Source: Pseudomonadaceae bacterium (GTDB lineage Bacteria > Pseudomonadota > Gammaproteobacteria > Pseudomonadales > Azotimanducaceae). Taken from it: 64,000 bases of DNA. The notes under the pieces are model-generated. The model did no database searches. It had not been told where the DNA came from and saw only the letters and a list, made by a program, of their open reading frames with translations. Each line of letters begins with the position of its first letter. Within the stretch, counting starts at the first letter, position 1. The stretch covers positions 1-64,000 of the forward strand of contig JANSXA010000006.1 of the NCBI GenBank assembly GCA_024743175.1, in the 5' to 3' direction. The translations under genes and the position numbers were made by a program. This document shows positions 1-64,000 of the stretch, piece after piece.

Positions 1-53
1 TGGCAAGGCCAGCACAAGGAGGCCGAATACACGACTGGCTACCTGAACCTCTT

Positions 54-133
54 ATCTAACAAATCAAATAACGCTGGAGAAAAGAAATGAAGTAACTACT
101 TGACCCGAGGAGTCCATACACTACTAGTTAGGG
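54..133 (-). repeat. candidate degenerate attC of the first cassette
   Basis: The right end shares 17 bases (ACTAGTTAGGGGGCGAC) with the end of the attC at 563-677. On the left, ATCTAAC at 54-60 is a formal GTTRRRY core on the minus strand. The interior shows no obvious L-box complementarity, so this could be a rearranged array end rather than a working site. A plus-strand frame is open from base 1 to a TGA at 88-90, too short to assign. Confidence 0.25.
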
Positions 134-151
134 GGCGACTGCTGTACGCGC

Positions 152-535
152 CTAGCCTGGCTTCATAGCTGACCACTTGGGGAACTCCTCCAGGAAACTG
201 ACTTTGGTTGCCACTAAATTGTGGGGTTCTCTAATACAGGCAAGTGCCATGTGGACCTCACCCGGCCACCGCTCGGACCGAAACAATACCCTGGTCCCAC
301 ATTTCGCGCAAAAGCCGCGCTCTGAGTCTTCACTTGAGCGATACCAATTTAAACTGCCATCGCCTGCTGTGATTTGGAATTGTTGGGAGAGGACGCCAAC
401 CCACGCGACAGCTGTTGCGCCATGGGCCATCCTGCAGGATTTACAGACGCATTCGCTTACGAATCTTGGCTTGCCGGAGAAGGAGAACTCAAACTCTCCA
501 CACATACATGCGCCCTTGTAGTTGGTTTTCTTCAT
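152..535 (-). CDS. GFA/CENP-V-family zinc protein (integron cassette 1)
   Basis: 127 aa. The Cys pattern of the glutathione-dependent formaldehyde-activating (GFA) fold is present: CxC at 10/12, a cluster C29-x-C31-x-x-C34, and CxxC at 76/79 in FCAKCG. These residues bind structural and glutathione-associated zinc in the family. Members act in small-aldehyde or glutathione-adduct metabolism, but most are uncharacterised, so the substrate is unknown. The start at 535 has an AGGT just upstream. It is a complete cassette gene of the usual family length and is one of the commonest kinds of integron cargo. Confidence 0.85.
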   Translation of the reverse strand: MKKTNYKGACMCGEFEFSFSGKPRFVSECVCKSCRMAHGATAVAWVGVLSQQFQITAGDGSLNWYRSSEDSERGFCAKCGTRVLFRSERWPGEVHMALACIREPHNLVATKVSFLEEFPKWSAMKPG

Positions 536-562
536 GACTACCTGGGAGCTGACAGCCTAGCC

Positions 563-677
563 GCCTAACACCGTGTTGAGGGGCTGTAAACGGAAGGTGG
601 ATTTTGCGCGACAATTGGCGAAGCCAATGCGCAAAAACCGCCTGCAGTTTGCAGTCCGCTCCAACGACTAGTTAGGG
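563..677 (-). repeat. attC site (cassette 2)
   Basis: About 115 bp. GCCTAAC at 563 is the crossover core on the minus strand, and GTTAGGG at the other end is slightly off consensus. The centre is a long imperfect palindrome, TTTTGCGC and ATTGGC against GCCAAT and GCGCAAAA, with a three-base asymmetric bulge, as expected for a folded attC bottom strand. It is near-identical to the site at 1301-1415. Confidence 0.8.
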
Positions 678-713
678 GGCGACGTGATAAGGCCCCATCA
701 CTCCATACACTGG

Positions 714-1259
714 TCATAGTTGATTCGACTCGATGTTGCTGAGATCAAGTGTCATGAGCACCTCGTCTAAGGAGTGGCCTTCAATGCGGAATCGGTCAAG
801 AATTGTGGCTTGTTCTACGAATCCGTATTTAGCATACAGTGATCTTGCGTGATGATTGAGAGCCATTACATGAAGGTCTAACCAAGCCATCCCTTTGATA
901 GAGGTTGCTTGCTCTATCGCCTTTACGATCAACCTACTGCCTATCCCCTTGTTGCGGATTTGCCTTTCCAGCCCCATACCTAATTCGCATCGGTGAAGGG
1001 CAGCCTCCATCGGATTGCTTTTGATCCCCAGATGGCCTTCTACCCTGTTATCGCTAACAACGAGAAACCAGCGCTGCCAACCCACCTCAGAATAGTCTTT
1101 GTCACATGCTGCCGGATCTATACCACGCGGTCGCGAAGGCTTATTGAGATCAAACGGAAGAAAATAAACATCATTATCGCCAGATTCAGACCAATGCCGT
1201 TCGAAGTGTTCCTTAAGATCGGAAAGGTATCTGGGCTCGTATGGAATTATGTTGAGCAT
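714..1259 (-). CDS. GNAT-family N-acetyltransferase (integron cassette 2)
   Basis: 181 aa. The GNAT fold is recognised by motif A around residues 102-112 (RNKGIGSRLI, the R/Q-x-x-G-x-G acetyl-CoA pyrophosphate loop) and the C-terminal NHHARSLYAKYGF segment typical of motif B. Substrate cannot be deduced: cassette GNATs include aminoglycoside acetylating enzymes, but no signature of an AAC family is visible. It sits between two attC sites and has no promoter of its own that I can recognise. Confidence 0.85.
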   Translation of the reverse strand: MLNIIPYEPRYLSDLKEHFERHWSESGDNDVYFLPFDLNKPSRPRGIDPAACDKDYSEVGWQRWFLVVSDNRVEGHLGIKSNPMEAALHRCELGMGLERQIRNKGIGSRLIVKAIEQATSIKGMAWLDLHVMALNHHARSLYAKYGFVEQATILDRFRIEGHSLDEVLMTLDLSNIESNQL

Positions 1260-1300
1260 GTATGTTTAGAGATCTATAACTTCGGAAAACAACTCTAGCC

Positions 1301-1415
1301 GCCTAACACCATGTTGAGTGGCTGTGAACGGAGGGTGGATTTTGCGCGACAATTGGCGGAGCCAATGCGCAAAAACCGCCCGCAGTTTGCAGTCCGCTCC
1401 AACTACTTGTTAGGC
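1301..1415 (-). repeat. attC site (cassette 3)
   Basis: 115 bp, GCCTAAC...GTTAGGC with both cores matching consensus. It differs from the 563-677 site at only a few positions (for example GAGTGGCTGTGAACGG against GAGGGGCTGTAAACGG) and has the same TTTTGCGC/GCGCAAAA central palindrome. Together the two form one attC subtype. Confidence 0.85.
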
Positions 1416-1435
1416 GACAGCCGAGTGTTCTTTTT

Positions 1436-1840
1436 CTAATTTGCATTTGATAGTGCTTCGATGAATTGCTCATGGTTGGCGGGTGATACAAGTACGACCC
1501 TACCGGACCCATGTTTTATCTCTAGACGATTTAGAGATAAGGCTGGGGAGGATAGCGGTGACCTTGTTGGGGTGATGCTTTGAATCGTAGAAATAGTTAC
1601 CTTCCATTTGAAGGGGCCAGAGCGAATGATCAATTCCGGTCCACTGATTAAATAGTAGGTTGAAAAAAGCATCCAAAGTGGAAGACCAAGAGCAAAAACG
1701 GCCGAGGCAATGAAAACTGCGCTTGAGACCGAATCTAGTGTGTTCGGAAGACTGATCCAAGTGCCGGCCAGGACGACTACTGTGAATGCAATGATGCCGT
1801 AGTACCACCAATCTACAGCAGAACTGAATTTCTTATCCAT
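1436..1840 (-). CDS. bPH_4-type PH-domain membrane protein (integron cassette 3)
   Basis: 134 aa from the ATG at 1840. A longer reading to 1921 would run into the attC at 1844-1951 and is rejected. Two hydrophobic helices (about residues 13-32 and 38-60) are followed by a small beta-rich domain with YYLISGPELIIRSGPFKWK and SITPTRSPLSSPALSLNRLEI. These match the short bacterial PH domain bPH_4 (formerly DUF1200), whose cellular role is unknown. The gene fits exactly between two attC sites. Confidence 0.8.
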   Translation of the reverse strand: MDKKFSSAVDWWYYGIIAFTVVVLAGTWISLPNTLDSVSSAVFIASAVFALGLPLWMLFSTYYLISGPELIIRSGPFKWKVTISTIQSITPTRSPLSSPALSLNRLEIKHGSGRVVLVSPANHEQFIEALSNAN

Positions 1841-1843
1841 GCC

Positions 1844-1951
1844 GCCTAACACCATGTTGAGGTGCGGCCGTACATTGGGCACGGATTTTGCGGAAGCGCA
1901 GCGTGCAAAACGCGTGCGCAATAGGCCGTCAGCTCCAACAACTCGTTAGGC
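1844..1951 (-). repeat. attC site (cassette 4)
   Basis: 108 bp, GCCTAAC...GTTAGGC. L-box-like arms GTTGAGGTGCGGCC and GGCCGTCAGCTCCAAC lie inside the cores and can pair with mismatches. It belongs to a second attC subtype shared with 2552-2659 and distinct from the 115-bp pair. Confidence 0.85.
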
Positions 1952-1974
1952 GTCGACTGATAATTCATGCCGTC

Positions 1975-2490
1975 CTATCTTTTTTGTTGATTAAGCGCTG
2001 CATCAACCGCCTGTGTGAAATCGATTTGAGTTGGGTTAGGTGCACTAGAGAAAGTTGCAACCTGCTTCAAGAGATTTGGAATAGCTGTTTTTTGATCATC
2101 TGACATCGTGCCCAAGGATGGGGCAATCAGATCGGGAACCTTGTGCATATAATTTGGATCCGTATTGATCAAGTGGGAGGCTACTGAGTACATTTCCGCA
2201 CTATCCGTTTCGGTAAACTTGAGCTCGTTTGTGTATAGAGACAATAGATGCTCCTTTTGTTCCTTAGTAGGGTCGCCGGCCTGTCGCATAACCGCAAACA
2301 AAAGCACGGCGGCTAGCTCGCGAGATGTTTCAATAGCATAGAGTGGGTTTATCTGCTTTTGCTCCCACGCCCTGCGTCTAGCCCAGTAAAATGGATTAAG
2401 GCTATTGAGATCGAACCCAGAGCGTTGTAGTGAATTGAGCGCCCAGAGTAAACCTGCGACTGCTGTTATCACGGCAATAATAATATGCAT
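1975..2490 (-). CDS. hypothetical single-pass membrane protein (integron cassette 4)
   Basis: 171 aa. An N-terminal hydrophobic segment (residues 2-18) is followed by a basic stretch and an alpha-helical soluble domain of roughly 110 residues. SD AGGGAG lies upstream of the ATG at 2490. The helical part vaguely recalls TerB-like all-alpha domains, but no diagnostic motif is visible, so I leave the function open. Topology is probably inner-membrane anchored with a cytoplasmic helical domain. It is a standard-looking cassette gene bounded by attC sites. Confidence 0.7.
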   Translation of the reverse strand: MHIIIAVITAVAGLLWALNSLQRSGFDLNSLNPFYWARRRAWEQKQINPLYAIETSRELAAVLLFAVMRQAGDPTKEQKEHLLSLYTNELKFTETDSAEMYSVASHLINTDPNYMHKVPDLIAPSLGTMSDDQKTAIPNLLKQVATFSSAPNPTQIDFTQAVDAALNQQKR

Positions 2491-2551
2491 TCGATCTCCC
2501 TACTTCTGAGCGTATCTTAAACTCTAATCGACTGAACTCTTCATCTTAGTC

Positions 2552-2659
2552 GCCTAACACCATGTTGAGGTGCGGCCGTACATTGGGCGCGGGTTTTGCG
2601 CGAGCGCAGCGTGCAAAACGCGTGCGCAATAGGCCGTCAGCTCCAACAACACGTTAGGC
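2552..2659 (-). repeat. attC site (cassette 5)
   Basis: 108 bp, GCCTAAC...GTTAGGC, nearly identical to the site at 1844-1951 (for example GGGCGCGGGTTTTGCGCGAG against GGGCACGGATTTTGCGGAAG). The stop codon of the cassette 5 gene is formed inside the right-hand core. Confidence 0.85.
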
Positions 2660-3094
2660 GTCGACTGATTTTGTTGGTTCAATATTGGGACCAAGTCGCA
2701 CACTTCTACAAACTCCCGATTCGCATATTTCTGAGAAGTCTCCACCCCTGCATCTGTATACGCAAGTTCTACAATCCCAGGGTATTGATTTGGCGAGAGT
2801 TTCGAGCCCAGAGATTTTGTTGCTGTTAACGGCAGTCCGGCAACCAAAAGGGCAACCAAGAGAAACCACGCCGCAATCCTCGTCGACCAAACAGGACTTC
2901 GATAGTTCTATTTCTCTGCGGATTCGTTCTTGAATAAATTCGACACTATCGCAAGCATCTTTAACAAGTTCGACGTTAAAGGTAACGTCTGTTTCCGGTA
3001 CTGGCATTTCTACCTTGCTCGCGATCAAGTAAGCAATGATAGACACGACGCCGAGTGCGAGGATTGCAGACGAGATTGCTCGAAGATGCCGCAT
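2654..3094 (-). CDS. cysteine-rich exported hypothetical protein (integron cassette 5)
   Basis: 146 aa. The N-terminal signal anchor (residues 8-26) is followed by about 120 residues containing nine cysteines in a spacing that suggests disulfides in the periplasm: C48, then SC-LVDEDC, GCPFGC, WDCRTCVYRC, ICESGVC. I do not recognise the family. The TAA stop at 2654-2656 lies within the GTTAGGC core of the attC, so the coding region enters the recombination site. It is the cassette nearest the presumed proximal end of the array. Confidence 0.7.
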   Translation of the reverse strand: MRHLRAISSAILALGVVSIIAYLIASKVEMPVPETDVTFNVELVKDACDSVEFIQERIRREIELSKSCLVDEDCGVVSLGCPFGCRTAVNSNKISGLETLAKSIPWDCRTCVYRCRGGDFSEICESGVCRSVRLGPNIEPTKSVDA

Positions 3095-3098
3095 TGAC

Positions 3099-3186
3099 GC
3101 CTAACACTTATTACACGACAAAACGTCGTGATAAAGAGGCGTGTAATCCAAACTTTTCATTATCAATTTGACGCTCTTGGCCTAAC
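3099..3186 (-). repeat. gene-less or degenerate attC/attI-like segment at the array end
   Basis: Two minus-strand GTTAGGC cores (3180-3186 and 3099-3105) lie 81 bp apart in the same orientation with no gene between them. The inner part has ATTACACG...CGTGTAAT (8-bp arms, 3109-3145) and a competing hairpin CACGAC-AAAAC-GTCGTG. I read it as an empty cassette, an attC remnant or an attI relic; the sequence alone does not decide. Confidence 0.4.
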
Positions 3187-3374
3187 CAGTCGAGCCTCAG
3201 CTTGAATTGCCACCGGCAAAAAAACAAGATGCAATAAAACCGATGGTTTAAGAGCGAAAGCCAGCTAAGCAGGAAATTGAGAACCAATTTCCTGACATAG
3301 ACTTTTTGGCCTCAGATGCCTATTGGCTCGACTTCTGAGGTGCTCGCTCACGCTGCCATACAAAAGACTCGTTT
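3187..3374. other. gene-free spacer with a 9-bp inverted repeat
   Basis: No credible gene is seen. AGGAAATTG (3271-3279) and CAATTTCCT (3285-3293) form a perfect inverted repeat with a 5-base loop. It lacks an adjacent T tract, so it is more like an operator or a decayed terminator than a working intrinsic terminator. Confidence 0.4.
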
Positions 3375-4127
3375 TTAGAGCTTCCGGTCGCGCTGTTCAA
3401 TGCTGCCGGATCCTGTGACAGAGGTTTTTTCGCTGGGATTGCCGTAGTACGTAATGTCTCCGGAACCGATGACTCTGGCGTCTATCGTCGCTTGTGCCCA
3501 CAGCTGTGCATCGCCACTACCGGTTATTTTAACGGTCGCTTCCTGACTGCGTAGATCGCGTGTGCTGTAGTCACCACTGCCGGTAATGGTTACGGTTTGC
3601 AGAATTGTGTTGCCCGTGAGCTCAATATCTCCAGAACCGGAGATTGCGGTGGCCACACTATCCACGTCGAGATTATACAGATCGATATTGCCGGACCCCG
3701 TCACAAGCAGGCTGAGGTCGTTGCAAGTGATCTGTGCGGCTTCAAACCCGGCGGAGCCATTGACTGTGATTTCAAACGCGTCAGCGTCAATAACCTCTGC
3801 AAAGCCGTCACCGCTGCCCGACATCGTTATGGCATCAAGTTTGACGTAAGTAATCGTGATGCTCACATCACCATCAGAATCAGACCAGTTAAACCAGCCG
3901 GTGTCTTTGCTCAAGCGCAGGGTACCGTCGGAAACGGTGGTTTCGATGTCATCAATAGTGTCCTGATCGCCTTCGAAATCGACACGATGCTCGGTACCCG
4001 CAACAAAAACGACGTCGTAGGATAGTGAATAGGATACCGCGGAAAATTCATCAACTGTGCGACTTTCCGCCCAGAGGTTCGTGCTGAGAATTGTGAGCAG
4101 AACTACTACGAGCAATTTGATGTTCAT
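3375..4127 (-). CDS. exported DUF2807 (GIN-domain) protein
   Basis: 250 aa with a signal peptide (cleavage near LWAES, about residue 21). The body is a beta-helix-like series of GSGD/GSGN/GSAG turns, for example TMSGSGDGF, TVNGSAGF, LVTGSGNI, AISGSGDI, TITGSGDY, KITGSGDA, RVIGSGDI, VTGSGSIE. This spacing is the hallmark of DUF2807, also called putative auto-transporter adhesin head GIN. Likely periplasmic or surface-exposed; the biochemical role is unknown. It stands alone, 58 bp from the methyltransferase gene. Confidence 0.85.
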   Translation of the reverse strand: MNIKLLVVVLLTILSTNLWAESRTVDEFSAVSYSLSYDVVFVAGTEHRVDFEGDQDTIDDIETTVSDGTLRLSKDTGWFNWSDSDGDVSITITYVKLDAITMSGSGDGFAEVIDADAFEITVNGSAGFEAAQITCNDLSLLVTGSGNIDLYNLDVDSVATAISGSGDIELTGNTILQTVTITGSGDYSTRDLRSQEATVKITGSGDAQLWAQATIDARVIGSGDITYYGNPSEKTSVTGSGSIEQRDRKL

Positions 4128-4185
4128 GATTCTATGTCTCGTTTGAATGTCTAGTTAAAGGTCGCGAGTCAGCTGAATAAAGTTC

Positions 4186-4932
4186 TCACTGTTTGAGAAA
4201 CTTGAAGACAAATCGACTGGTTTTGCCGGTGATCTCCGGGTCAAAAACGGAAATATTCAATGGGTCAGTACTGTTGCTCAGGATCGTAGACTCCTCTACC
4301 CATTTGAAACCTCTGCTGCTTATGTCGTTTTTTGCAAACTGTGCTTCGATGCGATGTAGATCCTGAGCTCTTGAGTTGCCGCTGCCGGGTGCGCCGTGAT
4401 GATCTATGACCAGCAGCTGGCCACCGGGTTTCAGAATTCGGTGAATAGTTTTAAACAGAGGGTCTGCCGTTACCGTCCATCCGCTCTGAGTAAAATAGAC
4501 GTCATGATAAGTCTTTACCAGCAGCACCAGGTCGAGACTGTTCGAGGGTAGATTGATGTCTTCAACTTCTCGAACGTAAACTTCAACATTAGGCAGGCGA
4601 TTGTCTTTCACTCGTTCGTTGAGCTTGCTGGCAAACGCCATGTAAGCCTGGTTGTTGTGTAAATAGACTTTTCCTTCGCTTCCGACGGCCTGTGAGAGTA
4701 GCTCTGAGTAATAGCCATTGCCCGCAAACATATCCATCACCTGCCAGCCGGGCTCAACTCCAGCGAATGCCAGTATGTCGTAGGGTTTACTATGGCTGTC
4801 TCGCTGTATGTCGTCGGCACTGCGCTGCGGTGTCGTGGCTGCCGCGGTGTAGGCTGTCATCATCAGGCTGAAAAGGGTCAAAGCAAACTGGTGAGCGAAT
4901 TTGCGGGTCTTTACTTGCGTGTTTTGTTGCAT
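4186..4932 (-). CDS. exported class I SAM-dependent methyltransferase (COG4798-like)
   Basis: 248 aa from the ATG at 4932; a reading from 5010 would add 26 residues without signal-peptide logic. A hydrophobic leader at about residues 13-33, ending TAYTAAA, indicates export, which is unusual for a methyltransferase but typical of the COG4798 predicted methyltransferase family. Motif I is VMDMFAGNGYYSELL and post-I residues GKVYLHNN follow; LDLVLLVKTYHDVY marks motif IV. The later PGGQLLVIDHHG loop is characteristic. Substrate unknown. Confidence 0.8.
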   Translation of the reverse strand: MQQNTQVKTRKFAHQFALTLFSLMMTAYTAAATTPQRSADDIQRDSHSKPYDILAFAGVEPGWQVMDMFAGNGYYSELLSQAVGSEGKVYLHNNQAYMAFASKLNERVKDNRLPNVEVYVREVEDINLPSNSLDLVLLVKTYHDVYFTQSGWTVTADPLFKTIHRILKPGGQLLVIDHHGAPGSGNSRAQDLHRIEAQFAKNDISSRGFKWVEESTILSNSTDPLNISVFDPEITGKTSRFVFKFLKQ

Positions 4933-5087
4933 GGTTTCACTTACAGTAGTTGGCTTGATATCAGTGCTGCACACTGTGTACCAATTCAACGCTTTTTGGC
5001 AAACAGACACAACACGCGGTAAACACTATGTATGAGCGTGATTGGAGCAATGCAGCGCACCAAACCTAGCTGAACAAAGGACGTTAG

Positions 5088-6266
5088 ATGCACAGAGAAC
5101 AACAAATGCAGACCATTGCTGATCAGTACACGTCAGCGCAGAAATACAGCGGCATACAATGGTGTGTGGAGGCGGGGGGCGAGACTTTGAGCAGCGGTGC
5201 GTCAGGTTATGCAGACGCAGCGCTGCGTACGGCAATACCTGACAATGCCATTTACCGTATATATTCCATGACTAAACCGATTGTGTCAGTGCTGGCGCTG
5301 ATGCTCATGGAGCGTGGCAAGTTGCGTTTGTTTGATATGTTGCCGCAGTTTGACCGACGATTTGCACAGATGCGGGTGCTGACGCCCAACGGTGACATTC
5401 TGCCTGCAATGCGTCCTATCACTGTGGAAGATCTGCTGACGCATAGATCCGGCCTTACGTATGAGTTTATCCATGGTTGCCACATCGCTCAGTATTATAG
5501 AGAGGCTGAGATTATTGGTGACAGTAGTCGTACGCTGGAGGAAATGGCTGGCGTGATTGCCCAGCAGCCGCTCGCGTTTCAACCTGGCAGTCAGTGGCGC
5601 TATGGTGTGTCCACTGATGTGTTAGCTTTTGTGTGTCAGGTGGCTGGCGGAAAACCCCTGGCAGATCTGTTGGACGAATATATATTTACTCCGCTGGGTA
5701 TGAAGGATACGGCTTTTTCTGTTGCTGCTGATGACCTGCATAGACTGATGCCCATGTACGGTGTCGGTGATTTGCGCGCGCTGCCCGCGTTAGACATTAC
5801 GCCGCAGACGCTTGAGCCGATGGATATTACGGACATGCACCCCACAGATCAGCCGCAAACATTTCAACGCGGAGGCCACGGTCTCTACTCGACGCTCTCA
5901 GACTACTGTGCCTTTGCTCGCATGCTGCTTGATGGTTGTGACGGCGACGGCAAACCCATACTTTCCCGCGCGACGCACAGCATGTTGCAGGTTAATCGAC
6001 TGCCGCCTCATCAGGTCCCGATCAAAATTGGTCCGGGAGCATTGCCTGGTTATGGCTGGGGTTTGATTGGCAGAGTTATGCTGGATCCGGGACAGGCTGT
6101 CACGCTGACAGGTGATGGAGAGTTCGGCTGGGCTGGTGCAGCTTCAACGCATTTCTGGGTGGATGTCAAAGAGCAGATGATGGGTGTTGTGATGTCTCAG
6201 TACCTTGGCGCAACTCTGCCACTTGCCGATGACATGCGCACAGCTGCCTATCAGAGCCTGGTTTGA
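5088..6266 (+). CDS. class C beta-lactamase-fold serine hydrolase/esterase
   Basis: 392 aa. S60-M-T-K63 gives the SxxK nucleophile/base pair, and the YGVSTDV segment supplies the second-motif tyrosine. FGWAGAASTHFWVD near residue 345 takes the place of the KTG motif, as in EstB-type carboxylesterases. There is no signal peptide, which argues for a cytoplasmic esterase rather than an antibiotic-hydrolysing lactamase. The gene stands between a divergent methyltransferase and a convergent GMC oxidoreductase whose stop is only 4 bp away. Confidence 0.85.
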   Translation: MHREQQMQTIADQYTSAQKYSGIQWCVEAGGETLSSGASGYADAALRTAIPDNAIYRIYSMTKPIVSVLALMLMERGKLRLFDMLPQFDRRFAQMRVLTPNGDILPAMRPITVEDLLTHRSGLTYEFIHGCHIAQYYREAEIIGDSSRTLEEMAGVIAQQPLAFQPGSQWRYGVSTDVLAFVCQVAGGKPLADLLDEYIFTPLGMKDTAFSVAADDLHRLMPMYGVGDLRALPALDITPQTLEPMDITDMHPTDQPQTFQRGGHGLYSTLSDYCAFARMLLDGCDGDGKPILSRATHSMLQVNRLPPHQVPIKIGPGALPGYGWGLIGRVMLDPGQAVTLTGDGEFGWAGAASTHFWVDVKEQMMGVVMSQYLGATLPLADDMRTAAYQSLV

Positions 6267-6270
6267 GTTT

Positions 6271-7887
6271 TCAGTATGTGTGTTTGTAATCCTGTCTTAT
6301 GAAGTCGCTGGCGCGCTCAGCAATCATCACCGTTGGCGCATTGGTGTTGCCTGATGTGATGGTTGGCATGACTGAAGCATCAGCAATTCGTAAGTTGGCG
6401 ATGCCGTGAACATTGAGGCGATCGTCCACCACAGCATCCAGGTCGCTACCCATTTTACAGGTGCCAACCGGGTGAAAGATGGTGGTGCCCAGGTTTCTGG
6501 CTGCGTCAATGAGTTCGTCTTCGCTCTGTAGTTCGCTGCCGGGTTTGAATTCAACCGGGTTGAATCTGGCCAGGGCTTTTGCCTGCATGATCTGGCGGGT
6601 CAGCTTGATTGACTCCACAGCTACTTTTACGTCTTCGTCGGTTGCCAGGTAGTTGGGCATGATCAGCGGAGCCTTGTGCACATCGTCGGATTGAATATGG
6701 ATCTGCCCGCGACTGCTGGGCCGCAGGTTGCAGACACTGGGCGTAATTGCATTGAAACGATGCAGCGGTTCGCCAAATTTTTCTAACGATAGAGGTTGCA
6801 CGTGCCATTCAATGTTGGCCGAAGTCTGGCTCGGATCGCTTTTATAAAAAGCGCCAAGCTGAGAGGGTGGCATTGTCATGGGCCCGGTTTTTTTAAGCAT
6901 GTATTCAAGGCCCATAGCCGCCATCCCCCAGGGCGTGCGAGCGCGCTGATTCAAGGTGACAGTGTTGTCGACCTTGTAAATAATGCGCACCTGCAGGTGA
7001 TCCTGCAGGTTGCCACCAACGCCTGCGATCTCTTTGTTTACAGCTATGCCGTGCTGCTGCAGCAGCTTGCCTGGGCCCACGCCGGAGATCTGTAGAAGCT
7101 GCGGGCTGGCAATGGCACCGGCTGACAATATAACTTCGTTGTTCGCTTGCCAGGTTTGTTTACCATCCGGCGTGATGACATCCACCCCTGTCGCTCGCAG
7201 ATTGCCGTTTTCAGAATTGAAGTTGAGATTGGTAACAACCGCTTCTGTGACTATGGTCAGATTTGATCGATGTTTGATCGGGTCAAGAAACGCGCGGGTT
7301 GCGCTCCAGCGTCGGCCGGCTTTCTGGTTCATTTGAAAATAGGCGTTGCCAAAGTTGTCGCCACGGTTGAACTCTTCAATTTTCGGAATGCCACATTCTT
7401 CAGCGGCATCACGCCAGGCTTCGAGTATTTCCCAGTTTACGCGACGTTCTTCCACGCGCAGTTCACCATCGGTGCCATGGTACTCATCCGCACCATGCTG
7501 GTAGTTTTCTGAACGCTTGAAGACAGGCAGTACATCGTCCCAACCCCAGCCGCGATTACCTAACTGCGCCCAGTGATCGTAGTCGCTGCGTTGACCACGC
7601 ATGTAGATCATGGCGTTGATGGAAGAACACCCACCCAGGACTTTACCCCGAGCGTAACCGATAGATCTGCCGTTTAAACCGGGATCGGGTTGTGTGTTAA
7701 AGCACCAGTCGGTGCGGGGGTTGCCGATGGTGTACAGGTAGCCAACCGGTATATCGATCCAGAAGTAGTTGTCTTTTTTACCAGCTTCCAGGAGCAGAAC
7801 GCTTTTGCTGGGATCAGCAGACAGGCGGTTGGCCAGTACACATCCGGCGGTACCGGCACCAACTACAATATAATCAAATGTCTGCAC
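6271..7887 (-). CDS. GMC-family FAD-dependent oxidoreductase (choline dehydrogenase-like)
   Basis: 538 aa. It starts at a GTG (7887) five bases after SD AGGAG. The FAD dinucleotide-binding motif is VVGAGTAGCVLANRL (residues 8-22), and GKVLGGCSSINAMIYMRG is GMC signature 1. The C-terminal FHPVGTCKMG and GNTNAPTVMIAERASD carry the His/Asn active-site region. Such enzymes oxidise primary or secondary alcohols, including choline and polyethylene glycol; no betaine genes flank it, so an alcohol dehydrogenase role is more likely than BetA. Confidence 0.9.
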   Translation of the reverse strand: MQTFDYIVVGAGTAGCVLANRLSADPSKSVLLLEAGKKDNYFWIDIPVGYLYTIGNPRTDWCFNTQPDPGLNGRSIGYARGKVLGGCSSINAMIYMRGQRSDYDHWAQLGNRGWGWDDVLPVFKRSENYQHGADEYHGTDGELRVEERRVNWEILEAWRDAAEECGIPKIEEFNRGDNFGNAYFQMNQKAGRRWSATRAFLDPIKHRSNLTIVTEAVVTNLNFNSENGNLRATGVDVITPDGKQTWQANNEVILSAGAIASPQLLQISGVGPGKLLQQHGIAVNKEIAGVGGNLQDHLQVRIIYKVDNTVTLNQRARTPWGMAAMGLEYMLKKTGPMTMPPSQLGAFYKSDPSQTSANIEWHVQPLSLEKFGEPLHRFNAITPSVCNLRPSSRGQIHIQSDDVHKAPLIMPNYLATDEDVKVAVESIKLTRQIMQAKALARFNPVEFKPGSELQSEDELIDAARNLGTTIFHPVGTCKMGSDLDAVVDDRLNVHGIANLRIADASVMPTITSGNTNAPTVMIAERASDFIRQDYKHTY

Positions 7888-7945
7888 ACCAACTCCTCAG
7901 CCTAACCGCGGCGGTTAGAATAGCAGAGCTGGGGCGGCTCGGCCT

Positions 7946-8650
7946 TTACGCAGTGGCGAGGGTGCCCTGTAAATCTCGATACTCTTCAGGTGCCTGCAGG
8001 TGCAGGGTTTGTCGCACCTGGTCTATTGGCAGGGTCAGTAAGTGCTCCCAGTCCTGTGCGGGCAACCAGGCAGCTTTTTTGCCGTCGCGATAGGCGCGCC
8101 AGGCAGCTTTGAAGACGCCCATGCCGTAGTGTTCAACAAGCTTCAAACAACCAGTCAGGCAGATAACACCCACGCCGCGGTTTTTTGTTTGCGCGTAAGT
8201 GAAGGCCAGCAGGCACACCTCGCCAAGTTCGTCGCGGCCATATTGGGTGAGCGTATGCCACAGGTCATGCATGTCTCGCTGGCGCATGCCAAAACGTTTG
8301 ATGCCGCCTTCGAGCTGATTGAATTCACCATCTTCACTGGCTTCAACCAGCCCATCCGCGCTGATGTTCTGACTGGTGACAAAGTTCAGGTAATGACGGC
8401 CTAAGGTGTTTGCAGGTAGAGCAGCCAGGCTTTCCTGGTCCTGAAGCGTATCCAGCAGATCAATTTTTTCCCGGAGAATGCGTTGCCCCACTTCTGTGTC
8501 GGCAAAACGGATGTAACCGTTCTGCAGGGCAGGGCCTGACAGTGCGCGGATAACCGTAAACACTTCCTGAGTCTGCTCTGGGTCAGCAATCAGACGGCGC
8601 AGGGCCTGTAGGGCAACCAGGGGCTGCATTGGGTTTCGATTTGCGTGCAT
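7946..8650 (-). CDS. Coq4-family protein
   Basis: 234 aa, with SD AAGG upstream of the ATG at 8650. The Coq4 metal-binding motif H-D-x-x-H-x11-E is intact as H128-D129, H132 and E144 (MHDLWH...DELGE). Coq4 organises or catalyses ring modification in ubiquinone biosynthesis in eukaryotes and some bacteria. Family membership rests on this motif and on length. Divergently transcribed from the TetR gene, which probably controls it or the GMC gene. Confidence 0.8.
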   Translation of the reverse strand: MHANRNPMQPLVALQALRRLIADPEQTQEVFTVIRALSGPALQNGYIRFADTEVGQRILREKIDLLDTLQDQESLAALPANTLGRHYLNFVTSQNISADGLVEASEDGEFNQLEGGIKRFGMRQRDMHDLWHTLTQYGRDELGEVCLLAFTYAQTKNRGVGVICLTGCLKLVEHYGMGVFKAAWRAYRDGKKAAWLPAQDWEHLLTLPIDQVRQTLHLQAPEEYRDLQGTLATA

Positions 8651-8785
8651 AAGAAGTACCTTAAATCTGGCCTTATCAACATTGATGTAGATAGTAGCTG
8701 GAATCGATTCGGAGTCAATAAGAAATTACTGGCTTTGTGTGAACTCTCTCTTTTTAATGATGTGAAGCAGAAGGTGGGGAGCACA

Positions 8786-9352
8786 TTGGCTGTAAGACGT
8801 CGACGTACGGCGATTGAATCAAAAACACTGATCCTGGAGGTCGCGGCGAAGCGACTGCGTGAGCATGGTCTGGAAGGCTTGAATATCACAGGTGTTGCCA
8901 CCGAAGCAGGTATCTCTCACGCAACGCTGATTCATCATTTTGGCTCTGTTGGCGGCATGCGCGATGAGCTGGCGGATAAAATGACGCTGGCGCTGGTGCG
9001 AGATCTTGTCGAAGCGCTGGATGCACAGGTGCCACCCGAAAAGCTCATTGGCAATCTGTTTGATGCGCTGGCAGCGGGTGGCCATGCCAAACTGTTGGCC
9101 TGGCGTGCCATCGAGGGGTCAGATAAGCCAAACGATATGCATGCTGTTTCCGAGTTGTTTGGTCGTTTGTTGCGCTCAACGCGAGAGGTCTTGGGAGTTG
9201 AGACTGATGCCCAGGTGCGGCAGGTGGTCTATCTTGTCGCTGTTGCTGCGATTGGGCACGGTCTGGCCGGCGATGTGCTGGCCGGTCTGCTGGGTATGTC
9301 AGACGAGGAACGCCAGGCGTTTCCGGGTTGGATGAATACCAAACTGAGCTGA
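8786..9352 (+). CDS. TetR-family transcriptional regulator
   Basis: 188 aa if it starts at the TTG at 8786, which has SD AAGGTGGGGAG ahead of it. The frame is open from 8645, but that start overlaps coq4 and adds 47 residues not seen in TetR proteins. The N-terminal helix-turn-helix is LNITGVATEAGISHATLIHHFGS, and the C-terminal ligand domain is helical. A divergent arrangement with coq4 over about 135 bp suggests local repression; ATCAA-CA-TTGAT at 8675-8686 is a possible half of its operator, an inference only. Confidence 0.85.
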   Translation: MAVRRRRTAIESKTLILEVAAKRLREHGLEGLNITGVATEAGISHATLIHHFGSVGGMRDELADKMTLALVRDLVEALDAQVPPEKLIGNLFDALAAGGHAKLLAWRAIEGSDKPNDMHAVSELFGRLLRSTREVLGVETDAQVRQVVYLVAVAAIGHGLAGDVLAGLLGMSDEERQAFPGWMNTKLS

Positions 9353-9373
9353 GCTGCTGGCAAGTCAGCAGGC

Positions 9374-9400
9374 ACAAAAAAGCCCCTGAACGGGGCTTTC
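9374..9400 (-). terminator. rho-independent terminator of the small acidic gene
   Basis: On the minus strand the hairpin AGCCCC-GTTCA-GGGGCT is followed directly by TTTTTT. It lies 30 bp after the stop of the 46-aa gene and also faces the end of the convergent TetR gene. Confidence 0.85.
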
Positions 9401-9429
9401 GGTGTTTGCAGAATTGTCAGAGGGTTAAG

Positions 9430-9570
9430 CTATGCCGCTTCTGCTGCGCTGAACTGCTCAAGCTGTGCTAACGCATTACTTAAGGCTTTGTAGAAGACAT
9501 CCGGGTTGAATTCCTCTTCCAGCATTTCCTCAAGCGCCTCACGTTCCATGCTTTCCATAAGATCGTCCAT
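9430..9570 (-). CDS. small acidic hypothetical protein, 46 aa
   Basis: 46 codons from ATG at 9570 to TAG, preceded by AGGAAAGTGAG as SD and followed by a strong intrinsic terminator, so this looks like a real monocistronic gene. The product starts MDDLMESMEREALEEMLEEE and is helical and very acidic in its first half, then carries FNPDVFYKALSNAL and an Ala/Glu-rich tail. No Cys and no membrane segment. I do not recognise a family; an adaptor or regulator binding another protein is conceivable. Confidence 0.65.
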   Translation of the reverse strand: MDDLMESMEREALEEMLEEEFNPDVFYKALSNALAQLEQFSAAEAA

Positions 9571-9670
9571 ATCTCACTTTCCTAACAATTTAAGTTACAT
9601 CCTGTGACTTGATATTAGGTAAACGGGACGACATCTCCGTGAACTGGTTCTCTTTTTTGTGACTGCCCTG

Positions 9671-10708
9671 CTACAACATCTCTGAGGCGACAAGCTCAAG
9701 TGCTTCGGGTTGCTGGCTGCCCAGCAGCATGGCGCCAACATGCCCCTTACTGCCCGCAGCTTTCCAGGGTGCCAGCCGCTCTTTGATGCGCTCAGCCGGT
9801 CCCACCAGATGACAGGCATCAATCAGCTCTGCGGGTACTGCCGCTGCCGCTTCATCTTTTTTGCCAGCCAGGAACAGGTCCTGAATTTTCACCGCAGCGT
9901 CTTCAAAACCCAGGGCTTTAGCGTAGTTGTTGTAGAAGTTTTTATCGCGTGCGCCCATGCCGCCGATGTACAACGCCATGTTTGCTCGAATTGGCACCAT
10001 ACATTGCTCGACATCGTCACCCATGATCACGGTAACAAAAGGGGAGACCTCAAATTGTGTCAGGTTTTTGTCTCCCGCTTTGGCAAAGCCCTTCTCAATA
10101 GGGTCCTGGAAGACTGAGTATTTGCTGGGATCCATCCAGATCGGGAAGAATCCGTCGCAGACCTCTGCAGCCGCTGCAACACCTCTGGGGGTGATGTTGG
10201 CAGCAAAGATCGGAATGTCTTCTTCACAATGCAGAATGCTTTTCAGCGGCTTACCCAATCCTGTTGCACCTGCGCCAGTGTAGGGCAACTGGTAGATTTC
10301 GCCGTCAAAGCTCGCTTTCTCCTGCCGCTCGAAGATTTTTTTCATGATCTGCACATATTCTTTCAGGCGCGTGACAGGTTTCCCATACGGTACGCCATGC
10401 CAGCCTTCGATCACCTGGGGACCGGATGCGCCTAACCCGACAATAAATCGACCACCGGATAGTTCAGCAAGGCTCATGGCGGTCATCGCAGCCATAGCCG
10501 GGGTGCGCGCGGGCATCTGCATGATGGCGGTGCCCACCTTGATTTTGGTGGTTTGCGCGAGGATCCAGGCTGCTGGTGTGACGGCATCTCCACCCCAGGC
10601 TTCTGCGGTCCACACCGAGTCATAGCCCAGTGATTCCGCATGGCGGATCGCGTCGAGATTGATGTTCACACGGGCGCCAATGCCGCCGCCTAAAATGCCT
10701 AGTTTCAT
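9671..10708 (-). CDS. LLM-class F420-dependent oxidoreductase
   Basis: 345 aa, with SD AGGGAG before the ATG at 10708. TIM-barrel luciferase-like monooxygenase features include the N-terminal MKLGILGGGIGARV strand, GYDSVWTAEAWGGDAVTP, KVGTAIMQMPARTPAMAAM and GGRFIVGLGASGPQVIEGWHG. The latter two are typical of the actinobacterial-style F420-dependent group rather than FMN-type bacterial luciferase. Cofactor use is inferred from family resemblance, since F420 genes are not in the window. A second, distinct family member lies at 50903-51799. Confidence 0.8.
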   Translation of the reverse strand: MKLGILGGGIGARVNINLDAIRHAESLGYDSVWTAEAWGGDAVTPAAWILAQTTKIKVGTAIMQMPARTPAMAAMTAMSLAELSGGRFIVGLGASGPQVIEGWHGVPYGKPVTRLKEYVQIMKKIFERQEKASFDGEIYQLPYTGAGATGLGKPLKSILHCEEDIPIFAANITPRGVAAAAEVCDGFFPIWMDPSKYSVFQDPIEKGFAKAGDKNLTQFEVSPFVTVIMGDDVEQCMVPIRANMALYIGGMGARDKNFYNNYAKALGFEDAAVKIQDLFLAGKKDEAAAAVPAELIDACHLVGPAERIKERLAPWKAAGSKGHVGAMLLGSQQPEALELVASEML

Positions 10709-10759
10709 AGGTGTTCTCCCTGTTTAAGAGTTGGTAAGTGGTGTTCGAAAGCTTGAACT

Positions 10760-11713
10760 TTATGGTGCTCTGCGTGCATCCAGCCACCATCGCATGGTGG
10801 TGGTCACCAGCTCAGAGGCATCCTGCTGCACAAAGTGGCCGGCTTCAGGCGCGGTCACAATGGTGACGTCTGCGTCTATCCAGTCCCAGGTGTTGTTCAG
10901 ACCATCGGAATGCAGCGCCGTATCCTGCAGACCATGAAACACCAGTACCGGCATTTTCAGTCGTGGCGGCGGTGGTGGTGGCGGGGTGCCCGGGGCCGGT
11001 GGTGCCGGATAATTGGCTTTGTAGAAATTCAACATGCCAGCAAAGCTTGATCGTGCAAATGCAGCTTCGTAGACAGGTTTTGCCGCCGGATCGCTGACCC
11101 AGCCTGCAAGGGTAGTGGGGTTCATTGGGCCGCCGAACATGATGTCCGGGTCGCTCGGTGAACCTTCTCGGAATTTGCGAGCGTAGTCTGAATTTTGTCG
11201 CTGTTCAGGATTGTTAGCCATTTCTCTGGCCATGCCCATGGGATGCGGCAGGTTCAATATGACCAGGCGCTCGGTCATCTGAGGCAGGTTAAACGCAAAC
11301 TGCCAGGCAACGGCGCCGCCCCAGTCGTGGCCGACGATGGTGGCGCTGTCGCGTCCCAGGTGTTTGATGACAGCAGCAACATCGCTGATCAGCAGTGGCA
11401 TTGCATAGTTCTCTACCCCTTCGGGCTGACCACTCTTGTTGTAGCCGCGCTGATCAATAGCAACCACCTGGTAATTATCCTGCAGGCCTGCCATCTGGTC
11501 CCGCCAGGAATACCAGAAATCTGGAAACCCATGGATCATCACAACCAGGGGGCCTTCACCGACGCTGGCATAGTGGATTTTCACACCGTTGTTGTCAGCA
11601 AAGCCGTGGCTGAGATTTTTCAGAGCGGTTTCTGTTGTATCAGCAGAAGATTCTGCCAATGCTGAAGTTGAAATGGTGGCGCATAAAAGCAAAGCCAGGC
11701 TGATCAGGCGCAT
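10760..11713 (-). CDS. exported alpha/beta hydrolase, epoxide-hydrolase-like
   Basis: 317 aa with a signal peptide ([20 protein letters not shown]). The nucleophile elbow is [11 protein letters not shown], giving an Asp nucleophile as in epoxide hydrolases and haloalkane dehalogenases. The oxyanion [10 protein letters not shown] comes before it, and the catalytic His is in [14 protein letters not shown] proline stretch [16 protein letters not shown] sits in the cap region. SD GGGGAG lies upstream of the ATG. It is downstream of the tannase-like gene, probably in one transcript. Confidence 0.85.
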
Positions 11714-11774
11714 GACGCGTCTCCCCTATCTGCTGAAGATTTTCGAAACGCCCCTAATCTACTCTATTGGGTGG

Positions 11775-13334
11775 CTACTTGGGTAGGCTGCAGACCAGAC
11801 GGGATTCGCTATCGATCAATGCTTCTGCAGGATAAACGCAGCTGGGGCGTACGTTGCTGCGCTCACCATTGCTATCAACCTGCCAGGTTTCCAGCTCCTG
11901 GGGTGCAATGCTGCGTTCAACCCAGTCGATCAGAGGTGTGATGGCATCAAATCGATCAGGGCCTGCGCCGCCGCGACAATGGAACATGCCCGGCATCATG
12001 AAGGTACGGAAAAAACTATCGATATCTGTGTTCTGCGCGGCGACCTGATCGCGGTAATCCAGCAGCGTGAGCGGGTTGATATCCGGGTCTGCCCAGCCAA
12101 AGTAGCTCAACAGTTTGCCGCCGCGATTTTTGAAGTTGCTCAGATCAGGGTTCACAGCGTCAACGATGGCTGAAAATTCATCAAGGCCGTCGGGTCTCTC
12201 GGCAAAATCGAATTGTGTCCAGTCGTAGTTCGGCTGGTCTTCGATAAAAGTCATGTAGCGAAAAAAGTCTGAGCCCAGCAGATCGAGTAACACGGGTCCT
12301 TCGTCGTTGAGCAGCCAGGGATACCAGCCGGAGCGCAGTGTTTGCGTGTAGGTAGCGCCGAGCACTTCGCTGCCCACGGGCATGGCGGGATAAACCTCTT
12401 CTCCGGCAAGCACAACAGGGGCGTAGTATTGTTTCAGTGCCTCGCGTTCAGCTTGATCAAAGCAGGCATCGGTATCTGCTCCTTCACAATGTGGCAGGTC
12501 CCTGTCGACATCGAAGTCACAGCGCCTCGGGTCCGAAATCAAACCGTCTTTGCTGCCGTCCAGGTCGTCACAGGCTTCGTAGATATGCCCGGCGAGCACC
12601 AGTGCTTCACTTTCCGTCAGCCCGGATTTGCTGATCGCAGATACACGCCAGGCCTGGGAGAATTTCAGACCTGAATAATCAGCAGCAGGTGCACCGGCAA
12701 TAATGCCGTCGAAATCCTGAGGAAATCGCTGCGCACTCATCAACGCCTGACGGCCGCCGGTAGAACAGCCATTGAAGTAGCTGTGTGCGGGTGCCTGACC
12801 GTACAGCGAGGCGGCCAGGGACTTAGCTGAAACTGCAGTCAAGTGTACTGCACGAAAGCCGTAGTCCACCAGTTTATGAAAGTTGTTGTGAGCAAATGTA
12901 CCGCCGGGCTGGACACGCTTGTCGTGACCGGTGTCGGTGTACGCGGTTGCAAAACCATGGGCCAAAGCCTGACCCGCGGTATAGCGGCGCACAGGGTCAC
13001 TGGCGGGCGTACCGGCAAGACCGCCATTGCCATACATATAAAGACGACCGTTCCATGCCAGCGGCAGGTTGACCTCGAAACGTATTTCAGTAGGGATAAG
13101 GCCGTCGACTCGGCAGTGCTCCGGTACGGTGTCTGTCGCTTTGATGAGGATGCTGCTGACAACGGTAAATTCAAAGGTTGAACGGGCAGCGAGGTCGCTG
13201 CAGGACAACGCAGCCTGGTGGGGGGTGTGCTGGTACTGCACCAGAGATTCGCTTGCGTTACTGAACGGATCTGCCTGGACCCTGAAACCAACGCCACCAG
13301 CTAACAGAAGCAAAACAACCAGTGTTGCACGCAT
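11775..13334 (-). CDS. tannase/feruloyl-esterase family protein
   Basis: 519 aa, exported (cleavage near VQADP, about residue 22). The catalytic Ser is in GCSTGGRQALMSAQRFP, and the neighbouring Cys of GCS plus the Cys of GMFHCRGGAGPD form the family's CS-D-HC disulfide motif beside the triad. ISDPRRCDFD is the Ca-binding-loop region. Such enzymes hydrolyse ester bonds of gallate or hydroxycinnamate conjugates, so the likely substrate is plant- or alga-derived phenolic esters, acted on outside the cytoplasm. The start lies 8 bp after the J-domain gene. Confidence 0.85.
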   Translation of the reverse strand: MRATLVVLLLLAGGVGFRVQADPFSNASESLVQYQHTPHQAALSCSDLAARSTFEFTVVSSILIKATDTVPEHCRVDGLIPTEIRFEVNLPLAWNGRLYMYGNGGLAGTPASDPVRRYTAGQALAHGFATAYTDTGHDKRVQPGGTFAHNNFHKLVDYGFRAVHLTAVSAKSLAASLYGQAPAHSYFNGCSTGGRQALMSAQRFPQDFDGIIAGAPAADYSGLKFSQAWRVSAISKSGLTESEALVLAGHIYEACDDLDGSKDGLISDPRRCDFDVDRDLPHCEGADTDACFDQAEREALKQYYAPVVLAGEEVYPAMPVGSEVLGATYTQTLRSGWYPWLLNDEGPVLLDLLGSDFFRYMTFIEDQPNYDWTQFDFAERPDGLDEFSAIVDAVNPDLSNFKNRGGKLLSYFGWADPDINPLTLLDYRDQVAAQNTDIDSFFRTFMMPGMFHCRGGAGPDRFDAITPLIDWVERSIAPQELETWQVDSNGERSNVRPSCVYPAEALIDSESRLVCSLPK

Positions 13335-13342
13335 GAGCTATC

Positions 13343-13645
13343 CTATTTTCTGACCCGTCGCTTCAGTCGATCGAGTTTTTCTTTCCAGAACTGGAATATT
13401 TCAGGATCACCGCCACGGTCCGGGTGGTGCTCCTGACACATGCGACGTGCTTCCATAATTTCATGCACAGGCAGAACGAGTTGCAGACCTAAAGCTTCGA
13501 TTTCTGATTCACTCAATGTCTTGACCGGACTGGCTTCATCCGGCGGCCGATAGAAGCCCCGCCAGTTGCTGTTTGAGCGGTTGGCATAAGAGACAGGCCC
13601 GGACAGGCCCAGTTTCCAGGGATGGTTTTTAGACGGCTTAGGCAT
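13343..13645 (-). CDS. small J-domain protein
   Basis: 100 aa. The last 50 residues form a J-domain ending: an amphipathic helix followed by H74-P75-D76 in EHHPDRGGDPEIFQFWKEKL. The N-terminal 45 residues are low-complexity and basic, with no G/F linker or zinc domain. The HPD tripeptide should let it stimulate DnaK ATPase, but the substrate-binding part is missing, so it is a specialised co-chaperone or a relic. It is the first gene of the run leading into the tannase-like gene. Confidence 0.7.
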   Translation of the reverse strand: MPKPSKNHPWKLGLSGPVSYANRSNSNWRGFYRPPDEASPVKTLSESEIEALGLQLVLPVHEIMEARRMCQEHHPDRGGDPEIFQFWKEKLDRLKRRVRK

Positions 13646-13803
13646 AAGTCAGTTTAAACCTGGACTGTTCAAGTGCACGCAGATGATGGACCTCGATATG
13701 GCGCGGAGCGTGATAAAACGAGCACGGTAACATATTTATAGCAACAGTTGAGATTTAGGCAGCTTGGCTTTGTAATGGCTGCTCGCCAACAAAAGAGATA
13801 GAG

Positions 13804-14400
13804 ATGTCTAAAACAGCTGTGATCGTGCTCCTGTGGATGTGTTTTGCCTCCGCTGCGACGTTTGCGCAATCCCCGGGCTTCCTGCAGACACCGGTAGCCA
13901 TGGATGCGGACGGATTTCAGGAAGCATTGTTTAAAGTTGCGCCAAATGTGTACCTCAGTGGTCAACCCAGTGAAGCAGGCTTTGCGCGAGCCAGGGAACT
14001 GGGTGTGACCCGGGTCATTAATCTGCGCACAAGTATGGAAATGGACAGCAGAGAGGTGGTGCCGTTCGACGAAGCGCAGTTGCTTGCAGATCTTGGTCTT
14101 GACTATGTGCACGTCCCTTCGGGTGGGCCGAAAACGCCGTACGCGCCAGAGCTGGTTGCCCAGGTTGCTGACGCAATAGCGGATACGCAAGGTAATGTGC
14201 TGCTGCACTGCACGGTTGCCTGGCGAGCCACTCATCTGTGGACTGCATATCTCATTGAGCACCAGAATGTGCCGTTTGCGCAGGCGCTGGCGGTGGGTCG
14301 GCAACTCAATTTTGGTACATTTCCACTGGAAGGCTTTCTTGATGCGCCATTAACGGTAACGCCACTGCAAACCCCACAGAGGAAAGACGTCGATGAGTGA
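13804..14400 (+). CDS. exported DUF442/tyrosine-phosphatase-like protein
   Basis: 198 aa with signal peptide (ending ATFAQ). VAPNVYLSGQPSEAGFARARELGVTRVINLR is the start of the dual-specificity-phosphatase-like fold of DUF442 (beta-lactamase-hydrolase-like) proteins. The P-loop is H135-C136-TVAW-R141, the CX4R form of that family, with the usual R-S-G-T residues replaced by T-V-A-W. The nucleophile and Arg are kept, so activity is possible but unproven. Its end overlaps the AhpD-like gene by 8 bases, so the two are cotranslated. Confidence 0.75.
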   Translation: MSKTAVIVLLWMCFASAATFAQSPGFLQTPVAMDADGFQEALFKVAPNVYLSGQPSEAGFARARELGVTRVINLRTSMEMDSREVVPFDEAQLLADLGLDYVHVPSGGPKTPYAPELVAQVADAIADTQGNVLLHCTVAWRATHLWTAYLIEHQNVPFAQALAVGRQLNFGTFPLEGFLDAPLTVTPLQTPQRKDVDE

Positions 14401-14968
14401 AACAGCGATCAGCCGATTCAGTCTGCCTCAACTTGATGAGATGCCCGATGATATACGTGAGCGGATTACTGCAATATCTGAGAAATCGGGTTTTGTACCC
14501 AACGTATTTCTTGTACTGGCGCGTCGGCCGGATGAATTCAGAGCATTTTTTGCGCATCACGATGCATTAATGGAGCGCGATAGCGGCTTATCAAAAGCAG
14601 AGCGCGAAATGATTGTGGTCGCCACGTCTTGTGCCAACGCGTGTCAGTATTGTGTGATCGCCCATGGCGCAATTCTGCGTATCCGCGCCAAAAATGCGTT
14701 GTTGGCGGATCAGGTGGCGGTTAACTATCTGAAAGCTGATATAAGCCCCAGGCAGAAAGCGATGTTGGATTTTGCCATGACTGTCGCTCTGGACAGCGGC
14801 TCCATTGAAAGCCAGGACCTTGAGCCGCTTTATGATTTTGGTTTCAGTGAGGAAGATATCTGGGACATTGGTGCAATAGCGGCTTTTTTTGCCCAGAGTA
14901 ACCGCCTGGCGAATCTGTCATCTATGCGGCCAAATGCTGAGTTCTACAATATGGGCCGCGATTTCTGA
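14393..14968 (+). CDS. AhpD-like peroxidase-related enzyme (carboxymuconolactone decarboxylase fold)
   Basis: 191 aa. The redox motif is C84-QY-C87-VIA-H91 in a helix, the AhpD/CMD CxxCxxxH arrangement, so a peroxidase or disulfide-exchange role is expected. The overall pattern (FVPNVFLVLARRPDEFRAFFAHHDALM) matches the uncharacterised peroxidase-related enzyme family. SD AGAGGA lies ten bases before the ATG within the end of the DUF442 gene, consistent with translational coupling. Confidence 0.85.
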   Translation: MSETAISRFSLPQLDEMPDDIRERITAISEKSGFVPNVFLVLARRPDEFRAFFAHHDALMERDSGLSKAEREMIVVATSCANACQYCVIAHGAILRIRAKNALLADQVAVNYLKADISPRQKAMLDFAMTVALDSGSIESQDLEPLYDFGFSEEDIWDIGAIAAFFAQSNRLANLSSMRPNAEFYNMGRDF

Positions 14969-15007
14969 CCGGACAATTCAGATCAGAAACCGCGCGTTCA
15001 GCAGTGT

Positions 15008-15772
15008 TTAAGCGCCGGCCTTCGCAGCAGCCTCGCGTGCGGCGCGAACCTTTTCGTTGGTCTGATTAAAGAGAATTTCCCGCCGCGCCTTTTCTTCGGC
15101 TTCGGTGAGTTCTTTTTTACCGAGTTCAGCACCTGCGTTGCGGCCGGCCTGCACCGCGGGTCGTTCCGCCACTTCGTCGACCCAACGTTTCAAATTAGGG
15201 AAGGTTTCCCAGACCTCTTCATCAATAAGGCGACCGAGCAGAAAAGCCCAGGGCCAGGTGATGATGTCAGCGATACTGTAGCTGTTTCCAGCAAGGTATT
15301 GACTGGCAGACAGTTGAGCATCCATAACGCCAGACAGCCGATCCACTTCGCCAACAAAGCGTTTGATGCCGTATTCGAGCTGGCTCGGATCGTCAGCGAT
15401 GTTTTTGCCATAATTTTTGAAATGGTTGGCGTTGCCCATCATCGGACCGAGGTTGGCCATCTGCCAGTGTACCCACTGCAGAACTTTATATTTTTCCGCA
15501 GTTTGTGCCGGCAGGAACTGCCCGCTTTTTTCCGCCAGGTATTCGAGGATGGCACCGGACTCAAACAACGCGAGAGGGGCGCCGCCGCCTGGAGGCTCGT
15601 GGTCGACAATGGCGGGCATGCGGTTGTTCGGGCTGATCTGCAGGAATCTGGCGCTGAACTGATCACCGCCGCCAATATCTACCGGGACAATGTTGTAATC
15701 CAGACCACACTCTTCGAGCATGATGGTGACTTTCCAGCCGTTGGGTGTTGGCCAGTAATGGACGTCGATCAT
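15008..15772 (-). CDS. glutathione S-transferase, YfcG/nu-class type
   Basis: 254 aa. The thioredoxin-like N-domain begins MIDVHYWPTPNGWKVTIMLEE, with the T-x-N-G-x-K segment of nu-class GSTs. NNRMPAIVDHEP and LFESGAILEYLAEK provide the cis-Pro and glutathione gamma-glutamyl sites. The C-domain is all helical, and the Lys/Glu/Ala-rich tail is longer than usual. E. coli YfcG works as a disulfide-bond oxidoreductase with two glutathiones, and a similar role is likely. SD AAGGAAA precedes the ATG. Confidence 0.85.
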   Translation of the reverse strand: MIDVHYWPTPNGWKVTIMLEECGLDYNIVPVDIGGGDQFSARFLQISPNNRMPAIVDHEPPGGGAPLALFESGAILEYLAEKSGQFLPAQTAEKYKVLQWVHWQMANLGPMMGNANHFKNYGKNIADDPSQLEYGIKRFVGEVDRLSGVMDAQLSASQYLAGNSYSIADIITWPWAFLLGRLIDEEVWETFPNLKRWVDEVAERPAVQAGRNAGAELGKKELTEAEEKARREILFNQTNEKVRAAREAAAKAGA

Positions 15773-15952
15773 GGTGTTTTCCTTCTGCTGTGCATGGAGT
15801 ATTTGCGCTTGAGGGTAACGCAGCCGGCAGCGATTAGGATAGGGCGCAAGGTTAGAATGATGTGTGCTAACTTTAGACGCTGCTGGATTATGGTGGTGGC
15901 TTGTTTGTTACGATGATGGTCAGCTCACACACTCTGATTAGGAAAACAGTTG

Positions 15953-16759
15953 ATGGAATATAAAGCCCTGGCACTTGATCTCGATGGCACCACCTTAGTG
16001 GGTGATGATCTGCCAGAAGTGAATAAAATTGCGCTGCAGAAAGCAGCAGCTGCGGGCTATGAGATTATCGTGGCTACAGCGCGCTGGATTCATATGGCGC
16101 AACGTGTGGCGGATCAGATAGGTACACCTTCGGTTGCCATCGCCTGCTCGGGCGCACAGGTGCATGATCCACGCGTAGCCGAGGATATTTTCGATAAGCG
16201 CCTGCCACCGGATTTTGTAGATGAGCTTTTTGCAGTGTGTAATCAGGCGCGATGTATTGCCACGGTAACCGTTACCGACCGAGTGTTGCTGAAGCTGGAT
16301 GGCGAGCCTGACCATTCATTGCTGGACGACGAGATGACCTGGGTGCCGCAGCTGCTCAGGCACGATAACGATCTGCCGCGAATTGCAGCTATCCAAGGCA
16401 CGGCAGTCTGCCAGCATATTAAAGAAGTATTGCGACCTCGATTTGCTGATCGCGTGAATATTTATGATTCGATTGGACCAACCGGAAAACTTGTCTTAAC
16501 GATTACAGCTAAAGATGCCAACAAAGGTCTTGCGCTGCAGGCAGCCTGTGATCATCTGGACATTGATCCGGCACATGTCATCGCATTTGGTGATGCCGAA
16601 AATGATCTTGCGATGTTTGCTCTGGCGGGTGCAAGTGTTGCCATGGGGCAGGCCCATCAGATCGTGAAAGATGCAGCTGACTATGTGTCAGCGCGCAACG
16701 ATGAAGGCGGTGTGGCTCAGGCGATAGAACTCATTCTTGCAAATGGCAGATTACCCTGA
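15953..16759 (+). CDS. Cof-type HAD-IIB hydrolase
   Basis: 268 aa from the ATG at 15953, with SD AGGA 10 bases upstream; an in-frame TTG precedes it directly. HAD motif I is LALDLDGTTL, with the nucleophile Asp; motif III is K-LVLTITAKDANKGLAL, and motif IV is VIAFGDAENDLAMF. The C2B-type cap between them marks subfamily IIB (Cof). Such enzymes dephosphorylate sugar phosphates, flavin or pyridoxal-phosphate-type compounds; the substrate is not predictable. Confidence 0.85.
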   Translation: MEYKALALDLDGTTLVGDDLPEVNKIALQKAAAAGYEIIVATARWIHMAQRVADQIGTPSVAIACSGAQVHDPRVAEDIFDKRLPPDFVDELFAVCNQARCIATVTVTDRVLLKLDGEPDHSLLDDEMTWVPQLLRHDNDLPRIAAIQGTAVCQHIKEVLRPRFADRVNIYDSIGPTGKLVLTITAKDANKGLALQAACDHLDIDPAHVIAFGDAENDLAMFALAGASVAMGQAHQIVKDAADYVSARNDEGGVAQAIELILANGRLP

Positions 16760-16762
16760 GAT

Positions 16763-17782
16763 TTATGCGTCCGGCTCATCCAGGCTTTCATCCAGGGCGG
16801 CTGCGTCACCATATTTAATCACCCGTTGATGCACTTTGTTCATCGCCTTAAAAATGATGTCAGTTGCATTAGACACCTCTTCATATGGATCAAAGAAGAT
16901 TGGGTCGAGGATATGCGAGGCGACGGGTCCGGGCACCTGTTCTTTGCTGCCCGGCGGGCGGATGGCTTTTAGTCCGGTCATGTAAATAGGTATCACCGGA
17001 ACGCGCTTTTCCAGTGCAAGAATAGACACCCCATGTTTGAATTTTGCCAGGTTCTTGCCGCGAGAGCGTGTGCCCTCGGGAAACAGCATCAGGTTGCAGC
17101 CCTGATCCAACAGCCATTTGGGGTAGTCGAGGGTTTTGCTGCCGCCGCCGCGTTGAATGGGATACAACCCCATCACCAGAGATTGATACCAGGGCTGCAA
17201 CTTCCATTCCTTGCGGCCTTTCAGGAACCAGCGGTCAGCTGCCGCGCCAAAATAAATATTCGAGCGGATATGCTCCGGCAGGGCCCCCACCAGCGCGTAC
17301 TGGTCCAGGTGAGACGCATGGTTGCCGACAACAATGCAGGGCCCGGTGATGTTCTGCAGTTTATCCTGACCAGTGATGGTAAACGGCTGGAAAAACTCTT
17401 TTTCCCACTTGGTGAATGCGGTACCGCGCATCATACGACGCACCCAGCGTGCCCAACCCTGGATCTGCCAGGTATGGGGTCCGCCAGTTTCTGCACTTTG
17501 TGAGATCAGTCGTTGGAACAGTGGCAGATCAATGGCGGGCAGTATTTCGGTGCGAGCGGTAGTTGATAACTCCTGGGCCAGAGTTGCACGATAGGCGGTA
17601 AAATTGTCCGGTGCATCGATGATGGTGCACTGATCATATTCGCCCAGCAGGTGGTAGCTCTCTATAACTCTGGCTTCCCAGCGTTCAATAGACGCGTGGA
17701 TACCCATCAGGAACTGAGGATCTTTTTTGGCTTGCACCAGACCCTCAGAATGGTACTTCATCAGTAAGACGTAGTGACCCAT
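16763..17782 (-). CDS. GYD-domain / PlsC acyltransferase fusion protein
   Basis: 339 aa with two parts. Residues 1-95 resemble a GYD-type ferredoxin-like domain (YVLLMKYHSEGL, LLGEYDQCTIIDAPDN, LPAIDLPLF). Residues 125-320 form a lysophospholipid acyltransferase domain with N154-HASHL-D160 (the HX4D catalytic motif), the FLKGRKEW region and FPEGTRS at 234-240. There is no transmembrane helix. The enzyme should transfer acyl chains to lysophosphatidate or a similar acceptor. It is the last gene of the storage-lipid run, 22 bp after a stand-alone GYD protein, so the fused domain probably has the same partner or ligand. Confidence 0.85.
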   Translation of the reverse strand: MGHYVLLMKYHSEGLVQAKKDPQFLMGIHASIERWEARVIESYHLLGEYDQCTIIDAPDNFTAYRATLAQELSTTARTEILPAIDLPLFQRLISQSAETGGPHTWQIQGWARWVRRMMRGTAFTKWEKEFFQPFTITGQDKLQNITGPCIVVGNHASHLDQYALVGALPEHIRSNIYFGAAADRWFLKGRKEWKLQPWYQSLVMGLYPIQRGGGSKTLDYPKWLLDQGCNLMLFPEGTRSRGKNLAKFKHGVSILALEKRVPVIPIYMTGLKAIRPPGSKEQVPGPVASHILDPIFFDPYEEVSNATDIIFKAMNKVHQRVIKYGDAAALDESLDEPDA

Positions 17783-17804
17783 GAGATGGTCTCTCTGCTA
17801 ACCC

Positions 17805-18128
17805 TTACTGATCACCTTTTTCTTCGCTTTTACGTGGCGGTGCCGCTGCCATATTGTTGAGGAATTCCTCTATCGGCATGCCGGGTAACGTTGTGATCTT
17901 AATGGTGCCACGTGAACCGAGTTCCATGGAGATCCGTGCCATCACTTCGTTAGAAGGCGCATCGATGACGTTAACAAAGTCGTAGCCACCCAGGACAGCA
18001 TATTGAGCGCGAACCCTGGCACCCATATCTTCAACTTCGTCGTTTACGCTTTTCAATCGATCAGGCCGCGCTTTGAGTGTTTTACGGCCTTCATCGGTCA
18101 GCGTGCTGAGCATGATATAAGTTGGCAT
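17805..18128 (-). CDS. GYD-domain protein
   Basis: 107 aa from ATG at 18128, with SD AAGGGGAG just upstream; a longer reading to 18161 adds 11 residues and is not favoured. MPTYIMLSTLTDEGRKTL and YAVLGGYDFVNVIDAPSNE are the conserved GYD-family segments (the motif GGYD names the family). Function of the family is not established; the fold is a dimeric alpha/beta barrel. Its place between phaC and the GYD-PlsC fusion ties it to storage-lipid metabolism. Confidence 0.85.
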   Translation of the reverse strand: MPTYIMLSTLTDEGRKTLKARPDRLKSVNDEVEDMGARVRAQYAVLGGYDFVNVIDAPSNEVMARISMELGSRGTIKITTLPGMPIEEFLNNMAAAPPRKSEEKGDQ

Positions 18129-18199
18129 GATCTCCCCTTGATCTTCCTCTTCCTGAGCCAACTGTAAGCTACTGGAAAGAGATCTGCACTAAGGATTTT

Positions 18200-19912
18200 T
18201 CAACTTTCCAGCACGTAGCGTCCGGGCGCAACATCAATTTCCGGGAAATTATCGTTGCCGTAGGCAATTGGCGCCTGCACCGGCTCGGCCGGGCTCTTTT
18301 CTTTCAACCAATCAATCCAGTTTAACACCCAGCTACCTGGGTGCTCGTCAACAGTTTCAAGCCAGGCTTCCGGATCTTCCGGGTAACCTTTGCCAATCCA
18401 GTGTTTCAGATGCTTGTTATCATCACGGCTGGAGATGGTTTGTGTGTGGTTCTGGTTAGTCAGCACAAACTGTACGTTGTCCGCATTGAACAGCTGAGTG
18501 CTGCGATAGCATGCTTTCCACGGTGTTATGTGGTCGGTTGAGCCTGCCATCATGTACACGGGATAGCCTATCTTCGACAGATCAACACGTTTGCCGAGGA
18601 TTTTCATTTCCCGTTTTGCCAGCTTGTTATGCAGCGACAGGTCAAGGAAGTCAGCATGTAGCCCCGCAGGCAGACGGGTGTAGTCAATAGACCAGAACAG
18701 CAGTGGGTGCTTGAGTGGATCTTCGCCTTTCAGGTAGTTGCTGCGTAAAAAGCCCATGATGTTTTCTTCAAAACGCAGCATGGCAAACATTTCGAACACG
18801 TTTTTTTCTTCAAACAGACCGCTCGCGCGCGTCATCTGCTTCTGCGCTTCGATGGAGCGTTCGCTCACGAACAGGCCAAAATCACTGTCTTCGGGACGAT
18901 TGTCGAGGACGTTAACAAACAGCGACAAGCTGTTCACCCAGTCGTCGCCGCGGGCATTCATGACCCCAGCTGCAGCGGTTGCTGCCAGGCCGCCGGCACA
19001 TAAACCCATGAGGTTAACTTTTGGCGCACCGGTAACTTCCCGGATGACGCTGATGGATTGGATAATGCCGTCAGCATAAGAATCCAGGTTCCAGTTGCGG
19101 TGTTCTTTCTTCGGATTGCGCCAGCTGACTGCAAAAACCGGGATACCGGCATCAAGCAGGCGTTTGAACAGGCTTCGGTCCGGGGTCAGATCACCCAGAT
19201 AGAAGCGGTTTACCTGGCTGAAGACGTATAACAACGGCGCATCAACAACCTGGTCAGTAGTGGGTTGATACTGGATCAACTCCAGAAGTTCTGAACGATA
19301 GATAACAGCACCTTCGCTGGCTGCAACATCCTGGCCCACTTTGAAAGCATTGCGATCAGCGCAGGCAGGGTAGCCATGGTTGTGCTGCAGGTCGTCGACC
19401 ATGTTTTTCAAACCGCGAATGACGCTGCGGCCGCTGGTTTCTCTGGCCAGGCGCATGGCTTCAGGGTTGCCGAGCAGCGTATTCACCGGTGCAAGAACGT
19501 CTTTGGCGGCATCGAATACATAACGTGCACGCTCTCTGTTCATACCTTCCAGCTGTGATTCATCCAGCCAGCCGTCCAGAGCCTGGGTCCAGGCGATGTA
19601 GGTCTGGCCCAGACGACGGTACAAACCGTTTTCTATCCAGGCCGGGTCCTGGAACCTTTTGTCATCGGGTTCGGGTGATAGATCACTGTTACCCATCGCG
19701 ATACTTGCAAATTGGGTGGCAAATTCCCGCGTGACATTCCATAACGCAGCGGGCTGGGCTCTGGATGTTTCAAAAACATCCGCCCAGGCGTCCATAAACG
19801 CCTTGCGATCAACACCCAGCGCAGCGTTCAGAGGCACGCCACCATCTGTCTGGCGGCCTGACGCATTCTGTTCGATATTAGGTCGTTGCGAGCTCGATTT
19901 GTCTTGATCCAT
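18200..19912 (-). CDS. phaC: poly(R)-hydroxyalkanoate synthase PhaC
   Basis: 570 aa from ATG at 19912, which has a strong SD GGAGGAAGACAA; an in-frame TTG further upstream is not needed. The lipase-like box is GLCAGG with nucleophile C305. The aspartate is in AGSTDHITPW and the general-base His in NQNHTQTI, completing the PhaC triad. The N-terminal 90 residues are variable, as in class I enzymes. It polymerises (R)-3-hydroxyacyl-CoA at granule surfaces. Neighbours are an SDR (23 bp upstream), wax-ester synthases and a phasin. Confidence 0.9.
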   Translation of the reverse strand: MDQDKSSSQRPNIEQNASGRQTDGGVPLNAALGVDRKAFMDAWADVFETSRAQPAALWNVTREFATQFASIAMGNSDLSPEPDDKRFQDPAWIENGLYRRLGQTYIAWTQALDGWLDESQLEGMNRERARYVFDAAKDVLAPVNTLLGNPEAMRLARETSGRSVIRGLKNMVDDLQHNHGYPACADRNAFKVGQDVAASEGAVIYRSELLELIQYQPTTDQVVDAPLLYVFSQVNRFYLGDLTPDRSLFKRLLDAGIPVFAVSWRNPKKEHRNWNLDSYADGIIQSISVIREVTGAPKVNLMGLCAGGLAATAAAGVMNARGDDWVNSLSLFVNVLDNRPEDSDFGLFVSERSIEAQKQMTRASGLFEEKNVFEMFAMLRFEENIMGFLRSNYLKGEDPLKHPLLFWSIDYTRLPAGLHADFLDLSLHNKLAKREMKILGKRVDLSKIGYPVYMMAGSTDHITPWKACYRSTQLFNADNVQFVLTNQNHTQTISSRDDNKHLKHWIGKGYPEDPEAWLETVDEHPGSWVLNWIDWLKEKSPAEPVQAPIAYGNDNFPEIDVAPGRYVLES

Positions 19913-19935
19913 TTGTCTTCCTCCGCCCGGCAAGT

Positions 19936-20751
19936 TCAAGACTTGTCAGGTGTTACGGTGCCGGGATGCGCTGCAAGGTTGCTGCGCTCCGCGATGCCAG
20001 CCAGCATTCTGATTAACCAGCGTGGTTGATAATGTGCCCAATTTACTACAGCCTGATTTAAGATACCTGGTATACGTATCACTTCCCCCTGATGTAATGC
20101 GTTGTAACCCTGCAGGGCAACATCTTCAGGTTGGCTCATCATCAGCTGCGCGCCTGGAACATGTTCGGTGCCCAGATCGTCAACCATCTCCGTGTCAGTC
20201 AGACCTGGGCACAATGCACAGACCTTGATGCCGCTGCAGCGGGTTTCTTCCGCCAGGCTTTCGGTAAACGATAGAACAAAGGCTTTGCTGGCACTGTACA
20301 GAGCCATGCCAGGTACTGCCTGAAAGCCCACTACGGAACTGACATTGAGGATTTTGCCTTTTTTGGCGGCCAGCATCTGGGGTAGAAACAGGGCGCAGGT
20401 TTCGCTTAGAGCGCGCATGTTCAGGTGCACCATATCCTGGATGCGTTCTCGTGGCATGCTTGCAAAACGGCCCTGATAAGCGGTCCCTGCGTTGTTGATC
20501 AATGTATCTACCGGGCCTATTTCACTGGCCGCCGCAAACAGCTTCTGTGGCCCTTTACGCTTGCTCAGATCGAGGGCAACAACGTGTGCTTCACATAAAG
20601 GTGCCAGTTCAGTGGCCAGCTCGGTCAGTTTATCTTCACGACGTGCACACAGAATCAGGTTGAACCCATGCTGGGCGAAGACCTTGGCAAATGCTCGCCC
20701 GATGCCGGAAGAAGCGCCGGTAATCACGGCAAGCGGTTTGGTGGGTGACAT
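19936..20751 (-). CDS. short-chain dehydrogenase/reductase (DltE-type)
   Basis: 271 aa from the ATG at 20751; GGAG lies about 11 bases upstream and the start is 4 bp past the stop of the upstream wax synthase gene. NAD(P) motif TGASSGIGRAFA, then NNAG and catalytic S-x12-Y-SASK (ALYSASKAFV). The COG0300-type pattern fits 3-ketoacyl or fatty-acyl reductases. Between a wax synthase and PhaC it could supply (R)-3-hydroxyacyl-CoA or reduce an acyl intermediate; this is inferred from context. Confidence 0.85.
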   Translation of the reverse strand: MSPTKPLAVITGASSGIGRAFAKVFAQHGFNLILCARREDKLTELATELAPLCEAHVVALDLSKRKGPQKLFAAASEIGPVDTLINNAGTAYQGRFASMPRERIQDMVHLNMRALSETCALFLPQMLAAKKGKILNVSSVVGFQAVPGMALYSASKAFVLSFTESLAEETRCSGIKVCALCPGLTDTEMVDDLGTEHVPGAQLMMSQPEDVALQGYNALHQGEVIRIPGILNQAVVNWAHYQPRWLIRMLAGIAERSNLAAHPGTVTPDKS

Positions 20752-20755
20752 ATGG

Positions 20756-22219
20756 TTAGTGCTCCGTAAATTGAGTGCGCTCATCGTGTAGACGCGCACT
20801 GTATAACAAGGTGGTGAACGACTGTGTCAAGCAGGCTTCGAAGAACTCCGGGTCGGGAAGTATCTCAGTGCAGCTGGTGAATGAAATGGTGACACGGCCA
20901 CAGTAGGACAGCACCGGAAAGATCAAACCCATACCCTGGGTGATCGGACCGAGACCCAGGGCGGTGACCATGGGTGAACCGCAGAAATACAGCGGCTCCT
21001 GGGGGCCGGGTACGTTAGTGATAGAGACATTAAACGGCGGTGCCGGTGCATTGGCTGCCGTTTGTGTCATCAATCTTGAAGCCAGTGCCGCTGTGAAAGC
21101 GGGTACAAATTTGCTGTAGTCGGTCATGTCCGATGCGCCGACAGCCTGGTGTATCAACTTGCTTCTGCTGGTTTCAGCATGAATGTATTGCAGACGTTCT
21201 AACGGCTCCTCTATATCGGTACCGATGGCGACAAAAAGCGCAGAAACCTGGTTGCCACCTGCAGCCTCGTTACCCTCTGCGGCGGAGCGCAGGTTAACTG
21301 GCGCCATAGCCACAAGGGAGGTCTGCTCGAGTTCGTTTTTTGCCTGCAGATAAGAACGTAGCGCGCCGCCACAGATTGCCAGCACAACATCGTTGACGGT
21401 TGCGCCTGGCACAATCTGGCGAATTTCTTTGATGTCTGCAAGGCTGACGCTGATTGAGCCCAGCACGCGGTGTGCGGTGACCGCGCCGTTAAAACGTGTT
21501 TTTGGTACAGGGTTTGACGGTGTGTTGAACGCGTTCTCTGTGCCAGCAGGTTGACGGGTTGGCAGCGTGCGCATTTGCTGGCTGAACTGCCGACTCAGTG
21601 TCTGGGCGAATTTGAAAGGTTGGGAGAAATTGTTCACACCGCTGCGGAACAGGAGTTCGGCGTCAGTGGGTACAGGCTCTGGATGCCACGACTCGCGTGC
21701 CGGTGGAATAGGTGTTGGTGCGGGCGAGAGGTCGTGTAACAACTCCAGAAAATGCAGTCCGGATGCGCCGTCAACAGCGGCATGGTGTGTCTTGGTGAGC
21801 ACTGCAAAACTGTTCGCAGGCAGCCCGGGGATGTTGTTCAATCCCTCGATTACGGTCAGCTCCCAAAGCGGCTTGGTCATGTCCAGAGGGCGGGCGAATA
21901 TGCGTGAAGCCAGCTGTTGCAAAGCATCACGGTCTCCCGGGCTCGGCAATGCCACGCGACGCAGGTGATAATCGAGGTCAAAATCCCGGTCTTCGATCCA
22001 ATAGGGGTAGTCTGCTTCAAAAGGCACCTTAACCAGACGGCGTCTTGTGGTTACATTCAGATGCAGGCGCTCACCTACGGTTCGGTGCAGAGCCTCTTCG
22101 GTCATGCGTTGTGGGTCGGTCTGGCTGCCATCGTAGATACACAGAGATCCGACATGCATCGGTGTGGCGGGGGTTTCGAGATAAATGAATGAAGCGTCTT
22201 GGATCGAAAGCTGTTGCAC
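20756..22219 (-). CDS. wax ester synthase/diacylglycerol acyltransferase (WS/DGAT) 1
   Basis: 487 aa, GTG start at 22219 eight bases after SD AAGGA. The catalytic HHxxxDG motif is H145-H146-AAV-D150-G151. The rest of the WS/DGAT fold is present, including PLWELTVIEGL, NDVVLAICGGALRSYL and the C-terminal NVPGPQEPLYFCGSPM. The enzyme esterifies acyl-CoA to long-chain alcohols or diacylglycerol at the inner face of the membrane. It is probably cotranscribed with the SDR and phaC. Confidence 0.92.
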   Translation of the reverse strand: MQQLSIQDASFIYLETPATPMHVGSLCIYDGSQTDPQRMTEEALHRTVGERLHLNVTTRRRLVKVPFEADYPYWIEDRDFDLDYHLRRVALPSPGDRDALQQLASRIFARPLDMTKPLWELTVIEGLNNIPGLPANSFAVLTKTHHAAVDGASGLHFLELLHDLSPAPTPIPPARESWHPEPVPTDAELLFRSGVNNFSQPFKFAQTLSRQFSQQMRTLPTRQPAGTENAFNTPSNPVPKTRFNGAVTAHRVLGSISVSLADIKEIRQIVPGATVNDVVLAICGGALRSYLQAKNELEQTSLVAMAPVNLRSAAEGNEAAGGNQVSALFVAIGTDIEEPLERLQYIHAETSRSKLIHQAVGASDMTDYSKFVPAFTAALASRLMTQTAANAPAPPFNVSITNVPGPQEPLYFCGSPMVTALGLGPITQGMGLIFPVLSYCGRVTISFTSCTEILPDPEFFEACLTQSFTTLLYSARLHDERTQFTEH

Positions 22220-22366
22220 AGTTGCAGTCCTTATCCGCGGTAGAGGTTATGTACTCATAGTGTAACGCTTTAGAAATAGCGAAGGGCAGACCTGAAAGGG
22301 GAGAGGGGAGAGAAGATCAGGCCTGCCCCGCGTTAACTTTTAAGGTGCAATTGCTGCACCTTTTTG

Positions 22367-22421
22367 CATACCGGATGGTTTTAGAAACCCCGCACTGTTG
22401 CGGGGTCAGCTGTCCGGTATG
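22367..22421 (-). terminator. nested inverted repeat and terminator after the phasin gene
   Basis: The inner hairpin ACCCCGC-ACTGTT-GCGGGGT (about 22387-22406) is followed on the minus strand by TTTCTAAAA, a moderate intrinsic terminator for phasin. It is enclosed by CATACCGGA (22367-22375) and TCCGGTATG (22413-22421), a second perfect 9-bp pair. A separate plus-orientation hairpin, GGTGCA-ATTGC-TGCACC plus TTTTT, stands at 22344-22365. Confidence 0.6.
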
Positions 22422-22438
22422 ACTAAAGCCGGTATGAC

Positions 22439-22804
22439 TTAAGCGGCAACCGCTGCGTCAACTGCTTCAGCAGCTTCTTCGTTGGCTGCAGCAACTGCGT
22501 CGTTGTTCGCTGAGAAAGCTTCGCGAACGGCTTCGCCACTGCGCTCAACTGCTTCTTTCAGCACTTCGCCACGTGTCTGCAGACGTTCGGTAACACCGTT
22601 GTATAACGTCTGGCCGTATTCACGCTGCATTTCAACAAAACCGCTTACGTCGCGGATTTCAGCCATGCGCTTCATGAATTCCTGATTGGTTTCAAAATAC
22701 TGCTTGAAACCTTCGCCGGTGATTTCAGTCATACGGCGTGCTACATGGGTGTTGATTTCGAACAATTCGCGACCCAGTTTCATTTGATTCTCTATAACAC
22801 TCAT
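22439..22804 (-). CDS. phasin-family PHA granule protein
   Basis: 121 aa, wholly helical and without Cys. The pattern GRELFEINTHVARRMTEITGEGFKQYFETNQEFMKRM, followed by an amphipathic helix and an Ala/Glu-rich tail (residues 100-121), is that of PHA granule-associated phasins. It coats granules and controls their number and size. The adjacent phaC and the PhaR gene at 26500 support the assignment. Upstream, AATTGTGC occurs twice (22906-22913 and 22921-22928), a possible regulator site. Confidence 0.85.
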   Translation of the reverse strand: MSVIENQMKLGRELFEINTHVARRMTEITGEGFKQYFETNQEFMKRMAEIRDVSGFVEMQREYGQTLYNGVTERLQTRGEVLKEAVERSGEAVREAFSANNDAVAAANEEAAEAVDAAVAA

Positions 22805-22974
22805 CTTTGTATCCTCTAGTCGTTTACGTCTGCTGAAGGATGCGTTGCAAACGTCCAGCAGGTGTTGAGATATTTACAACGCATGGTGCGCTGCACAACG
22901 AGGAGAATTGTGCACCACACAATTGTGCGATGCAACAACTTTTTTCAAAAAATTTGAAAAAAATGCCATGATTG

Positions 22975-24477
22975 TCATGCAACTCGCTCTGTAACGCCGT
23001 TTCCTGCGGTTATCGGCAGGTTCGCCGCGTCTCGCAGTAGAGTATCATCTGCGGGTCGACTGGTTTCCAGGCGCACTATATCAGCAGAAACAGCTTTGTG
23101 CAGTGCTACATAAGCCTCCTGGATGTCGTCTCTCAGCCGATCCGCGTCTGGTACCACCCGAGTGGCCGATGTGACCCCGATAAACAGCTGATCGACATAG
23201 CTCTGCACAGTAATGTTGAGTCCCGCGCCGTGCGCTGGAATCGAGACAGGATAGTGGCTGAGCATACGTGCCCCGCTGGAATAGAGCGGCACCCGTGGTC
23301 CCGGCACATTCGATATCACAACGTTGACGGGTGGCGCACTGTGCTCTGACCATTTCATCAGCGAGGCAACAGTTTGTAATCCACGCGCTGCGGATCCAAA
23401 CAGGGGCAGGTGGACATCGGTTGTCATCAGCGGAGCGCATTCAGCCAGCACAGCTTTGGCCAGGCGTGCCTGATGGGCGACATAGCCTACGCGTTCAACC
23501 GGGTCCTCAATGTCTGTGCCCAGTGCGGTGCGCATCATGGACACCTGATTGTTGGTACTGGTGTCGTTGGCCGCCCGCAGGGATACCGGGCACCCAGCGA
23601 TCAGGGTCTTGTCCGGTAACGCACTTTGCCGATTCAGGTAGGTGCGTAGTGCCCCGCCACACAGGCTTAGAAAGACGTCGTTGATGGTGCAGTTAAGGTG
23701 TTTGGCCAGGTGTTTCACTCCGGACAGTGGCAGCTCTCCCGCGGCGAACTCACGGCGTTGATCAATGTGCCGGTTCAGAATGGTTCTTGGACTCGCTGTC
23801 AGGGTAGAGCCCAGGCCTTTACTCGGGTCGATACTGCGCTGCAGTAATCGCGTCACTGCACTGAGCCGGTCTGGCGTGCGCGTGACAGAATTGATGCTCT
23901 GCTTGGTCATCTCGGTCAACAAACCGGTCAACTGGTCTGCCAGCGACAGGGATCTGCGGTCACCGGCAGGAATTCCCTCTGTGGGCATCTCGCCGTTGGG
24001 GTTTTGATCCATCAGGATATTGTAAGAAGCCTGGGCAGCAACACCATCCAGACAGGCGTGGTGCGCGCGGTTGTAATAGGCGACCTGGCCGTTGGCAAGC
24101 CCTGTCAGAACGGCAATGTCCCACAGCGGCCGGTGTCGAGGCAGCGCCTGTTCGTGCAGCCGAGCAACGGTCTGCTCCACCTGTCTGAAACCGCCGGGAG
24201 CGGGAACAGCGACAGTATAGATGTGGTTGTTGATATCAAACTCGGTATCTTCCACCCAGTTTGGATGATCAAGATTACCGCTGGCATGTTCCAGGCGACT
24301 GGTCAGATAAGGCACCAGGTGCGCGCGGCGGGAAATGAACTGTTTCAGCGATCTGACAAATTCTTCAACGGGTGTGTTTTCGGGAAGCTGCATGTACTGC
24401 AGGGATGCAATACTCATGGGGCAGTCTTTGGTTTCAGCGTAAATGAAGCTAGCGTCGGTCGCCGTTAGCTTGTTCAC
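22975..24477 (-). CDS. wax ester synthase/diacylglycerol acyltransferase (WS/DGAT) 2
   Basis: 500 aa, GTG start at 24477 with GGAG nine bases upstream. Active site H139-H140-ACL-D144-G145, plus PLWDIAVLTGL, NDVFLSLCGGALRTYL and NVPGPRVPLYSSGARM. It is clearly homologous to but diverged from the WS/DGAT at 20756-22219, so this is a paralogue rather than a recent duplicate. The pair may differ in preference for alcohols or diacylglycerol. Its promoter region, 24478-24732, holds GTGTCA-N7-TGACAC (24691-24709) and GATGCAATTGTG (24677-24688). Confidence 0.92.
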   Translation of the reverse strand: MNKLTATDASFIYAETKDCPMSIASLQYMQLPENTPVEEFVRSLKQFISRRAHLVPYLTSRLEHASGNLDHPNWVEDTEFDINNHIYTVAVPAPGGFRQVEQTVARLHEQALPRHRPLWDIAVLTGLANGQVAYYNRAHHACLDGVAAQASYNILMDQNPNGEMPTEGIPAGDRRSLSLADQLTGLLTEMTKQSINSVTRTPDRLSAVTRLLQRSIDPSKGLGSTLTASPRTILNRHIDQRREFAAGELPLSGVKHLAKHLNCTINDVFLSLCGGALRTYLNRQSALPDKTLIAGCPVSLRAANDTSTNNQVSMMRTALGTDIEDPVERVGYVAHQARLAKAVLAECAPLMTTDVHLPLFGSAARGLQTVASLMKWSEHSAPPVNVVISNVPGPRVPLYSSGARMLSHYPVSIPAHGAGLNITVQSYVDQLFIGVTSATRVVPDADRLRDDIQEAYVALHKAVSADIVRLETSRPADDTLLRDAANLPITAGNGVTERVA

Positions 24478-24732
24478 TGTTGTGTTCTCCTTTTTCGATT
24501 GATGGTCGGATTGCGTTACTGGTTACTATTGGCTATTCAATAACTGTGCCATTGGTCTGGAACGGCGTTGTCAGGGTTCCAGGCATGAGACAGGCGCAGT
24601 TGTCTGCTTTGCCGCGGTGCGTTGGTTGAACGTCCTGATCGCTAATGGTGCAGGTCGCGAATGGCGCGCATCATACGATGCAATTGTGACGTGTCAATGA
24701 CCCTGACACATCATTTAAGGGTTTATTTTGAG

Positions 24733-25530
24733 CTAGGAGATTTGTCCGGAAACGGCCTTGGGATAAGTCAGTGCCCTCCATCCCTGACGGTGGAAGGGGG
24801 TGAAGTTGGCCTCGTCTAAAGCGAGTCGGTCAGCAACGGCGTATAACACCGCCGGGTGAATGCCCAGACCAATGTGACTGGAGTGAACTTCGATGTTCTG
24901 TCGGCTTTCTGATTCTTCCACGTGGGCCCTGCGCCAGTGCACCACGCCGTCGGTGCGACTATAAACAGCGGTAACCGGAATCTTTGCGGAGATGTTGTGT
25001 AAGCCATGCCGCAGACCAAAACTTGGTGCCTTTGGTGTGCTCAGCAACTCGCCGTTAAGCTGGCGGGCAGCGGTTTGTAGAGCGCTGAACATCGCGGTGG
25101 TTGAACCCTCTGTTCGGATCGGGCTGCCCAGAGTAACCAGCTGGCGAACAGCGTAACCGGCTCTGTCTGCAACAGCTAAGGCATGCACACCGCCGAGGCT
25201 CCAGCCCACCAGGCTGACGGCTCTACCGGTTTTGCGATAAATACGCAGTACATGGTTAACCAGCGGCTCATATCCACCCATCCTGCTGATGCCGAGATTA
25301 CGCCCCTGGCCCCAGGTGTACGTGTCGTAGCCCAGAAAAGTGAGGAATCTGCGCAGCAGTGCGGTTGAATCATCGCTGGCCAGGAAGCCCGGTATAACAA
25401 CGACTGGGTGTTTGTCGCCGCGTGGAGAAAGGCTCAGCCACGGTGCCGATGCGGCCAGAGAAGCCAGCTCCAGACCAGCTCGGGGCAGTTCAGACATGCT
25501 CAGCAGTCTATGTTGGGCTGGATTTGGCAT
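24733..25530 (-). CDS. alpha/beta hydrolase (lipase-like), paralogue A
   Basis: 265 aa from the ATG at 25530, which has AGGA nine bases upstream; ATGs at 25563 and 25584 are alternatives. PVVVIPGFLASD carries the oxyanion HG-like region, the nucleophile is in GWSLGGVHAL, SRTDGVVHW supplies the Asp, and SHIGLGIHPAVLYAV the His. It lacks a signal peptide. It is paired back to back with a homologue of exactly the same length at 25690-26487 and both lie beside wax synthase genes, so hydrolysis of storage esters or acyl transfer is plausible. Confidence 0.8.
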   Translation of the reverse strand: MPNPAQHRLLSMSELPRAGLELASLAASAPWLSLSPRGDKHPVVVIPGFLASDDSTALLRRFLTFLGYDTYTWGQGRNLGISRMGGYEPLVNHVLRIYRKTGRAVSLVGWSLGGVHALAVADRAGYAVRQLVTLGSPIRTEGSTTAMFSALQTAARQLNGELLSTPKAPSFGLRHGLHNISAKIPVTAVYSRTDGVVHWRRAHVEESESRQNIEVHSSHIGLGIHPAVLYAVADRLALDEANFTPFHRQGWRALTYPKAVSGQIS

Positions 25531-25689
25531 CGGCAAATCGTCCTGAAAATTGACTTTGTGCATTTTGCCCAGGTTTTTTTGCATTGCAACATATTTGTTG
25601 ACCCTTGTGCCGTTTGGCGAGAGACTCTTAGGCTGCGATGGCCCGTGATACAGGGTTTCCGCACTTTGCAGATCTGTAGTGAGGTTCAG

Positions 25690-26487
25690 ATGTACGAAAC
25701 CATCGATGTTGTGGTGCACAAGTCGGCAGCGCCGCAGCTCAGGCATTCAGTCGCAGAAGCAGGTCGCGCAGTGTCTGAACTGGTGACGCTGGGAGTGTTA
25801 TGGCCGCTGTTGGATGTCAAAAGTGAAGGTGATGGTCATCCGGTCATGGTGTTACCCGGATTCCTCGCCAGTGATTTTTCGACCAGCGCTATTCGAGGGT
25901 ATCTGCATCGGCATGGCTTCAACGCATTACCCTGGAAGCAGGGGCGCAATACCGGTAGACGCTCTAAACAGGCAGGCCTGCACAACCACTTTCTGCAGAT
26001 ATCCGATCAATGTGCAGAGCCTATGTCTCTGGTCGGCCACAGCCTGGGCGGCGTTTTTGCCCGGGAACTGGCCCGCCAGTACCCTGATCGCGTGCGTAGT
26101 GTCGTCACTCTCGGCAGTCCCTTTGGTACCACAGATGGCGCTGCGGTGGCCCATCTTGTGAAGCGCATGTTTGAGCGGATAGCCCGGCAAACGGTAGATC
26201 AGCTGCGCCGCGAACTGAACGCTCTGGACCCTCGATTGCCACCGGGTGTGCCAGCGACTGCAATTTTCAGTCGTTCCGACGGTGTGGTGCACTGGCAGAG
26301 CTGTTTAGAGCAGAACACCGAACAAACCGAAAATATTGAGGTATATGGGTCGCATTGTGGCCTGGTGGTCAATCCCAGCGCCCTGGTGGCTATCGTGGAT
26401 CGTCTGGCGCAGCCATATGGCGACTGGCAAAAGTTTGCACATACCGGCACTATGCCCGGAGTGCGGTTTCCCAGTCATCCGCAGTGA
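25690..26487 (+). CDS. alpha/beta hydrolase (lipase-like), paralogue B
   Basis: 265 aa from ATG at 25690, with GAGG six bases upstream. The open frame extends back to 25408, but that part overlaps the divergent gene and reads as its shadow. Motifs parallel paralogue A: PVMVLPGFLASD, nucleophile GHSLGGVFAREL, SRSDGVVHW, and SHCGLVVNPSALVAIVDRL. The gene ends 12 bp before phaR, and the two probably form one transcript. Confidence 0.85.
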   Translation: MYETIDVVVHKSAAPQLRHSVAEAGRAVSELVTLGVLWPLLDVKSEGDGHPVMVLPGFLASDFSTSAIRGYLHRHGFNALPWKQGRNTGRRSKQAGLHNHFLQISDQCAEPMSLVGHSLGGVFARELARQYPDRVRSVVTLGSPFGTTDGAAVAHLVKRMFERIARQTVDQLRRELNALDPRLPPGVPATAIFSRSDGVVHWQSCLEQNTEQTENIEVYGSHCGLVVNPSALVAIVDRLAQPYGDWQKFAHTGTMPGVRFPSHPQ

Positions 26488-26499
26488 TTCAGATGTCCG

Positions 26500-27000
26500 A
26501 TGTGGAGCAACGCAGCGTCAGTGCATAAGTTAAAAAAATATCCCAATCGTCGTCTTTACGACATGACCGACAGCAAATACGTCACCGTGGATGATGTGCG
26601 CAAACTGATAGTGAAAGGTGTGAGTATTCAGGTCATTGATTCCAAAGAGGAAAAAGACATTACTCGATCTGTGCTGCTGCAGATTCTGGCCGAGCAGGAG
26701 CAGGAAGGTCACGGCACGATTCTGACCAACCGCACGATCGAACAACTGATCCGGTTTTATGGTGACAGCGTTGGCCGCGTCGTAAGTCGTTACATTGAAG
26801 AAGCGATCTCTGCATTTATTGAGCAGCAGGATCTGTATCGGGACAGAATGCGTCAATTTAACGCGCTGAATCCCTTAAACGTCATGCGCCAGGCCTTCGA
26901 GTCCAGTTTCAAGAGCGACTCTGGTAAGACGCGCCCAGCAGCTGACAAAGCAACCAGTGAGCCGAAAAAACCCCCAGCTGAAGACGACTCAGCTGCCTGA
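26500..27000 (+). CDS. phaR: polyhydroxyalkanoate synthesis repressor PhaR
   Basis: 166 aa from ATG at 26500. An in-frame GTG at 26521 (reading VHKLKKYPNRRLYD) would give the more usual N-terminus. KKYPNRRLYDMTDSKYVTVDDVRKL is the PhaR/PhbR DNA-binding region, and residues 75-125 (LTNRTIEQLIRFYGDSVGRVVSRYIE) form the PHB-accumulation-regulator domain. PhaR represses phasin and other PHA genes until it is titrated onto nascent granules. The C-terminal 35 residues are disordered and rich in Lys, Pro and Glu. The last 12 bases overlap the convergent ligase gene. Confidence 0.9.
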   Translation: MWSNAASVHKLKKYPNRRLYDMTDSKYVTVDDVRKLIVKGVSIQVIDSKEEKDITRSVLLQILAEQEQEGHGTILTNRTIEQLIRFYGDSVGRVVSRYIEEAISAFIEQQDLYRDRMRQFNALNPLNVMRQAFESSFKSDSGKTRPAADKATSEPKKPPAEDDSAA

Positions 27001-28527
27001 GACGCGGCGCTCAATGCCTGACCAGTAGGGTTCGCGCAAATCTTTGCGTTTGATTTTCCCAACCGGGCTTTTCGGCAAGGGTGTCTGGGTTATTTCTACT
27101 CCGCCAGGTTTCTTGTAAGAGCCTAACGCGTCAGTAACCATTGAGACGACCTCTTCTTCGGTCAGGGTGTGCTCAGGCTTCACAACACAAACCGCAAACG
27201 GTGTTTCCCCCCAGCGTGGATGCGGAATTCCGAATACCGCCACTTCCATGACATCTGCGTGGCTGGCGATGACGTTTTCCAGCTCGGCTGGCCAGATGTT
27301 GTAGCCACCTGAAATAATCATGTCGTCTGCGCGGTCGACGATATACAGATAGCCATTCCTGTCGAGCTTGCCCAGATCGCCGGTTTTTATCCAGCCGTTC
27401 ACAATCCGCTGTGCGTCTGCTTCAGGGTTGTTCCAGAAGCCGCTCATCATGCCGTCGCTTTTTGCAACAATCTCGCCAACTTCGTCGGTGGGAAGGGGTT
27501 GATTGTCTTCATCCCAGATTTCAATCTCTGCAAACGGCAGTGCTAAGCCGCAAGCGCGCAGCGGGTTGGAGCCGGACTGGGTAGCAAACCACTGCTGGGA
27601 ATTCATCATCGCAACCGGCAGCACTTCGGTCTGGCCATAACCCTGATATAAAACGTCTCCAAACACGTCCCTGGCTGCCAGGGCTGTGGCATCGGCAATC
27701 GGAGCGGCAGCAATCAACAGACATTTTAGTGCGCTGTAATCGCGTCCTCGCGCGCTGTTGTCGTGCACAATAGCGTTAACCATAGTGGGGACCATGAACG
27801 CGTATGCGATCTGTTCCTGTTCGATAAGATTCAGCGTCTGGTTGGGATCAAACTCATCCTGCATGACATTGCAACCACCACTTAACCAGACAGGCAGAAA
27901 CTGGTATCCCGAACCGTGTGAAATAGGCCCCAGGTGTAGACACTTGTCGCCAGGTATTACAGGCGGAAAGGTATAAAACCAGTCCCGGCCTGCCGCGAGC
28001 CAGGCTTTGTGGGTATAAGCAACACCCTTGGACAGACCGGTAGTGCCGCCGGTGTGACGGATAATGAAATAATCGTCGGGGCTGATGTCGATCTCAGGAT
28101 CGACATCGCTGAACTGTGCAAGCCAGGATTCGTAACCCTCATCGCGGATAAAAACATGCTGCAGATCAGGTAACTCGTCCGTTAAACCAGCCACTTCGTG
28201 AGCGTACGCCGCGCTGACCAGCAACACTTTGCAGTTGGTGTGGCCAAGCATGTGTAGATGGGCGTCGCGGCCGTTACGCGGATACAAAGGTACTCGAACG
28301 GCATTGGCAACGGCTGCGCCGACAAAAAGATCGCCGGCTTCAATGCCGTTATCTTCCAGGACACCCACTCTATCTCCGGGTTCTACACCCAGGCTGCGAA
28401 GCCCGTTAGCCAGCCGTACGCCGCGCTGCCAGGCTTGTGCGAAGGTCAGCCTGCGGCTGCCGTGTACGATGGCGTCATATCCACTGTAGTGTTGTGCGGC
28501 GCGGCGCATCAGTGTGCATACGTCCAT
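26989..28527 (-). CDS. AMP-dependent acyl-CoA synthetase
   Basis: 512 aa. The adenylate-forming P-loop is IRHTGGTTGLSKGVAYTHKAW, the A5 motif is YQGYGQTE, and the A8 hinge is KTGDLGKLDRNGYLYIVDRADDMIISGGYNIWPAELEN. The catalytic Lys is in LPKSPVGKIKRK. It fits the long-chain or medium-chain fatty-acid (or aromatic/terpenoid acid) CoA ligases. It would activate free acids for beta-oxidation or storage. It is transcribed toward phaR and is divergent from the SDR/MFS pair. Confidence 0.88.
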   Translation of the reverse strand: MDVCTLMRRAAQHYSGYDAIVHGSRRLTFAQAWQRGVRLANGLRSLGVEPGDRVGVLEDNGIEAGDLFVGAAVANAVRVPLYPRNGRDAHLHMLGHTNCKVLLVSAAYAHEVAGLTDELPDLQHVFIRDEGYESWLAQFSDVDPEIDISPDDYFIIRHTGGTTGLSKGVAYTHKAWLAAGRDWFYTFPPVIPGDKCLHLGPISHGSGYQFLPVWLSGGCNVMQDEFDPNQTLNLIEQEQIAYAFMVPTMVNAIVHDNSARGRDYSALKCLLIAAAPIADATALAARDVFGDVLYQGYGQTEVLPVAMMNSQQWFATQSGSNPLRACGLALPFAEIEIWDEDNQPLPTDEVGEIVAKSDGMMSGFWNNPEADAQRIVNGWIKTGDLGKLDRNGYLYIVDRADDMIISGGYNIWPAELENVIASHADVMEVAVFGIPHPRWGETPFAVCVVKPEHTLTEEEVVSMVTDALGSYKKPGGVEITQTPLPKSPVGKIKRKDLREPYWSGIERRVSGS

Positions 28528-28599
28528 TAATGTGGCTCCCCTTAGCCCATAGCCTCATGCTACTGTACCTGATCAACAGCAAAGGCTTAAGGGGAGAGC

Positions 28600-29469
28600 A
28601 TGCGCTTACAGGATAAGGTGGCCGTTATCACAGGTGGCGCCAGCGGCATGGGCAAAGATTCGGTCATGCGCTTTCTGGCCGAAGGTGCGCAAGTTGTGAT
28701 CGCGGATTTCAACGAGGACACCGGCAACGCTGTGCTGCAACTTGCGTCGGATCAGGGTTTTGCTGATTCCGTGCGTTTCATTAAGACGGATGTTGCGCAG
28801 GAAGCGGATATTGAAAACATGTTCGACCTGGCACGCTCTGACTTTGGTCGTGTAGACATTGTCTTCAACAATGCCGGGGTTGGTGGTGCTATCGGACCGC
28901 TGACCGAAACCACTACCCAGTCCTGGGACTACACCATGGACGTGCTGGCTAAAGGTGTTTTCCTCGGTATCAAACATGCTGCCCGACACATGCGAGCGCA
29001 GGGTGATGGTGGTGCGATTATTAATACGGCATCAATTGCAGGTTTGAGTGGTGATGCGGGTCCATTGGTTTATTCCGCTGCCAAGGCTGCGGTAATCAGT
29101 CTGACGCAGAGTGCTGCGGTTGAGCTGGCGCCAGATCGGATACGCGTTAACGCGATTTGTCCGGGGTTTATTGCGACCCCTCTGGCTGCAGGAGGCGCGC
29201 CGGAAAAAATAGAGGCCAGATTTGCCCAGGCACAGCCCTGGCCTGAATTTGGCAAAGGTCTGCACATTGCGGGGGCTGCCTTGTTTCTGGCCAGTGATGA
29301 TGCCGAATTTGTCACCGGTGAAAAACTGGTGGTTGATGGTGGTCTCACCGCTGCAGGACCGGAACTGTCAAAACGATTTCCCCAGGTATCAGCGCGTGAT
29401 GCCAAAATTCAGGGGGTTACCAAAGGCAGCACAGGTGCGGCCCACCAAGTAGAACGGCTCGACGGCTAA
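28600..29469 (+). CDS. short-chain dehydrogenase/reductase
   Basis: 289 aa. TGGASGMGKDSV is the glycine-rich NAD(P) site, followed by NNAGVGG and catalytic S, Y-SAAK (LVYSAAKAAV). The C-terminal 35 residues after VTGEKLVVDGGLTAAG extend beyond the usual end. Classical SDR acting on hydroxyl/keto groups, with substrate unknown. SD GGGGAG precedes the ATG. It is 16 bp upstream of the MFS gene and probably cotranscribed. Confidence 0.88.
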   Translation: MRLQDKVAVITGGASGMGKDSVMRFLAEGAQVVIADFNEDTGNAVLQLASDQGFADSVRFIKTDVAQEADIENMFDLARSDFGRVDIVFNNAGVGGAIGPLTETTTQSWDYTMDVLAKGVFLGIKHAARHMRAQGDGGAIINTASIAGLSGDAGPLVYSAAKAAVISLTQSAAVELAPDRIRVNAICPGFIATPLAAGGAPEKIEARFAQAQPWPEFGKGLHIAGAALFLASDDAEFVTGEKLVVDGGLTAAGPELSKRFPQVSARDAKIQGVTKGSTGAAHQVERLDG

Positions 29470-29485
29470 CCAGAGGTTGTCCAAT

Positions 29486-30898
29486 GTGACCACACAAGCA
29501 TTATCCCTGGCGGGCACGCCTGCTGCTGCACCGCTTGGCTACTACTCCTGGACCTTTGGTCAAGGTGCGCGCGATCCCTACTACATTATGGTGGTGATCT
29601 ATATTTTCTTTCCCTATTTCAGCAATACGGTGGTAGGTGACCCTGTTCAGGGTCAGAGTCTGATCGGCTATCTCAACGCGACAGCAGGATTTGTTCTAAT
29701 GCTGACAGCACCTTTTCTGGGTGCCATTGCGGATAAAAATGGCCGGCGCAAACCCTGGGTCGCAGCAACCGTGCTGGTGATGATTGTTGGGGCTGGCCTG
29801 TTGTGGTTTGTTCTTCCACAGGGCGGTGGCGTTGGTATTGGCTGGACGCTGCTGATTCTTCTGGTTATCAGCGTGGCTTTCTCCATTTCTGAAGTTTTCC
29901 ATAATGCCATGCTACCGTCGGTGGCTCCGGTCAATAAAGTAGGCGCGATTTCGGGGATGGCTTTTGCCCTGGGTAATGTCGGTGGTCTGGTGTTGATGCT
30001 GTTTGTACTCTTCGCGTTTGCCATGCCGGGCACACAACCCTGGAGTTTTTTACCTGCTGAACCACTTTTTGGTCTTGACCGCGCCAGTCATGAACACGAT
30101 CGGGTGGTGGGGCCAATTTCAGCGGTTTGGATGCTGCTGCTGACATTGCCGGTATTGCTCTTTACGCCGGATGGAAAAACCTCGGGCACGCCGATGCTGA
30201 TTGCGGCACGCCAGGGGATACGCGATGTTGTCGAGACGGTAAAACAGCTGAAACATTACTCAAACATCGCGATTTACCTGCTGTCACGCATGTTCTTCAT
30301 CGATGGCATGGTCGGTGTCATGACTTTTGGCGGCGTTTATGCCTCTGGCACCTTCGGCTGGCAATCTACCACCCTGCTTATTTTTGGCTTATGCAGCAGC
30401 GCCTCGGCCATGTTTGGCGCTTACGTCGGCGGTAAGCTGGACGACAAGCTGGGATCGATCAGAGCGCTGCAGATTGCCATTGGCATGAGTTCGCTGGTGC
30501 TGCTGGTGTTGGTGTCAATCCAGCCTGGGACGGTTCTGTACGTTGTCTCGGTGAGCACTGAGCCGGTCTGGGATTTTCCCTATTTCCAGACAACGGCTGA
30601 GATCTGTTACTTCATCTCAAACCAGATTTTTGCGATGTTTTTTGTCACCGGTCTATCATCGTCCCGAACGTTGATGGCGCGTATCTCGCCACCGCAGATG
30701 GCGACACAGTTTTTTGGTCTGTTTGCTTTGTCGGGTACGGTAACTGCCTTTCTGGCGCCGCTGATGGTGGCCACAACAACCGATTTTTTCCAGTCCCAGC
30801 GGGCGGGTTTTGCCTCGCTGGCTATACTGATGATTATCGGTGCAGTGTTGTTACTGAAGGTTCGTGAAGAGCAGGCGACAGTGGCTAACCAGAGCTAA
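29486..30898 (+). CDS. MFS transporter, UMF1-like
   Basis: 470 aa from the GTG at 29486, nine bases after GAGG; a TTG at 29477 is the alternative. About 12 membrane helices. The start GYYSWTFGQGARDPYYIMVVIYIFFPYF and the loop GAIADKNGRRKPW resemble the UMF1 (Atg22-like) subfamily. Substrate unknown. With the SDR, P450 and acyl-CoA ligase around it, transport of a hydrophobic or terpenoid substrate or of a metabolite is possible. Confidence 0.85.
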   Translation: MTTQALSLAGTPAAAPLGYYSWTFGQGARDPYYIMVVIYIFFPYFSNTVVGDPVQGQSLIGYLNATAGFVLMLTAPFLGAIADKNGRRKPWVAATVLVMIVGAGLLWFVLPQGGGVGIGWTLLILLVISVAFSISEVFHNAMLPSVAPVNKVGAISGMAFALGNVGGLVLMLFVLFAFAMPGTQPWSFLPAEPLFGLDRASHEHDRVVGPISAVWMLLLTLPVLLFTPDGKTSGTPMLIAARQGIRDVVETVKQLKHYSNIAIYLLSRMFFIDGMVGVMTFGGVYASGTFGWQSTTLLIFGLCSSASAMFGAYVGGKLDDKLGSIRALQIAIGMSSLVLLVLVSIQPGTVLYVVSVSTEPVWDFPYFQTTAEICYFISNQIFAMFFVTGLSSSRTLMARISPPQMATQFFGLFALSGTVTAFLAPLMVATTTDFFQSQRAGFASLAILMIIGAVLLLKVREEQATVANQS

Positions 30899-30920
30899 AG
30901 CCACCTGCTGCGGATCTTTA

Positions 30921-32255
30921 TCAGTCGCGAATGGTGACCGGCAGATTGCGGATACCATTGATGAAACTCGATTTCAGATAAACCGGATCGCCGGTGACTT
31001 CGATGTGATCAAACCTTTTCAATATTTCTTCCCACAATACGCGCAACTGCATCTCGCCCAGTCGATTACCCACACAGCGGTGGATACCAAAGCCGAAAGA
31101 CACGTGTTTACGAGGATTGCTGCGATCGATGATGAATTCATCTGGGTTTTCGATGGCGTCACCGTCTCGATTGCCGGACAGATACCACATGGCCACGCGG
31201 TCGCCTTTCTTGATCTGCTTACCCCCCAGCTCCGTGTCTGTGAGCGCGGTTCGGGCCATGTGCGCAACCGGTGATTGCCAGCGGATGATTTCAGGCACCA
31301 TGGTATTGATCAGCTTATGGTCTGCGCGCAGCTTATTGTACTGCTCGGGAAACTGATTCAGTGCGAGAACGCCACCGCTGATGGAGTTGCGGGTTGTGTC
31401 ATTGCCGCCGACAATCAGCAGCAGAATATTACCAAGGTACTCGTTTGGCGGCATATCCCGGGTAGATTCGCCATGCACCAGCATGGAGATCAGATCGTCA
31501 CCCGGCTCATTCTGTGCCAGGCGTTCCTGCCAGACCGCGGCAAAATACTCATAGCATTTCCACAGCTCGCCAAAGCCTTCTTCGATGGTATTGAAAAACT
31601 CCGGATTACCCAGGTTCTGCACAGCATCGGACCAGTAAATGAGTTTATGCCGGTCTTCCTGGGGCACGTTGAACAAGGTTGCCAACATCTGCCCGGTGAG
31701 TTCAACAGAGACTTCTTTGACCCAGTTGAATTCCTCATTGCGTGGCAGGTTATCCAGAATCGCGCAGGCGCGCTTGCGGATCAGGTCTTCCAGACCAGCC
31801 AGTTTTGACGGTGTAAACATCGGCGCAACCACTTTACGTTGCTGGTCATGTTTTGGCGGATCTTCCTGGATAAACATCGGCAGATCAAAATCGTCTGAAC
31901 CTTCAGGCTGGGCTGCGCCGCCCAGAGATATGCCGCCTTTGCGAAAATCTGATGAGAACAGGTCGTGGTGACTGTCCACATACATGATGTCTTCAAATTT
32001 GGTGACCGACCAGTAGGGTCCAAACTGGCTGACTTCGGTGTAGTGCACGGGGTCTTCTTCGCGCAACCGCGCGAAGTACGGCATCTGTCTGGCGTCTTCG
32101 AACAGATCAGGATGACCAGGGTCCAGATCTTTCAGCGGGATGTCTGCGGGATCGATGCTTGTATCGATGGCCCATTGTGCCAGCAGTTCTTCGTTTGATC
32201 GGCTGAAGATGTCGCCACGGTTGGCGCGAGGATTGTTACTGTCAACTTCGCTCAT
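30921..32255 (-). CDS. cytochrome P450, CYP153-like
   Basis: 444 aa, soluble. The haem-binding loop is SFGFGIHRCVGNRLGE with C394. The I-helix is LLIVGGNDTTRNSISGG, and ExxR is in MVPEIIRWQSPV. The stretches FGPYWSVTKFEDI, SVELTGQMLATL and GNRDGDAIENPDEFIIDR follow the CYP153 alkane/fatty-acid terminal hydroxylase pattern closely. That clade needs a ferredoxin and ferredoxin reductase, neither of which is in the window. Terminal hydroxylation would yield fatty alcohols for the nearby wax synthases. Confidence 0.85.
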   Translation of the reverse strand: MSEVDSNNPRANRGDIFSRSNEELLAQWAIDTSIDPADIPLKDLDPGHPDLFEDARQMPYFARLREEDPVHYTEVSQFGPYWSVTKFEDIMYVDSHHDLFSSDFRKGGISLGGAAQPEGSDDFDLPMFIQEDPPKHDQQRKVVAPMFTPSKLAGLEDLIRKRACAILDNLPRNEEFNWVKEVSVELTGQMLATLFNVPQEDRHKLIYWSDAVQNLGNPEFFNTIEEGFGELWKCYEYFAAVWQERLAQNEPGDDLISMLVHGESTRDMPPNEYLGNILLLIVGGNDTTRNSISGGVLALNQFPEQYNKLRADHKLINTMVPEIIRWQSPVAHMARTALTDTELGGKQIKKGDRVAMWYLSGNRDGDAIENPDEFIIDRSNPRKHVSFGFGIHRCVGNRLGEMQLRVLWEEILKRFDHIEVTGDPVYLKSSFINGIRNLPVTIRD

Positions 32256-32315
32256 GATGTCACCGGTTGAGTCTAAAACTTCAGTATAAACGCTGACATG
32301 AATGTTGGTAGTGTA

Positions 32316-32705
32316 CTAATTCGCGAAATGATGTCTGCGATCGCGACGGTTGCGGCGCTCATTGTTGAGCATCTGTCGTGCTGGCAGTCCATTGTCGGTA
32401 TCTCGGCGCATTTCTTCGCGACGATCAGACATGTGCTTGTAGCGGCAGCGGCACTGGTCGGGTTGACTGCAGCCGCCTAAAGGCAGTTGTGGCGCGTGAG
32501 CGGCGAGAAATTTCCGCCCCGTAATTCGCTGCGCCGCCTCACAGCAGTCGCTGCGGCTGTAGATGGAAACGGCCTGAAAAGAGCCTTGTGTCTTTTGTCG
32601 CTGGGCAGGCCCCGGTCGGTTTTTAAGCGTACCGCTCCGCCGCGTGCTCTGGGTTCGTTGCGTATCCTTTTTGCTGACGAATAGTTTTTTCATCCAGCTG
32701 GTCAT
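32316..32705 (-). CDS. conserved hypothetical protein with Cys cluster and RRxxRDRR tail
   Basis: 129 aa, SD AGGAAG immediately upstream of ATG 32705. The N-terminal 45 residues are basic and disordered. A Cys-rich core runs from DCCEAAQRITGRKFLAAHAP to LPLGGCSQPDQCRCRYKH, followed by DRREEMRRDTDNG and a terminal NNERRNRRDRR. The Cys spacing suggests a small metal site. I have seen similar Cys-x-Cys plus DRR patterns in unnamed proteobacterial proteins but know no function. Confidence 0.6.
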   Translation of the reverse strand: MTSWMKKLFVSKKDTQRTQSTRRSGTLKNRPGPAQRQKTQGSFQAVSIYSRSDCCEAAQRITGRKFLAAHAPQLPLGGCSQPDQCRCRYKHMSDRREEMRRDTDNGLPARQMLNNERRNRRDRRHHFAN

Positions 32706-32985
32706 TACTTCCTATCCTAACTCTGCTTGTTTACTCCCGAATACGTTGACTGATGTAGGTCAGTCAGCCTGTTTACCCCGATGGGTCAGGGTAACCTGTT
32801 TCCGAAATTTCCTTTTTCGTTATCTCCATTTTAATAACAAGGCGCAATTGCACAAGGTTTTGGGTCACCGAACCGGCCAGCACCTGCAAATTATCCATGA
32901 ATAAGAGGCGTGCAGCAGGCTGACTGCAGGCTAAGCAACTTGCCTTTACCCTACCATAGTGTAATTGCACTAGGTCAGCGGAATA

Positions 32986-34692
32986 TTACAATCGATGTAA
33001 AACTTCGATGCTTTCGCGCCATCCGTAACGAACAGCCTTAGCGGTGATGTTGCCGGGAGGCAGCGATCCAAGCTCTAAAGGTTCGGTGTACAGATACCAC
33101 ACGGGGCTGTCGCCGACCCGATAGCCAATGGAACTGGTGACGTCATTGACCAGCTTCAGAAACCCCGCGTCTTCGACAAACCTGGGCGCCGGTGTCTGGG
33201 GGATAGCGTCATCGTCTAAAAAGCTGGCGCGCAGATCAGGCTCGGGAACAGCACTTGTGTCACCAACTTCTGCAAGGAAAGCAGCTAACGCCGTGCGCAT
33301 TTCCTGCAGGATGGTCTGATGCGCAGGTGACTGCACAAGATTGTTCAGCTCATGTGGATCCGTCACGGTATCGTACAGTTGTTCATCCCCTGTTGGTTCG
33401 AACCAGCGGGACTGTACGGCTGACAGTTCACCTGTCTGCCAGGCTGTGCGCCAGGCGCGAACCATATCCAGATTATCGCGATAGTTCAGCGGGTGGCCGC
33501 CTGCAACTTCGGGGTACCAGCTCTTTATGTACTTGTAGCGATCGCTGCGGATAGCGCGCTGTCGGTCCATGACCTCATCGATGCGGTCACGTGAGGCATA
33601 CACGTAGCGTCGTGCTGAGCTCAGGAAGTTTTCACCATGGAAGTAATCTGGTGCTGATATCCCGGCGAATGCCAACACCGTAGGCGCCAGGTCAACAAAA
33701 CTGACCAGCCGCTCGTCGATGCTACCTCCAGCGAATTGGGTCTGGTCACCAACACCGACGCTCAACGCTGCCGGTAAACGCATGATCAAAGGCACTTTGA
33801 TGCCGCTGTCAAACAATTCTCGTTTGGCTCGGGGCAAACCATCGCCATGGTCCGTGGTCCAGAGGATGATGGTGTCTGACAGCAGACCATCAGCCTCAAG
33901 TGCGGCCACGATAGCTCCAACCCGCTCGTCCATGACACGAATGTTGTCGTAATGGCGGGCTATGTCTGCGCGGGTTTCAGGCAAATCGGGATAGTAGGGT
34001 GGCAGGCTGACTTCAGCAGGATCGGTAACGCTGGGGGCGACAATTCCGAGCGCCTTGCGCATTTGCTGGGTTGCAACGTGAGCCTGGCTGTAAGCTTCGC
34101 CACTGGCTCGCATGACGCCACTTTCGTGTGTCTCAATAAAGTTGATCAGGCCAAAAAAAGGTTGGTCAGTGGAGCGGTTCCGCCATGCAGTATCGGCGGC
34201 GCCATCTTCGTTCCAGATCGTAAATGGTCCGGAGCCAGCCCGGATCCCGCTGAACTGATAATCAAGCTTCTGATCTGTGTAGGTGTAGTAGCCGGATGCG
34301 CGCAGTATTTCCGGGAAAGCTTTTGTGCCTGCTGCGGGTTGTGCCAGATAAGGCCCCAGCGGACCGGTTGTGGTACGCATGTGCTGGCCGCCAAAACTGA
34401 TCTGATGCTGCCCGGTTATGAGGGCTGCACGACTGGGTGCGCAAACCCCTGCCGTTGTGAAAACTCTGGTGTAACGGGTGCCCTGAGCAGCTAATTCGTC
34501 AATATTAGGCGTTCTGGCGAGAGCATCACCAAAACTGCCCACCCGGGGGCTGAGATCTTCTGCCACCAGGAGAAGAATATTTGGACGGGAGGCAACACTG
34601 GCCGCTGCCTCACTGCCCGCCGTGCTTTCGACGGCCAACGCGGGTGCTGTCAACAAAGCCAGCATTGCGGCAATGGCCGGATAAATTTTCAC
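32986..34692 (-). CDS. exported arylsulfatase-type sulfatase
   Basis: 568 aa from the GTG at 34692, whose GTGA overlaps the TGA of the SLC13 gene (4-base coupling). The signal peptide ends at ALLTAPALA. C84-A-P-S-R88 is the CxPSR sequence in which Cys is converted to formylglycine, followed by AALITG. Metal ligands come from VAEDLSPR and WTTDHGDGLPRAK. It hydrolyses sulfate esters in the periplasm; N-terminal features resemble heparan/carbohydrate sulfatases. Needs a formylglycine-generating enzyme or equivalent, not seen here. Confidence 0.9.
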   Translation of the reverse strand: MKIYPAIAAMLALLTAPALAVESTAGSEAAASVASRPNILLLVAEDLSPRVGSFGDALARTPNIDELAAQGTRYTRVFTTAGVCAPSRAALITGQHQISFGGQHMRTTTGPLGPYLAQPAAGTKAFPEILRASGYYTYTDQKLDYQFSGIRAGSGPFTIWNEDGAADTAWRNRSTDQPFFGLINFIETHESGVMRASGEAYSQAHVATQQMRKALGIVAPSVTDPAEVSLPPYYPDLPETRADIARHYDNIRVMDERVGAIVAALEADGLLSDTIILWTTDHGDGLPRAKRELFDSGIKVPLIMRLPAALSVGVGDQTQFAGGSIDERLVSFVDLAPTVLAFAGISAPDYFHGENFLSSARRYVYASRDRIDEVMDRQRAIRSDRYKYIKSWYPEVAGGHPLNYRDNLDMVRAWRTAWQTGELSAVQSRWFEPTGDEQLYDTVTDPHELNNLVQSPAHQTILQEMRTALAAFLAEVGDTSAVPEPDLRASFLDDDAIPQTPAPRFVEDAGFLKLVNDVTSSIGYRVGDSPVWYLYTEPLELGSLPPGNITAKAVRYGWRESIEVLHRL

Positions 34693-36503
34693 AGGTACAT
34701 GACCGATAATAACCACGTTAACGTTATCCACATGAGCACGGTTAACGGTACGCCCACTTTGACAAACTCGCGAAAAGTATAGTTGCCAGCGCTCATCACC
34801 AGCAGGTTGGTTTTGTAGGCCATGGGTGTTGCGTAGCTCATGTTGGCGCCAAACAATACCGCCAGTACAAAAGGCTCTGCAGGCAGTTGCAGCGCCTGCG
34901 CAATACCCACAGCAATCGGGGTGCCGATGACTGCTGCTGCATTGTTGGAGACGATGTTGGTCAACACCGCAAGCAATAACATCAGCGCTGAGAGCACAAC
35001 GATAGGTGGGGAACCTGCGGTGACATATAAAAACACTTCAGTCAGATAGACCGTTGCCCCGGTGACTTGTAGCGCCATGCCCAACGCCAGGCTTGCCGCC
35101 ACTACAAAATAGACCGAAGGGCTGATCGCTCGCAGGGATTCACCGATAGATAGACAACGGGTCAGCAGCATAGCGGCACATCCTGCAACTGCTGCAATGG
35201 CGATGGGCATGATACCCAGCGCCGCCATACTAACTACCGTTGCCAGGATGCCCAGCGCCAGCGGCGCACGCGCAGAGCTGGGAAGATCAACACTGCTGTC
35301 TAACACCATGAATTCTGTAGAGCGTTTCAGCAGGCTGAGCTGTTCTTTCGGGCCCTGTACCAGCAACACGTCGCCAGGCTGCAGGATAACTTCGTGAATC
35401 TCTTCTGTTGCGCGCCAGACATCTTTGCCCGCGCGATGTAATGCAAGAACGGCAAGCTGATAGCGATCAAGAAACCGTGCATAACTCAGGTTAGCCCGGT
35501 CAAGACTTGAACCCTGCACAACGGCAATCTCTGCCAGAGTCTGATTCTCTCCGGCCAGCGGGTGTTCGTCATCTACCCGTGTATCACCGGAATAGAGTTC
35601 GGCTTTCAGAGCTTCTTCGAATTTCTTCAGATTGCTGGGAGTGTCCTGCACGCGAAGCCTGTCACCTGCCTTCAGCACGACATCCGGCAGCGGCATAACC
35701 ATAGTTTCACCTCGACGCACGCGCACCACTTTCATATCGCCGCCAGTAAGTGCGATGGCGTCACCCAGGGTTTTGCCCAGCACCAGAGAGTTTTCTTTCA
35801 ACAACAGGCGTGCATTGAACAATCGAGGTGAAGGATCTAATAGTTTTGATTCGCGCTCGGGCAACAGTAGAGGTGCGATAAGCCACAAGTAGACAATGCC
35901 CACACAGGCGGCGATAGACGCAGGGAGCGCAAAATCGAACAGGCCAAATGCTTCAAGTCCCAGATCGGCGGCAACATTAACCACCAGCAGATTTGTTGAT
36001 GTGCCGATAGTGGTTGCCATGCCACCGAGAAGAGTGGCAAATCCCATGGGCATTAATACTTTGGCTGGCGATGATTTGTTGCGCAGACAGACGCTGATCA
36101 GAATAGGCAACAGTAAAACGACAATGGGTGTGTTGTTCACAAAAGCAGACAGGAATGCACCTACCACCAGTGTTAACAACAGAGAAAGGAATGGCGCGCG
36201 CCCCCAGAGTTTGCCCAGCAAACGTCCAACAGGCTCTAAAGCGCCGGTTCGCACAAGCCCCTGGCCCAAAATCATGAGCGCACAGACGGCGATCAGCGCC
36301 TCATTGGCGAAGCCGGAGAAGAGTTTCACCGGGTCAAAATCCGCGTAGGGAAACAGCGCGAAGACAACCACCAGGATGACCAGAAGTGACAGCGATGTAA
36401 CTTCCAACAGCCAGTTGTCTTTGCTGAACGCGTAGAGGGCAGCCACTGTCAGCAGCATCACGCCCAGGGCATGTACGTTAGGTAGGTCTGGAAACTCAAT
36501 CAT
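34689..36503 (-). CDS. SLC13/DASS-type permease with two RCK_C domains
   Basis: 604 aa. N-terminal helices contain FVNNTPIVVLLLPI and GTSTNLLVV, the paired NT(P) sodium/anion sites of SLC13 carriers. The middle (about residues 210-390) has two TrkA-C regulatory domains, and the second membrane half carries the repeat IVSNNAAAVIGTPIAV. This architecture matches sulfate-type SLC13 permeases (SAC1/SLT-like). It is coupled to the sulfatase by a 4-base overlap and to MscS by 8 bases, so uptake of sulfate released by the sulfatase is the likely job. Confidence 0.85.
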   Translation of the reverse strand: MIEFPDLPNVHALGVMLLTVAALYAFSKDNWLLEVTSLSLLVILVVVFALFPYADFDPVKLFSGFANEALIAVCALMILGQGLVRTGALEPVGRLLGKLWGRAPFLSLLLTLVVGAFLSAFVNNTPIVVLLLPILISVCLRNKSSPAKVLMPMGFATLLGGMATTIGTSTNLLVVNVAADLGLEAFGLFDFALPASIAACVGIVYLWLIAPLLLPERESKLLDPSPRLFNARLLLKENSLVLGKTLGDAIALTGGDMKVVRVRRGETMVMPLPDVVLKAGDRLRVQDTPSNLKKFEEALKAELYSGDTRVDDEHPLAGENQTLAEIAVVQGSSLDRANLSYARFLDRYQLAVLALHRAGKDVWRATEEIHEVILQPGDVLLVQGPKEQLSLLKRSTEFMVLDSSVDLPSSARAPLALGILATVVSMAALGIMPIAIAAVAGCAAMLLTRCLSIGESLRAISPSVYFVVAASLALGMALQVTGATVYLTEVFLYVTAGSPPIVVLSALMLLLAVLTNIVSNNAAAVIGTPIAVGIAQALQLPAEPFVLAVLFGANMSYATPMAYKTNLLVMSAGNYTFREFVKVGVPLTVLMWITLTWLLSVMYL

Positions 36504-37518
36504 TAGGCGAATCGAACTTTTCGACGAGATCGGTCAATGCCTGAATCTGGTGTTTGCGCCAGGAAATTTCGGAGGCGTGCGCTTCGGCATCCTGATCTTC
36601 AAGTTCTTTAATTTCATCCCCTAAGGTTTTGGCGTGCTCGCGAAATCGTTCAATGCGCGCAGCAAGATCGGCTCGATCGAACATCATGCGTTCGGCTTTG
36701 CCGTGATCAGTATCATCTTCAACTGCCATCTGTTTTTTGGGTACCACTGCTTTTTCCGGATCGATGGGTCGCTGGTTCATCACTGTTGGCGTCATGATTT
36801 CAACGCCACCATTGTGCAGAGTGTCAAGCATCTGCGCTTTCAGGTCACTACGCGTCGTGACAAGTTTTCCAACGTCTGTCAGAAACCCGGTTACACGATA
36901 ACGCACGGCAAAGTCACCAATGTCCAGAATCTGAACAAAGGGGTCGGTGAGGCCGGCACTTTCGGCTGCAACCAGCAACAACTCGCGCACTTTGCGCCGA
37001 TGGGTATCGAAGCCGATACCCACCTCGCTTGAAACCAGAGTCCCGCTCTGGTCGACAATTTTGACCGGATTGCTGATGACAAACATGTTTGGCAGCGCAA
37101 TGGCGTCGCGGTCTTCGCTTTGTATTTCGGTATGCAGCAGGGCTTTTGCGGTAACACGGCCAAATTGGTCCTGAACCTGGATGAAGTCTCCGGTTTTGAA
37201 GGTCCCCATAGCCTTTAACATCAATCCGGCCATGGCGTTGCTGACAAATGAAGTGGACGACAGGGCAATAACCGCCGTCAGCGCATAACCGAACAGGGTT
37301 AACAGCTGGCTTTGGGTTGCGTCATCAAATGGTAGCGCGATAGCTAATGCCATTTGTGAAAAAATAAACAGGCCAACAAAGGCCAGCTGCCGATAAAGAC
37401 GGTTATTGGGATGGTTGAGGTAGCTTCGGCTCAACAGCCAGCCAGCACCAGCGGTGACCCCTACGATAATCAGCAGGGGGACACCCCAATCCACAATGCT
37501 TGTTGGTAACCATTCCAT
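36496..37518 (-). CDS. MscS-family mechanosensitive channel
   Basis: 340 aa from the ATG at 37518; longer readings to 37551 (TTG) exist and no SD decides. Membrane helices lie in the first 110 residues, with AMAGLMLKAMGTFKTGDFIQVQDQFGRVTAKALLHTEIQSED as the pore-lining TM3 and the beta domain of MscS. A charged coiled coil closes the C-terminus (ERFREHAKTLGDEIKELEDQDAEAH). First gene of the MscS-permease-sulfatase operon. Role in osmotic relief is inferred from family. Confidence 0.85.
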   Translation of the reverse strand: MEWLPTSIVDWGVPLLIIVGVTAGAGWLLSRSYLNHPNNRLYRQLAFVGLFIFSQMALAIALPFDDATQSQLLTLFGYALTAVIALSSTSFVSNAMAGLMLKAMGTFKTGDFIQVQDQFGRVTAKALLHTEIQSEDRDAIALPNMFVISNPVKIVDQSGTLVSSEVGIGFDTHRRKVRELLLVAAESAGLTDPFVQILDIGDFAVRYRVTGFLTDVGKLVTTRSDLKAQMLDTLHNGGVEIMTPTVMNQRPIDPEKAVVPKKQMAVEDDTDHGKAERMMFDRADLAARIERFREHAKTLGDEIKELEDQDAEAHASEISWRKHQIQALTDLVEKFDSPND

Positions 37519-37596
37519 CGGCGGCATTGTACGTGGATGCATGGCTGGCAAGAAGGACTACAATTACCGGGTTACCCTGTGATACATTGCCGCGCC

Positions 37597-37662
37597 ATGA
37601 ATACGTGTAAACAATCACAAACCAGCAGCAACCAGCGCACCCGCACTACCGGGTGGGCTTGA
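37597..37662 (+). CDS. putative threonine-rich leader peptide of the thrS attenuator
   Basis: A 21-codon frame from ATG 37597 to TGA 37660 contains five Thr codons (positions 3, 9, 15, 17 and 18), with three of them crowded as T-R-T-T close to its end. It lies 123 bp upstream of the threonyl-tRNA synthetase start, exactly where an attenuator leader peptide would be. No convincing SD precedes it, which lowers confidence in translation. Codons 15-18 sit within CAGCGCACCC (37633-37642) and the following bases, which can pair with the antiterminator strand at 37707-37715. Confidence 0.6.
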   Translation: MNTCKQSQTSSNQRTRTTGWA

Positions 37663-37706
37663 GGCGCTAACGGGCGATTGTTACGCACAGCGGCGACTCT
37701 TAGAAC

Positions 37707-37748
37707 GGGGCGCTGCTTTATAGACCAAACCCCGGAAGGCAGCGCCCC
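37707..37748 (+). promoter_or_regulatory. thrS: antiterminator hairpin of the thrS leader
   Basis: GGGGCGCTGC (37707-37716) pairs perfectly with GCAGCGCCCC (37739-37748), a 10-bp stem whose loop contains the 5' arm of the terminator. The 3' arm occupies the terminator loop, so the two hairpins exclude each other. A possible -10 box TACAAT stands at 37559-37564. Confidence 0.7.
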
Positions 37749-37765
37749 CGGGGTTTTGTGTTTTT
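37727..37765 (+). terminator. thrS: intrinsic terminator (attenuator) upstream of thrS
   Basis: AAACCCCGG (37727-37735) pairs with CCGGGGTTT (37748-37756) around a 12-base loop and is followed by TTTTGTGTTTTT. It lies 20 bp before the thrS start, on the thrS strand, inside the untranslated leader, where only an attenuator makes sense. Confidence 0.8.
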
Positions 37766-37784
37766 GTGCTGAAAAAATTGGGAA

Positions 37785-39662
37785 ATGAAAATGGCTACAT
37801 TTGAACATAGCGGTGACAGTGAGGTGCAGGACGAGCTTTACAAGGTTCGTCACAGTCTTGCGCATGTTATGGCGCAGGCGGTGCTGGAAATGCGCCCCGG
37901 CAGTACGCTGGGCTTTGGGCCACCCATCAGTGATGGCTTTTATTACGACTTCATCTTAAGCGCACCGCTCACGGAAGAAGATTTTCCAGAGCTTGAACGC
38001 CGCATGAAAAAAATCTGTAAAAAAGGTCAGCGTTTTGACCGCGAGGATCTGGACGCCCAGGCAGCTCTTGCGCGCATTGAAGAAATGGGCGAGCCCTACA
38101 AAAAGGAATATGGCGCTGAGCTGATCGAAAAACACGGCCTGGATGGACTGTCGTTTTATCGTAATGGTCCATTCCTGGATATGTGTGAAGGCCCGCATGT
38201 GAATACAACCAAAGATATTCCGCGAGATGCTTTCAAGATCCGCAGCGTGGCCGGCGCCTATTGGCGGGGTAACTCGGATAATGTGATGATGACGCGCATC
38301 TATGTCTGGTCGTTTCTGGATAAAGAAACCCTCGATCAGCATGTCCAGGCTTTTAACGAAGCCCAGGCGCGTGATCACAAAAAGCTGGGCCGCGAGCTCA
38401 GCATCTATGCCATCGATAATGATATTGGCAAAGGTCTGCCGCTGTGGCTGCCCAATGGCACGGTAATTCGAGACGAACTGGAAGCCTACGCCAAAGAGCT
38501 TGAGTTCAAAGCCGGGTTTAAACGTGTAGCAACACCTCATCTTGCCAAAGAAAGCCTGTATCACACCACGGGACACCTCCCGTATTACGCAGAAGACATG
38601 TATCCGGCAATGGAGGTGATGGAGTCCGCTGAGGATGCGGATGCTCACGATGGCGAACGTCGCATCAAAGAGTCTTACCGTCTGCGGCCAATGAACTGTC
38701 CACACCATCACAAGATATTTTCCGCGGAACCGCGCAGTTATCGTGATCTACCTCTGCGCCTGGCTGAATACGGTCAGGTGTATCGTTTTGAAGATTCCGG
38801 TGCGGTTGGCGGGCTGGTGCGTGTGCGTGGCATGGCGATGAATGATGCACACATTTATTGCACCCAGGAGCAGCTGAAAGACGAATTCAAAGCCGTTATC
38901 GAAATGTCCAAAGAGGCTTACTCTGTGCTGGGCCTGGCTGATTTCAAGATTCGTCTTTCGCGCTGGGATCCTGAAGACCCCAAAGGCAAAGACAAGTATG
39001 TCGATAACCCACAGGCCTGGGCAGACTCTGAAGCGTTGCTGCTTGAGGTGATACAGGAGCTGGAAATTCCTTACACAGAAGGTGTGGGGGAGGGCGCGTT
39101 TTACGGTCCGAAACTGGACTTCCAGTTTGTTACGGTAACCGGGCGCGAAGAAACAGTGTCAACGGTGCAGCTTGATTTTGCCGTACCCGAGCGCATGGGT
39201 CTTACCTATGTAGGCCCGGATGGCGCAGAACACACGCCGTTCTGTATTCACCGGGCACCGTTCAGTACTCATGAACGATTTGTCGCTTTCCTGATTGAAC
39301 ATTATGCAGGCGCGTTCCCGACCTGGCTGGCGCCACTGCAGGCACAGATCTTAACTGTTGGTGAGCAGTTTGATGAATATGCAGATGGTATTGTCAGTAA
39401 GCTGCGCGGCCATATGATCCGGGCTGAGCGAGCACCCTCTGATGACACGCTGCCGAAAAAAATCCGTCAGGGCACGGTGCAGAAAATTCCGAATCTGGTG
39501 ATTGTTGGAGAACGCGAAGCGGCTGAGGGTACCATTACCTTACGGCGGTATGGTCATCGCGAACAGCACACGATGAGCGTTGAGAGTTTTGTTGCAGCAA
39601 TGCTGCAAACGGTGAATCAGCGCTCTCTGGAATTTGAGCTGCCAGCCGACCTGAGCAGTTAG
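37785..39662 (+). CDS. thrS: threonyl-tRNA synthetase lacking the TGS domain
   Basis: 625 aa; ATG 37785 or 37791. The N2 editing domain starts at once with H23-SLA-H27 and C134-EGP-H138, its four metal/substrate residues intact; the usual N-terminal TGS (about 60 aa) is absent. The catalytic core has motif 2 (RPMNCPHHHKIF, Cys at 304), YRFEDSGAVGGLVRVRG, NDAHIYC and IHRAPFSTHERF, giving the Cys/His/His zinc triad. The C-terminal anticodon-binding domain is complete. A Glu/Asp-rich insertion (MEVMESAEDADAHDGE) precedes motif 2. MNCPHH and the surrounding residues resemble Bacillus-type enzymes more than E. coli ThrS. infC-rpmI-rplT do not follow it. It may be a second, stress-induced ThrRS. 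Confidence 0.9.
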   Translation: MKMATFEHSGDSEVQDELYKVRHSLAHVMAQAVLEMRPGSTLGFGPPISDGFYYDFILSAPLTEEDFPELERRMKKICKKGQRFDREDLDAQAALARIEEMGEPYKKEYGAELIEKHGLDGLSFYRNGPFLDMCEGPHVNTTKDIPRDAFKIRSVAGAYWRGNSDNVMMTRIYVWSFLDKETLDQHVQAFNEAQARDHKKLGRELSIYAIDNDIGKGLPLWLPNGTVIRDELEAYAKELEFKAGFKRVATPHLAKESLYHTTGHLPYYAEDMYPAMEVMESAEDADAHDGERRIKESYRLRPMNCPHHHKIFSAEPRSYRDLPLRLAEYGQVYRFEDSGAVGGLVRVRGMAMNDAHIYCTQEQLKDEFKAVIEMSKEAYSVLGLADFKIRLSRWDPEDPKGKDKYVDNPQAWADSEALLLEVIQELEIPYTEGVGEGAFYGPKLDFQFVTVTGREETVSTVQLDFAVPERMGLTYVGPDGAEHTPFCIHRAPFSTHERFVAFLIEHYAGAFPTWLAPLQAQILTVGEQFDEYADGIVSKLRGHMIRAERAPSDDTLPKKIRQGTVQKIPNLVIVGEREAAEGTITLRRYGHREQHTMSVESFVAAMLQTVNQRSLEFELPADLSS

Positions 39663-39673
39663 ACCAGCGGGAT

Positions 39674-41980
39674 TTATCCCTCGACGTCGGTATCAGCGTC
39701 CGCGGTAGGTTGCGGTAACGGTGAGTTGGTGCTCGCAGTTGAAATGCTGGAAGGTTTTTCCAGCTGCACAATCTGCATGGAAAGACCCATCAGGTCGAGT
39801 AGGACTTTGCCCGCTTCTTCTAACATGGCATCGTCTTCTACCGCGGTAATCTCAACTTCCGGTTCTGCTGCGTCGGCTGATTCACCACTGTCTGCAACGG
39901 CGTCGTCCGTTGTGCTGTCTGCCTCGGTTTCGGCAGCTTCTTTGGCCTCTTTCTCAGCTTCTACAAGATCATCCAGGTGATCGAGCGATGTAGCCAGCTC
40001 TTTTCCTTTAGCAGTCCGCAAGGTGTTTTCCAGATCCAGGCGCCATTTGTCGTCAGCATCCTTCTGTGCCAGCCGCTTCTCTTTGTTCAGAGACACATGG
40101 GTTCTGGCCGCGGCTTCTTTGCCTTTTGCAGCCAGGGCGCGGACATAGTTGAAGTCGACGTTATCCGCAACGCGTACTTCGTGACGGCGTTGCAGCTCGC
40201 TGATGAAGGGTGCGATGGCGTTGTTGTGGTCGTAAACAGCCGGTTGGATCATATCCCAGGGCATGGCATCTTCGAGCGAGCTTTCGCCAATCTGGTCAGT
40301 GTCGTACAACTCGGGAAATGACACGTCTGGCAGTACGCCCTGATGCTGGGTGCTCTGGCCTGAGACCCGGTAGAACTTGGCCGCCGTGATTTTCAGCTGG
40401 CCACGATTCAAGGGTATGAGTGTCTGCACGGTACCTTTACCAAACGTCTGGCTGCCAATAATGACACCTCGCCCGTAGTCCTGGATGGCACCGGCAAAAA
40501 TCTCCGAAGCTGATGCCGACAGGCGATTGACCATGACCGCCATGGGGCCTTCCCAGGTGATGTCATCGTCGGTGTCTGCATAAACGTTGGCTCGACGGCG
40601 TGCTGACTTTACCTGCACGGTAGGACCTGACTCGATAAACAGGCCGGTTAACGTATCCGCTTCCTGCAGGGAACCACCGCCGTTGTTGCGCAGGTCTATC
40701 ACCAGCCCGTCAATACCTTCTTCTTCTTCCAGCTTATGGATCAGTTTTTTCACATCACGTGTGGTGCTGCGGTAATTTTTGTCCCCTTGCTGCGCGGCGC
40801 GAAAGTCGACGTAAAAAGTGGGTACATCAATGATGCCGATTTTGTACGCCTGATTACCCTGCTCCAGGGTCAGCACTTTGGCCTGTGCAGCCTGCTCTTC
40901 GAGCTTGACGGTGTTGCGGGTAATGGCGACAACGTTACTGACCTCATCTTTACTGTCCGAGGGAATGACTTCCAGACGCACAGTTGAGCCTTTGGGGCCG
41001 CGAATCAGTTCAACAACATCATCAAGACGCCAGCCGACAACGTCGATAAGAGGGCCATTTTCACCCTGGCCAACGCTGATAATTTTATCTTCGACGCCAA
41101 TAGAACCCTCTTTATCGGCAGGCCCGGCGGGCACCAGCCGAACCACTGACGTGGTGTCGTCTTCGCTTTTCAAAACTGCGCCTATGCCTTCTAAAGACAG
41201 CGACATGTTGATATTAAAATTCTGTGAGGTACGCGGTGAAAAGTACTGCGTGTGCGGATCGTAGGTGGTCGCAAATGAGTTCAGGTAGACCTGAAAGGCA
41301 TCTTCACTTTTGGTCTGGACCGCCTGCTTCAACCGGTTCTTATATCGTTTGGTCAGAGATTCACCGATCTTTTCGACTTCTTTATCGTTCAGCTTCATCG
41401 ACAGAACCGCAGCTTTGAGACGCTTGCGCCACAACGCATCCTGTTCAGCCTGGGTGGCTGGCCAGGGGGAATTCTCCCGGTCGATTTCGATGTCTTCATC
41501 GACGGTGAAATCGATATTTTCGATGCCACCTTCAATTTCGTGGATCAGGAAATTAAGGCGATCAACCACCCGCTCCTGATAGCGATTGAACATTGTGAAA
41601 GCGGCGTCCAGATTGCCGCGCTTTAACGCATCGTCCAGTTCATAGCGGTAGGCTTCGAACTCAGCCACGTCGCTGGCCAAAAAGTAAGAACGGCCGCCAT
41701 CCAGAGATTCCAGATAGTTGTCAAAAACCTGACTGGAGATACCGTCGTCCAGAGGTTTTTTGACAAAGTGATTGTGGCGGAGCTGTTCCACCACTGTGAG
41801 GCTGGTCCGCGCGTGTACGTCGAGGGGCTCCAGGACCGGTGCTTTGACATCAACAAAAATTTCTTTTTCGGGGGTGTCTGATGCCTGCGCAAGGTCGCCT
41901 TGGGCCAGTGCGAGGGATGTGTAACTGCCAAAGGCAACAATCAATAAAGCTCGAACGCCGCGATTAAACTGCAAATTCAT
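39674..41980 (-). CDS. prc: carboxy-terminal processing protease Prc/Tsp
   Basis: 768 aa from ATG 41980; the longer reading to 42085 adds a segment without signal-peptide character. The leader ends SLALAQ. A large N-terminal lipoprotein-interaction region, then PDZ (SLEGIGAVLKSEDD...GVEDKIISVGQGENGPLIDV), then the S41 protease: Ser in RLSASASEIFAGA and Lys in SQTFGKGTVQ, near residues 488 and 514, the Ser/Lys dyad. The C-terminal DUF3340 helical domain is followed by an acidic tail. Prc degrades or trims periplasmic proteins and controls peptidoglycan hydrolases. Confidence 0.93.
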   Translation of the reverse strand: MNLQFNRGVRALLIVAFGSYTSLALAQGDLAQASDTPEKEIFVDVKAPVLEPLDVHARTSLTVVEQLRHNHFVKKPLDDGISSQVFDNYLESLDGGRSYFLASDVAEFEAYRYELDDALKRGNLDAAFTMFNRYQERVVDRLNFLIHEIEGGIENIDFTVDEDIEIDRENSPWPATQAEQDALWRKRLKAAVLSMKLNDKEVEKIGESLTKRYKNRLKQAVQTKSEDAFQVYLNSFATTYDPHTQYFSPRTSQNFNINMSLSLEGIGAVLKSEDDTTSVVRLVPAGPADKEGSIGVEDKIISVGQGENGPLIDVVGWRLDDVVELIRGPKGSTVRLEVIPSDSKDEVSNVVAITRNTVKLEEQAAQAKVLTLEQGNQAYKIGIIDVPTFYVDFRAAQQGDKNYRSTTRDVKKLIHKLEEEEGIDGLVIDLRNNGGGSLQEADTLTGLFIESGPTVQVKSARRRANVYADTDDDITWEGPMAVMVNRLSASASEIFAGAIQDYGRGVIIGSQTFGKGTVQTLIPLNRGQLKITAAKFYRVSGQSTQHQGVLPDVSFPELYDTDQIGESSLEDAMPWDMIQPAVYDHNNAIAPFISELQRRHEVRVADNVDFNYVRALAAKGKEAAARTHVSLNKEKRLAQKDADDKWRLDLENTLRTAKGKELATSLDHLDDLVEAEKEAKEAAETEADSTTDDAVADSGESADAAEPEVEITAVEDDAMLEEAGKVLLDLMGLSMQIVQLEKPSSISTASTNSPLPQPTADADTDVEG

Positions 41981-42366
41981 TCTTATATACCACCTGTGCA
42001 GCAGACGTATAAATCCCCCCGCCAATGCCGCAACGTCTGCTAAGATGCGGCACCAAGGCATGTGGCACGTGAAAAAACGCGGCACATATATGTGTGACTG
42101 GCGTGGTACTGACTTGGTTCCCCATCATATACATTGTTCGACGGCAAAAACCTGCATCACAAGTGCTTGTAGTACAAGCGCTGTCCAACAACGTATGCCG
42201 GGCTGCGTCAGCGGTCCAACACGATCTGGGGCCCTTTTTTGTTACCCAGCGGGCCATTATCACCCAGGCAGGTTACCAAACTCACGAGTAGGTCCTGTGT
42301 GGAGAATGTAACCCGGTAGTAATACAGGCCGCAACTAATGGTAATTCGATAAATAAGGACGCGAAA
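41981..42366. other. gene-free divergent promoter region between prc and the FKBP gene
   Basis: 386 bp with no credible gene in any frame. Two palindromes stand out: GCAGACGT (42001-42008) with ACGTCTGC (42033-42040), and AGTGCTTGTA-G-TACAAGCGCT (42162-42182), nearly symmetric and operator-sized. Promoters for both flanking genes should lie here; I do not see a consensus -35/-10 pair I would defend. Confidence 0.5.
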
Positions 42367-43128
42367 TTGAAGATTCAATCCAAACCCAGTTTTTTGGGCA
42401 AAAGCGTATTTGGAAATACGGGCGTGCTGGCCTATCTGGGTCTGGCATTATTCCTGGCTGGCTGTGATCAGTCAGCAAGTGCAGAAAGTGAAACAACAAA
42501 GGCAGAAGGTGAGAGCGTGGCATTAGACAGTGAAGTAAAAGAGGCCAGCTACCTGCTGGGATTTAAGCAGATCGAAGACCTGCTGCAGCAAACAGACGGT
42601 GTGATCGATGCGGATGCCTATCTGCAGGGTGCAAAAGACTTTGTCGGCGATAAGAGCAGTCAGGTCAGTGATGCAGACCAGCAGCGGGTATTTACCGCGC
42701 TGCAGGCCGCCGTTGGCGCAAAACAGGCAGAAGCCAGCGCCGGTGTGCGAGAAGCAGGTGATGCTTTTCGAGCAGAGTATGCCAAGCGAGACGGTGTGAC
42801 ACAGCTGCCTTCTGGTTTGTTGTATGAGGTGATCACTGAAGGCACCGGTCCTAAGCCTACAGCCTCAGACACGGTTACCACCCATTACCATGGCACGTTA
42901 GTTGATGGCACTGTTTTTGACAGCTCAGTTGAACGTGGTCAACCCGCCAGTTTTCCGGTTAATGGTGTGATTGCAGGCTGGACCGAAGCGCTGCAGCTGA
43001 TGAACACCGGTTCAAAATGGCGTCTGGTTGTACCGTCCGATCTGGCTTACGGTGATCGCGGCGCAGGTGGTCAGATCAAACCCGGCGCAACGCTTATTTT
43101 TGAAGTGGAACTGCTGGAAATTAACTAG
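42367..43128 (+). CDS. FKBP-type peptidyl-prolyl isomerase lipoprotein (FkpA/Mip-like)
   Basis: 253 aa starting at a TTG seven bases after AAGGA; no ATG fits. Lipobox LFLAGC near residue 35 gives a lipid-modified Cys. The N-terminal helical dimerisation domain (residues 55-140) is followed by the FKBP domain with [36 protein letters not shown] and [27 protein letters not shown]. Assists folding in the periplasm or outer membrane, as FkpA and Mip do. Confidence 0.9.
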
Positions 43129-43153
43129 CCCTTTTAAACCTGCGGGCGGCTGG

Positions 43154-43834
43154 TCAGTCCGGGTCTGGTTCCAGGACCAGACCCAATGGCTCCACCAGGG
43201 CCATTAACTGGCTGTAGTGGAGTTTTACGCCCGCTAAACTGATATCGCGTGGGTGCAGGTTGTTAAAGCTGCAGCCGCGCAGGTCAGCATCTTCGATCGT
43301 CAGGCCTGAAGCACTGATGTTATGCAGTTCAGATCCCGCAAGATTTGCGCCGCGCAAATTGCAGCGGTCAAGATTTGCCTCTGTCAGGCGACAATCCGTG
43401 ATCTCGCATTCAGCGAGGAAGTTTTCAGCCAGCGTGCCGTACGCAAAATTGCAGTGCTGCATAGTGAAATCCGTCAGCTCGGTGCCTGAAATCGGCATCC
43501 GGCAATCGATTCTGGAAAGGTCCGCACCCTGTAACTGGCAGTGCTCAAAGTGCAGTGCGTAAGCCTCACAACGCACAAAGTCCACCACCGTCAGATTGCA
43601 GTGGCTGAAATGCACATCACGCAGATTTGCCTGGCTGAAATCTGCGGGTAGTTGAGACGTTGGATCATTGAATTGGCAGCGAATGAATTCGGTCCTGCTC
43701 AGGTCTGCGGCGCGGAAGTTGCTGCCGGCAAACTGGCAGTCGGTAAAGACACAGTCGCGCAAAGTGCTGTGGCTGAAATCCTGGTTGCTGAAGTCTTCTG
43801 CTTTAACCACGCTCTCGTCCTGTAGATAGGGCAT
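43154..43834 (-). CDS. pentapeptide-repeat protein
   Basis: 226 aa from ATG 43834, seven bases after GGAGAA (a GTG at 43852 is the alternative). Tandem A(D/N)LXX-like pentapeptides run through nearly the whole protein, e.g. FSNQDFSHSTLRDCVFTDCQFAGSNFRAADL and DRCNLRGANLAGSEL. They should form a right-handed quadrilateral beta helix. Some members (Qnr, MfpA) protect DNA gyrase, but this one has the Cys-rich pattern of the E. coli YjbI/Qnr-like group without enough to claim quinolone protection. Confidence 0.85.
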   Translation of the reverse strand: MPYLQDESVVKAEDFSNQDFSHSTLRDCVFTDCQFAGSNFRAADLSRTEFIRCQFNDPTSQLPADFSQANLRDVHFSHCNLTVVDFVRCEAYALHFEHCQLQGADLSRIDCRMPISGTELTDFTMQHCNFAYGTLAENFLAECEITDCRLTEANLDRCNLRGANLAGSELHNISASGLTIEDADLRGCSFNNLHPRDISLAGVKLHYSQLMALVEPLGLVLEPDPD

Positions 43835-43912
43835 CAGGGCTTCTCCAGCCACTTACAAAAAAAATCGGGACCTGTAGGATACTCGTCACGCTGGGGAGGC
43901 GGGGGAAAAATC

Positions 43913-45133
43913 TTGCAGGTGGACACTGAATCATCGATCTGGCGTAACAACCAGTTTCGCGCCTATCTGAGTGCCAGTGCATTCTCCGGCATGGCATTGG
44001 CCATGCAGCAGCTGCTACTGAGCTGGATTCTGATTGGCATTCTGCTGCTGCCCGCCCATCAGGTGGGATTGATACAGGCATTGATAGGCATTCCAGGTGT
44101 GTTTCTGATGCTGATGGGCGGGGCCAGCGCTGATCGCGCCGATCCACGCAACCTGCTTATCCGCATCTATGCCGTGGCGCCGATCTTTCCACTGTTTCTC
44201 ATCGCGATGGATTTCACAGGCTGGTTTGCTGTCTGGAGCGTGGTGCTTTGGGGATTAGGCATGAGTTTTGTGCAGTCCTACTCCATGCCGGCACAACAGG
44301 CGATTTTGAACCGCATCAGCGGTCAGCATCTGCAGCAGGGTGTGACTGCAGCCACTGCCGCCGGGTTTGTGGTGCAGGTATTTGGCCTCGGCCTGGCTGG
44401 CCAGATAGACCGGTGGGGGATTTCTCCAGTGTTGCTGTCACAGGCAATAGTGCTTGGTCTGGCGGCATTTGCCATGGCTCGCATCACGGCCGTTGTCACC
44501 ATCGATCCCAAACCTGAGCAGTCTGCGGTGCAGGGTATTGTTGAAGGCCTGCAAGCTACGCTGCGCAGTAAAATCGTTTTCAATGTGCTGGTCATCAACT
44601 TTATATCCAGCATCTTTAACGCAGGTTCCTTTATCACCGTTTTTCCTTTTATCGTTAAGCGTATATATGCCGGCGATGCCTGGACGCTATCTGTTCTAAT
44701 GGCAATCTTTTTCGCTGGCGCCGCGTTGTCTAACGCTTTGTTACTCAGGTTCATGCCGCTGGTCCGTCCCGGCCGCTTGTTTCTGCTGATGCAGCTTTCG
44801 CGCATCATTGTGCTGCTGATGATTTATGTGCAGGGAGATTTCTGGCTGCTGGTTCTGGGGACCTTTGGCTGGGGCCTGAATATGGGCATTACCAGCAATC
44901 TGGCGCGAACCATTGTGCAGGAGTCAGCAGAACCGGCTTATCGCGGCCGTATTCTGTCCGTTTTCAGTGTGGGGATGGTGGGCAGTGCGCCGATTGGCGC
45001 AGTGGTGCTGGGCTGGCTGATCGAAACCTTTGGCACACTCAATGCCTTATGGCCGGCAATGATTTTGTCGGCGTTGTTATGTGCTTATGGTGCCTGGTTT
45101 ACTAATGTCTGGCGCTATCAAAGTCCAACTTGA
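43913..45133 (+). CDS. MFS transporter
   Basis: 406 aa; TTG start at 43913 after a purine-rich GGGGGAAAAA, with GTG 43919 possible. Twelve membrane helices. The loop GGASADRADPRNLLIR between helices 2 and 3 is a relaxed MFS motif A, repeated as ...RFMPLVRPGR in the second half. It is most like the enterobactin-exporter (EntS)/MFS_3 group. Substrate unknown, probably export. Followed closely by pdxH. Confidence 0.85.
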   Translation: MQVDTESSIWRNNQFRAYLSASAFSGMALAMQQLLLSWILIGILLLPAHQVGLIQALIGIPGVFLMLMGGASADRADPRNLLIRIYAVAPIFPLFLIAMDFTGWFAVWSVVLWGLGMSFVQSYSMPAQQAILNRISGQHLQQGVTAATAAGFVVQVFGLGLAGQIDRWGISPVLLSQAIVLGLAAFAMARITAVVTIDPKPEQSAVQGIVEGLQATLRSKIVFNVLVINFISSIFNAGSFITVFPFIVKRIYAGDAWTLSVLMAIFFAGAALSNALLLRFMPLVRPGRLFLLMQLSRIIVLLMIYVQGDFWLLVLGTFGWGLNMGITSNLARTIVQESAEPAYRGRILSVFSVGMVGSAPIGAVVLGWLIETFGTLNALWPAMILSALLCAYGAWFTNVWRYQSPT

Positions 45134-45196
45134 GACTTTTGATGGTGTCATCACAGTGTTGGCTTTAGGCTATGGTTTTTGGTTTGGACGCTCACC

Positions 45197-45838
45197 TTGA
45201 TAAACGATGAGGCTCATATTCGTCGCGACTATGCCCAGGGGATTCTGTCTCGGGATACCCTCGCACCTCATCCACTGGAGCAGTTTGAACTCTGGTTGCG
45301 GCAGGCTATTGCGGATAACGAAGCCGACGCAACGGCCATGTCTCTGGCGACAGCGAATGCCGAAGGTCATCCGTCCGTTCGGATCGTGCTGCTCAAAGGA
45401 CATAGCGAAGCTGGATTTGTCTGGTATACCAGTTATGCCAGTCACAAAGGTCAGGACCTTGATGGAAATCCAAATGCGGCTTTAATGTTTTACTGGCGTG
45501 AAAGCGAGCGACAGGTGCGTATCACAGGTACGGTGAGGAAGCTGAGCCGCGAACAGAGTGAAAGTTACTTCTCGACGCGACCTAAAGAAAGCCAGCTCTC
45601 CGCTCTGGCCAGCCAGCAATCTCAAGAGGTCGCTGACCGTTCAGTGCTGGAAGCTCGGGTGCAGGTCCTGAGCGCTCAATACAGCGATACGGACGTACCG
45701 ATGCCCGACAACTGGGGCGGCTATGTACTCTCACCCACCCGATATGAATTCTGGCAGGGCAGAGTGGGGCGGCTACATGACCGTTTCAGTTTCGATAAAG
45801 AAGGAGAGGGTTGGGCAGTCAAACGCCTGCAACCCTAG
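45197..45838 (+). CDS. pdxH: pyridoxine/pyridoxamine 5'-phosphate oxidase
   Basis: 213 aa if started at the TTG at 45197; a TTG at 45179 adds six hydrophobic residues atypical of PdxH. HIRRDYAQGILSRDTLAPHPLEQFELWL is the conserved N-terminal substrate region. RIVLLKGHSEAGFVWYTSY, SHKGQDLDGNPNAALMFYW and FWQGRVGRLHDRF carry the FMN and PLP contacts. The enzyme oxidises PNP/PMP to PLP using oxygen, the last step of B6 synthesis and salvage. No ATG start is available, which suggests modest translation. Confidence 0.92.
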   Translation: MINDEAHIRRDYAQGILSRDTLAPHPLEQFELWLRQAIADNEADATAMSLATANAEGHPSVRIVLLKGHSEAGFVWYTSYASHKGQDLDGNPNAALMFYWRESERQVRITGTVRKLSREQSESYFSTRPKESQLSALASQQSQEVADRSVLEARVQVLSAQYSDTDVPMPDNWGGYVLSPTRYEFWQGRVGRLHDRFSFDKEGEGWAVKRLQP

Positions 45839-45875
45839 GGAGCCTCTGAGCATTCGATACTTAATCAGAGGCTGC

Positions 45876-46586
45876 TTAGTTGCCAGGTGGGCAGAGCGTT
45901 GCAATTTTGTTGCCCACCAGCGCCAGGCAGAAAGTGTCCCCACACTGCTGCGCACGTTGATCCACAGCGGCGACATCCATGTTATCCCGCGGCATCAGTT
46001 CTCCCACCAGGTTAGAGCTGGATGGCCGAATGCCATAACAGGGTGGGTAGCTGTACAAACCTGGATAGCGGGCCACAACTTCGTCGTAAGCTATCTGTTG
46101 GGGACTCTTGTCATTTTCTTCAAGCGACGGGGTCTCAGTGCCCAATGCTGTTAACAGCAGGTTCGAACGATACAGATAGGTTTTCATACGGCCATCGTCG
46201 CGTTTCAACAAAAGCATTTCATTGACTTCATTGCCTGCCAGATCCTGGCCGGAAAAATTGAGCTCTACGAATTCTCCGCAAACGGTTTCAAAACAGTTTC
46301 TGGGGGTGACACCGGTGATCTGTCTTGACGCCGAATCTACTTCTGATGCAAAGGCCAGCATTTGTGCGCACGACACCCCGGGGTGTTTCAGCAGACCTAA
46401 ACCATGGCAGTTTTCATCATCATCCGCGCCAGTATCTGCAAGGGCAAACCACTGCTGCGCATGGGCAAGACTGGCATCCTGCAATTGTGCCTCTTTGTCG
46501 GTACAGGCTGGAACAGCTATGACCAGTGCCAAGATTAGGGCAGCCCTTCCCAGGTCAATTCCAGCTGCGTTAATCGACTCGATCAT
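45876..46586 (-). CDS. hypothetical exported protein (possible lipoprotein)
   Basis: 236 aa, strong SD AGAGGAGG before ATG 46586. The hydrophobic leader runs from residue 13 to 27 and ends VIAVPAC, a plausible lipobox with Cys at position 28. The mature part has eight further cysteines in pairs (ENCHGLGLLKHPGVSC, PRNCFETVC, QCGDTFCLALVG) and a SYPPCYGI motif, suggesting disulfides. No family recognised. Confidence 0.7.
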   Translation of the reverse strand: MIESINAAGIDLGRAALILALVIAVPACTDKEAQLQDASLAHAQQWFALADTGADDDENCHGLGLLKHPGVSCAQMLAFASEVDSASRQITGVTPRNCFETVCGEFVELNFSGQDLAGNEVNEMLLLKRDDGRMKTYLYRSNLLLTALGTETPSLEENDKSPQQIAYDEVVARYPGLYSYPPCYGIRPSSSNLVGELMPRDNMDVAAVDQRAQQCGDTFCLALVGNKIATLCPPGN

Positions 46587-46739
46587 AGGGTCCTCCTCTC
46601 AGGCATGAAAATCCGGCCCGGCAGTTTAGCGGAAAATACCCAAAAAATGGCCGCTGGGGGGTGCAACGGCTCCTGACGTTGGATATCTGCTCCGACGCAC
46701 CTTAAGATCGAGAATTCATCCCTCCTACAGGCAGCATCG

Positions 46740-47693
46740 GTGACTGAATTTAATCAACCATTGGGTGGCAACGAGATGCCGCGCTTCGGCGGGCTGGCAA
46801 CCATGTTCCGCCTGCCGACAGCGCCGATAGGTGCAGCACTAGATATAGGTATTGTTGGCGTACCTCTGGATTGTGGCACCAGCAACAGAGCAGGTGCGCG
46901 TTATGGTCCGCGGCAGATCCGTGCTGAGTCTGTGCTGGTGCGGCCCTACAGTATGGCAACAGGAGCAGCGCCGTTTGACAGTTTGCAGATTGCCGATGTC
47001 GGTGACGTCGCTCTGAATACCTACAACCTGGCGGCTTCCATCAGCTTGATAGAGCAGCACTATGGCTTGTTTGTAGAAACGGATGTGAAACCACTTTCCA
47101 TCGGCGGTGATCACACGATTACTCTACCCATATTGCGCGCGCTGCATAAACAACACGGGCCTATGGCTGTTGTGCACGTCGATGCGCACTCAGATACAAA
47201 CGACAGTATGTTCGGCGAACGCGAGACCCATGGCACGGTGTTTCGGCGGGCTCTGGAAGAAGGATTAATCGAGCCGAACAAGATGACTCAGATTGGTCTG
47301 CGCGCCACGGGTTATGCGGCTGAAGACTTTGACTGGGCGCGTCAGCAGGGGGTTGAGGTGGTGCAGGCTGAGGCCTGCTGGTACCGGTCGCTGACGCCGC
47401 TGATGGAAGAGGTACGTGAACGTATCGGACCCACCACCCCAACCTATCTGTCTTTTGATATTGACGGCCTGGATCCTGCAGTGGCGCCGGGAACGGGAAC
47501 GCCAGAGCCTGGTGGGCTGAGTGGTTCCCAGGGCCTGGAGATTATTCGAGGTACATTTGGACTTAACCTCATTGGCGCTGACCTGGTTGAGGTGTCACCA
47601 CCCTACGATACCAGCGGCAACACAAGCCTGCTGGCGGCAAACCTTTTGTTTGAGATGCTGTGCAGCTTTCCGGGCTGCGTTCGACAGACCTGA
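46740..47693 (+). CDS. agmatinase/ureohydrolase family protein
   Basis: 317 aa with a GTG start. The binuclear Mn site is complete: GGDHT, VVHVDAHSD and SFDIDGLDP, and the fingerprint GVPLDCGTSNRAGARYGPRQIR is typical of agmatinase and guanidinobutyrase. LSFDIDGLDPAVAPGTGTPEPGGL is the substrate-side loop. It cleaves a guanidino compound to urea and an amine. Which substrate is not decided by sequence, and no arginine decarboxylase lies nearby. Confidence 0.9.
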   Translation: MTEFNQPLGGNEMPRFGGLATMFRLPTAPIGAALDIGIVGVPLDCGTSNRAGARYGPRQIRAESVLVRPYSMATGAAPFDSLQIADVGDVALNTYNLAASISLIEQHYGLFVETDVKPLSIGGDHTITLPILRALHKQHGPMAVVHVDAHSDTNDSMFGERETHGTVFRRALEEGLIEPNKMTQIGLRATGYAAEDFDWARQQGVEVVQAEACWYRSLTPLMEEVRERIGPTTPTYLSFDIDGLDPAVAPGTGTPEPGGLSGSQGLEIIRGTFGLNLIGADLVEVSPPYDTSGNTSLLAANLLFEMLCSFPGCVRQT

Positions 47694-47764
47694 GATGTTC
47701 GTGAAAACATATCCTCACCTTTAGAAACAACTGAGAAATACATTCAAGCTGCACAGCTCTGATA

Positions 47765-48436
47765 ATGCAGCGTATGCAGAAACGCCGGATAACCATTGCC
47801 TTCGGGATCGCACTTGCAGCGCATGTGGGTGCAATCTGGTGGCTGGCGGATGAACCATTTTTAGAAGACTCCGAGCCTGCGACAAAAATTGATCTGGTCC
47901 TGACACAGGTCGCACTACCTGATAAACCTGTGCAACCTGATCAGCAAGTGGAAGACACTCAAGTCAATGAGGTGTTGCCGGATCCACTTCCCCAGGTGTC
48001 ATCTGAACCTGAAGCAACCCCCGAACTCAAGGTGCCCAGTGCCACCCCGTTGCCACAGTTAGACCTGACACGACCTGACAACTGGTCTGAGGTGGAGTCA
48101 AGCGCTGAGGCGCCGGAAGATTTTGCACGCGCATTTCGAGGTGAGTTTTACCAGCGACTCGAACAACGGCAGATCGACCAGGCGCGTTCGCAGCTGTTGT
48201 CTGGGCGCCGAGTTGCACAGCGGGGTTTACCGGCTGATCAGTATAATGCGCTTGAAAGACCCGGTTCAGGTCACTTTAAAACTGCCGCGGGGTGTTTTGA
48301 TTTGAAAGCGGATATTGTCGGAACCATCGGCGGTGGGCAGCGTGCCTGGATCACCGCCTGCAAAGATCTGATCAGGTCTCCGTTTGAATTGCCGCCTGTT
48401 GAGTTCGACGTGCTGGGTCGAGCCATTGTGCCCTGA
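47765..48436 (+). CDS. hypothetical membrane-anchored protein with Pro/Glu-rich linker
   Basis: 223 aa. The TonB-like layout has a short basic N-terminus, one membrane helix (residues 10-28) and a long Pro/Glu/Val linker (residues 35-100), followed by a C-terminal globular part with two Cys (GCFDLK, ACKDLI). There is no recognised TonB C-terminal fold. Periplasmic location is likely. Function unknown. Confidence 0.7.
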   Translation: MQRMQKRRITIAFGIALAAHVGAIWWLADEPFLEDSEPATKIDLVLTQVALPDKPVQPDQQVEDTQVNEVLPDPLPQVSSEPEATPELKVPSATPLPQLDLTRPDNWSEVESSAEAPEDFARAFRGEFYQRLEQRQIDQARSQLLSGRRVAQRGLPADQYNALERPGSGHFKTAAGCFDLKADIVGTIGGGQRAWITACKDLIRSPFELPPVEFDVLGRAIVP

Positions 48437-48477
48437 CCTGATTGTGCCTGCAGTTCAACAAACACCCGGGAGCGGTG

Positions 48478-49269
48478 TTAGCGACCCTTGAACTCGGCGT
48501 CGCGTTTCTCCATGAACGATGCCATGCCTTCTTTGAAGTCCTCGGACTGAAACAGCGGCAGAAGCTGCAGGAAAACGTGGTGGACGTGATCGTTGAAGTT
48601 TTCGTTCATACCCATCCGCATCATGCGTTTTGAGGCCTGCACCGCCATCGGTGCATTCTTTGCAATATTTCCTGCAATCTCCAAAGCCTGTGTATGCACT
48701 TCATTGTTGCTCACCACATGTGAGACAAGACCCATTTCCTCACATTCCTGTGCCAGCAGGGTTTTGCCGGTGAATATAATTTCAGAGGCTTTGGACCAGC
48801 CGATCAGGCGCGGCAGAATCCAGGTGCCACCAGATTCGGGCACAATTCCCCGCGCTGTGAAAGCAGCCGCCAGTTTGGCGCCGTCAGCCATGACGCGTAT
48901 GTCGCAACCTAATGCCAGGTCCATGCCGTAGCCGGCCGCAGATCCATTGATCGCTGCGATCGTTGGCGTGTCCAGATTGTGCAGCACGGTGGGTGGTGTG
49001 TTACGCAAATCGAGGTTTTTGAAGCCTCTGTTACCTTCAGATATGTTGTCGGTGATGTCGCTGCCGCGAAGGTCCAGTCCGGCGCAGAAAAATTTCCCCG
49101 TGCCCGTGACGATGATGGCGCGTACGTCGTTGTCTGCATCAGCCTGAAGTAAATATTCGGACAGACTATTGAGCATAGACCCATTGATGGTGTTCATCTG
49201 ATCGGGTCGATTAAATGTGATGGTGGCCACATGATCGCTGACGTCGTACAGCATGTCATCGCTAGACAT
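48478..49269 (-). CDS. enoyl-CoA hydratase/isomerase family protein
   Basis: 263 aa from ATG 49269, six bases after GAGGA; upstream readings are out of family length. The crotonase fold has the CoA/oxyanion loops KFFCAGLDLRGSD and INGSAAGYGMDLALGCDIR. GIVPESGGTWILPRLIGWSKA carries the acidic residue and the QG-like loop. It acts on enoyl- or other acyl-CoA thioesters, as in beta-oxidation or side-chain degradation. It is a lone gene. Confidence 0.88.
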   Translation of the reverse strand: MSSDDMLYDVSDHVATITFNRPDQMNTINGSMLNSLSEYLLQADADNDVRAIIVTGTGKFFCAGLDLRGSDITDNISEGNRGFKNLDLRNTPPTVLHNLDTPTIAAINGSAAGYGMDLALGCDIRVMADGAKLAAAFTARGIVPESGGTWILPRLIGWSKASEIIFTGKTLLAQECEEMGLVSHVVSNNEVHTQALEIAGNIAKNAPMAVQASKRMMRMGMNENFNDHVHHVFLQLLPLFQSEDFKEGMASFMEKRDAEFKGR

Positions 49270-49443
49270 AAATGTTCCTCTGCAAAGATAACCGGGTGAA
49301 TAGTTGCTGCCTGACAGTAAGGGGCTGCTGGATTGCATGCAAGTCTGACTTGTTGCTACAAATGTCACACTTGCAGGCCATTTAGCGTGGCGAAGGTCTA
49401 AAACACCAACTAGATTAAATAAAAGGTTTGTGTGCAGTAGTTA

Positions 49444-49662
49444 ATGGAACAGAATCAGCAGGGTCTTGTGGACTTACTTGAAATCTATCACGCGCGACAG
49501 CTGCGCGATCAGATTATTGCTCAATTGCGTCGGCTACGCGCTTCCACCGACCATCTCCCGCTGCATGAACAAGCGCGTCGTCGTGAGGTTCGAGGCTATT
49601 ACGAAGCGCTGCTGCTGACCGTAGCCGAGCTGCAGCACCAGATGGGTGATGAAACCATTTGA
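49444..49662 (+). CDS. small helical hypothetical protein
   Basis: 72 aa, all helical, rich in Leu, Arg, Gln and Glu (LLEIYHARQLRDQIIAQLRRL). No Cys except none, no membrane segment. No strong SD is visible before ATG 49444. Convergent with the DUF4124-like gene, whose end lies 9 bp away. It reads as a coding gene because of its amphipathic pattern, but this is tentative. Confidence 0.45.
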   Translation: MEQNQQGLVDLLEIYHARQLRDQIIAQLRRLRASTDHLPLHEQARRREVRGYYEALLLTVAELQHQMGDETI

Positions 49663-49671
49663 TGCTTTGAA

Positions 49672-49983
49672 CTAATTCCTCACCTCATCAATCTCAACTG
49701 AGGGCTGTCGCTCACTGGGTTCTATTATCGGGCCGTCGAACGGGTCGGGTTCTTTAGGCAGAAAGAACGGGCGCCAATGGGTAATGGGTACATTGTCGCG
49801 ATGACCTTCGACCATGCGTACAAAATCCCCGTCATCAGTCAGAATCGCGTAACTCAGGTTACGATCTTCGGGCTTCTGCTGCGACACAATGTAATCGCCA
49901 TCGTCATTGGTATACGCATAGATTTCAGCGTTTGTACTTGGTGCAAGAAACAGTAGCCCAAGAATCAGCAATACCACTCGCAT
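49672..49983 (-). CDS. DUF4124-like exported protein
   Basis: 103 aa with a signal peptide (ending PSTNA). IYAYTNDDGDYIVSQQKPED matches the DUF4124 opening (aromatic, Asp-x-x-Gly, then a Ser/Asp-Gln segment), often found in periplasmic proteins of gammaproteobacteria. The second half is acidic and proline-rich. Function unknown. Confidence 0.7.
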   Translation of the reverse strand: MRVVLLILGLLFLAPSTNAEIYAYTNDDGDYIVSQQKPEDRNLSYAILTDDGDFVRMVEGHRDNVPITHWRPFFLPKEPDPFDGPIIEPSERQPSVEIDEVRN

Positions 49984-50086
49984 GAGTTGCTCACCTGTTT
50001 GCTTTTCAAGTTTATAAAACTGGCCGAAACAGTCCTGATCTGCAAGTAAAATCGGCTTTCATCTTCAGTCGTTAAGGCTAATGGGA

Positions 50087-50878
50087 TTAAGGTCGACCGG
50101 GCACTTTTTCCTCACAAACTGCATAGCCTGCATCCGTTGGAATGCACACATACATGCCATCGTCGCGTTTTTCCATCCACGGCAGAACAGGAATCACCGG
50201 TGTCGCCCGAGCCGCAGCAATAGAGGTTTCCGGCGTTTGTGTGGTGGCCAGTCTTTCGATGTTGCGAAGCGTTGGGAAGATGACGGTTTTGGTGCCCGCT
50301 TTGGCTTCGTCCAGGGCATCCTGCGGGCGGATCCAGACTGAATCTACTGACTCGTAGCCATCGTGCAGGGCAATTTGATCATCCGGTGCCAGAGCCAGAT
50401 AAAAGTGCGTGTCGAACCGCTTCGGCATGCCTTCTGGCGTTATCCAATGGGCAAAGTGCACCAGGGTGTCACAGGCCAGTACCAGCTCCTGCTGCTCGAG
50501 GAAATCAAGCAGCGTCAGTTCGCCGTTGTTGAGGGGTTCGCGATACTGGTCCAGCTTTGCCACGCGCTCAGCGTTAACCAGCTCATCACTACCTTTCTCC
50601 CTTGCCAATAGAACCCCGCATTCCTCAAACGCTTCGCGTATCGCGCTGACCTGAATTGCGCGCAAGTTCTGATCAGTTTCCTGCCCCTGCAGCCAGGGCA
50701 GAAGGTTGTCGTCGAAATCCTGCGGGTCTGCTTTGCCACCGGGGAATACCAGGGCGCCGGATGCAAAATCGATCTGGTGGTGTCTGACCACCATAAATAC
50801 TTCCATGCCTTCTGGATCATGTCGAAGCAGCATGATGGTGCCGGATGGTATCGGCGGCGATGATTTTTTGTCCGTCAT
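50087..50878 (-). CDS. NUDIX hydrolase, NUDT19-like
   Basis: 263 aa, SD AGGAA before ATG 50878. The Nudix box is split: GALVFPGGKADPQDFDD, an insertion, then AIREAFEECGVLLARE, which gives the G...REXXEE-XG ligands. An insertion inside the box is characteristic of NUDT19/RP2p-type CoA diphosphatases, so hydrolysis of acyl-CoA or CoA is a fair guess. The gene lies 25 bp downstream of the LLM oxidoreductase and is likely in the same operon. Confidence 0.85.
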   Translation of the reverse strand: MTDKKSSPPIPSGTIMLLRHDPEGMEVFMVVRHHQIDFASGALVFPGGKADPQDFDDNLLPWLQGQETDQNLRAIQVSAIREAFEECGVLLAREKGSDELVNAERVAKLDQYREPLNNGELTLLDFLEQQELVLACDTLVHFAHWITPEGMPKRFDTHFYLALAPDDQIALHDGYESVDSVWIRPQDALDEAKAGTKTVIFPTLRNIERLATTQTPETSIAAARATPVIPVLPWMEKRDDGMYVCIPTDAGYAVCEEKVPGRP

Positions 50879-50902
50879 TTAAGTATTCCTAAAGTGTTGG
50901 GT

Positions 50903-51799
50903 CTAGCGGTCAGCTACCTGTTGTATGAAGGTATCCATGGTGTGCAGCTTCTGCTTGTGGTCGCCCATGGTGAAGTCGGGCACGATTAATTCATCTACAC
51001 CCGCTTCTGCATATTCTGCCACGGTGTCTTTGACTTGCGCTGGTGTGCCGATGATGTGTGGTTGCTGCATGTTGGCTGCCCGCATCTTCGATAAAAACCC
51101 TTCATCTTCACTCATGAACAACAGCGCAACGGCACTGCGCTGAATTTCTTTTGGATTGCGCCCGAGGTCAGCGCAGTGCGCGTCCAGGATCGCCATTTTA
51201 TGGCGCAGGATTGCAGGATCTCCCCACACATTCCATTCGTCAGCATATTTTGCTGTTATTTTGAGAGTAACTTTTTCGCCACCGCCACCAATCATCAAAG
51301 GCATTGGTGTCTGCACCGGTTTAGGTTCGCACGAGGCGTTATCAAGCTCATAGAATTCGCCTTTGAAGTTTGCTGTGCCGGGTGCGTACATGGCCTTGAT
51401 GACCTGGCAGGCTTCGTCCAGACGAGCGAGCCTTTCGTTGACGGTATAAAAGGGTAAGCCATATTGGCGGTGTTCATTTTCCTGCCAGCCACTGCCGATA
51501 CCCAGCACAACACGTCCGTTGGTAATGTGGTCAAGCGTGGCCGCCATTTTTGCAAGTACCGCAGGGTGTCGATAGGTGTTGCCGGTGACCAGTGTGCCCA
51601 GGCGAACACGCCTGGTTTGCGCACCAAGTGCAGCCAGGGTCACCCAGGCTTCGGGCCAGGGTGCAGAGGTATCTTCGGCGTTAGGCATGAAGTGATCTGC
51701 GTACCAGACGCCATCCCAGGCGCTGTCCTCGGCGTGTTTAGTCAGAGCGAGGACGTCGTTAAAAGATTGGCTAGGATTTGGCCAGAAGCTGAAGCGCAT
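50903..51799 (-). CDS. LLM-class F420-dependent oxidoreductase 2
   Basis: 298 aa from ATG 51799, eight bases after GGAGG. MRFSFWPNPSQSFNDVL, WYADHFMP, GTLVTGNTYRHPAVLAKMAATLDHI and GRVVLGIGSGWQENEHRQYG are the typical strands of the F420-type luciferase-like family. It is clearly different from the homologue at 9671-10708. Substrate unknown; a role beside the NUDIX gene in acyl-CoA or xenobiotic metabolism is only contextual. Confidence 0.85.
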   Translation of the reverse strand: MRFSFWPNPSQSFNDVLALTKHAEDSAWDGVWYADHFMPNAEDTSAPWPEAWVTLAALGAQTRRVRLGTLVTGNTYRHPAVLAKMAATLDHITNGRVVLGIGSGWQENEHRQYGLPFYTVNERLARLDEACQVIKAMYAPGTANFKGEFYELDNASCEPKPVQTPMPLMIGGGGEKVTLKITAKYADEWNVWGDPAILRHKMAILDAHCADLGRNPKEIQRSAVALLFMSEDEGFLSKMRAANMQQPHIIGTPAQVKDTVAEYAEAGVDELIVPDFTMGDHKQKLHTMDTFIQQVADR

Positions 51800-51905
51800 G
51801 GAACACCCTCCCATTGGTGTGTCTTTTTTATGTGGATTGCGATTATCGCGAGATTAGCGCAACGATGTTCGCTTATGTCATGGCATATGGCAAACTCACC
51901 GGCCT

Positions 51906-52190
51906 GTGAATATTGCCTGCTTAACTATTGTGTTCCACCTTCATGGATGTTCGTCCCTGAAGGACAAACGTCAACGTCTGGCGGGATTGCGCGACCGCTT
52001 TGGCAAGCAGACCCAGGTGGCGGTGTGTGAATCTGCGGATGCAGACAGTTTGAGCCGTGCGCAATGGTCGTTTGTTGCCACTGCCGGCACGAAAACGGTG
52101 ATACAGAAGATCTTTTCCGATATCGAAACCTTTGTCACGACGAATGTAGATGCGGAGGTAGTCGATATCCGCAGGCAATGGTTAAACTGA
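51906..52190 (+). CDS. DUF503 family protein
   Basis: 94 aa, GTG start at 51906. The family's pattern is clear: LHGCSSLKDKRQRLAGLRDRFGKQTQVAVCESADAD and a final VVDIRRQW. Small ferredoxin-like protein of unknown function, frequently linked to ribosome or translation genes elsewhere. Its last 13 bases overlap the start of the DUF3080 gene. Confidence 0.88.
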   Translation: MNIACLTIVFHLHGCSSLKDKRQRLAGLRDRFGKQTQVAVCESADADSLSRAQWSFVATAGTKTVIQKIFSDIETFVTTNVDAEVVDIRRQWLN

Positions 52191-53206
52191 TTCGCACAAA
52201 CCGTACGGTTGTGCTTCTTATAGCCCTGGTCTACGGGCTTGCAGCCTGCGGCGGACCAGATTCGAGCGGCGAGCAATATCTGCAACGCATCAGCCAGGCT
52301 TTGGATCGTCCGGTGATCACAACGCCCGTCGAGCTGATTCCATATCCATCCCGCAGAAGTCTGCAGCGTTCTGTTCCAGCCCTTAACATTTCGGTTGCGC
52401 AATTCGCGCGCCTGCACGCTTGTGACATGGGTGGCCTGCTGGGCGCACGCAATGGCAGCCTGGCCCGTCTGGCTCAGGACAGTCAGCGTCTGCTGTACGA
52501 GTTAAGCTGGTTGCAGGCAGCCCAGCTCTGCATAGTGCAGGGGCAGGAGTGGCTGCAGCCGCTGGTCGAACAAAAGACCAGCAGTTTGCCGGATGCACTC
52601 TGGAACGCTACGTTCGCGAGTGCGGAACTCGGCACGGCCATGGGGCAAAGTGCCGCATCAGCCGGCCACTCGGTTCAAGCCGATCAACATTTTCGACGGC
52701 TGGCTGATCAGATTAACAGTGCGTTGCAGCATGACCGGCAATCGTTGGAGAATGACTTTGAGAGCACCCTGCGCCAACTCTCGTTGACAGCACGAGTGGG
52801 AGCGCGTCGGCAATACTGGTCAACCTTACGTGCACAGTTGCAGGCGGTGTCGGATGCGCTGTCACAACGTGAACCACCAGTGTGCCTTTCCGGTTTGCCG
52901 AATGATCGCAGTCGCCGCCTGCTGGCCGTCTTTCAGCGTTACTATGTCAGTCTGTGGCAGGTGGAGTTTTCGCAGTTGCTCAGTGCAGATGAGCGATGGC
53001 TGACAGCATTGGCACGCAGTGTTGATATGCTCCAGAATTCAGCGCCGCTTGAGTTTCAAACATGGTACGACAACACTTTGAACATGCATGTATCGAACAG
53101 CGAATGGCAGCGCACGAAACAGGCGGTGGCTGATCATGTACAAGCCTGGCAGGGTCTGTTCGAACAGTGTGGTATTGATGTGGCGACGTTAAGAGGAACA
53201 ACCTGA
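52178..53206 (+). CDS. DUF3080 lipoprotein
   Basis: 342 aa from ATG 52178 (the frame is open further but overlaps DUF503). Signal peptide with lipobox LAACGG. The helical domain has YPSRRSLQRSVPALNISVAQFARLHACDMGGLLGARNGSLARL, the conserved start of DUF3080, a gammaproteobacterial outer-membrane-type lipoprotein family of unknown role. Second gene of the DUF503-DUF3080-hypothetical-GDPD operon. Confidence 0.8.
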   Translation: MVKLIRTNRTVVLLIALVYGLAACGGPDSSGEQYLQRISQALDRPVITTPVELIPYPSRRSLQRSVPALNISVAQFARLHACDMGGLLGARNGSLARLAQDSQRLLYELSWLQAAQLCIVQGQEWLQPLVEQKTSSLPDALWNATFASAELGTAMGQSAASAGHSVQADQHFRRLADQINSALQHDRQSLENDFESTLRQLSLTARVGARRQYWSTLRAQLQAVSDALSQREPPVCLSGLPNDRSRRLLAVFQRYYVSLWQVEFSQLLSADERWLTALARSVDMLQNSAPLEFQTWYDNTLNMHVSNSEWQRTKQAVADHVQAWQGLFEQCGIDVATLRGTT

Positions 53207-53629
53207 ATGTCTTTTGTAATGGTGCTTGTAGTAGCTGCTGGCGTGTTTTTCTATGTTAAAGGTACGCGAGCGGCGCGCCTCAAATGGTTGCGCAAAATAG
53301 ATTTGCCTGGCCAGTGGCAGGCGCAATATGACACCGCAGACGAAACCAGAACCCGCACCCAAACGCTGTCATTACAGGGGCAACTGGATGCGGGCAACTT
53401 TGTCTTGCAGGCTGATGACAACAGCTGGCGCGGGCAGTGGCAGTTGCGTGGTCATATGTTGCATTTACGGGGAGAAGGCCGCACGCAGAAACTGGACCTG
53501 CACTATTTCGGTCCGGGCAGCATCGGGCTCGAAGATGCAACGGGCGTGCGGCGTCTGTACACGCGGGAATTGAACAACGTTGTGCCTCTGCGCGGCCCAG
53601 ACGCGCCAGTTGAGCGGCATCAACCATGA
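53207..53629 (+). CDS. hypothetical single-pass membrane protein
   Basis: 140 aa, starting directly after the DUF3080 stop (TGAATG). One N-terminal membrane helix (residues 2-17), then an alternating-polarity beta domain (WQAQYDT, FVLQADDNSW, LDLHYFGPGSIGL). No family recognised. Coupled at both ends, with a 4-base ATGA overlap to the GDPD gene. Confidence 0.7.
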   Translation: MSFVMVLVVAAGVFFYVKGTRAARLKWLRKIDLPGQWQAQYDTADETRTRTQTLSLQGQLDAGNFVLQADDNSWRGQWQLRGHMLHLRGEGRTQKLDLHYFGPGSIGLEDATGVRRLYTRELNNVVPLRGPDAPVERHQP

Positions 53630-54534
53630 GCGCCAGCAACGCTCAGCGGCGTCGGAAAAACTGGATTCTGATCGCTGCCGTGTTGGTGATCATGATACTG
53701 GGTGTATGGTCTGGACAGCCTGATCGCCTGCCAACACCCTATTTTGACGTTGCGCGCCCGATGGTGATCGCGCATCAGGGAGGCAATCTGCTGCGCCCCG
53801 GAAACACTTTTGAAGCATTTGACCATGCCATGTCTTTAGGCGTTGACGTGCTGGAGATGGATGTTCACCTGAGTGCTGATGATCAGCTGGTTGTGATTCA
53901 TGACGACACCGTAGAGCGTACAACTGATGGTCAGGGTGCGGTGCGGGATATGACGCTTGCTGATCTTCAGAAGCTGGATGCAGCCTATCACTGGCCATTC
54001 ACTGGGCAGCCAACTCGTTATCGGGGTCAAGGTGTATTCATTCCATCCTTTCAGCAGGTCCTGGATCGCTATCCCGGGCAGCGCCTGGTGGTCGAGTTAA
54101 AAGAAGACAGTCCCCGACTTGCTGAGGCGCTGTGTGAAGCATTGACCTCGTCCGGGCGAGAAGGGCTGACCCTGGTGGCCTCTTTCCATAAAGCGGTCAT
54201 GAACCATTTCCGCAAGGTGTGTCCAACAACAGCCACAAGTGCATCCAGTGACGAGGTGCGTTGGTTTGTTATTGCGTCAAAGCTGTACCTCGGGCGCTTA
54301 TTCCATGCGCCAGCGCTGGCGTTGCAGGTGCCGAAGGAGAGAGACGGCATGTCGCTGTTGTTGAAAGAGTTTTTGCTCCAGGCGGATTCCGTCAACCTAC
54401 ATGTCGATTACTGGACGTTAAACTCTGTGGCTGACCTGCGCACTGCGATTCAGGCAGGTGCCCATGGTGTTATTACAGACCGCCCGGACCTGATGTTAGA
54501 TGAACTGGGACGCCTGGACGTTCGAAACTACTGA
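53626..54534 (+). CDS. glycerophosphodiester phosphodiesterase
   Basis: 302 aa with an N-terminal membrane anchor (residues 13-30). GDPD signature: VIAHQGGNLLRPGNTFEAFDHAM, VLEMDVHLSADDQLVVIHDDTVERTTDG, and later VELKED. The catalytic His pair and the Glu/Asp metal ligands are present. It releases glycerol 3-phosphate from glycerophosphodiesters, probably outside the cytoplasmic face. Last gene of its operon. Confidence 0.9.
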   Translation: MSASNAQRRRKNWILIAAVLVIMILGVWSGQPDRLPTPYFDVARPMVIAHQGGNLLRPGNTFEAFDHAMSLGVDVLEMDVHLSADDQLVVIHDDTVERTTDGQGAVRDMTLADLQKLDAAYHWPFTGQPTRYRGQGVFIPSFQQVLDRYPGQRLVVELKEDSPRLAEALCEALTSSGREGLTLVASFHKAVMNHFRKVCPTTATSASSDEVRWFVIASKLYLGRLFHAPALALQVPKERDGMSLLLKEFLLQADSVNLHVDYWTLNSVADLRTAIQAGAHGVITDRPDLMLDELGRLDVRNY

Positions 54535-54674
54535 GGTTTTCGTCGATCTGAGGTCTCAGCACTGCGGCGTGGCAGTGGGTCTTCAAGTATTCGATCGTCG
54601 TTGCGACGATCCTGCTTGTTAACCCGCCGGTCTTTGTTCCCCTTACGACGTTCAGGGCCTTTGAATGCAGTCAT
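54528..54674 (-). CDS. putative small Arg-rich protein, 48 aa
   Basis: 48 codons from ATG 54674 with GGAAG eight bases upstream to TAG inside the last bases of the GDPD gene. The product contains PERRKGNKDRRVNKQDRR and ends SDRRKPQ, i.e. RR-x3-DRR repeats like the tail of the protein at 32316-32705. Otherwise low complexity. It could be a DNA- or RNA-binding tail protein or a chance frame. Confidence 0.4.
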   Translation of the reverse strand: MTAFKGPERRKGNKDRRVNKQDRRNDDRILEDPLPRRSAETSDRRKPQ

Positions 54675-54761
54675 TGAGGTGGCTTCCGGAGCAAATCAGC
54701 TCGTAAAACTTGTGCAAAACAATAGCATATTCGGCTCGATCTCTCACTGTACTTCAGTACA

Positions 54762-55691
54762 ATGCGCGGCCTTAAGATTTGCAAACGGCGCGGTTCACTG
54801 GTGGCAGCACAAACACCTAATTCACTTCTCGATCAGGTTCTGTCGCGCCTGTTAATGCTGCTGCCCGATCCTGCGGTGGTGGACTGGTCAACGACGCGTG
54901 CGGCGTTGTGGCGGCGTGATAAAGGCCATGGTGGTTTTGTAGCCCATGGTCAGCTCGATAGCATCTCGTTGGATGAGCTGCTGCATATAGATGATCAACG
55001 CTCGCGACTGGTACAGAACACCGAACAGTTTCTTGCGGGTTTGCCAGCGAATAACGCGTTGTTGTGGGGCGCAAGAGGAACCGGCAAAAGTTCCCTGGTC
55101 CATGCCCTGCTGAATCGTTTTGCAGACAACGGTCTCCGCCTGATAGAGCTGCATAAAGATAATCTTGGTGACCTGGGCCAGGTTGTACTGAAAGTTGCGG
55201 GCCAACCTTATCGTTACCTTATTTTCTGTGACGACCTGTCCTTTGATGCCGACGACGCCAGCTACAAATCTTTAAAGAGCGCGCTGGAAGGGTCCGTTTT
55301 TACCACCACGGACAACATTTTGATTTATGCCACTTCAAACCGGCGGCATCTGGTGCCTGAGCATATGAGTGACAACCTGCAGACGCGTGTGGGTGATGCC
55401 GAGTTGCATGAAAGCGAAGCCGTTGAAGAAAAAATATCTTTGTCCGATCGATTTGGTCTGTGGCTTTCGTTTTATCCCTTCAAACAGGATGCTTATTTGC
55501 AGGTGGTGTCATTGTGGGTTTCCCGTCTGGCTGAGCGGCATGGTGTTGAGGTCGATGCTGCTGGTGAAGATTTGCGTGCTGAAGCGCTCCGCTGGGCGCT
55601 CGCGCGCGGCGTGCGCAACGGTAGAACCGCACAGTATTTTGCCCGGCATTGGGTCGGGCAGCAGGGTCTTACCGGTCCTGAAACAAAATAA
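54762..55691 (+). CDS. DUF815 AAA+ ATPase
   Basis: 309 aa. Walker A is LLWGARGTGKSSLVHALL and Walker B is LIFCDDLSFD; YKSLKSALEGSV and IYATSNRRHL give the sensor and linker region of DUF815, a MoxR/Cdc48-like AAA+ family. The N-terminal 60 residues are variable and the start is uncertain. Cellular role unknown. Cotranscribed with the DUF481 gene is possible (37 bp gap). Confidence 0.85.
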   Translation: MRGLKICKRRGSLVAAQTPNSLLDQVLSRLLMLLPDPAVVDWSTTRAALWRRDKGHGGFVAHGQLDSISLDELLHIDDQRSRLVQNTEQFLAGLPANNALLWGARGTGKSSLVHALLNRFADNGLRLIELHKDNLGDLGQVVLKVAGQPYRYLIFCDDLSFDADDASYKSLKSALEGSVFTTTDNILIYATSNRRHLVPEHMSDNLQTRVGDAELHESEAVEEKISLSDRFGLWLSFYPFKQDAYLQVVSLWVSRLAERHGVEVDAAGEDLRAEALRWALARGVRNGRTAQYFARHWVGQQGLTGPETK

Positions 55692-55728
55692 CTGAATTTA
55701 ACCAACAAACTGATTAAGGAAATAGAAA

Positions 55729-56730
55729 GTGAATAGACTGGTTCTTATAGCAATGATGTTGCTGCTGGCTCCGTTGGCCACCGCTGATGTGGTGTTGCTG
55801 AAAAATGGAGACAGGATGAGCGGCACGGTAGACAGCGTAAACAATGGCAACGTTCTGCTGATTACCGAATATGCAGGCGCAGTAGCCATTGCTGTGGATG
55901 ACATTGCAGAAGTCACTACCGAAAGTGCGTTTGATGTTGCTGTGGGTGACAGTAGTGTTAACGGGAAATTTGCAGTGGTTGACGGTGAGCAGGTCGTGGT
56001 TGCCAATGGACAACCACAGCCCCTGGCGCTCGGTGATGTGACTCGTGCAGGCCAGAACAACCTCGGTATCGTGAACTTTGCTCGCGAGTGGAAATCCCGT
56101 GCGGATCTGGCGGCGCAGGTTGCAAAAGGTAATACCGATACGCAAAGCTACAGCGTCCTGGCGGAAAGCTCGTTCAAGCAGGACAATGTAGAACACTTGC
56201 TGACGCTGCTGGTCAGCAATGAAGAGGCTGAAGGCATTACTACCCAGGAACAACTTGATCTGGACTATCGGTATAAGCGCTTCGTTAGTGAAAAGTGGTA
56301 CGCATCAGGTAACTTTGAGTACTTTGAAGACCCGATAAAAGATGTTGATCGTCGTGTCACACTGGGTGCCGGTATGGGTTATCAGTTCTGGGACAACAGC
56401 TTTGGCGCACTTTCAAGTGAACTGGGTGTCAGCTACGTTAATGAAGATATCGGCGATGAAACGTCAAACAACCCTGCGCTACGTTGGGGTCTTGATTACA
56501 ATAAATTCTTCTTCGACAAGCGCATGGAAGCCTTCCATCGTCAGTCCGTTTTATACATCCCTGACTCCGATCGTGGCGAAGTGATTGCGTCATCAACGGG
56601 CGTACGTTATGCGTTGAACACACGCATTGATGCCACCGCACGTGTTGATGTTAACCATGAAACAAAACCTGCACCGGGTAACAGTAAGACGGACGTGATT
56701 TATAATCTTGGCGTGGGCATTAAATTTTAG
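55729..56730 (+). CDS. DUF481 outer-membrane beta-barrel protein
   Basis: 333 aa, GTG start at 55729 after AAGGAAATAGAAA. Signal peptide (residues 1-20, ending ATAD). An N-terminal beta domain (DRMSGTVDSVNNGNVLLITEYAG) precedes a 12- to 14-strand barrel with YRYKRFVSEKWYASGNFEYF, typical of DUF481 (YdiY-like). The last residue is Phe, as in outer-membrane proteins assembled by BAM. Function unknown. The 3' end overlaps the next gene by 11 bases. Confidence 0.88.
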   Translation: MNRLVLIAMMLLLAPLATADVVLLKNGDRMSGTVDSVNNGNVLLITEYAGAVAIAVDDIAEVTTESAFDVAVGDSSVNGKFAVVDGEQVVVANGQPQPLALGDVTRAGQNNLGIVNFAREWKSRADLAAQVAKGNTDTQSYSVLAESSFKQDNVEHLLTLLVSNEEAEGITTQEQLDLDYRYKRFVSEKWYASGNFEYFEDPIKDVDRRVTLGAGMGYQFWDNSFGALSSELGVSYVNEDIGDETSNNPALRWGLDYNKFFFDKRMEAFHRQSVLYIPDSDRGEVIASSTGVRYALNTRIDATARVDVNHETKPAPGNSKTDVIYNLGVGIKF

Positions 56731-57397
56731 TCGGCTGACCCAGACGGCTTTCAAGCCGTTCAATATCAGCTGAGACAGATTCCATCAATCTACTACCCAC
56801 CATGGGTGGTAGATTGCGGCACAGCTGACGTGCCTGTTTTGCAAAATGTAATGCCTGCGGATATGCACGGATGTTTTCGGCATCCTTGGCGGATTGTCTT
56901 GCGGTTTCAACCGCGATCTGTTGACCTGTGAACTTTGCACTGGCTTCAGCAAGAGACCCCTCTCGTCGATCCAGTTCGCCTGTAACCGTTGCATCTTTGA
57001 GCAGTTTTGCTAGCTCCTCGAGTGCAGAACTGGCGTGTCGTCTTTCAACCTTGCTGCGCAGCTTTACTGGCCTTAAACCTGACGGAATTCGATTGATTTG
57101 CGCAATGCGGTTCTTGATCGCGCTCAGATGTGCGTGATCAGGGTTTGTTCTGTCAAGTACGTCAACATGGTGGGATAACAGCAGCACCAGTCCGCGACGC
57201 AGGTCCCTGTTGATCAACGGGTCTGGAATGTGTTCGATGGCGGTTAAAATCGTGTGTGTTTTTGACAGTGCGCGGGTCATTTTTTGTGCGCGCAACTTAG
57301 CTTCACGGCGCCGCAGCAGCGTGTAAATACCTGCGGTCACAGCGATGGTGGTCGCCGTTGCCGCGATCCAGGCAAGATAAGACGTCAGAAAATCCAT
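56720..57397 (-). CDS. hypothetical membrane protein with coiled-coil domain
   Basis: 225 aa. One or two N-terminal membrane helices (residues 5-27), then long charged helices with heptad character (residues 30-220), e.g. ASSALEELAKLLKDATVTGELDRREGSLAE. No Cys-rich or enzyme motif. Convergent with the DUF481 gene, with overlapping ends. Family not recognised. Confidence 0.65.
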   Translation of the reverse strand: MDFLTSYLAWIAATATTIAVTAGIYTLLRRREAKLRAQKMTRALSKTHTILTAIEHIPDPLINRDLRRGLVLLLSHHVDVLDRTNPDHAHLSAIKNRIAQINRIPSGLRPVKLRSKVERRHASSALEELAKLLKDATVTGELDRREGSLAEASAKFTGQQIAVETARQSAKDAENIRAYPQALHFAKQARQLCRNLPPMVGSRLMESVSADIERLESRLGQPTKI

Positions 57398-57492
57398 GGT
57401 TTACTCCGAATATTGATCGAAGTGTAGTTCCATTTGAGGATCCTGCTTGACGTTGCCATGTGACCTTCATAGAATGCGCGTCTCTCGCCAAA

Positions 57493-57568
<76 letters not shown>

Positions 57569-57587
57569 TTTTTAGTTTGCGTCATGA

Positions 57588-57747
57588 CCTGCGAAAGCCT
57601 CGCGGGATACATCGGAGCATTGCTCCGATGGTCAGTTGCGCGCAACGGCATATCAGCCGTTGCGAAGAAGCAACTGAGTTCGCACCCTAGGTTTATACAT
57701 CCTAATCGATTAACGCGCTGTTTCGAAATCGCGGGCAGGCGATTTCG
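57588..57747. repeat. cluster of strong inverted repeats downstream of tRNA-Glu
   Basis: Three perfect 9-bp hairpins in a row: CATCGGAGC/GCTCCGATG (57610-57630), CGCAACGGC/GCCGTTGCG (57641-57664, flanked by CAGTTGC/GCAACTG) and CGAAATCGC/GCGATTTCG (57724-57747), plus a weaker CCTGCGA/TCGCGGG at 57588-57606. None has a T tract. No coding gene lies here. Confidence 0.75.
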
Positions 57748-57770
57748 CGCTCAAGCCTTGGCGAGCCAAT

Positions 57771-58199
57771 TTATCGGATTGAAAGCACATTGTTGGCTGC
57801 GGAAGCTAATGTCTGATCATAGGTAGCAAGTGGGGCGTTGAGCGCTACAGCAAGTTGCAAATAGGCGGCGTCATAGGCGGGTATACTCTGGCTGAGCGCA
57901 AGCTCAAACTGAGCTGTTTGGTCTATGCTGTGACGAGTTAATCTGAGTTTTCGAAAACCGTTGAGCCCTTGTTCAGCCAGTTCGGCAGCGCTGGCTTTTG
58001 ATTTCCTGACGGCAACGCTGATGATTTCATGATCAATGAGGTGCGGCGCATGCAGGGATTTTCCGCGCAGCAGCTCCAGCGCTTCGTCCTTTGATGGCTC
58101 ATTGAAAAGAACGGCTGCCAAAAGGCTGCAGTCAACAACAATCGGCGGTAGCGTGTTGTAGGTCTGTACGGGTTCAGCAACAAACAGTTGGCGGCTCAT
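57771..58199 (-). CDS. PIN-domain ribonuclease toxin (VapC/FitB-like)
   Basis: 142 aa. The PIN acidic residues are present: D in PPIVVDCSLLAAVLF, E in HLIDHEIISVAV and D in SIPAYDAAYLQLAVALNAPLATYDQTLA. PIN toxins cut tRNA or rRNA. The start overlaps the antitoxin frame by 4 bases, the usual order of antitoxin then toxin. Its antitoxin partner upstream is damaged, so the toxin may be unrestrained, neutralised by a partial partner, or inactive. Confidence 0.85.
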   Translation of the reverse strand: MSRQLFVAEPVQTYNTLPPIVVDCSLLAAVLFNEPSKDEALELLRGKSLHAPHLIDHEIISVAVRKSKASAAELAEQGLNGFRKLRLTRHSIDQTAQFELALSQSIPAYDAAYLQLAVALNAPLATYDQTLASAANNVLSIR

Positions 58200-58440
58200 C
58201 TTGCGTTACGGTCCTGCCGAACAAGATCCACCGCAAGCGGGACACCTTTGCCTGCCTTGCGCTGGGACAGATTAAGCTCCGCGGCGACTTCTTCGATTGA
58301 TAACCACCCGCATGATGAACTTTGGCTCTCACTGCTTTCTAATTCGTCAATTTCTGCTTCGGTAGCGCGGCAGATGAGGTCCAGCAGTTCGCCTTGCAAC
58401 GAGCATGTTCCGGGACGTTCTTTATGGACAGGTTAGGCAT
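58196..58440 (-). pseudogene. FitA-like ribbon-helix-helix antitoxin, internal deletion plus frameshift
   Basis: From ATG 58440 (GGAG seven bases upstream) the frame reads MPNLSIKNVPEHAR, the standard opening of FitA/VapB-type antitoxins, then leaves frame. In the neighbouring frame the continuing family sequence SLQGELLDLICRATEAEIDELE resumes at the TCG TTG CAA codons. About 15 codons of the ribbon-helix-helix are missing and the frame has shifted. A TTG at 58399 could restart a 67-residue C-terminal part that still holds the toxin-binding segment. Confidence 0.75.
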
Positions 58441-58612
58441 AAAATGGCTCCGTTATGGAACCACTATAGAGCTCAACTGCTGCTTGCGTCCATCTGAAGT
58501 CCGAGGAACGTTCGAGCAATGTGCCGATATTGTCAGGCGTCTGGCACCAATGAGCGGGGCGGCTGCCCGCACCTGCTCATGGTTGATGTTAGATCAGACT
58601 GAGAATTCCGGT

Positions 58613-59836
58613 CTAAACGCGCTCAATAATGATCGCGGGCGCCATACCGCCACCCGCGCACATTGTAATCAACGCAAACTGACCGTCACATCGCTCAAGT
58701 TCATCAAGCGCAGTGCCAATGAGCATCGCACCGGTTGCGCCAATCGGGTGGCCCAAAGCCATTGCTGCGCCGTTCACGTTGACCTTGTCGCGGTCAAGGT
58801 TCAAGTCGCGCTGAAACTTCTCGGATACAACGGCAAAAGCTTCGTTGATCTCCCAGACGTCGATGTCATTGATGGTAAGGCCAGCCTTTTGCAACACCTT
58901 GTGTGCTGCTGGCACCGGTGCGTTCAACATCAGAGTTGGGCAATCGCCCATGTTTGCACAGGCAACAACCCGTGCTCGCGCCTTCAGACCATGTGCTTTG
59001 GCATAGTCGGGACTGGCCCAGAGAATTGCGCCTGATCCATCAACAACACCAGAAGAGTTACCTGCATGGTGCACATGCTCAATATTTAGATCCGGATACT
59101 TCTGGTTGATCAGTTCGCGAAAACTCTTTGCACCCTCTGTATGCCGATAGTCAGCTACCTGGGGAAAGCTGGGTGGCAATGCCGACAGTGTTTCAACGGT
59201 AGTGCCTGGCCGAGGGAACTCTTCACGGTCGAGCGCAATGGTGCCATCCAGGTTATGCACGGGTACCAGGCTACGGTCGAAACGACCTTCGTCTATTGCG
59301 CGCTGGGCGCGACTTTGCGACAAAGCGGCCAGTTCATCCAGCGTTTCGCGTTTGATGCCTTCCAGGGTGGCAATGGCATCTGCGCAGACACCCTGGTGCG
59401 ATTGTGGATGAATCTCCTGTAAGTGAGGGTTGTTGGCGCCCATGGGCAATACGCCTTTCTTGGGCAGGGACATCATCTCCGTGCCGCCGGAAACCACCAG
59501 ATCTTCCATGCCGGACATGACAGCCTGAGCGGCGAGATTGGCGCTGGTAATACCGGAGCCGCAGAACCGGTCCAAAGTGACGCCACTGGCGCGAATGTTG
59601 TAACCAGCGTCCAGCGCCGACATTCGTCCCAGATCGCCGCCTTGCTCACAAACCTGTGCGCTGGTGCCCCAGATAACATCGTCAACATCTGCGGTGTCGA
59701 TACCCGTACGATCAGCCAGAGCGCGGAGAACGGTGGAGCCTAAATGCTGCGGGTGTAAATGTGAGAGGGCACCTTTGCCCGCCTTGCCGATGCCGCGTGG
59801 TGTCCGGCAGGTATCAATGATTAATGCTTCACCCAT
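58613..59836 (-). CDS. acetyl-CoA acetyltransferase (thiolase family)
   Basis: 407 aa. The nucleophile is C92 in [24 protein letters not shown], the GHPIGATGA His loop and the C-terminal Cys in [15 protein letters not shown] complete the thiolase active site. It condenses or cleaves acyl-CoA units, as in beta-oxidation or acetoacetyl-CoA synthesis for PHA precursors. It is far from the PHA island, so I favour beta-oxidation. Confidence 0.9.
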
Positions 59837-59974
59837 GGTGATTCTCCAGATTGTGTTGTGACAAATACTCTGGAGGGATTATAACCATGAATGGGGTGAG
59901 CGCATCTCATAAAGAGAGGCTTGATTCCGTATGGGAATCTTATCGAGAGATAGTGTTCAGGCCCGTAGAGCCCG

Positions 59975-60003
59975 GGAAAAAGGGAGTGACAGAGCCACTC
60001 CCT
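59975..60003 (-). terminator. rho-independent terminator of mscL
   Basis: Minus strand: GGGAGTG-GCTCTGT-CACTCCC followed by TTTTTCCCGG. It lies 8 bp after the mscL stop. Confidence 0.85.
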
Positions 60004-60010
60004 TACAGAC

Positions 60011-60418
60011 TTAAGACTGCGAGCGCAGCGCGTCGCGGATTTCAGTCAGCAGAACCTGTTCTGGGCTTGGGCCGGGTTCCGGCTCTGGCTCAGCAGGTGG
60101 TTCTTCCTTCTTCAAGCTGTTCATGGCTTTAACCACCAGGAAAATGGCAAAGGCGATAATCAGAAAATCGACAACGGTCTGAATGAACACACCATACGAC
60201 ATCAGAACTGGTCCTGTATCACCCACGGCTTCCTTCAAGGTCAACGCGAGGTCACTGAAGTCGACACCGCCTAACATCAATCCTATGGGTGGCATCAGTA
60301 CATCAGCAACAAACGATGAGACAATTTTGCCAAACGCGCCGCCGATAACGATACCTACTGCCATGTCTACAACATTGCCACGCATGGCAAAGTCTTTGAA
60401 CTCACTTATCATACTCAT
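60011..60418 (-). CDS. mscL: large-conductance mechanosensitive channel MscL
   Basis: 135 aa from ATG 60418, after SD GGAGGGAACCT; the longer reading to 60460 is not needed. [41 protein letters not shown] is helix TM1 of MscL, and [23 protein letters not shown] is TM2. A Pro/Glu-rich linker and a short C-terminal helix follow. Releases solutes on hypo-osmotic shock. Confidence 0.95.
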
Positions 60419-60523
60419 AGGTTCCCTCCGTTCCGCTTCTGCGGATATTATTTGAAACATGATTGTATGGGTTTTGCGCTACTTTGGGTGGCGCTTTATG
60501 GTCCCCAGGACAGGTTTTTACAA

Positions 60524-61000
60524 TTATTTTGCTAAGTCACTTTCTGTATTCATACGCCAGGCTCGCCAGGACATCGCAACAATCCAGGCAACGGTTGCAA
60601 CCTGCAGTGGCGCCCAGCCGCTATGCCACCAGGGGATAGGGTCGACCAGGCAGATTGCTTCTCCACCGAGGTTTGTTTGTGAGAAAGCTTGCCAGATTGG
60701 GATTAGTGCCAGGGGGATCAACAGAAACAGCGGGAGCACAAACCAGCGAATGATCTGATGCACTTCAGGGAGTCTTTTTGTAATTGAAAGCAGCCAGCTG
60801 AAGCCGAGAACAACGGGTGTAAATCCGAACAGCAGGCGCCACAGCCCGTCTGCATCTGAGTTGCAGCCAACAATGCGCAGAGTGCCCAGCCAGATCAGGT
60901 GGGTATAGATAACAAGCCACGCCACCAGGCTGGTGCCCAGGCGGAGTAGCATTTCAGGTAGAGTCATTGGGAGTTGGTCCGTTGCGGCTCGCCGCGCCAT
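60524..61000 (-). CDS. hypothetical integral membrane protein
   Basis: 158 aa from ATG 61000, five bases after GAGG. Four predicted membrane helices (LGTSLVAWLVIYTHLIWLGTL, LLFGFTPVVLGFSWLLS, FVLPLFLLIPLALIPI, ATVAWIVAMSWRAW). Two Cys only. No family recognised. Lies 105 bp upstream of mscL, same strand. Confidence 0.65.
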   Translation of the reverse strand: MARRAATDQLPMTLPEMLLRLGTSLVAWLVIYTHLIWLGTLRIVGCNSDADGLWRLLFGFTPVVLGFSWLLSITKRLPEVHQIIRWFVLPLFLLIPLALIPIWQAFSQTNLGGEAICLVDPIPWWHSGWAPLQVATVAWIVAMSWRAWRMNTESDLAK

Positions 61001-61180
61001 AATGCCTCGTTTCAGCATACCAAACCAGCACTGTAAAGGCGCTACGCATCTATTTGATATTTGTGGGGCCCCTCGTTAGAGTCAGGTGTAGTCGACGTTT
61101 TTGTGAGTAGACCTGCGGATCTATCATGGTGTGAAAACACACAGTGTAGAAAAGTTGTTTTGTTTACCGGCTGAGGTTTT

Positions 61181-62458
61181 ATGACTGATTACGTTACTTC
61201 GGAGGCTTCCGAGAGCGGTACAACAGGAAAGTCAACCGCTGCTGACCGATGGCTGCTCGGGCAGCTGCATAAGATCGTTGGTGAACTGGAGATCTGCCTC
61301 GAGCTCTGGGACGGGTACTCAATTGGTGAGCCACACCAGACTATAGCGGTAAGGTTTAAAGACCGGCGTGCGTTGCACAGATTGCTTTTCAAGCCAACTT
61401 ATACTTTTGGCAACCTTTATACACAGGGTAGAATTGAGGTTCGTGGTCCGCTGATTGCGACCATGGAGCTGATCTACAAAGGCCTGCAAAAAGGCAGTAA
61501 TGATCGTGGTGAAACTGCCCGGTGGCTGCGCCGCAAGTTGGTCTACCGTCCGAAGCCAAATTCACTGCGACGCGCAAAAGACAATATCCAAACACATTAC
61601 GATCTGGGTAACGACTTCTATAAGCTCTGGCTCGATCGTCACTACATGCAATACACCTGTGGCTACTTCCCTGAGCCGGATTGCTCGTTAGAACAAGCGC
61701 AGATCGCGAAGCTGGAACTCATTTGTCGTAAACTGGCATTGAAACCTGGTGAAACCGTTGTTGAGGCAGGCAGTGGCTGGGGCGGCTTAAGTCGCTATAT
61801 GGCTCGTCATTACGGTGTCAAAGTGCGTGCTTATAACATCTCACCCAGTCAAATCGAATATGCCCGGCAGCAGGCGCAGAAAGAAAATCTGTCCCATGCC
61901 ATTGAATATGTTGAAGACGATTGCCGTAATATAAGCGGTACGTATGATGTGTTCGTCTCCGTCGGCATGCTTGAACACGTCGGGACGGCAAACTATAACA
62001 CCCTGGGCGAGACGATAGACTGATGTCTCAGCGCCGAAGGGCGAGGGTTTATACACACAATTGGACAAATCTCCCCGCGCCCCCTCAACGAATGGATTGA
62101 AAGACGTATCTTTCCTGGTGCGCAACCTCCGTCGCTGGCAGAGATGATGGCGATTTTTGAACCTCGCGATCTGGTTGTGGCAGATGTTGAGAATCTGCGG
62201 CCCCATTACGCACAAACGCTCCAACACTGGTTGTCACGATTTGCCGCGCACGAAGAAGACGTAGCACGCATGTTTGGTGCGGAGTTTGTGCGTGCATGGC
62301 GGTTGTATCTTGCGGGTTCAGCTGCCGCATTTACAACCGGAAGCCTGCAGCTTTATCAGGTCCTGTTTAGACGCAACAGCTGCCCAACTCTACCTGCTAC
62401 ACGAGCGCATCTGTTTCGCCCCGGATTGCTGCAGGCCTGTCCTGACGAGGTGTCATGA
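61181..62458 (+). pseudogene. cfa: cyclopropane-fatty-acid synthase gene with one in-frame TGA
   Basis: Reading from ATG 61181 (SD GAGG) gives 280 codons, then TGA at 62021-62023 in place of an Arg codon in the family's VIDRCL motif. The same frame then continues without another stop to 62458 (CLSAEGRGFIHTIGQ, NEWIERRIFPG, AGSAAAFTTGSLQLYQ), so the gene is one point change (CGA to TGA) from a full 425-residue enzyme. SAM motif VVEAGSGWGGLSRYM is at residues 193-207. The product methylates unsaturated phospholipid chains. The stop removes the C-terminal third, including part of the active site. Confidence 0.85.
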
Positions 62459-63441
62459 TTCAACGTGACACAATTATTGTGGGCGGCGGCCCTGCGGGAA
62501 GTGCCGCGGCCTGGCAACTTCACAAGCTGGGTAAACAGTGTCTGATTCTCGATCAACAGGCATTTCCGAGGGAGAAACTCTGTGCGGGCTGGATCACGCC
62601 TGAAGTCCTGTCCGATCTGCAGATCGATCCGTCGGACTATCCGCATGGGCTGATGACGTTCGAGAACCTGCAGACGTCTTTCTGGCGATTACCTTTCTCG
62701 TTAACGACCACACAACATTCCATCCGAAGAATAGAATTTGACCTGTGGTTGCTGGAAAGGAGCTGTGCCGAAGTAGCTGTGCACAATGTTCGGCAGGTCA
62801 GGCAGGTGCCTGACGGTTTCGAGATTGATGGCAAGTATCATTGCGAGAATCTGATTGGCGCGGGTGGTACGGGATGCCCTGTTTACCGCAGTCTATTCCG
62901 CAGCGAGTACCCGCGTGACAAAACGCTGCAAGCCGTTGCTCTGGAACTGGAGTATCCATATTCATGGCAGGATGCTAATTGTCATTTATGGTTTGCCTGT
63001 AACGGCCTTCCGGGGTATGCCTGGTACGTACCGAAAGCGAATGGTTATCTGAATATCGGCGTAGGCGGTATGGCGCACCTTCTGAAAGTTAAGAATGACA
63101 CCATTCATCGGCATTGGGATCTATTGACTAAGCGCCTGATTGCGCAAGGATTGATTGATGAGTTACCTGGTCAACCTCGGGGCTACAGTTACTATCTGCG
63201 AGGGCAGAGGAAACCTGTCTGGGCAGGGAATCTTCACCTGATAGGGGATGCCCGTGGTCTCGCGACACGAGACCTTTGTGAAGGAATCGGGCCGGCGGTA
63301 AGAAGTGGTCTGCAGGCTGCGCGGGTGGTAGCGGGCTCCAACGTTACACAAGCGATGGACGGCGATGCGTTCTCATTGACCCGCAGGCTACCGCAGCGAA
63401 TACTGGAATGGCAGTTTCTTCGTACTCATCTCGCTGCTTAA
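62455..63441 (+). CDS. FAD-dependent oxidoreductase, geranylgeranyl-reductase-like
   Basis: 328 aa, start ATG overlapping the CFA stop by 4 bases (ATGA). FAD motif IIVGGGPAGSAAAWQLHKLG (residues 7-26), substrate loop FPREKLCAGWITPEVL, and second FAD motif LIGDARGLATRDLCEGIGPAVRSG. Geranylgeranyl-reductase-family flavoproteins reduce or rearrange double bonds in lipid chains. Coupling to a CFA-type methyltransferase suggests a joint modification of acyl chains. Confidence 0.85.
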   Translation: MIQRDTIIVGGGPAGSAAAWQLHKLGKQCLILDQQAFPREKLCAGWITPEVLSDLQIDPSDYPHGLMTFENLQTSFWRLPFSLTTTQHSIRRIEFDLWLLERSCAEVAVHNVRQVRQVPDGFEIDGKYHCENLIGAGGTGCPVYRSLFRSEYPRDKTLQAVALELEYPYSWQDANCHLWFACNGLPGYAWYVPKANGYLNIGVGGMAHLLKVKNDTIHRHWDLLTKRLIAQGLIDELPGQPRGYSYYLRGQRKPVWAGNLHLIGDARGLATRDLCEGIGPAVRSGLQAARVVAGSNVTQAMDGDAFSLTRRLPQRILEWQFLRTHLAA

Positions 63442-63560
63442 CTGTTGTTAGGTGCTGTTTTCGATTGTGTCTGACGCGCTGACGGTAAAGCCGTCACCAG
63501 TCCCTATCAGGGTATTCCCCTAGCGACAGGATCTATGGTACTGGAGGAGAATGGCGCGAA

Positions 63561-64000
63561 ATGGAATATCAAGATTATTACAAAACCCTCGGTGTGGAGC
63601 GCGATGCGGATGCGGATTCTATAAAGAAGGCCTACCGCAAGCTGGCGCGCAAGTATCACCCTGACGTCAGTAAGGAAGCTGACGCTGAAGTTAAGTTTAA
63701 ACAGCTTAACGAGGCTTACGAGGTGCTCAAAGATAAAGAAAAGCGAGCTGCCTATGATCAGCTTGGCCACAACTGGCAGGCTGGGCAGGATTTTGAGCCG
63801 CCGCCTGGCTGGCAACCTTATGGCGCAGACCCACGGCAATCGGGTTCAACGTTTGAGTTTGAAGATTTTGCTGATCTGTTTGGCGGTATGTTCGGCGGCG
63901 CAGGCCGTCAACAAAGGACACGGCCTCAAGCCAGTTTAGACCTCCATGCAGCATTGAACCTTACTCTGGAAGAGCTCTACAACGCTAAACCTGTCGAACT
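63561..64000 (+). CDS. cbpA: CbpA/DnaJ-type co-chaperone (partial, runs off the window)
   Basis: The first 146 codons are visible. J domain: [41 protein letters not shown] with the HPD tripeptide, then a Gly/Phe region ([14 protein letters not shown]) and the start of the C-terminal peptide-binding domain ([14 protein letters not shown]). No zinc-finger segment is seen as far as the sequence goes. Preceded by a GGAGGA SD at 63544-63549. Confidence 0.85.

Follow-up and report, generated by a model that had tools for sequence, protein, structure and literature searches.

Comparative evidence for a threonine leader-peptide attenuator in front of a TGS-less threonyl-tRNA synthetase gene in Gammaproteobacteria

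The region in front of the threonyl-tRNA synthetase gene thrS is very likely a ribosome-mediated, threonine-sensing transcription attenuator. It very probably raises thrS expression when charged threonine tRNA is short. The window, i.e. the whole stretch of 64,000 nucleotides that was analysed, carries a threonine-rich leader frame, a terminator and an antiterminator. Comparison between thrS loci points to a conserved Thr frame, to co-variation of the pairing strands and to a -10-like box, and folding models suggest a dependence on the ribosome position. The window's own statistics are weak; significance comes from the relatives.

The thrS gene (37785-39662, forward strand) was assigned by family and domain matches, and its product is named threonine--tRNA ligase in NCBIfam. 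A TGS domain is absent among the Pfam matches of this threonyl-tRNA synthetase (ThrRS), which is the one ThrRS match with E <= 0.001 in the source draft genome. Judging by the starts in relatives, 37791 (ATGGCT) is a likelier start than 37785. The 5′ neighbor of the leader is an MscS-like gene that diverges from it on the minus strand (36496-37551), while a convergent gene for a tail-specific protease (39674-42085, minus strand) follows thrS. Four other genomes (G006, G008, G010 and G030) harbor a TGS-less thrS of 82-83% identity together with another thrS at about 40% identity, compared to the one match in the window's genome.

The leader ORF (37597-37662) comprises ATG, 20 codons and TGA and encodes MNTCKQSQTSSNQRTRTTGWA; all leader elements lie on the forward strand. 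Thr is found at codons 3, 9, 15, 17 and 18, hence at five of 21 codons. The proposed stall site is the Thr codon cluster at 37639-37650, with ACC at 37639-37641, ACT at 37645-37647 and ACC at 37648-37650. Downstream, 37707-37716 (GGGGCGCTGC) and 37739-37748 (GCAGCGCCCC) are perfectly complementary in antiparallel orientation. These 10 perfect pairs extend to an antiterminator helix of 13 pairs (37707-37719 with 37736-37748), with a hairpin energy of -25.4 kcal/mol compared to -18.7 kcal/mol for the terminator. The terminator (37727-37735 with 37748-37756) has 9 bp and a 12-nt loop. It was not listed by a simple terminator scan, because its loop exceeds the 8-nt limit of the scan. The T tract is interrupted (37754-37765), and its end lies 20 nt from the thrS ATG at 37785. 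The first-pass annotation had named the ORF, the antiterminator, the terminator and the T tract, and each was confirmed base for base. The antiterminator arm sits mostly in the terminator loop and has one base in common with the terminator stem; mutual exclusion of the two structures in the window would be steric. Two further pairings involve the same arm. The leader segment 37633-37642 (CAGCGCACCC) can form a helix with 37707-37715 (one bulged A, -15.4 kcal/mol), in agreement with the earlier proposal, and is a possible auxiliary pairing in the window. A hairpin of 37689-37700 with 37707-37717 (-14.9 kcal/mol), absent from that proposal, competes for the antiterminator arm. The fold of the window leader had a z of -2.35 relative to shuffled sequences, and 4 of 200 shuffles were equally good.

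Relatives were considered if their ThrRS shared 64% or more identity with that of the window and if 250 nt or more of upstream sequence was available, which gave 66 loci. Of these, 25 were put aside as near copies and 41 non-redundant thrS loci of the TGS-less family were kept. An automatic terminator finder, applied within 150 nt of thrS, yielded 20 loci with and 21 loci without a terminator; its rate on shuffles was 0 to 0.15 (20 shuffles per locus). For each locus the best 10-codon window of any short upstream ATG frame was taken, and shuffles were scanned identically. The mean best Thr count in the 20 terminator loci was 4.1 per 10 codons versus 1.06 ± 0.24 in the shuffles (z 12.7), followed by Tyr (z 4.3) and Leu (z 3.9). 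No enrichment of Thr was detected in the 21 terminator-less loci (1.14 versus 0.96 in shuffles, z 1.1). At least three Thr in 10 codons occurred in 15 of the 20 terminator loci. A Thr frame was not found in L002, L057, L071 and L108, and the Thr frame of L008 falls outside the scanned range due to an insertion. Examples of leader frames are MKLLHRQTSTLTTDTRTTGVELPAV (L004), MNAVNAINYTTTTTPTLSWVSRRE (L005), MNVEQNKRGLKIRQRTQTRTTGTTTTRGW (L006) and MRHHRFTTTCTLTRTRCGSLRTPVR (L046). The 15 leader ORFs used in the structural tests were chosen by hand for Thr content; Thr represents 88 of their 364 residues, initiator Met excluded, versus 28 of 625 in the window ThrRS. All four Thr codons are used in these leaders (37 ACC, 31 ACG, 18 ACT and 2 ACA).

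On the ThrRS tree, the loci with a Thr leader are spread over several of the deep branches, part of which are unresolved. The Thr-leader label requires at least seven changes on this tree, a value matched by none of 500 shuffles, and an old element that was lost several times is the likeliest history. No Thr leader with terminator was seen by eye within 300 nt of nine TGS-bearing thrS genes of relatives (L023-L030 and L101) and of 11 more distant loci (L060, L062-L065, L074, L078, L084, L091, L092 and L096); this check by eye is weak, carries no statistic and, in the TGS-bearing loci, covers mostly the coding sequence of thrS itself. Several loci deviate in their organization. The terminator of L002 is built from different arms (ACAACCTCGG/CCGAGGTTGT) and is accompanied by an overlapping frame that contains a single Thr-Thr pair; this locus may follow another design. 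In L071 and L108, a promoter-like TATCAT is followed almost directly by the terminator hairpin, the leader frame and strands 2-4 being absent as if deleted. A palindromic insertion of about 160 bp distinguishes L008 from its near copy L009 and lies inside the thrS attenuator, between the leader ORF and the terminator.

A -10-like box, TACATT (37583-37588, forward strand), lies 8 nt 5′ of the leader ATG in the window. It was absent from the first-pass annotation and was recognised solely through comparison between loci; a sigma-70 consensus promoter scan of the window found nothing, and a good -35 word was not found in the window. In 12 of 15 loci, the last base of a TAnnnT motif is 6-10 nt away from the leader ATG that follows it, compared to a mean of 0.87 and a maximum of 5 in 2000 shuffled sets. 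The test was repeated over all in-frame ATGs, because the starts had been chosen partly with the promoter in view, and again gave 12 of 15 loci (shuffle mean 1.29, maximum 7). At 16-18 nt 5′ of the box, TTGCAA occurs in L046 and L056, and TTTGCA in L005 and L052. A Shine-Dalgarno-like word was detected in none of the loci except L058, which has AGGAGG (14 of 15 without). The position of the box just before the ATG suggests an RNA that starts at or next to the AUG, and the thrS leader is therefore probably leaderless. The predicted transcription start in the window is at about 37594-37597.

Folding of the relatives suggested five strands, numbered 2 to 6, in two alternative sets of pairs, 2:3 with 4:5 or 3:4 with 5:6. 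In the window, strand 2 (37651-37669) lies at the end of the leader frame. It would be free with a ribosome stalled on the Thr codons and covered with a ribosome at the stop. Strand 3 (37689-37700) forms the hairpin with strand 4 (37707-37719). Strand 5 (37727-37748) comprises the 5′ arm of the terminator and the loop, of which 37736-37748 pairs with strand 4. The terminator is closed by strand 6 (37748-37756), and strand 6 and the T tract together extend over 37748-37765.

Co-variation was measured with a swap test, which compares the cognate pairing of two strands with the pairing after exchange of the strands between loci. The arms were taken from the folded hairpin in 14 loci; L007 was left out because its leader frame overruns strand 3. 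Excess cognate pairing was found for 4:5 (p 0.00015) and for 2:3 (p 0.0015), while the control 3:5 showed no excess in these 14 loci (p 0.65). For 2:3, the window comes last among the loci (rank 14 of 14). The value for 3:4 (p 0.00005) is circular. For L009, L042 and L046, the automatic arms differ from a choice by eye. A coarser version with whole spacers in 15 loci was weaker than the folded-arm version, with p 0.007 for 4:5 and p 0.039 for 2:3. Its controls gave p 0.034 for the spacer with strand 6, which overlaps the loop, and p 0.14 for 2:5. The terminator pair 5:6 gave no signal in the coarser test (p 0.50) because the terminator arms are nearly invariant. In a shuffle test per locus, the combined values were p 0.0006 for 4:5 and p 4e-6 for 3:4; individually, p <= 0.05 was reached by 2 of 15 loci (4:5) and by 4 of 15 loci (3:4). 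The sequences of the 4:5 helix differ between loci, from GGGGCGCTGC/GCAGCGCCCC in the window to GTCGCCG/CGGCGAC in L005, GAGCGCC/GGCGCTC in L056 and GCCTTTC/GGAAGGC in L053. L002 and L057 were left out of the structural tests, and in L002 no terminator pattern was found after the ORF. The near copies L008 (of L009, with the insertion) and L088 (of L059) were excluded from the structural, position, codon and promoter tests. The core reading of the first-pass annotation was a leader with Thr codons, a terminator and an antiterminator in front of a thrS devoid of TGS. It is supported by the relatives, in which both the conservation of the Thr frame and the co-variation, named there as checks, gave positive results.

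The effect of the ribosome was modelled codon by codon. Masking of the RNA extended up to 12 nt, counted from the first base of the A-site codon, and the cost of an unpaired strand 6 was computed. In 14 of 15 loci, the mean cost over the Thr codons fell below the cost at the stop by a margin above 0.5 kcal/mol; L058 showed no ribosome-position effect in the folding model. Assumed footprints of 9, 12, 15 and 18 nt gave the effect in 14, 14, 13 and 12 of 15 loci, respectively. The mean effect of 4.78 kcal/mol was larger than all 100 shuffle means (0.43 ± 0.72, maximum 2.14), obtained by shuffling the RNA between the stall site and the terminator. In the window, the antitermination cost was lowest at Thr15, 3.0 versus 7.3 at the stop. 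When the footprint was set to 15 or 18 nt, the Thr-codon mean of the window was only 0.4 kcal/mol below the stop. The position effect of the window alone, 1.9 kcal/mol, was not significant (p 0.31).

The co-variation supports a his-like pairing scheme, in which 2:3 and 4:5 would represent the ON state and 3:4 and 5:6 the OFF state. The RNA would start at or a few bases from the leader AUG, and a ribosome would load on the leaderless frame. When Thr-tRNA is ample, the ribosome would reach the stop and cover strand 2. Strands 3 and 4 would then pair, leaving strand 5 free for strand 6, and termination would occur before thrS. When Thr-tRNA is scarce, the ribosome would stall on the Thr codons and leave strand 2 free. 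Formation of 2:3 would enable strand 4 to occupy strand 5 on its loop side, which would keep the terminator open, and thrS would be transcribed. Across the family, 2:3 rather than a direct pairing of the leader is probably the main partner switch; for the window alone this is less certain.

The first-pass annotation had proposed a different switch, a trp-like variant in which the Thr-codon segment 37633-37642 pairs with strand 4 and a stalled ribosome frees strand 4 for the antiterminator. The window itself speaks for it: the pairing is strong, the window's own leader ranks first of 14 for strand 4, as do the leaders of L009 and L046 for theirs, and the window's 2:3 pairing is poor. As a class, however, the pairing of the leader region with strand 4 is weakly conserved (swap test, 14 loci, p 0.046, versus 0.0015 for 2:3 and 0.00015 for 4:5). 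Moreover, the local 3:4 hairpin, which the annotation had overlooked, is left uncovered by a stalled ribosome and would stay as a competitor. As the switch of the family this variant is unlikely, although the direct pairing may contribute in the window.

Control of thrS is known to take other forms. In E. coli, thrS is autoregulated by ThrRS through a protein operator, and in Firmicutes a T-box controls the gene. A real terminator governed by something other than leader translation, e.g. autoregulation by ThrRS, with an incidental Thr frame, would fit the 4 of 20 terminator loci in which the Thr frame is missing. The Thr enrichment stands against it, as nothing comparable was found for other residues or for terminator-less loci, and so does the tie of the position effect to the Thr codons, which leaves this explanation highly improbable. 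A chance arrangement, in which a common intergenic hairpin happens to lie next to a random short frame and regulation is absent, would be compatible with the position effect and the fold of the window taken alone (p 0.31 and z -2.35). It is contradicted by all comparative tests and is even less credible. The chance that a known RNA class such as a T-box or another Rfam family controls thrS is close to negligible: a search of the entire window against Rfam with gathering thresholds gave no T-box or other leader family, only a tRNA at 57493-57565.

A similar element, judging by its sequence, precedes a second gene. An alignment (A1) of 14 of 16 references, without L007 and L088, served to build R1, a covariance model for the thrS attenuator. 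Since A1 aligns strands 3 and 4 poorly, the model is limited to the terminator helix with its 10 pairs. In 40 genomes of the genus, R1 gave 18 matches with E <= 0.001 in 12 genomes. Eight of them are thrS attenuators and six lie before a DAHP synthase gene; the others are L125, L121, L122 and L124. L121 and L122 are plain terminators before what is presumably an obg gene, and L124 belongs to none of the named classes. L125 (G030:C29:98831-98911) is attenuator-like; its leader frame, MTFLNLGLQLIY, is followed by a frame of 125 aa without an NCBIfam match. The DAHP synthase leaders are L129 (G000:C7:205857-205937, in the window's own genome), L126, L127, L128, L130 and L123. The gene behind L129 is a 3-deoxy-7-phosphoheptulonate synthase in NCBIfam, while the names of the remaining five genes are based on the similarity of the protein start. 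Five of the six leader frames end in an aromatic run, e.g. GFSWQGFFTYFYM in L129; the runs include FSWQGFFTYFYM, GWPGFFYLFA and GWRGFTYFFVT. Inspection by eye placed a TAnnnT 7-10 nt 5′ of the leader ATG in five DAHP synthase loci, and neither an aromatic run nor a -10-like box was seen in L123. With a laxer cut-off, R1 gave 12 weaker matches in the window's own genome; no further leader was recognised in the nine inspected. A similar putative attenuator with aromatic codons thus precedes the DAHP synthase gene in the same genome as thrS. It is possible, if on balance somewhat doubtful, that the lineage runs a set of leaderless attenuators, with Thr codons for thrS and aromatic codons for DAHP synthase, in which the RNA has the AUG at its 5′ end and the terminator loop is blocked by the antiterminator.

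The proposed mechanism is of a classical kind. The his operon leader of enteric bacteria has a residue-rich leader peptide, a hairpin chain and a Rho-independent terminator. The thrS leader resembles it in a peptide rich in the sensed residue, in a stalled ribosome that would shift the hairpin register, and in the Rho-independent terminator. It differs in its tRNA synthetase target, in being probably leaderless and in an antiterminator that sits mostly in the terminator loop. Leader-peptide attenuation of a tRNA synthetase operon is known from pheM-pheST of E. coli, which differs in sensing Phe and in the operon that it controls. The thrL-thrABC system of E. coli also combines a Thr-codon leader peptide with a terminator, whereas its target is a biosynthetic operon and its leader contains Ile codons as well. 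The main surveys of proteobacterial attenuators are reportedly that of Vitreschak et al. 2004 and later work, and an earlier prediction of a thrS attenuator in some proteobacterium may exist.

Among open-licence PubMed Central papers, one thrS leader peptide was found, in Streptomyces lividans TK24, and none for this bacterial group. According to the available part of that paper, thrL lies upstream of thrS, is leaderless and encodes 18 residues with two Thr, and termination is reported as unclear (PMC8079986). The likeness consists in a Thr-containing leader peptide before thrS, leaderless there and probably so here; the differences are the two Thr in 18 residues and the actinobacterial host (PMC8079986). 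In Sinorhizobium meliloti, trpL is a leaderless attenuator whose RNA 5′ end coincides with the ATG of the leader peptide, as far as the accessible text describes it (PMC7298713). An attenuator RNA beginning at the leader ATG would be shared with the thrS leader, while trpL belongs to an alphaproteobacterium, senses Trp and precedes trpE(G). The accessible portion of a survey of premature terminators names threonyl-tRNA synthetase once, for the autoregulated case of E. coli (PMC2965389), and that of a survey of Actinobacteria contains no occurrence of thrS or threonyl (PMC1262725). The first-pass annotation had regarded a leader-peptide attenuator for thrS as new. This claim is qualified by the leader peptide annotated for S. 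lividans in the available text (PMC8079986), and no report of thrS as the target of such a mechanism in this bacterial group was found among the open-licence papers.

Taken together, the comparisons argue strongly that a threonyl-tRNA synthetase gene of Gammaproteobacteria is controlled by leader-peptide attenuation. The lineage, whose ThrRS lacks the TGS domain, may use a control logic other than the protein operator or the T-box. A gammaproteobacterial attenuator with a probably leaderless leader would offer a simple system for probing how the first ribosome couples to RNA polymerase. If leaderless attenuators indeed precede both thrS and the DAHP synthase gene, a ribosome loading at the extreme 5′ end would trail RNA polymerase from the first codons.
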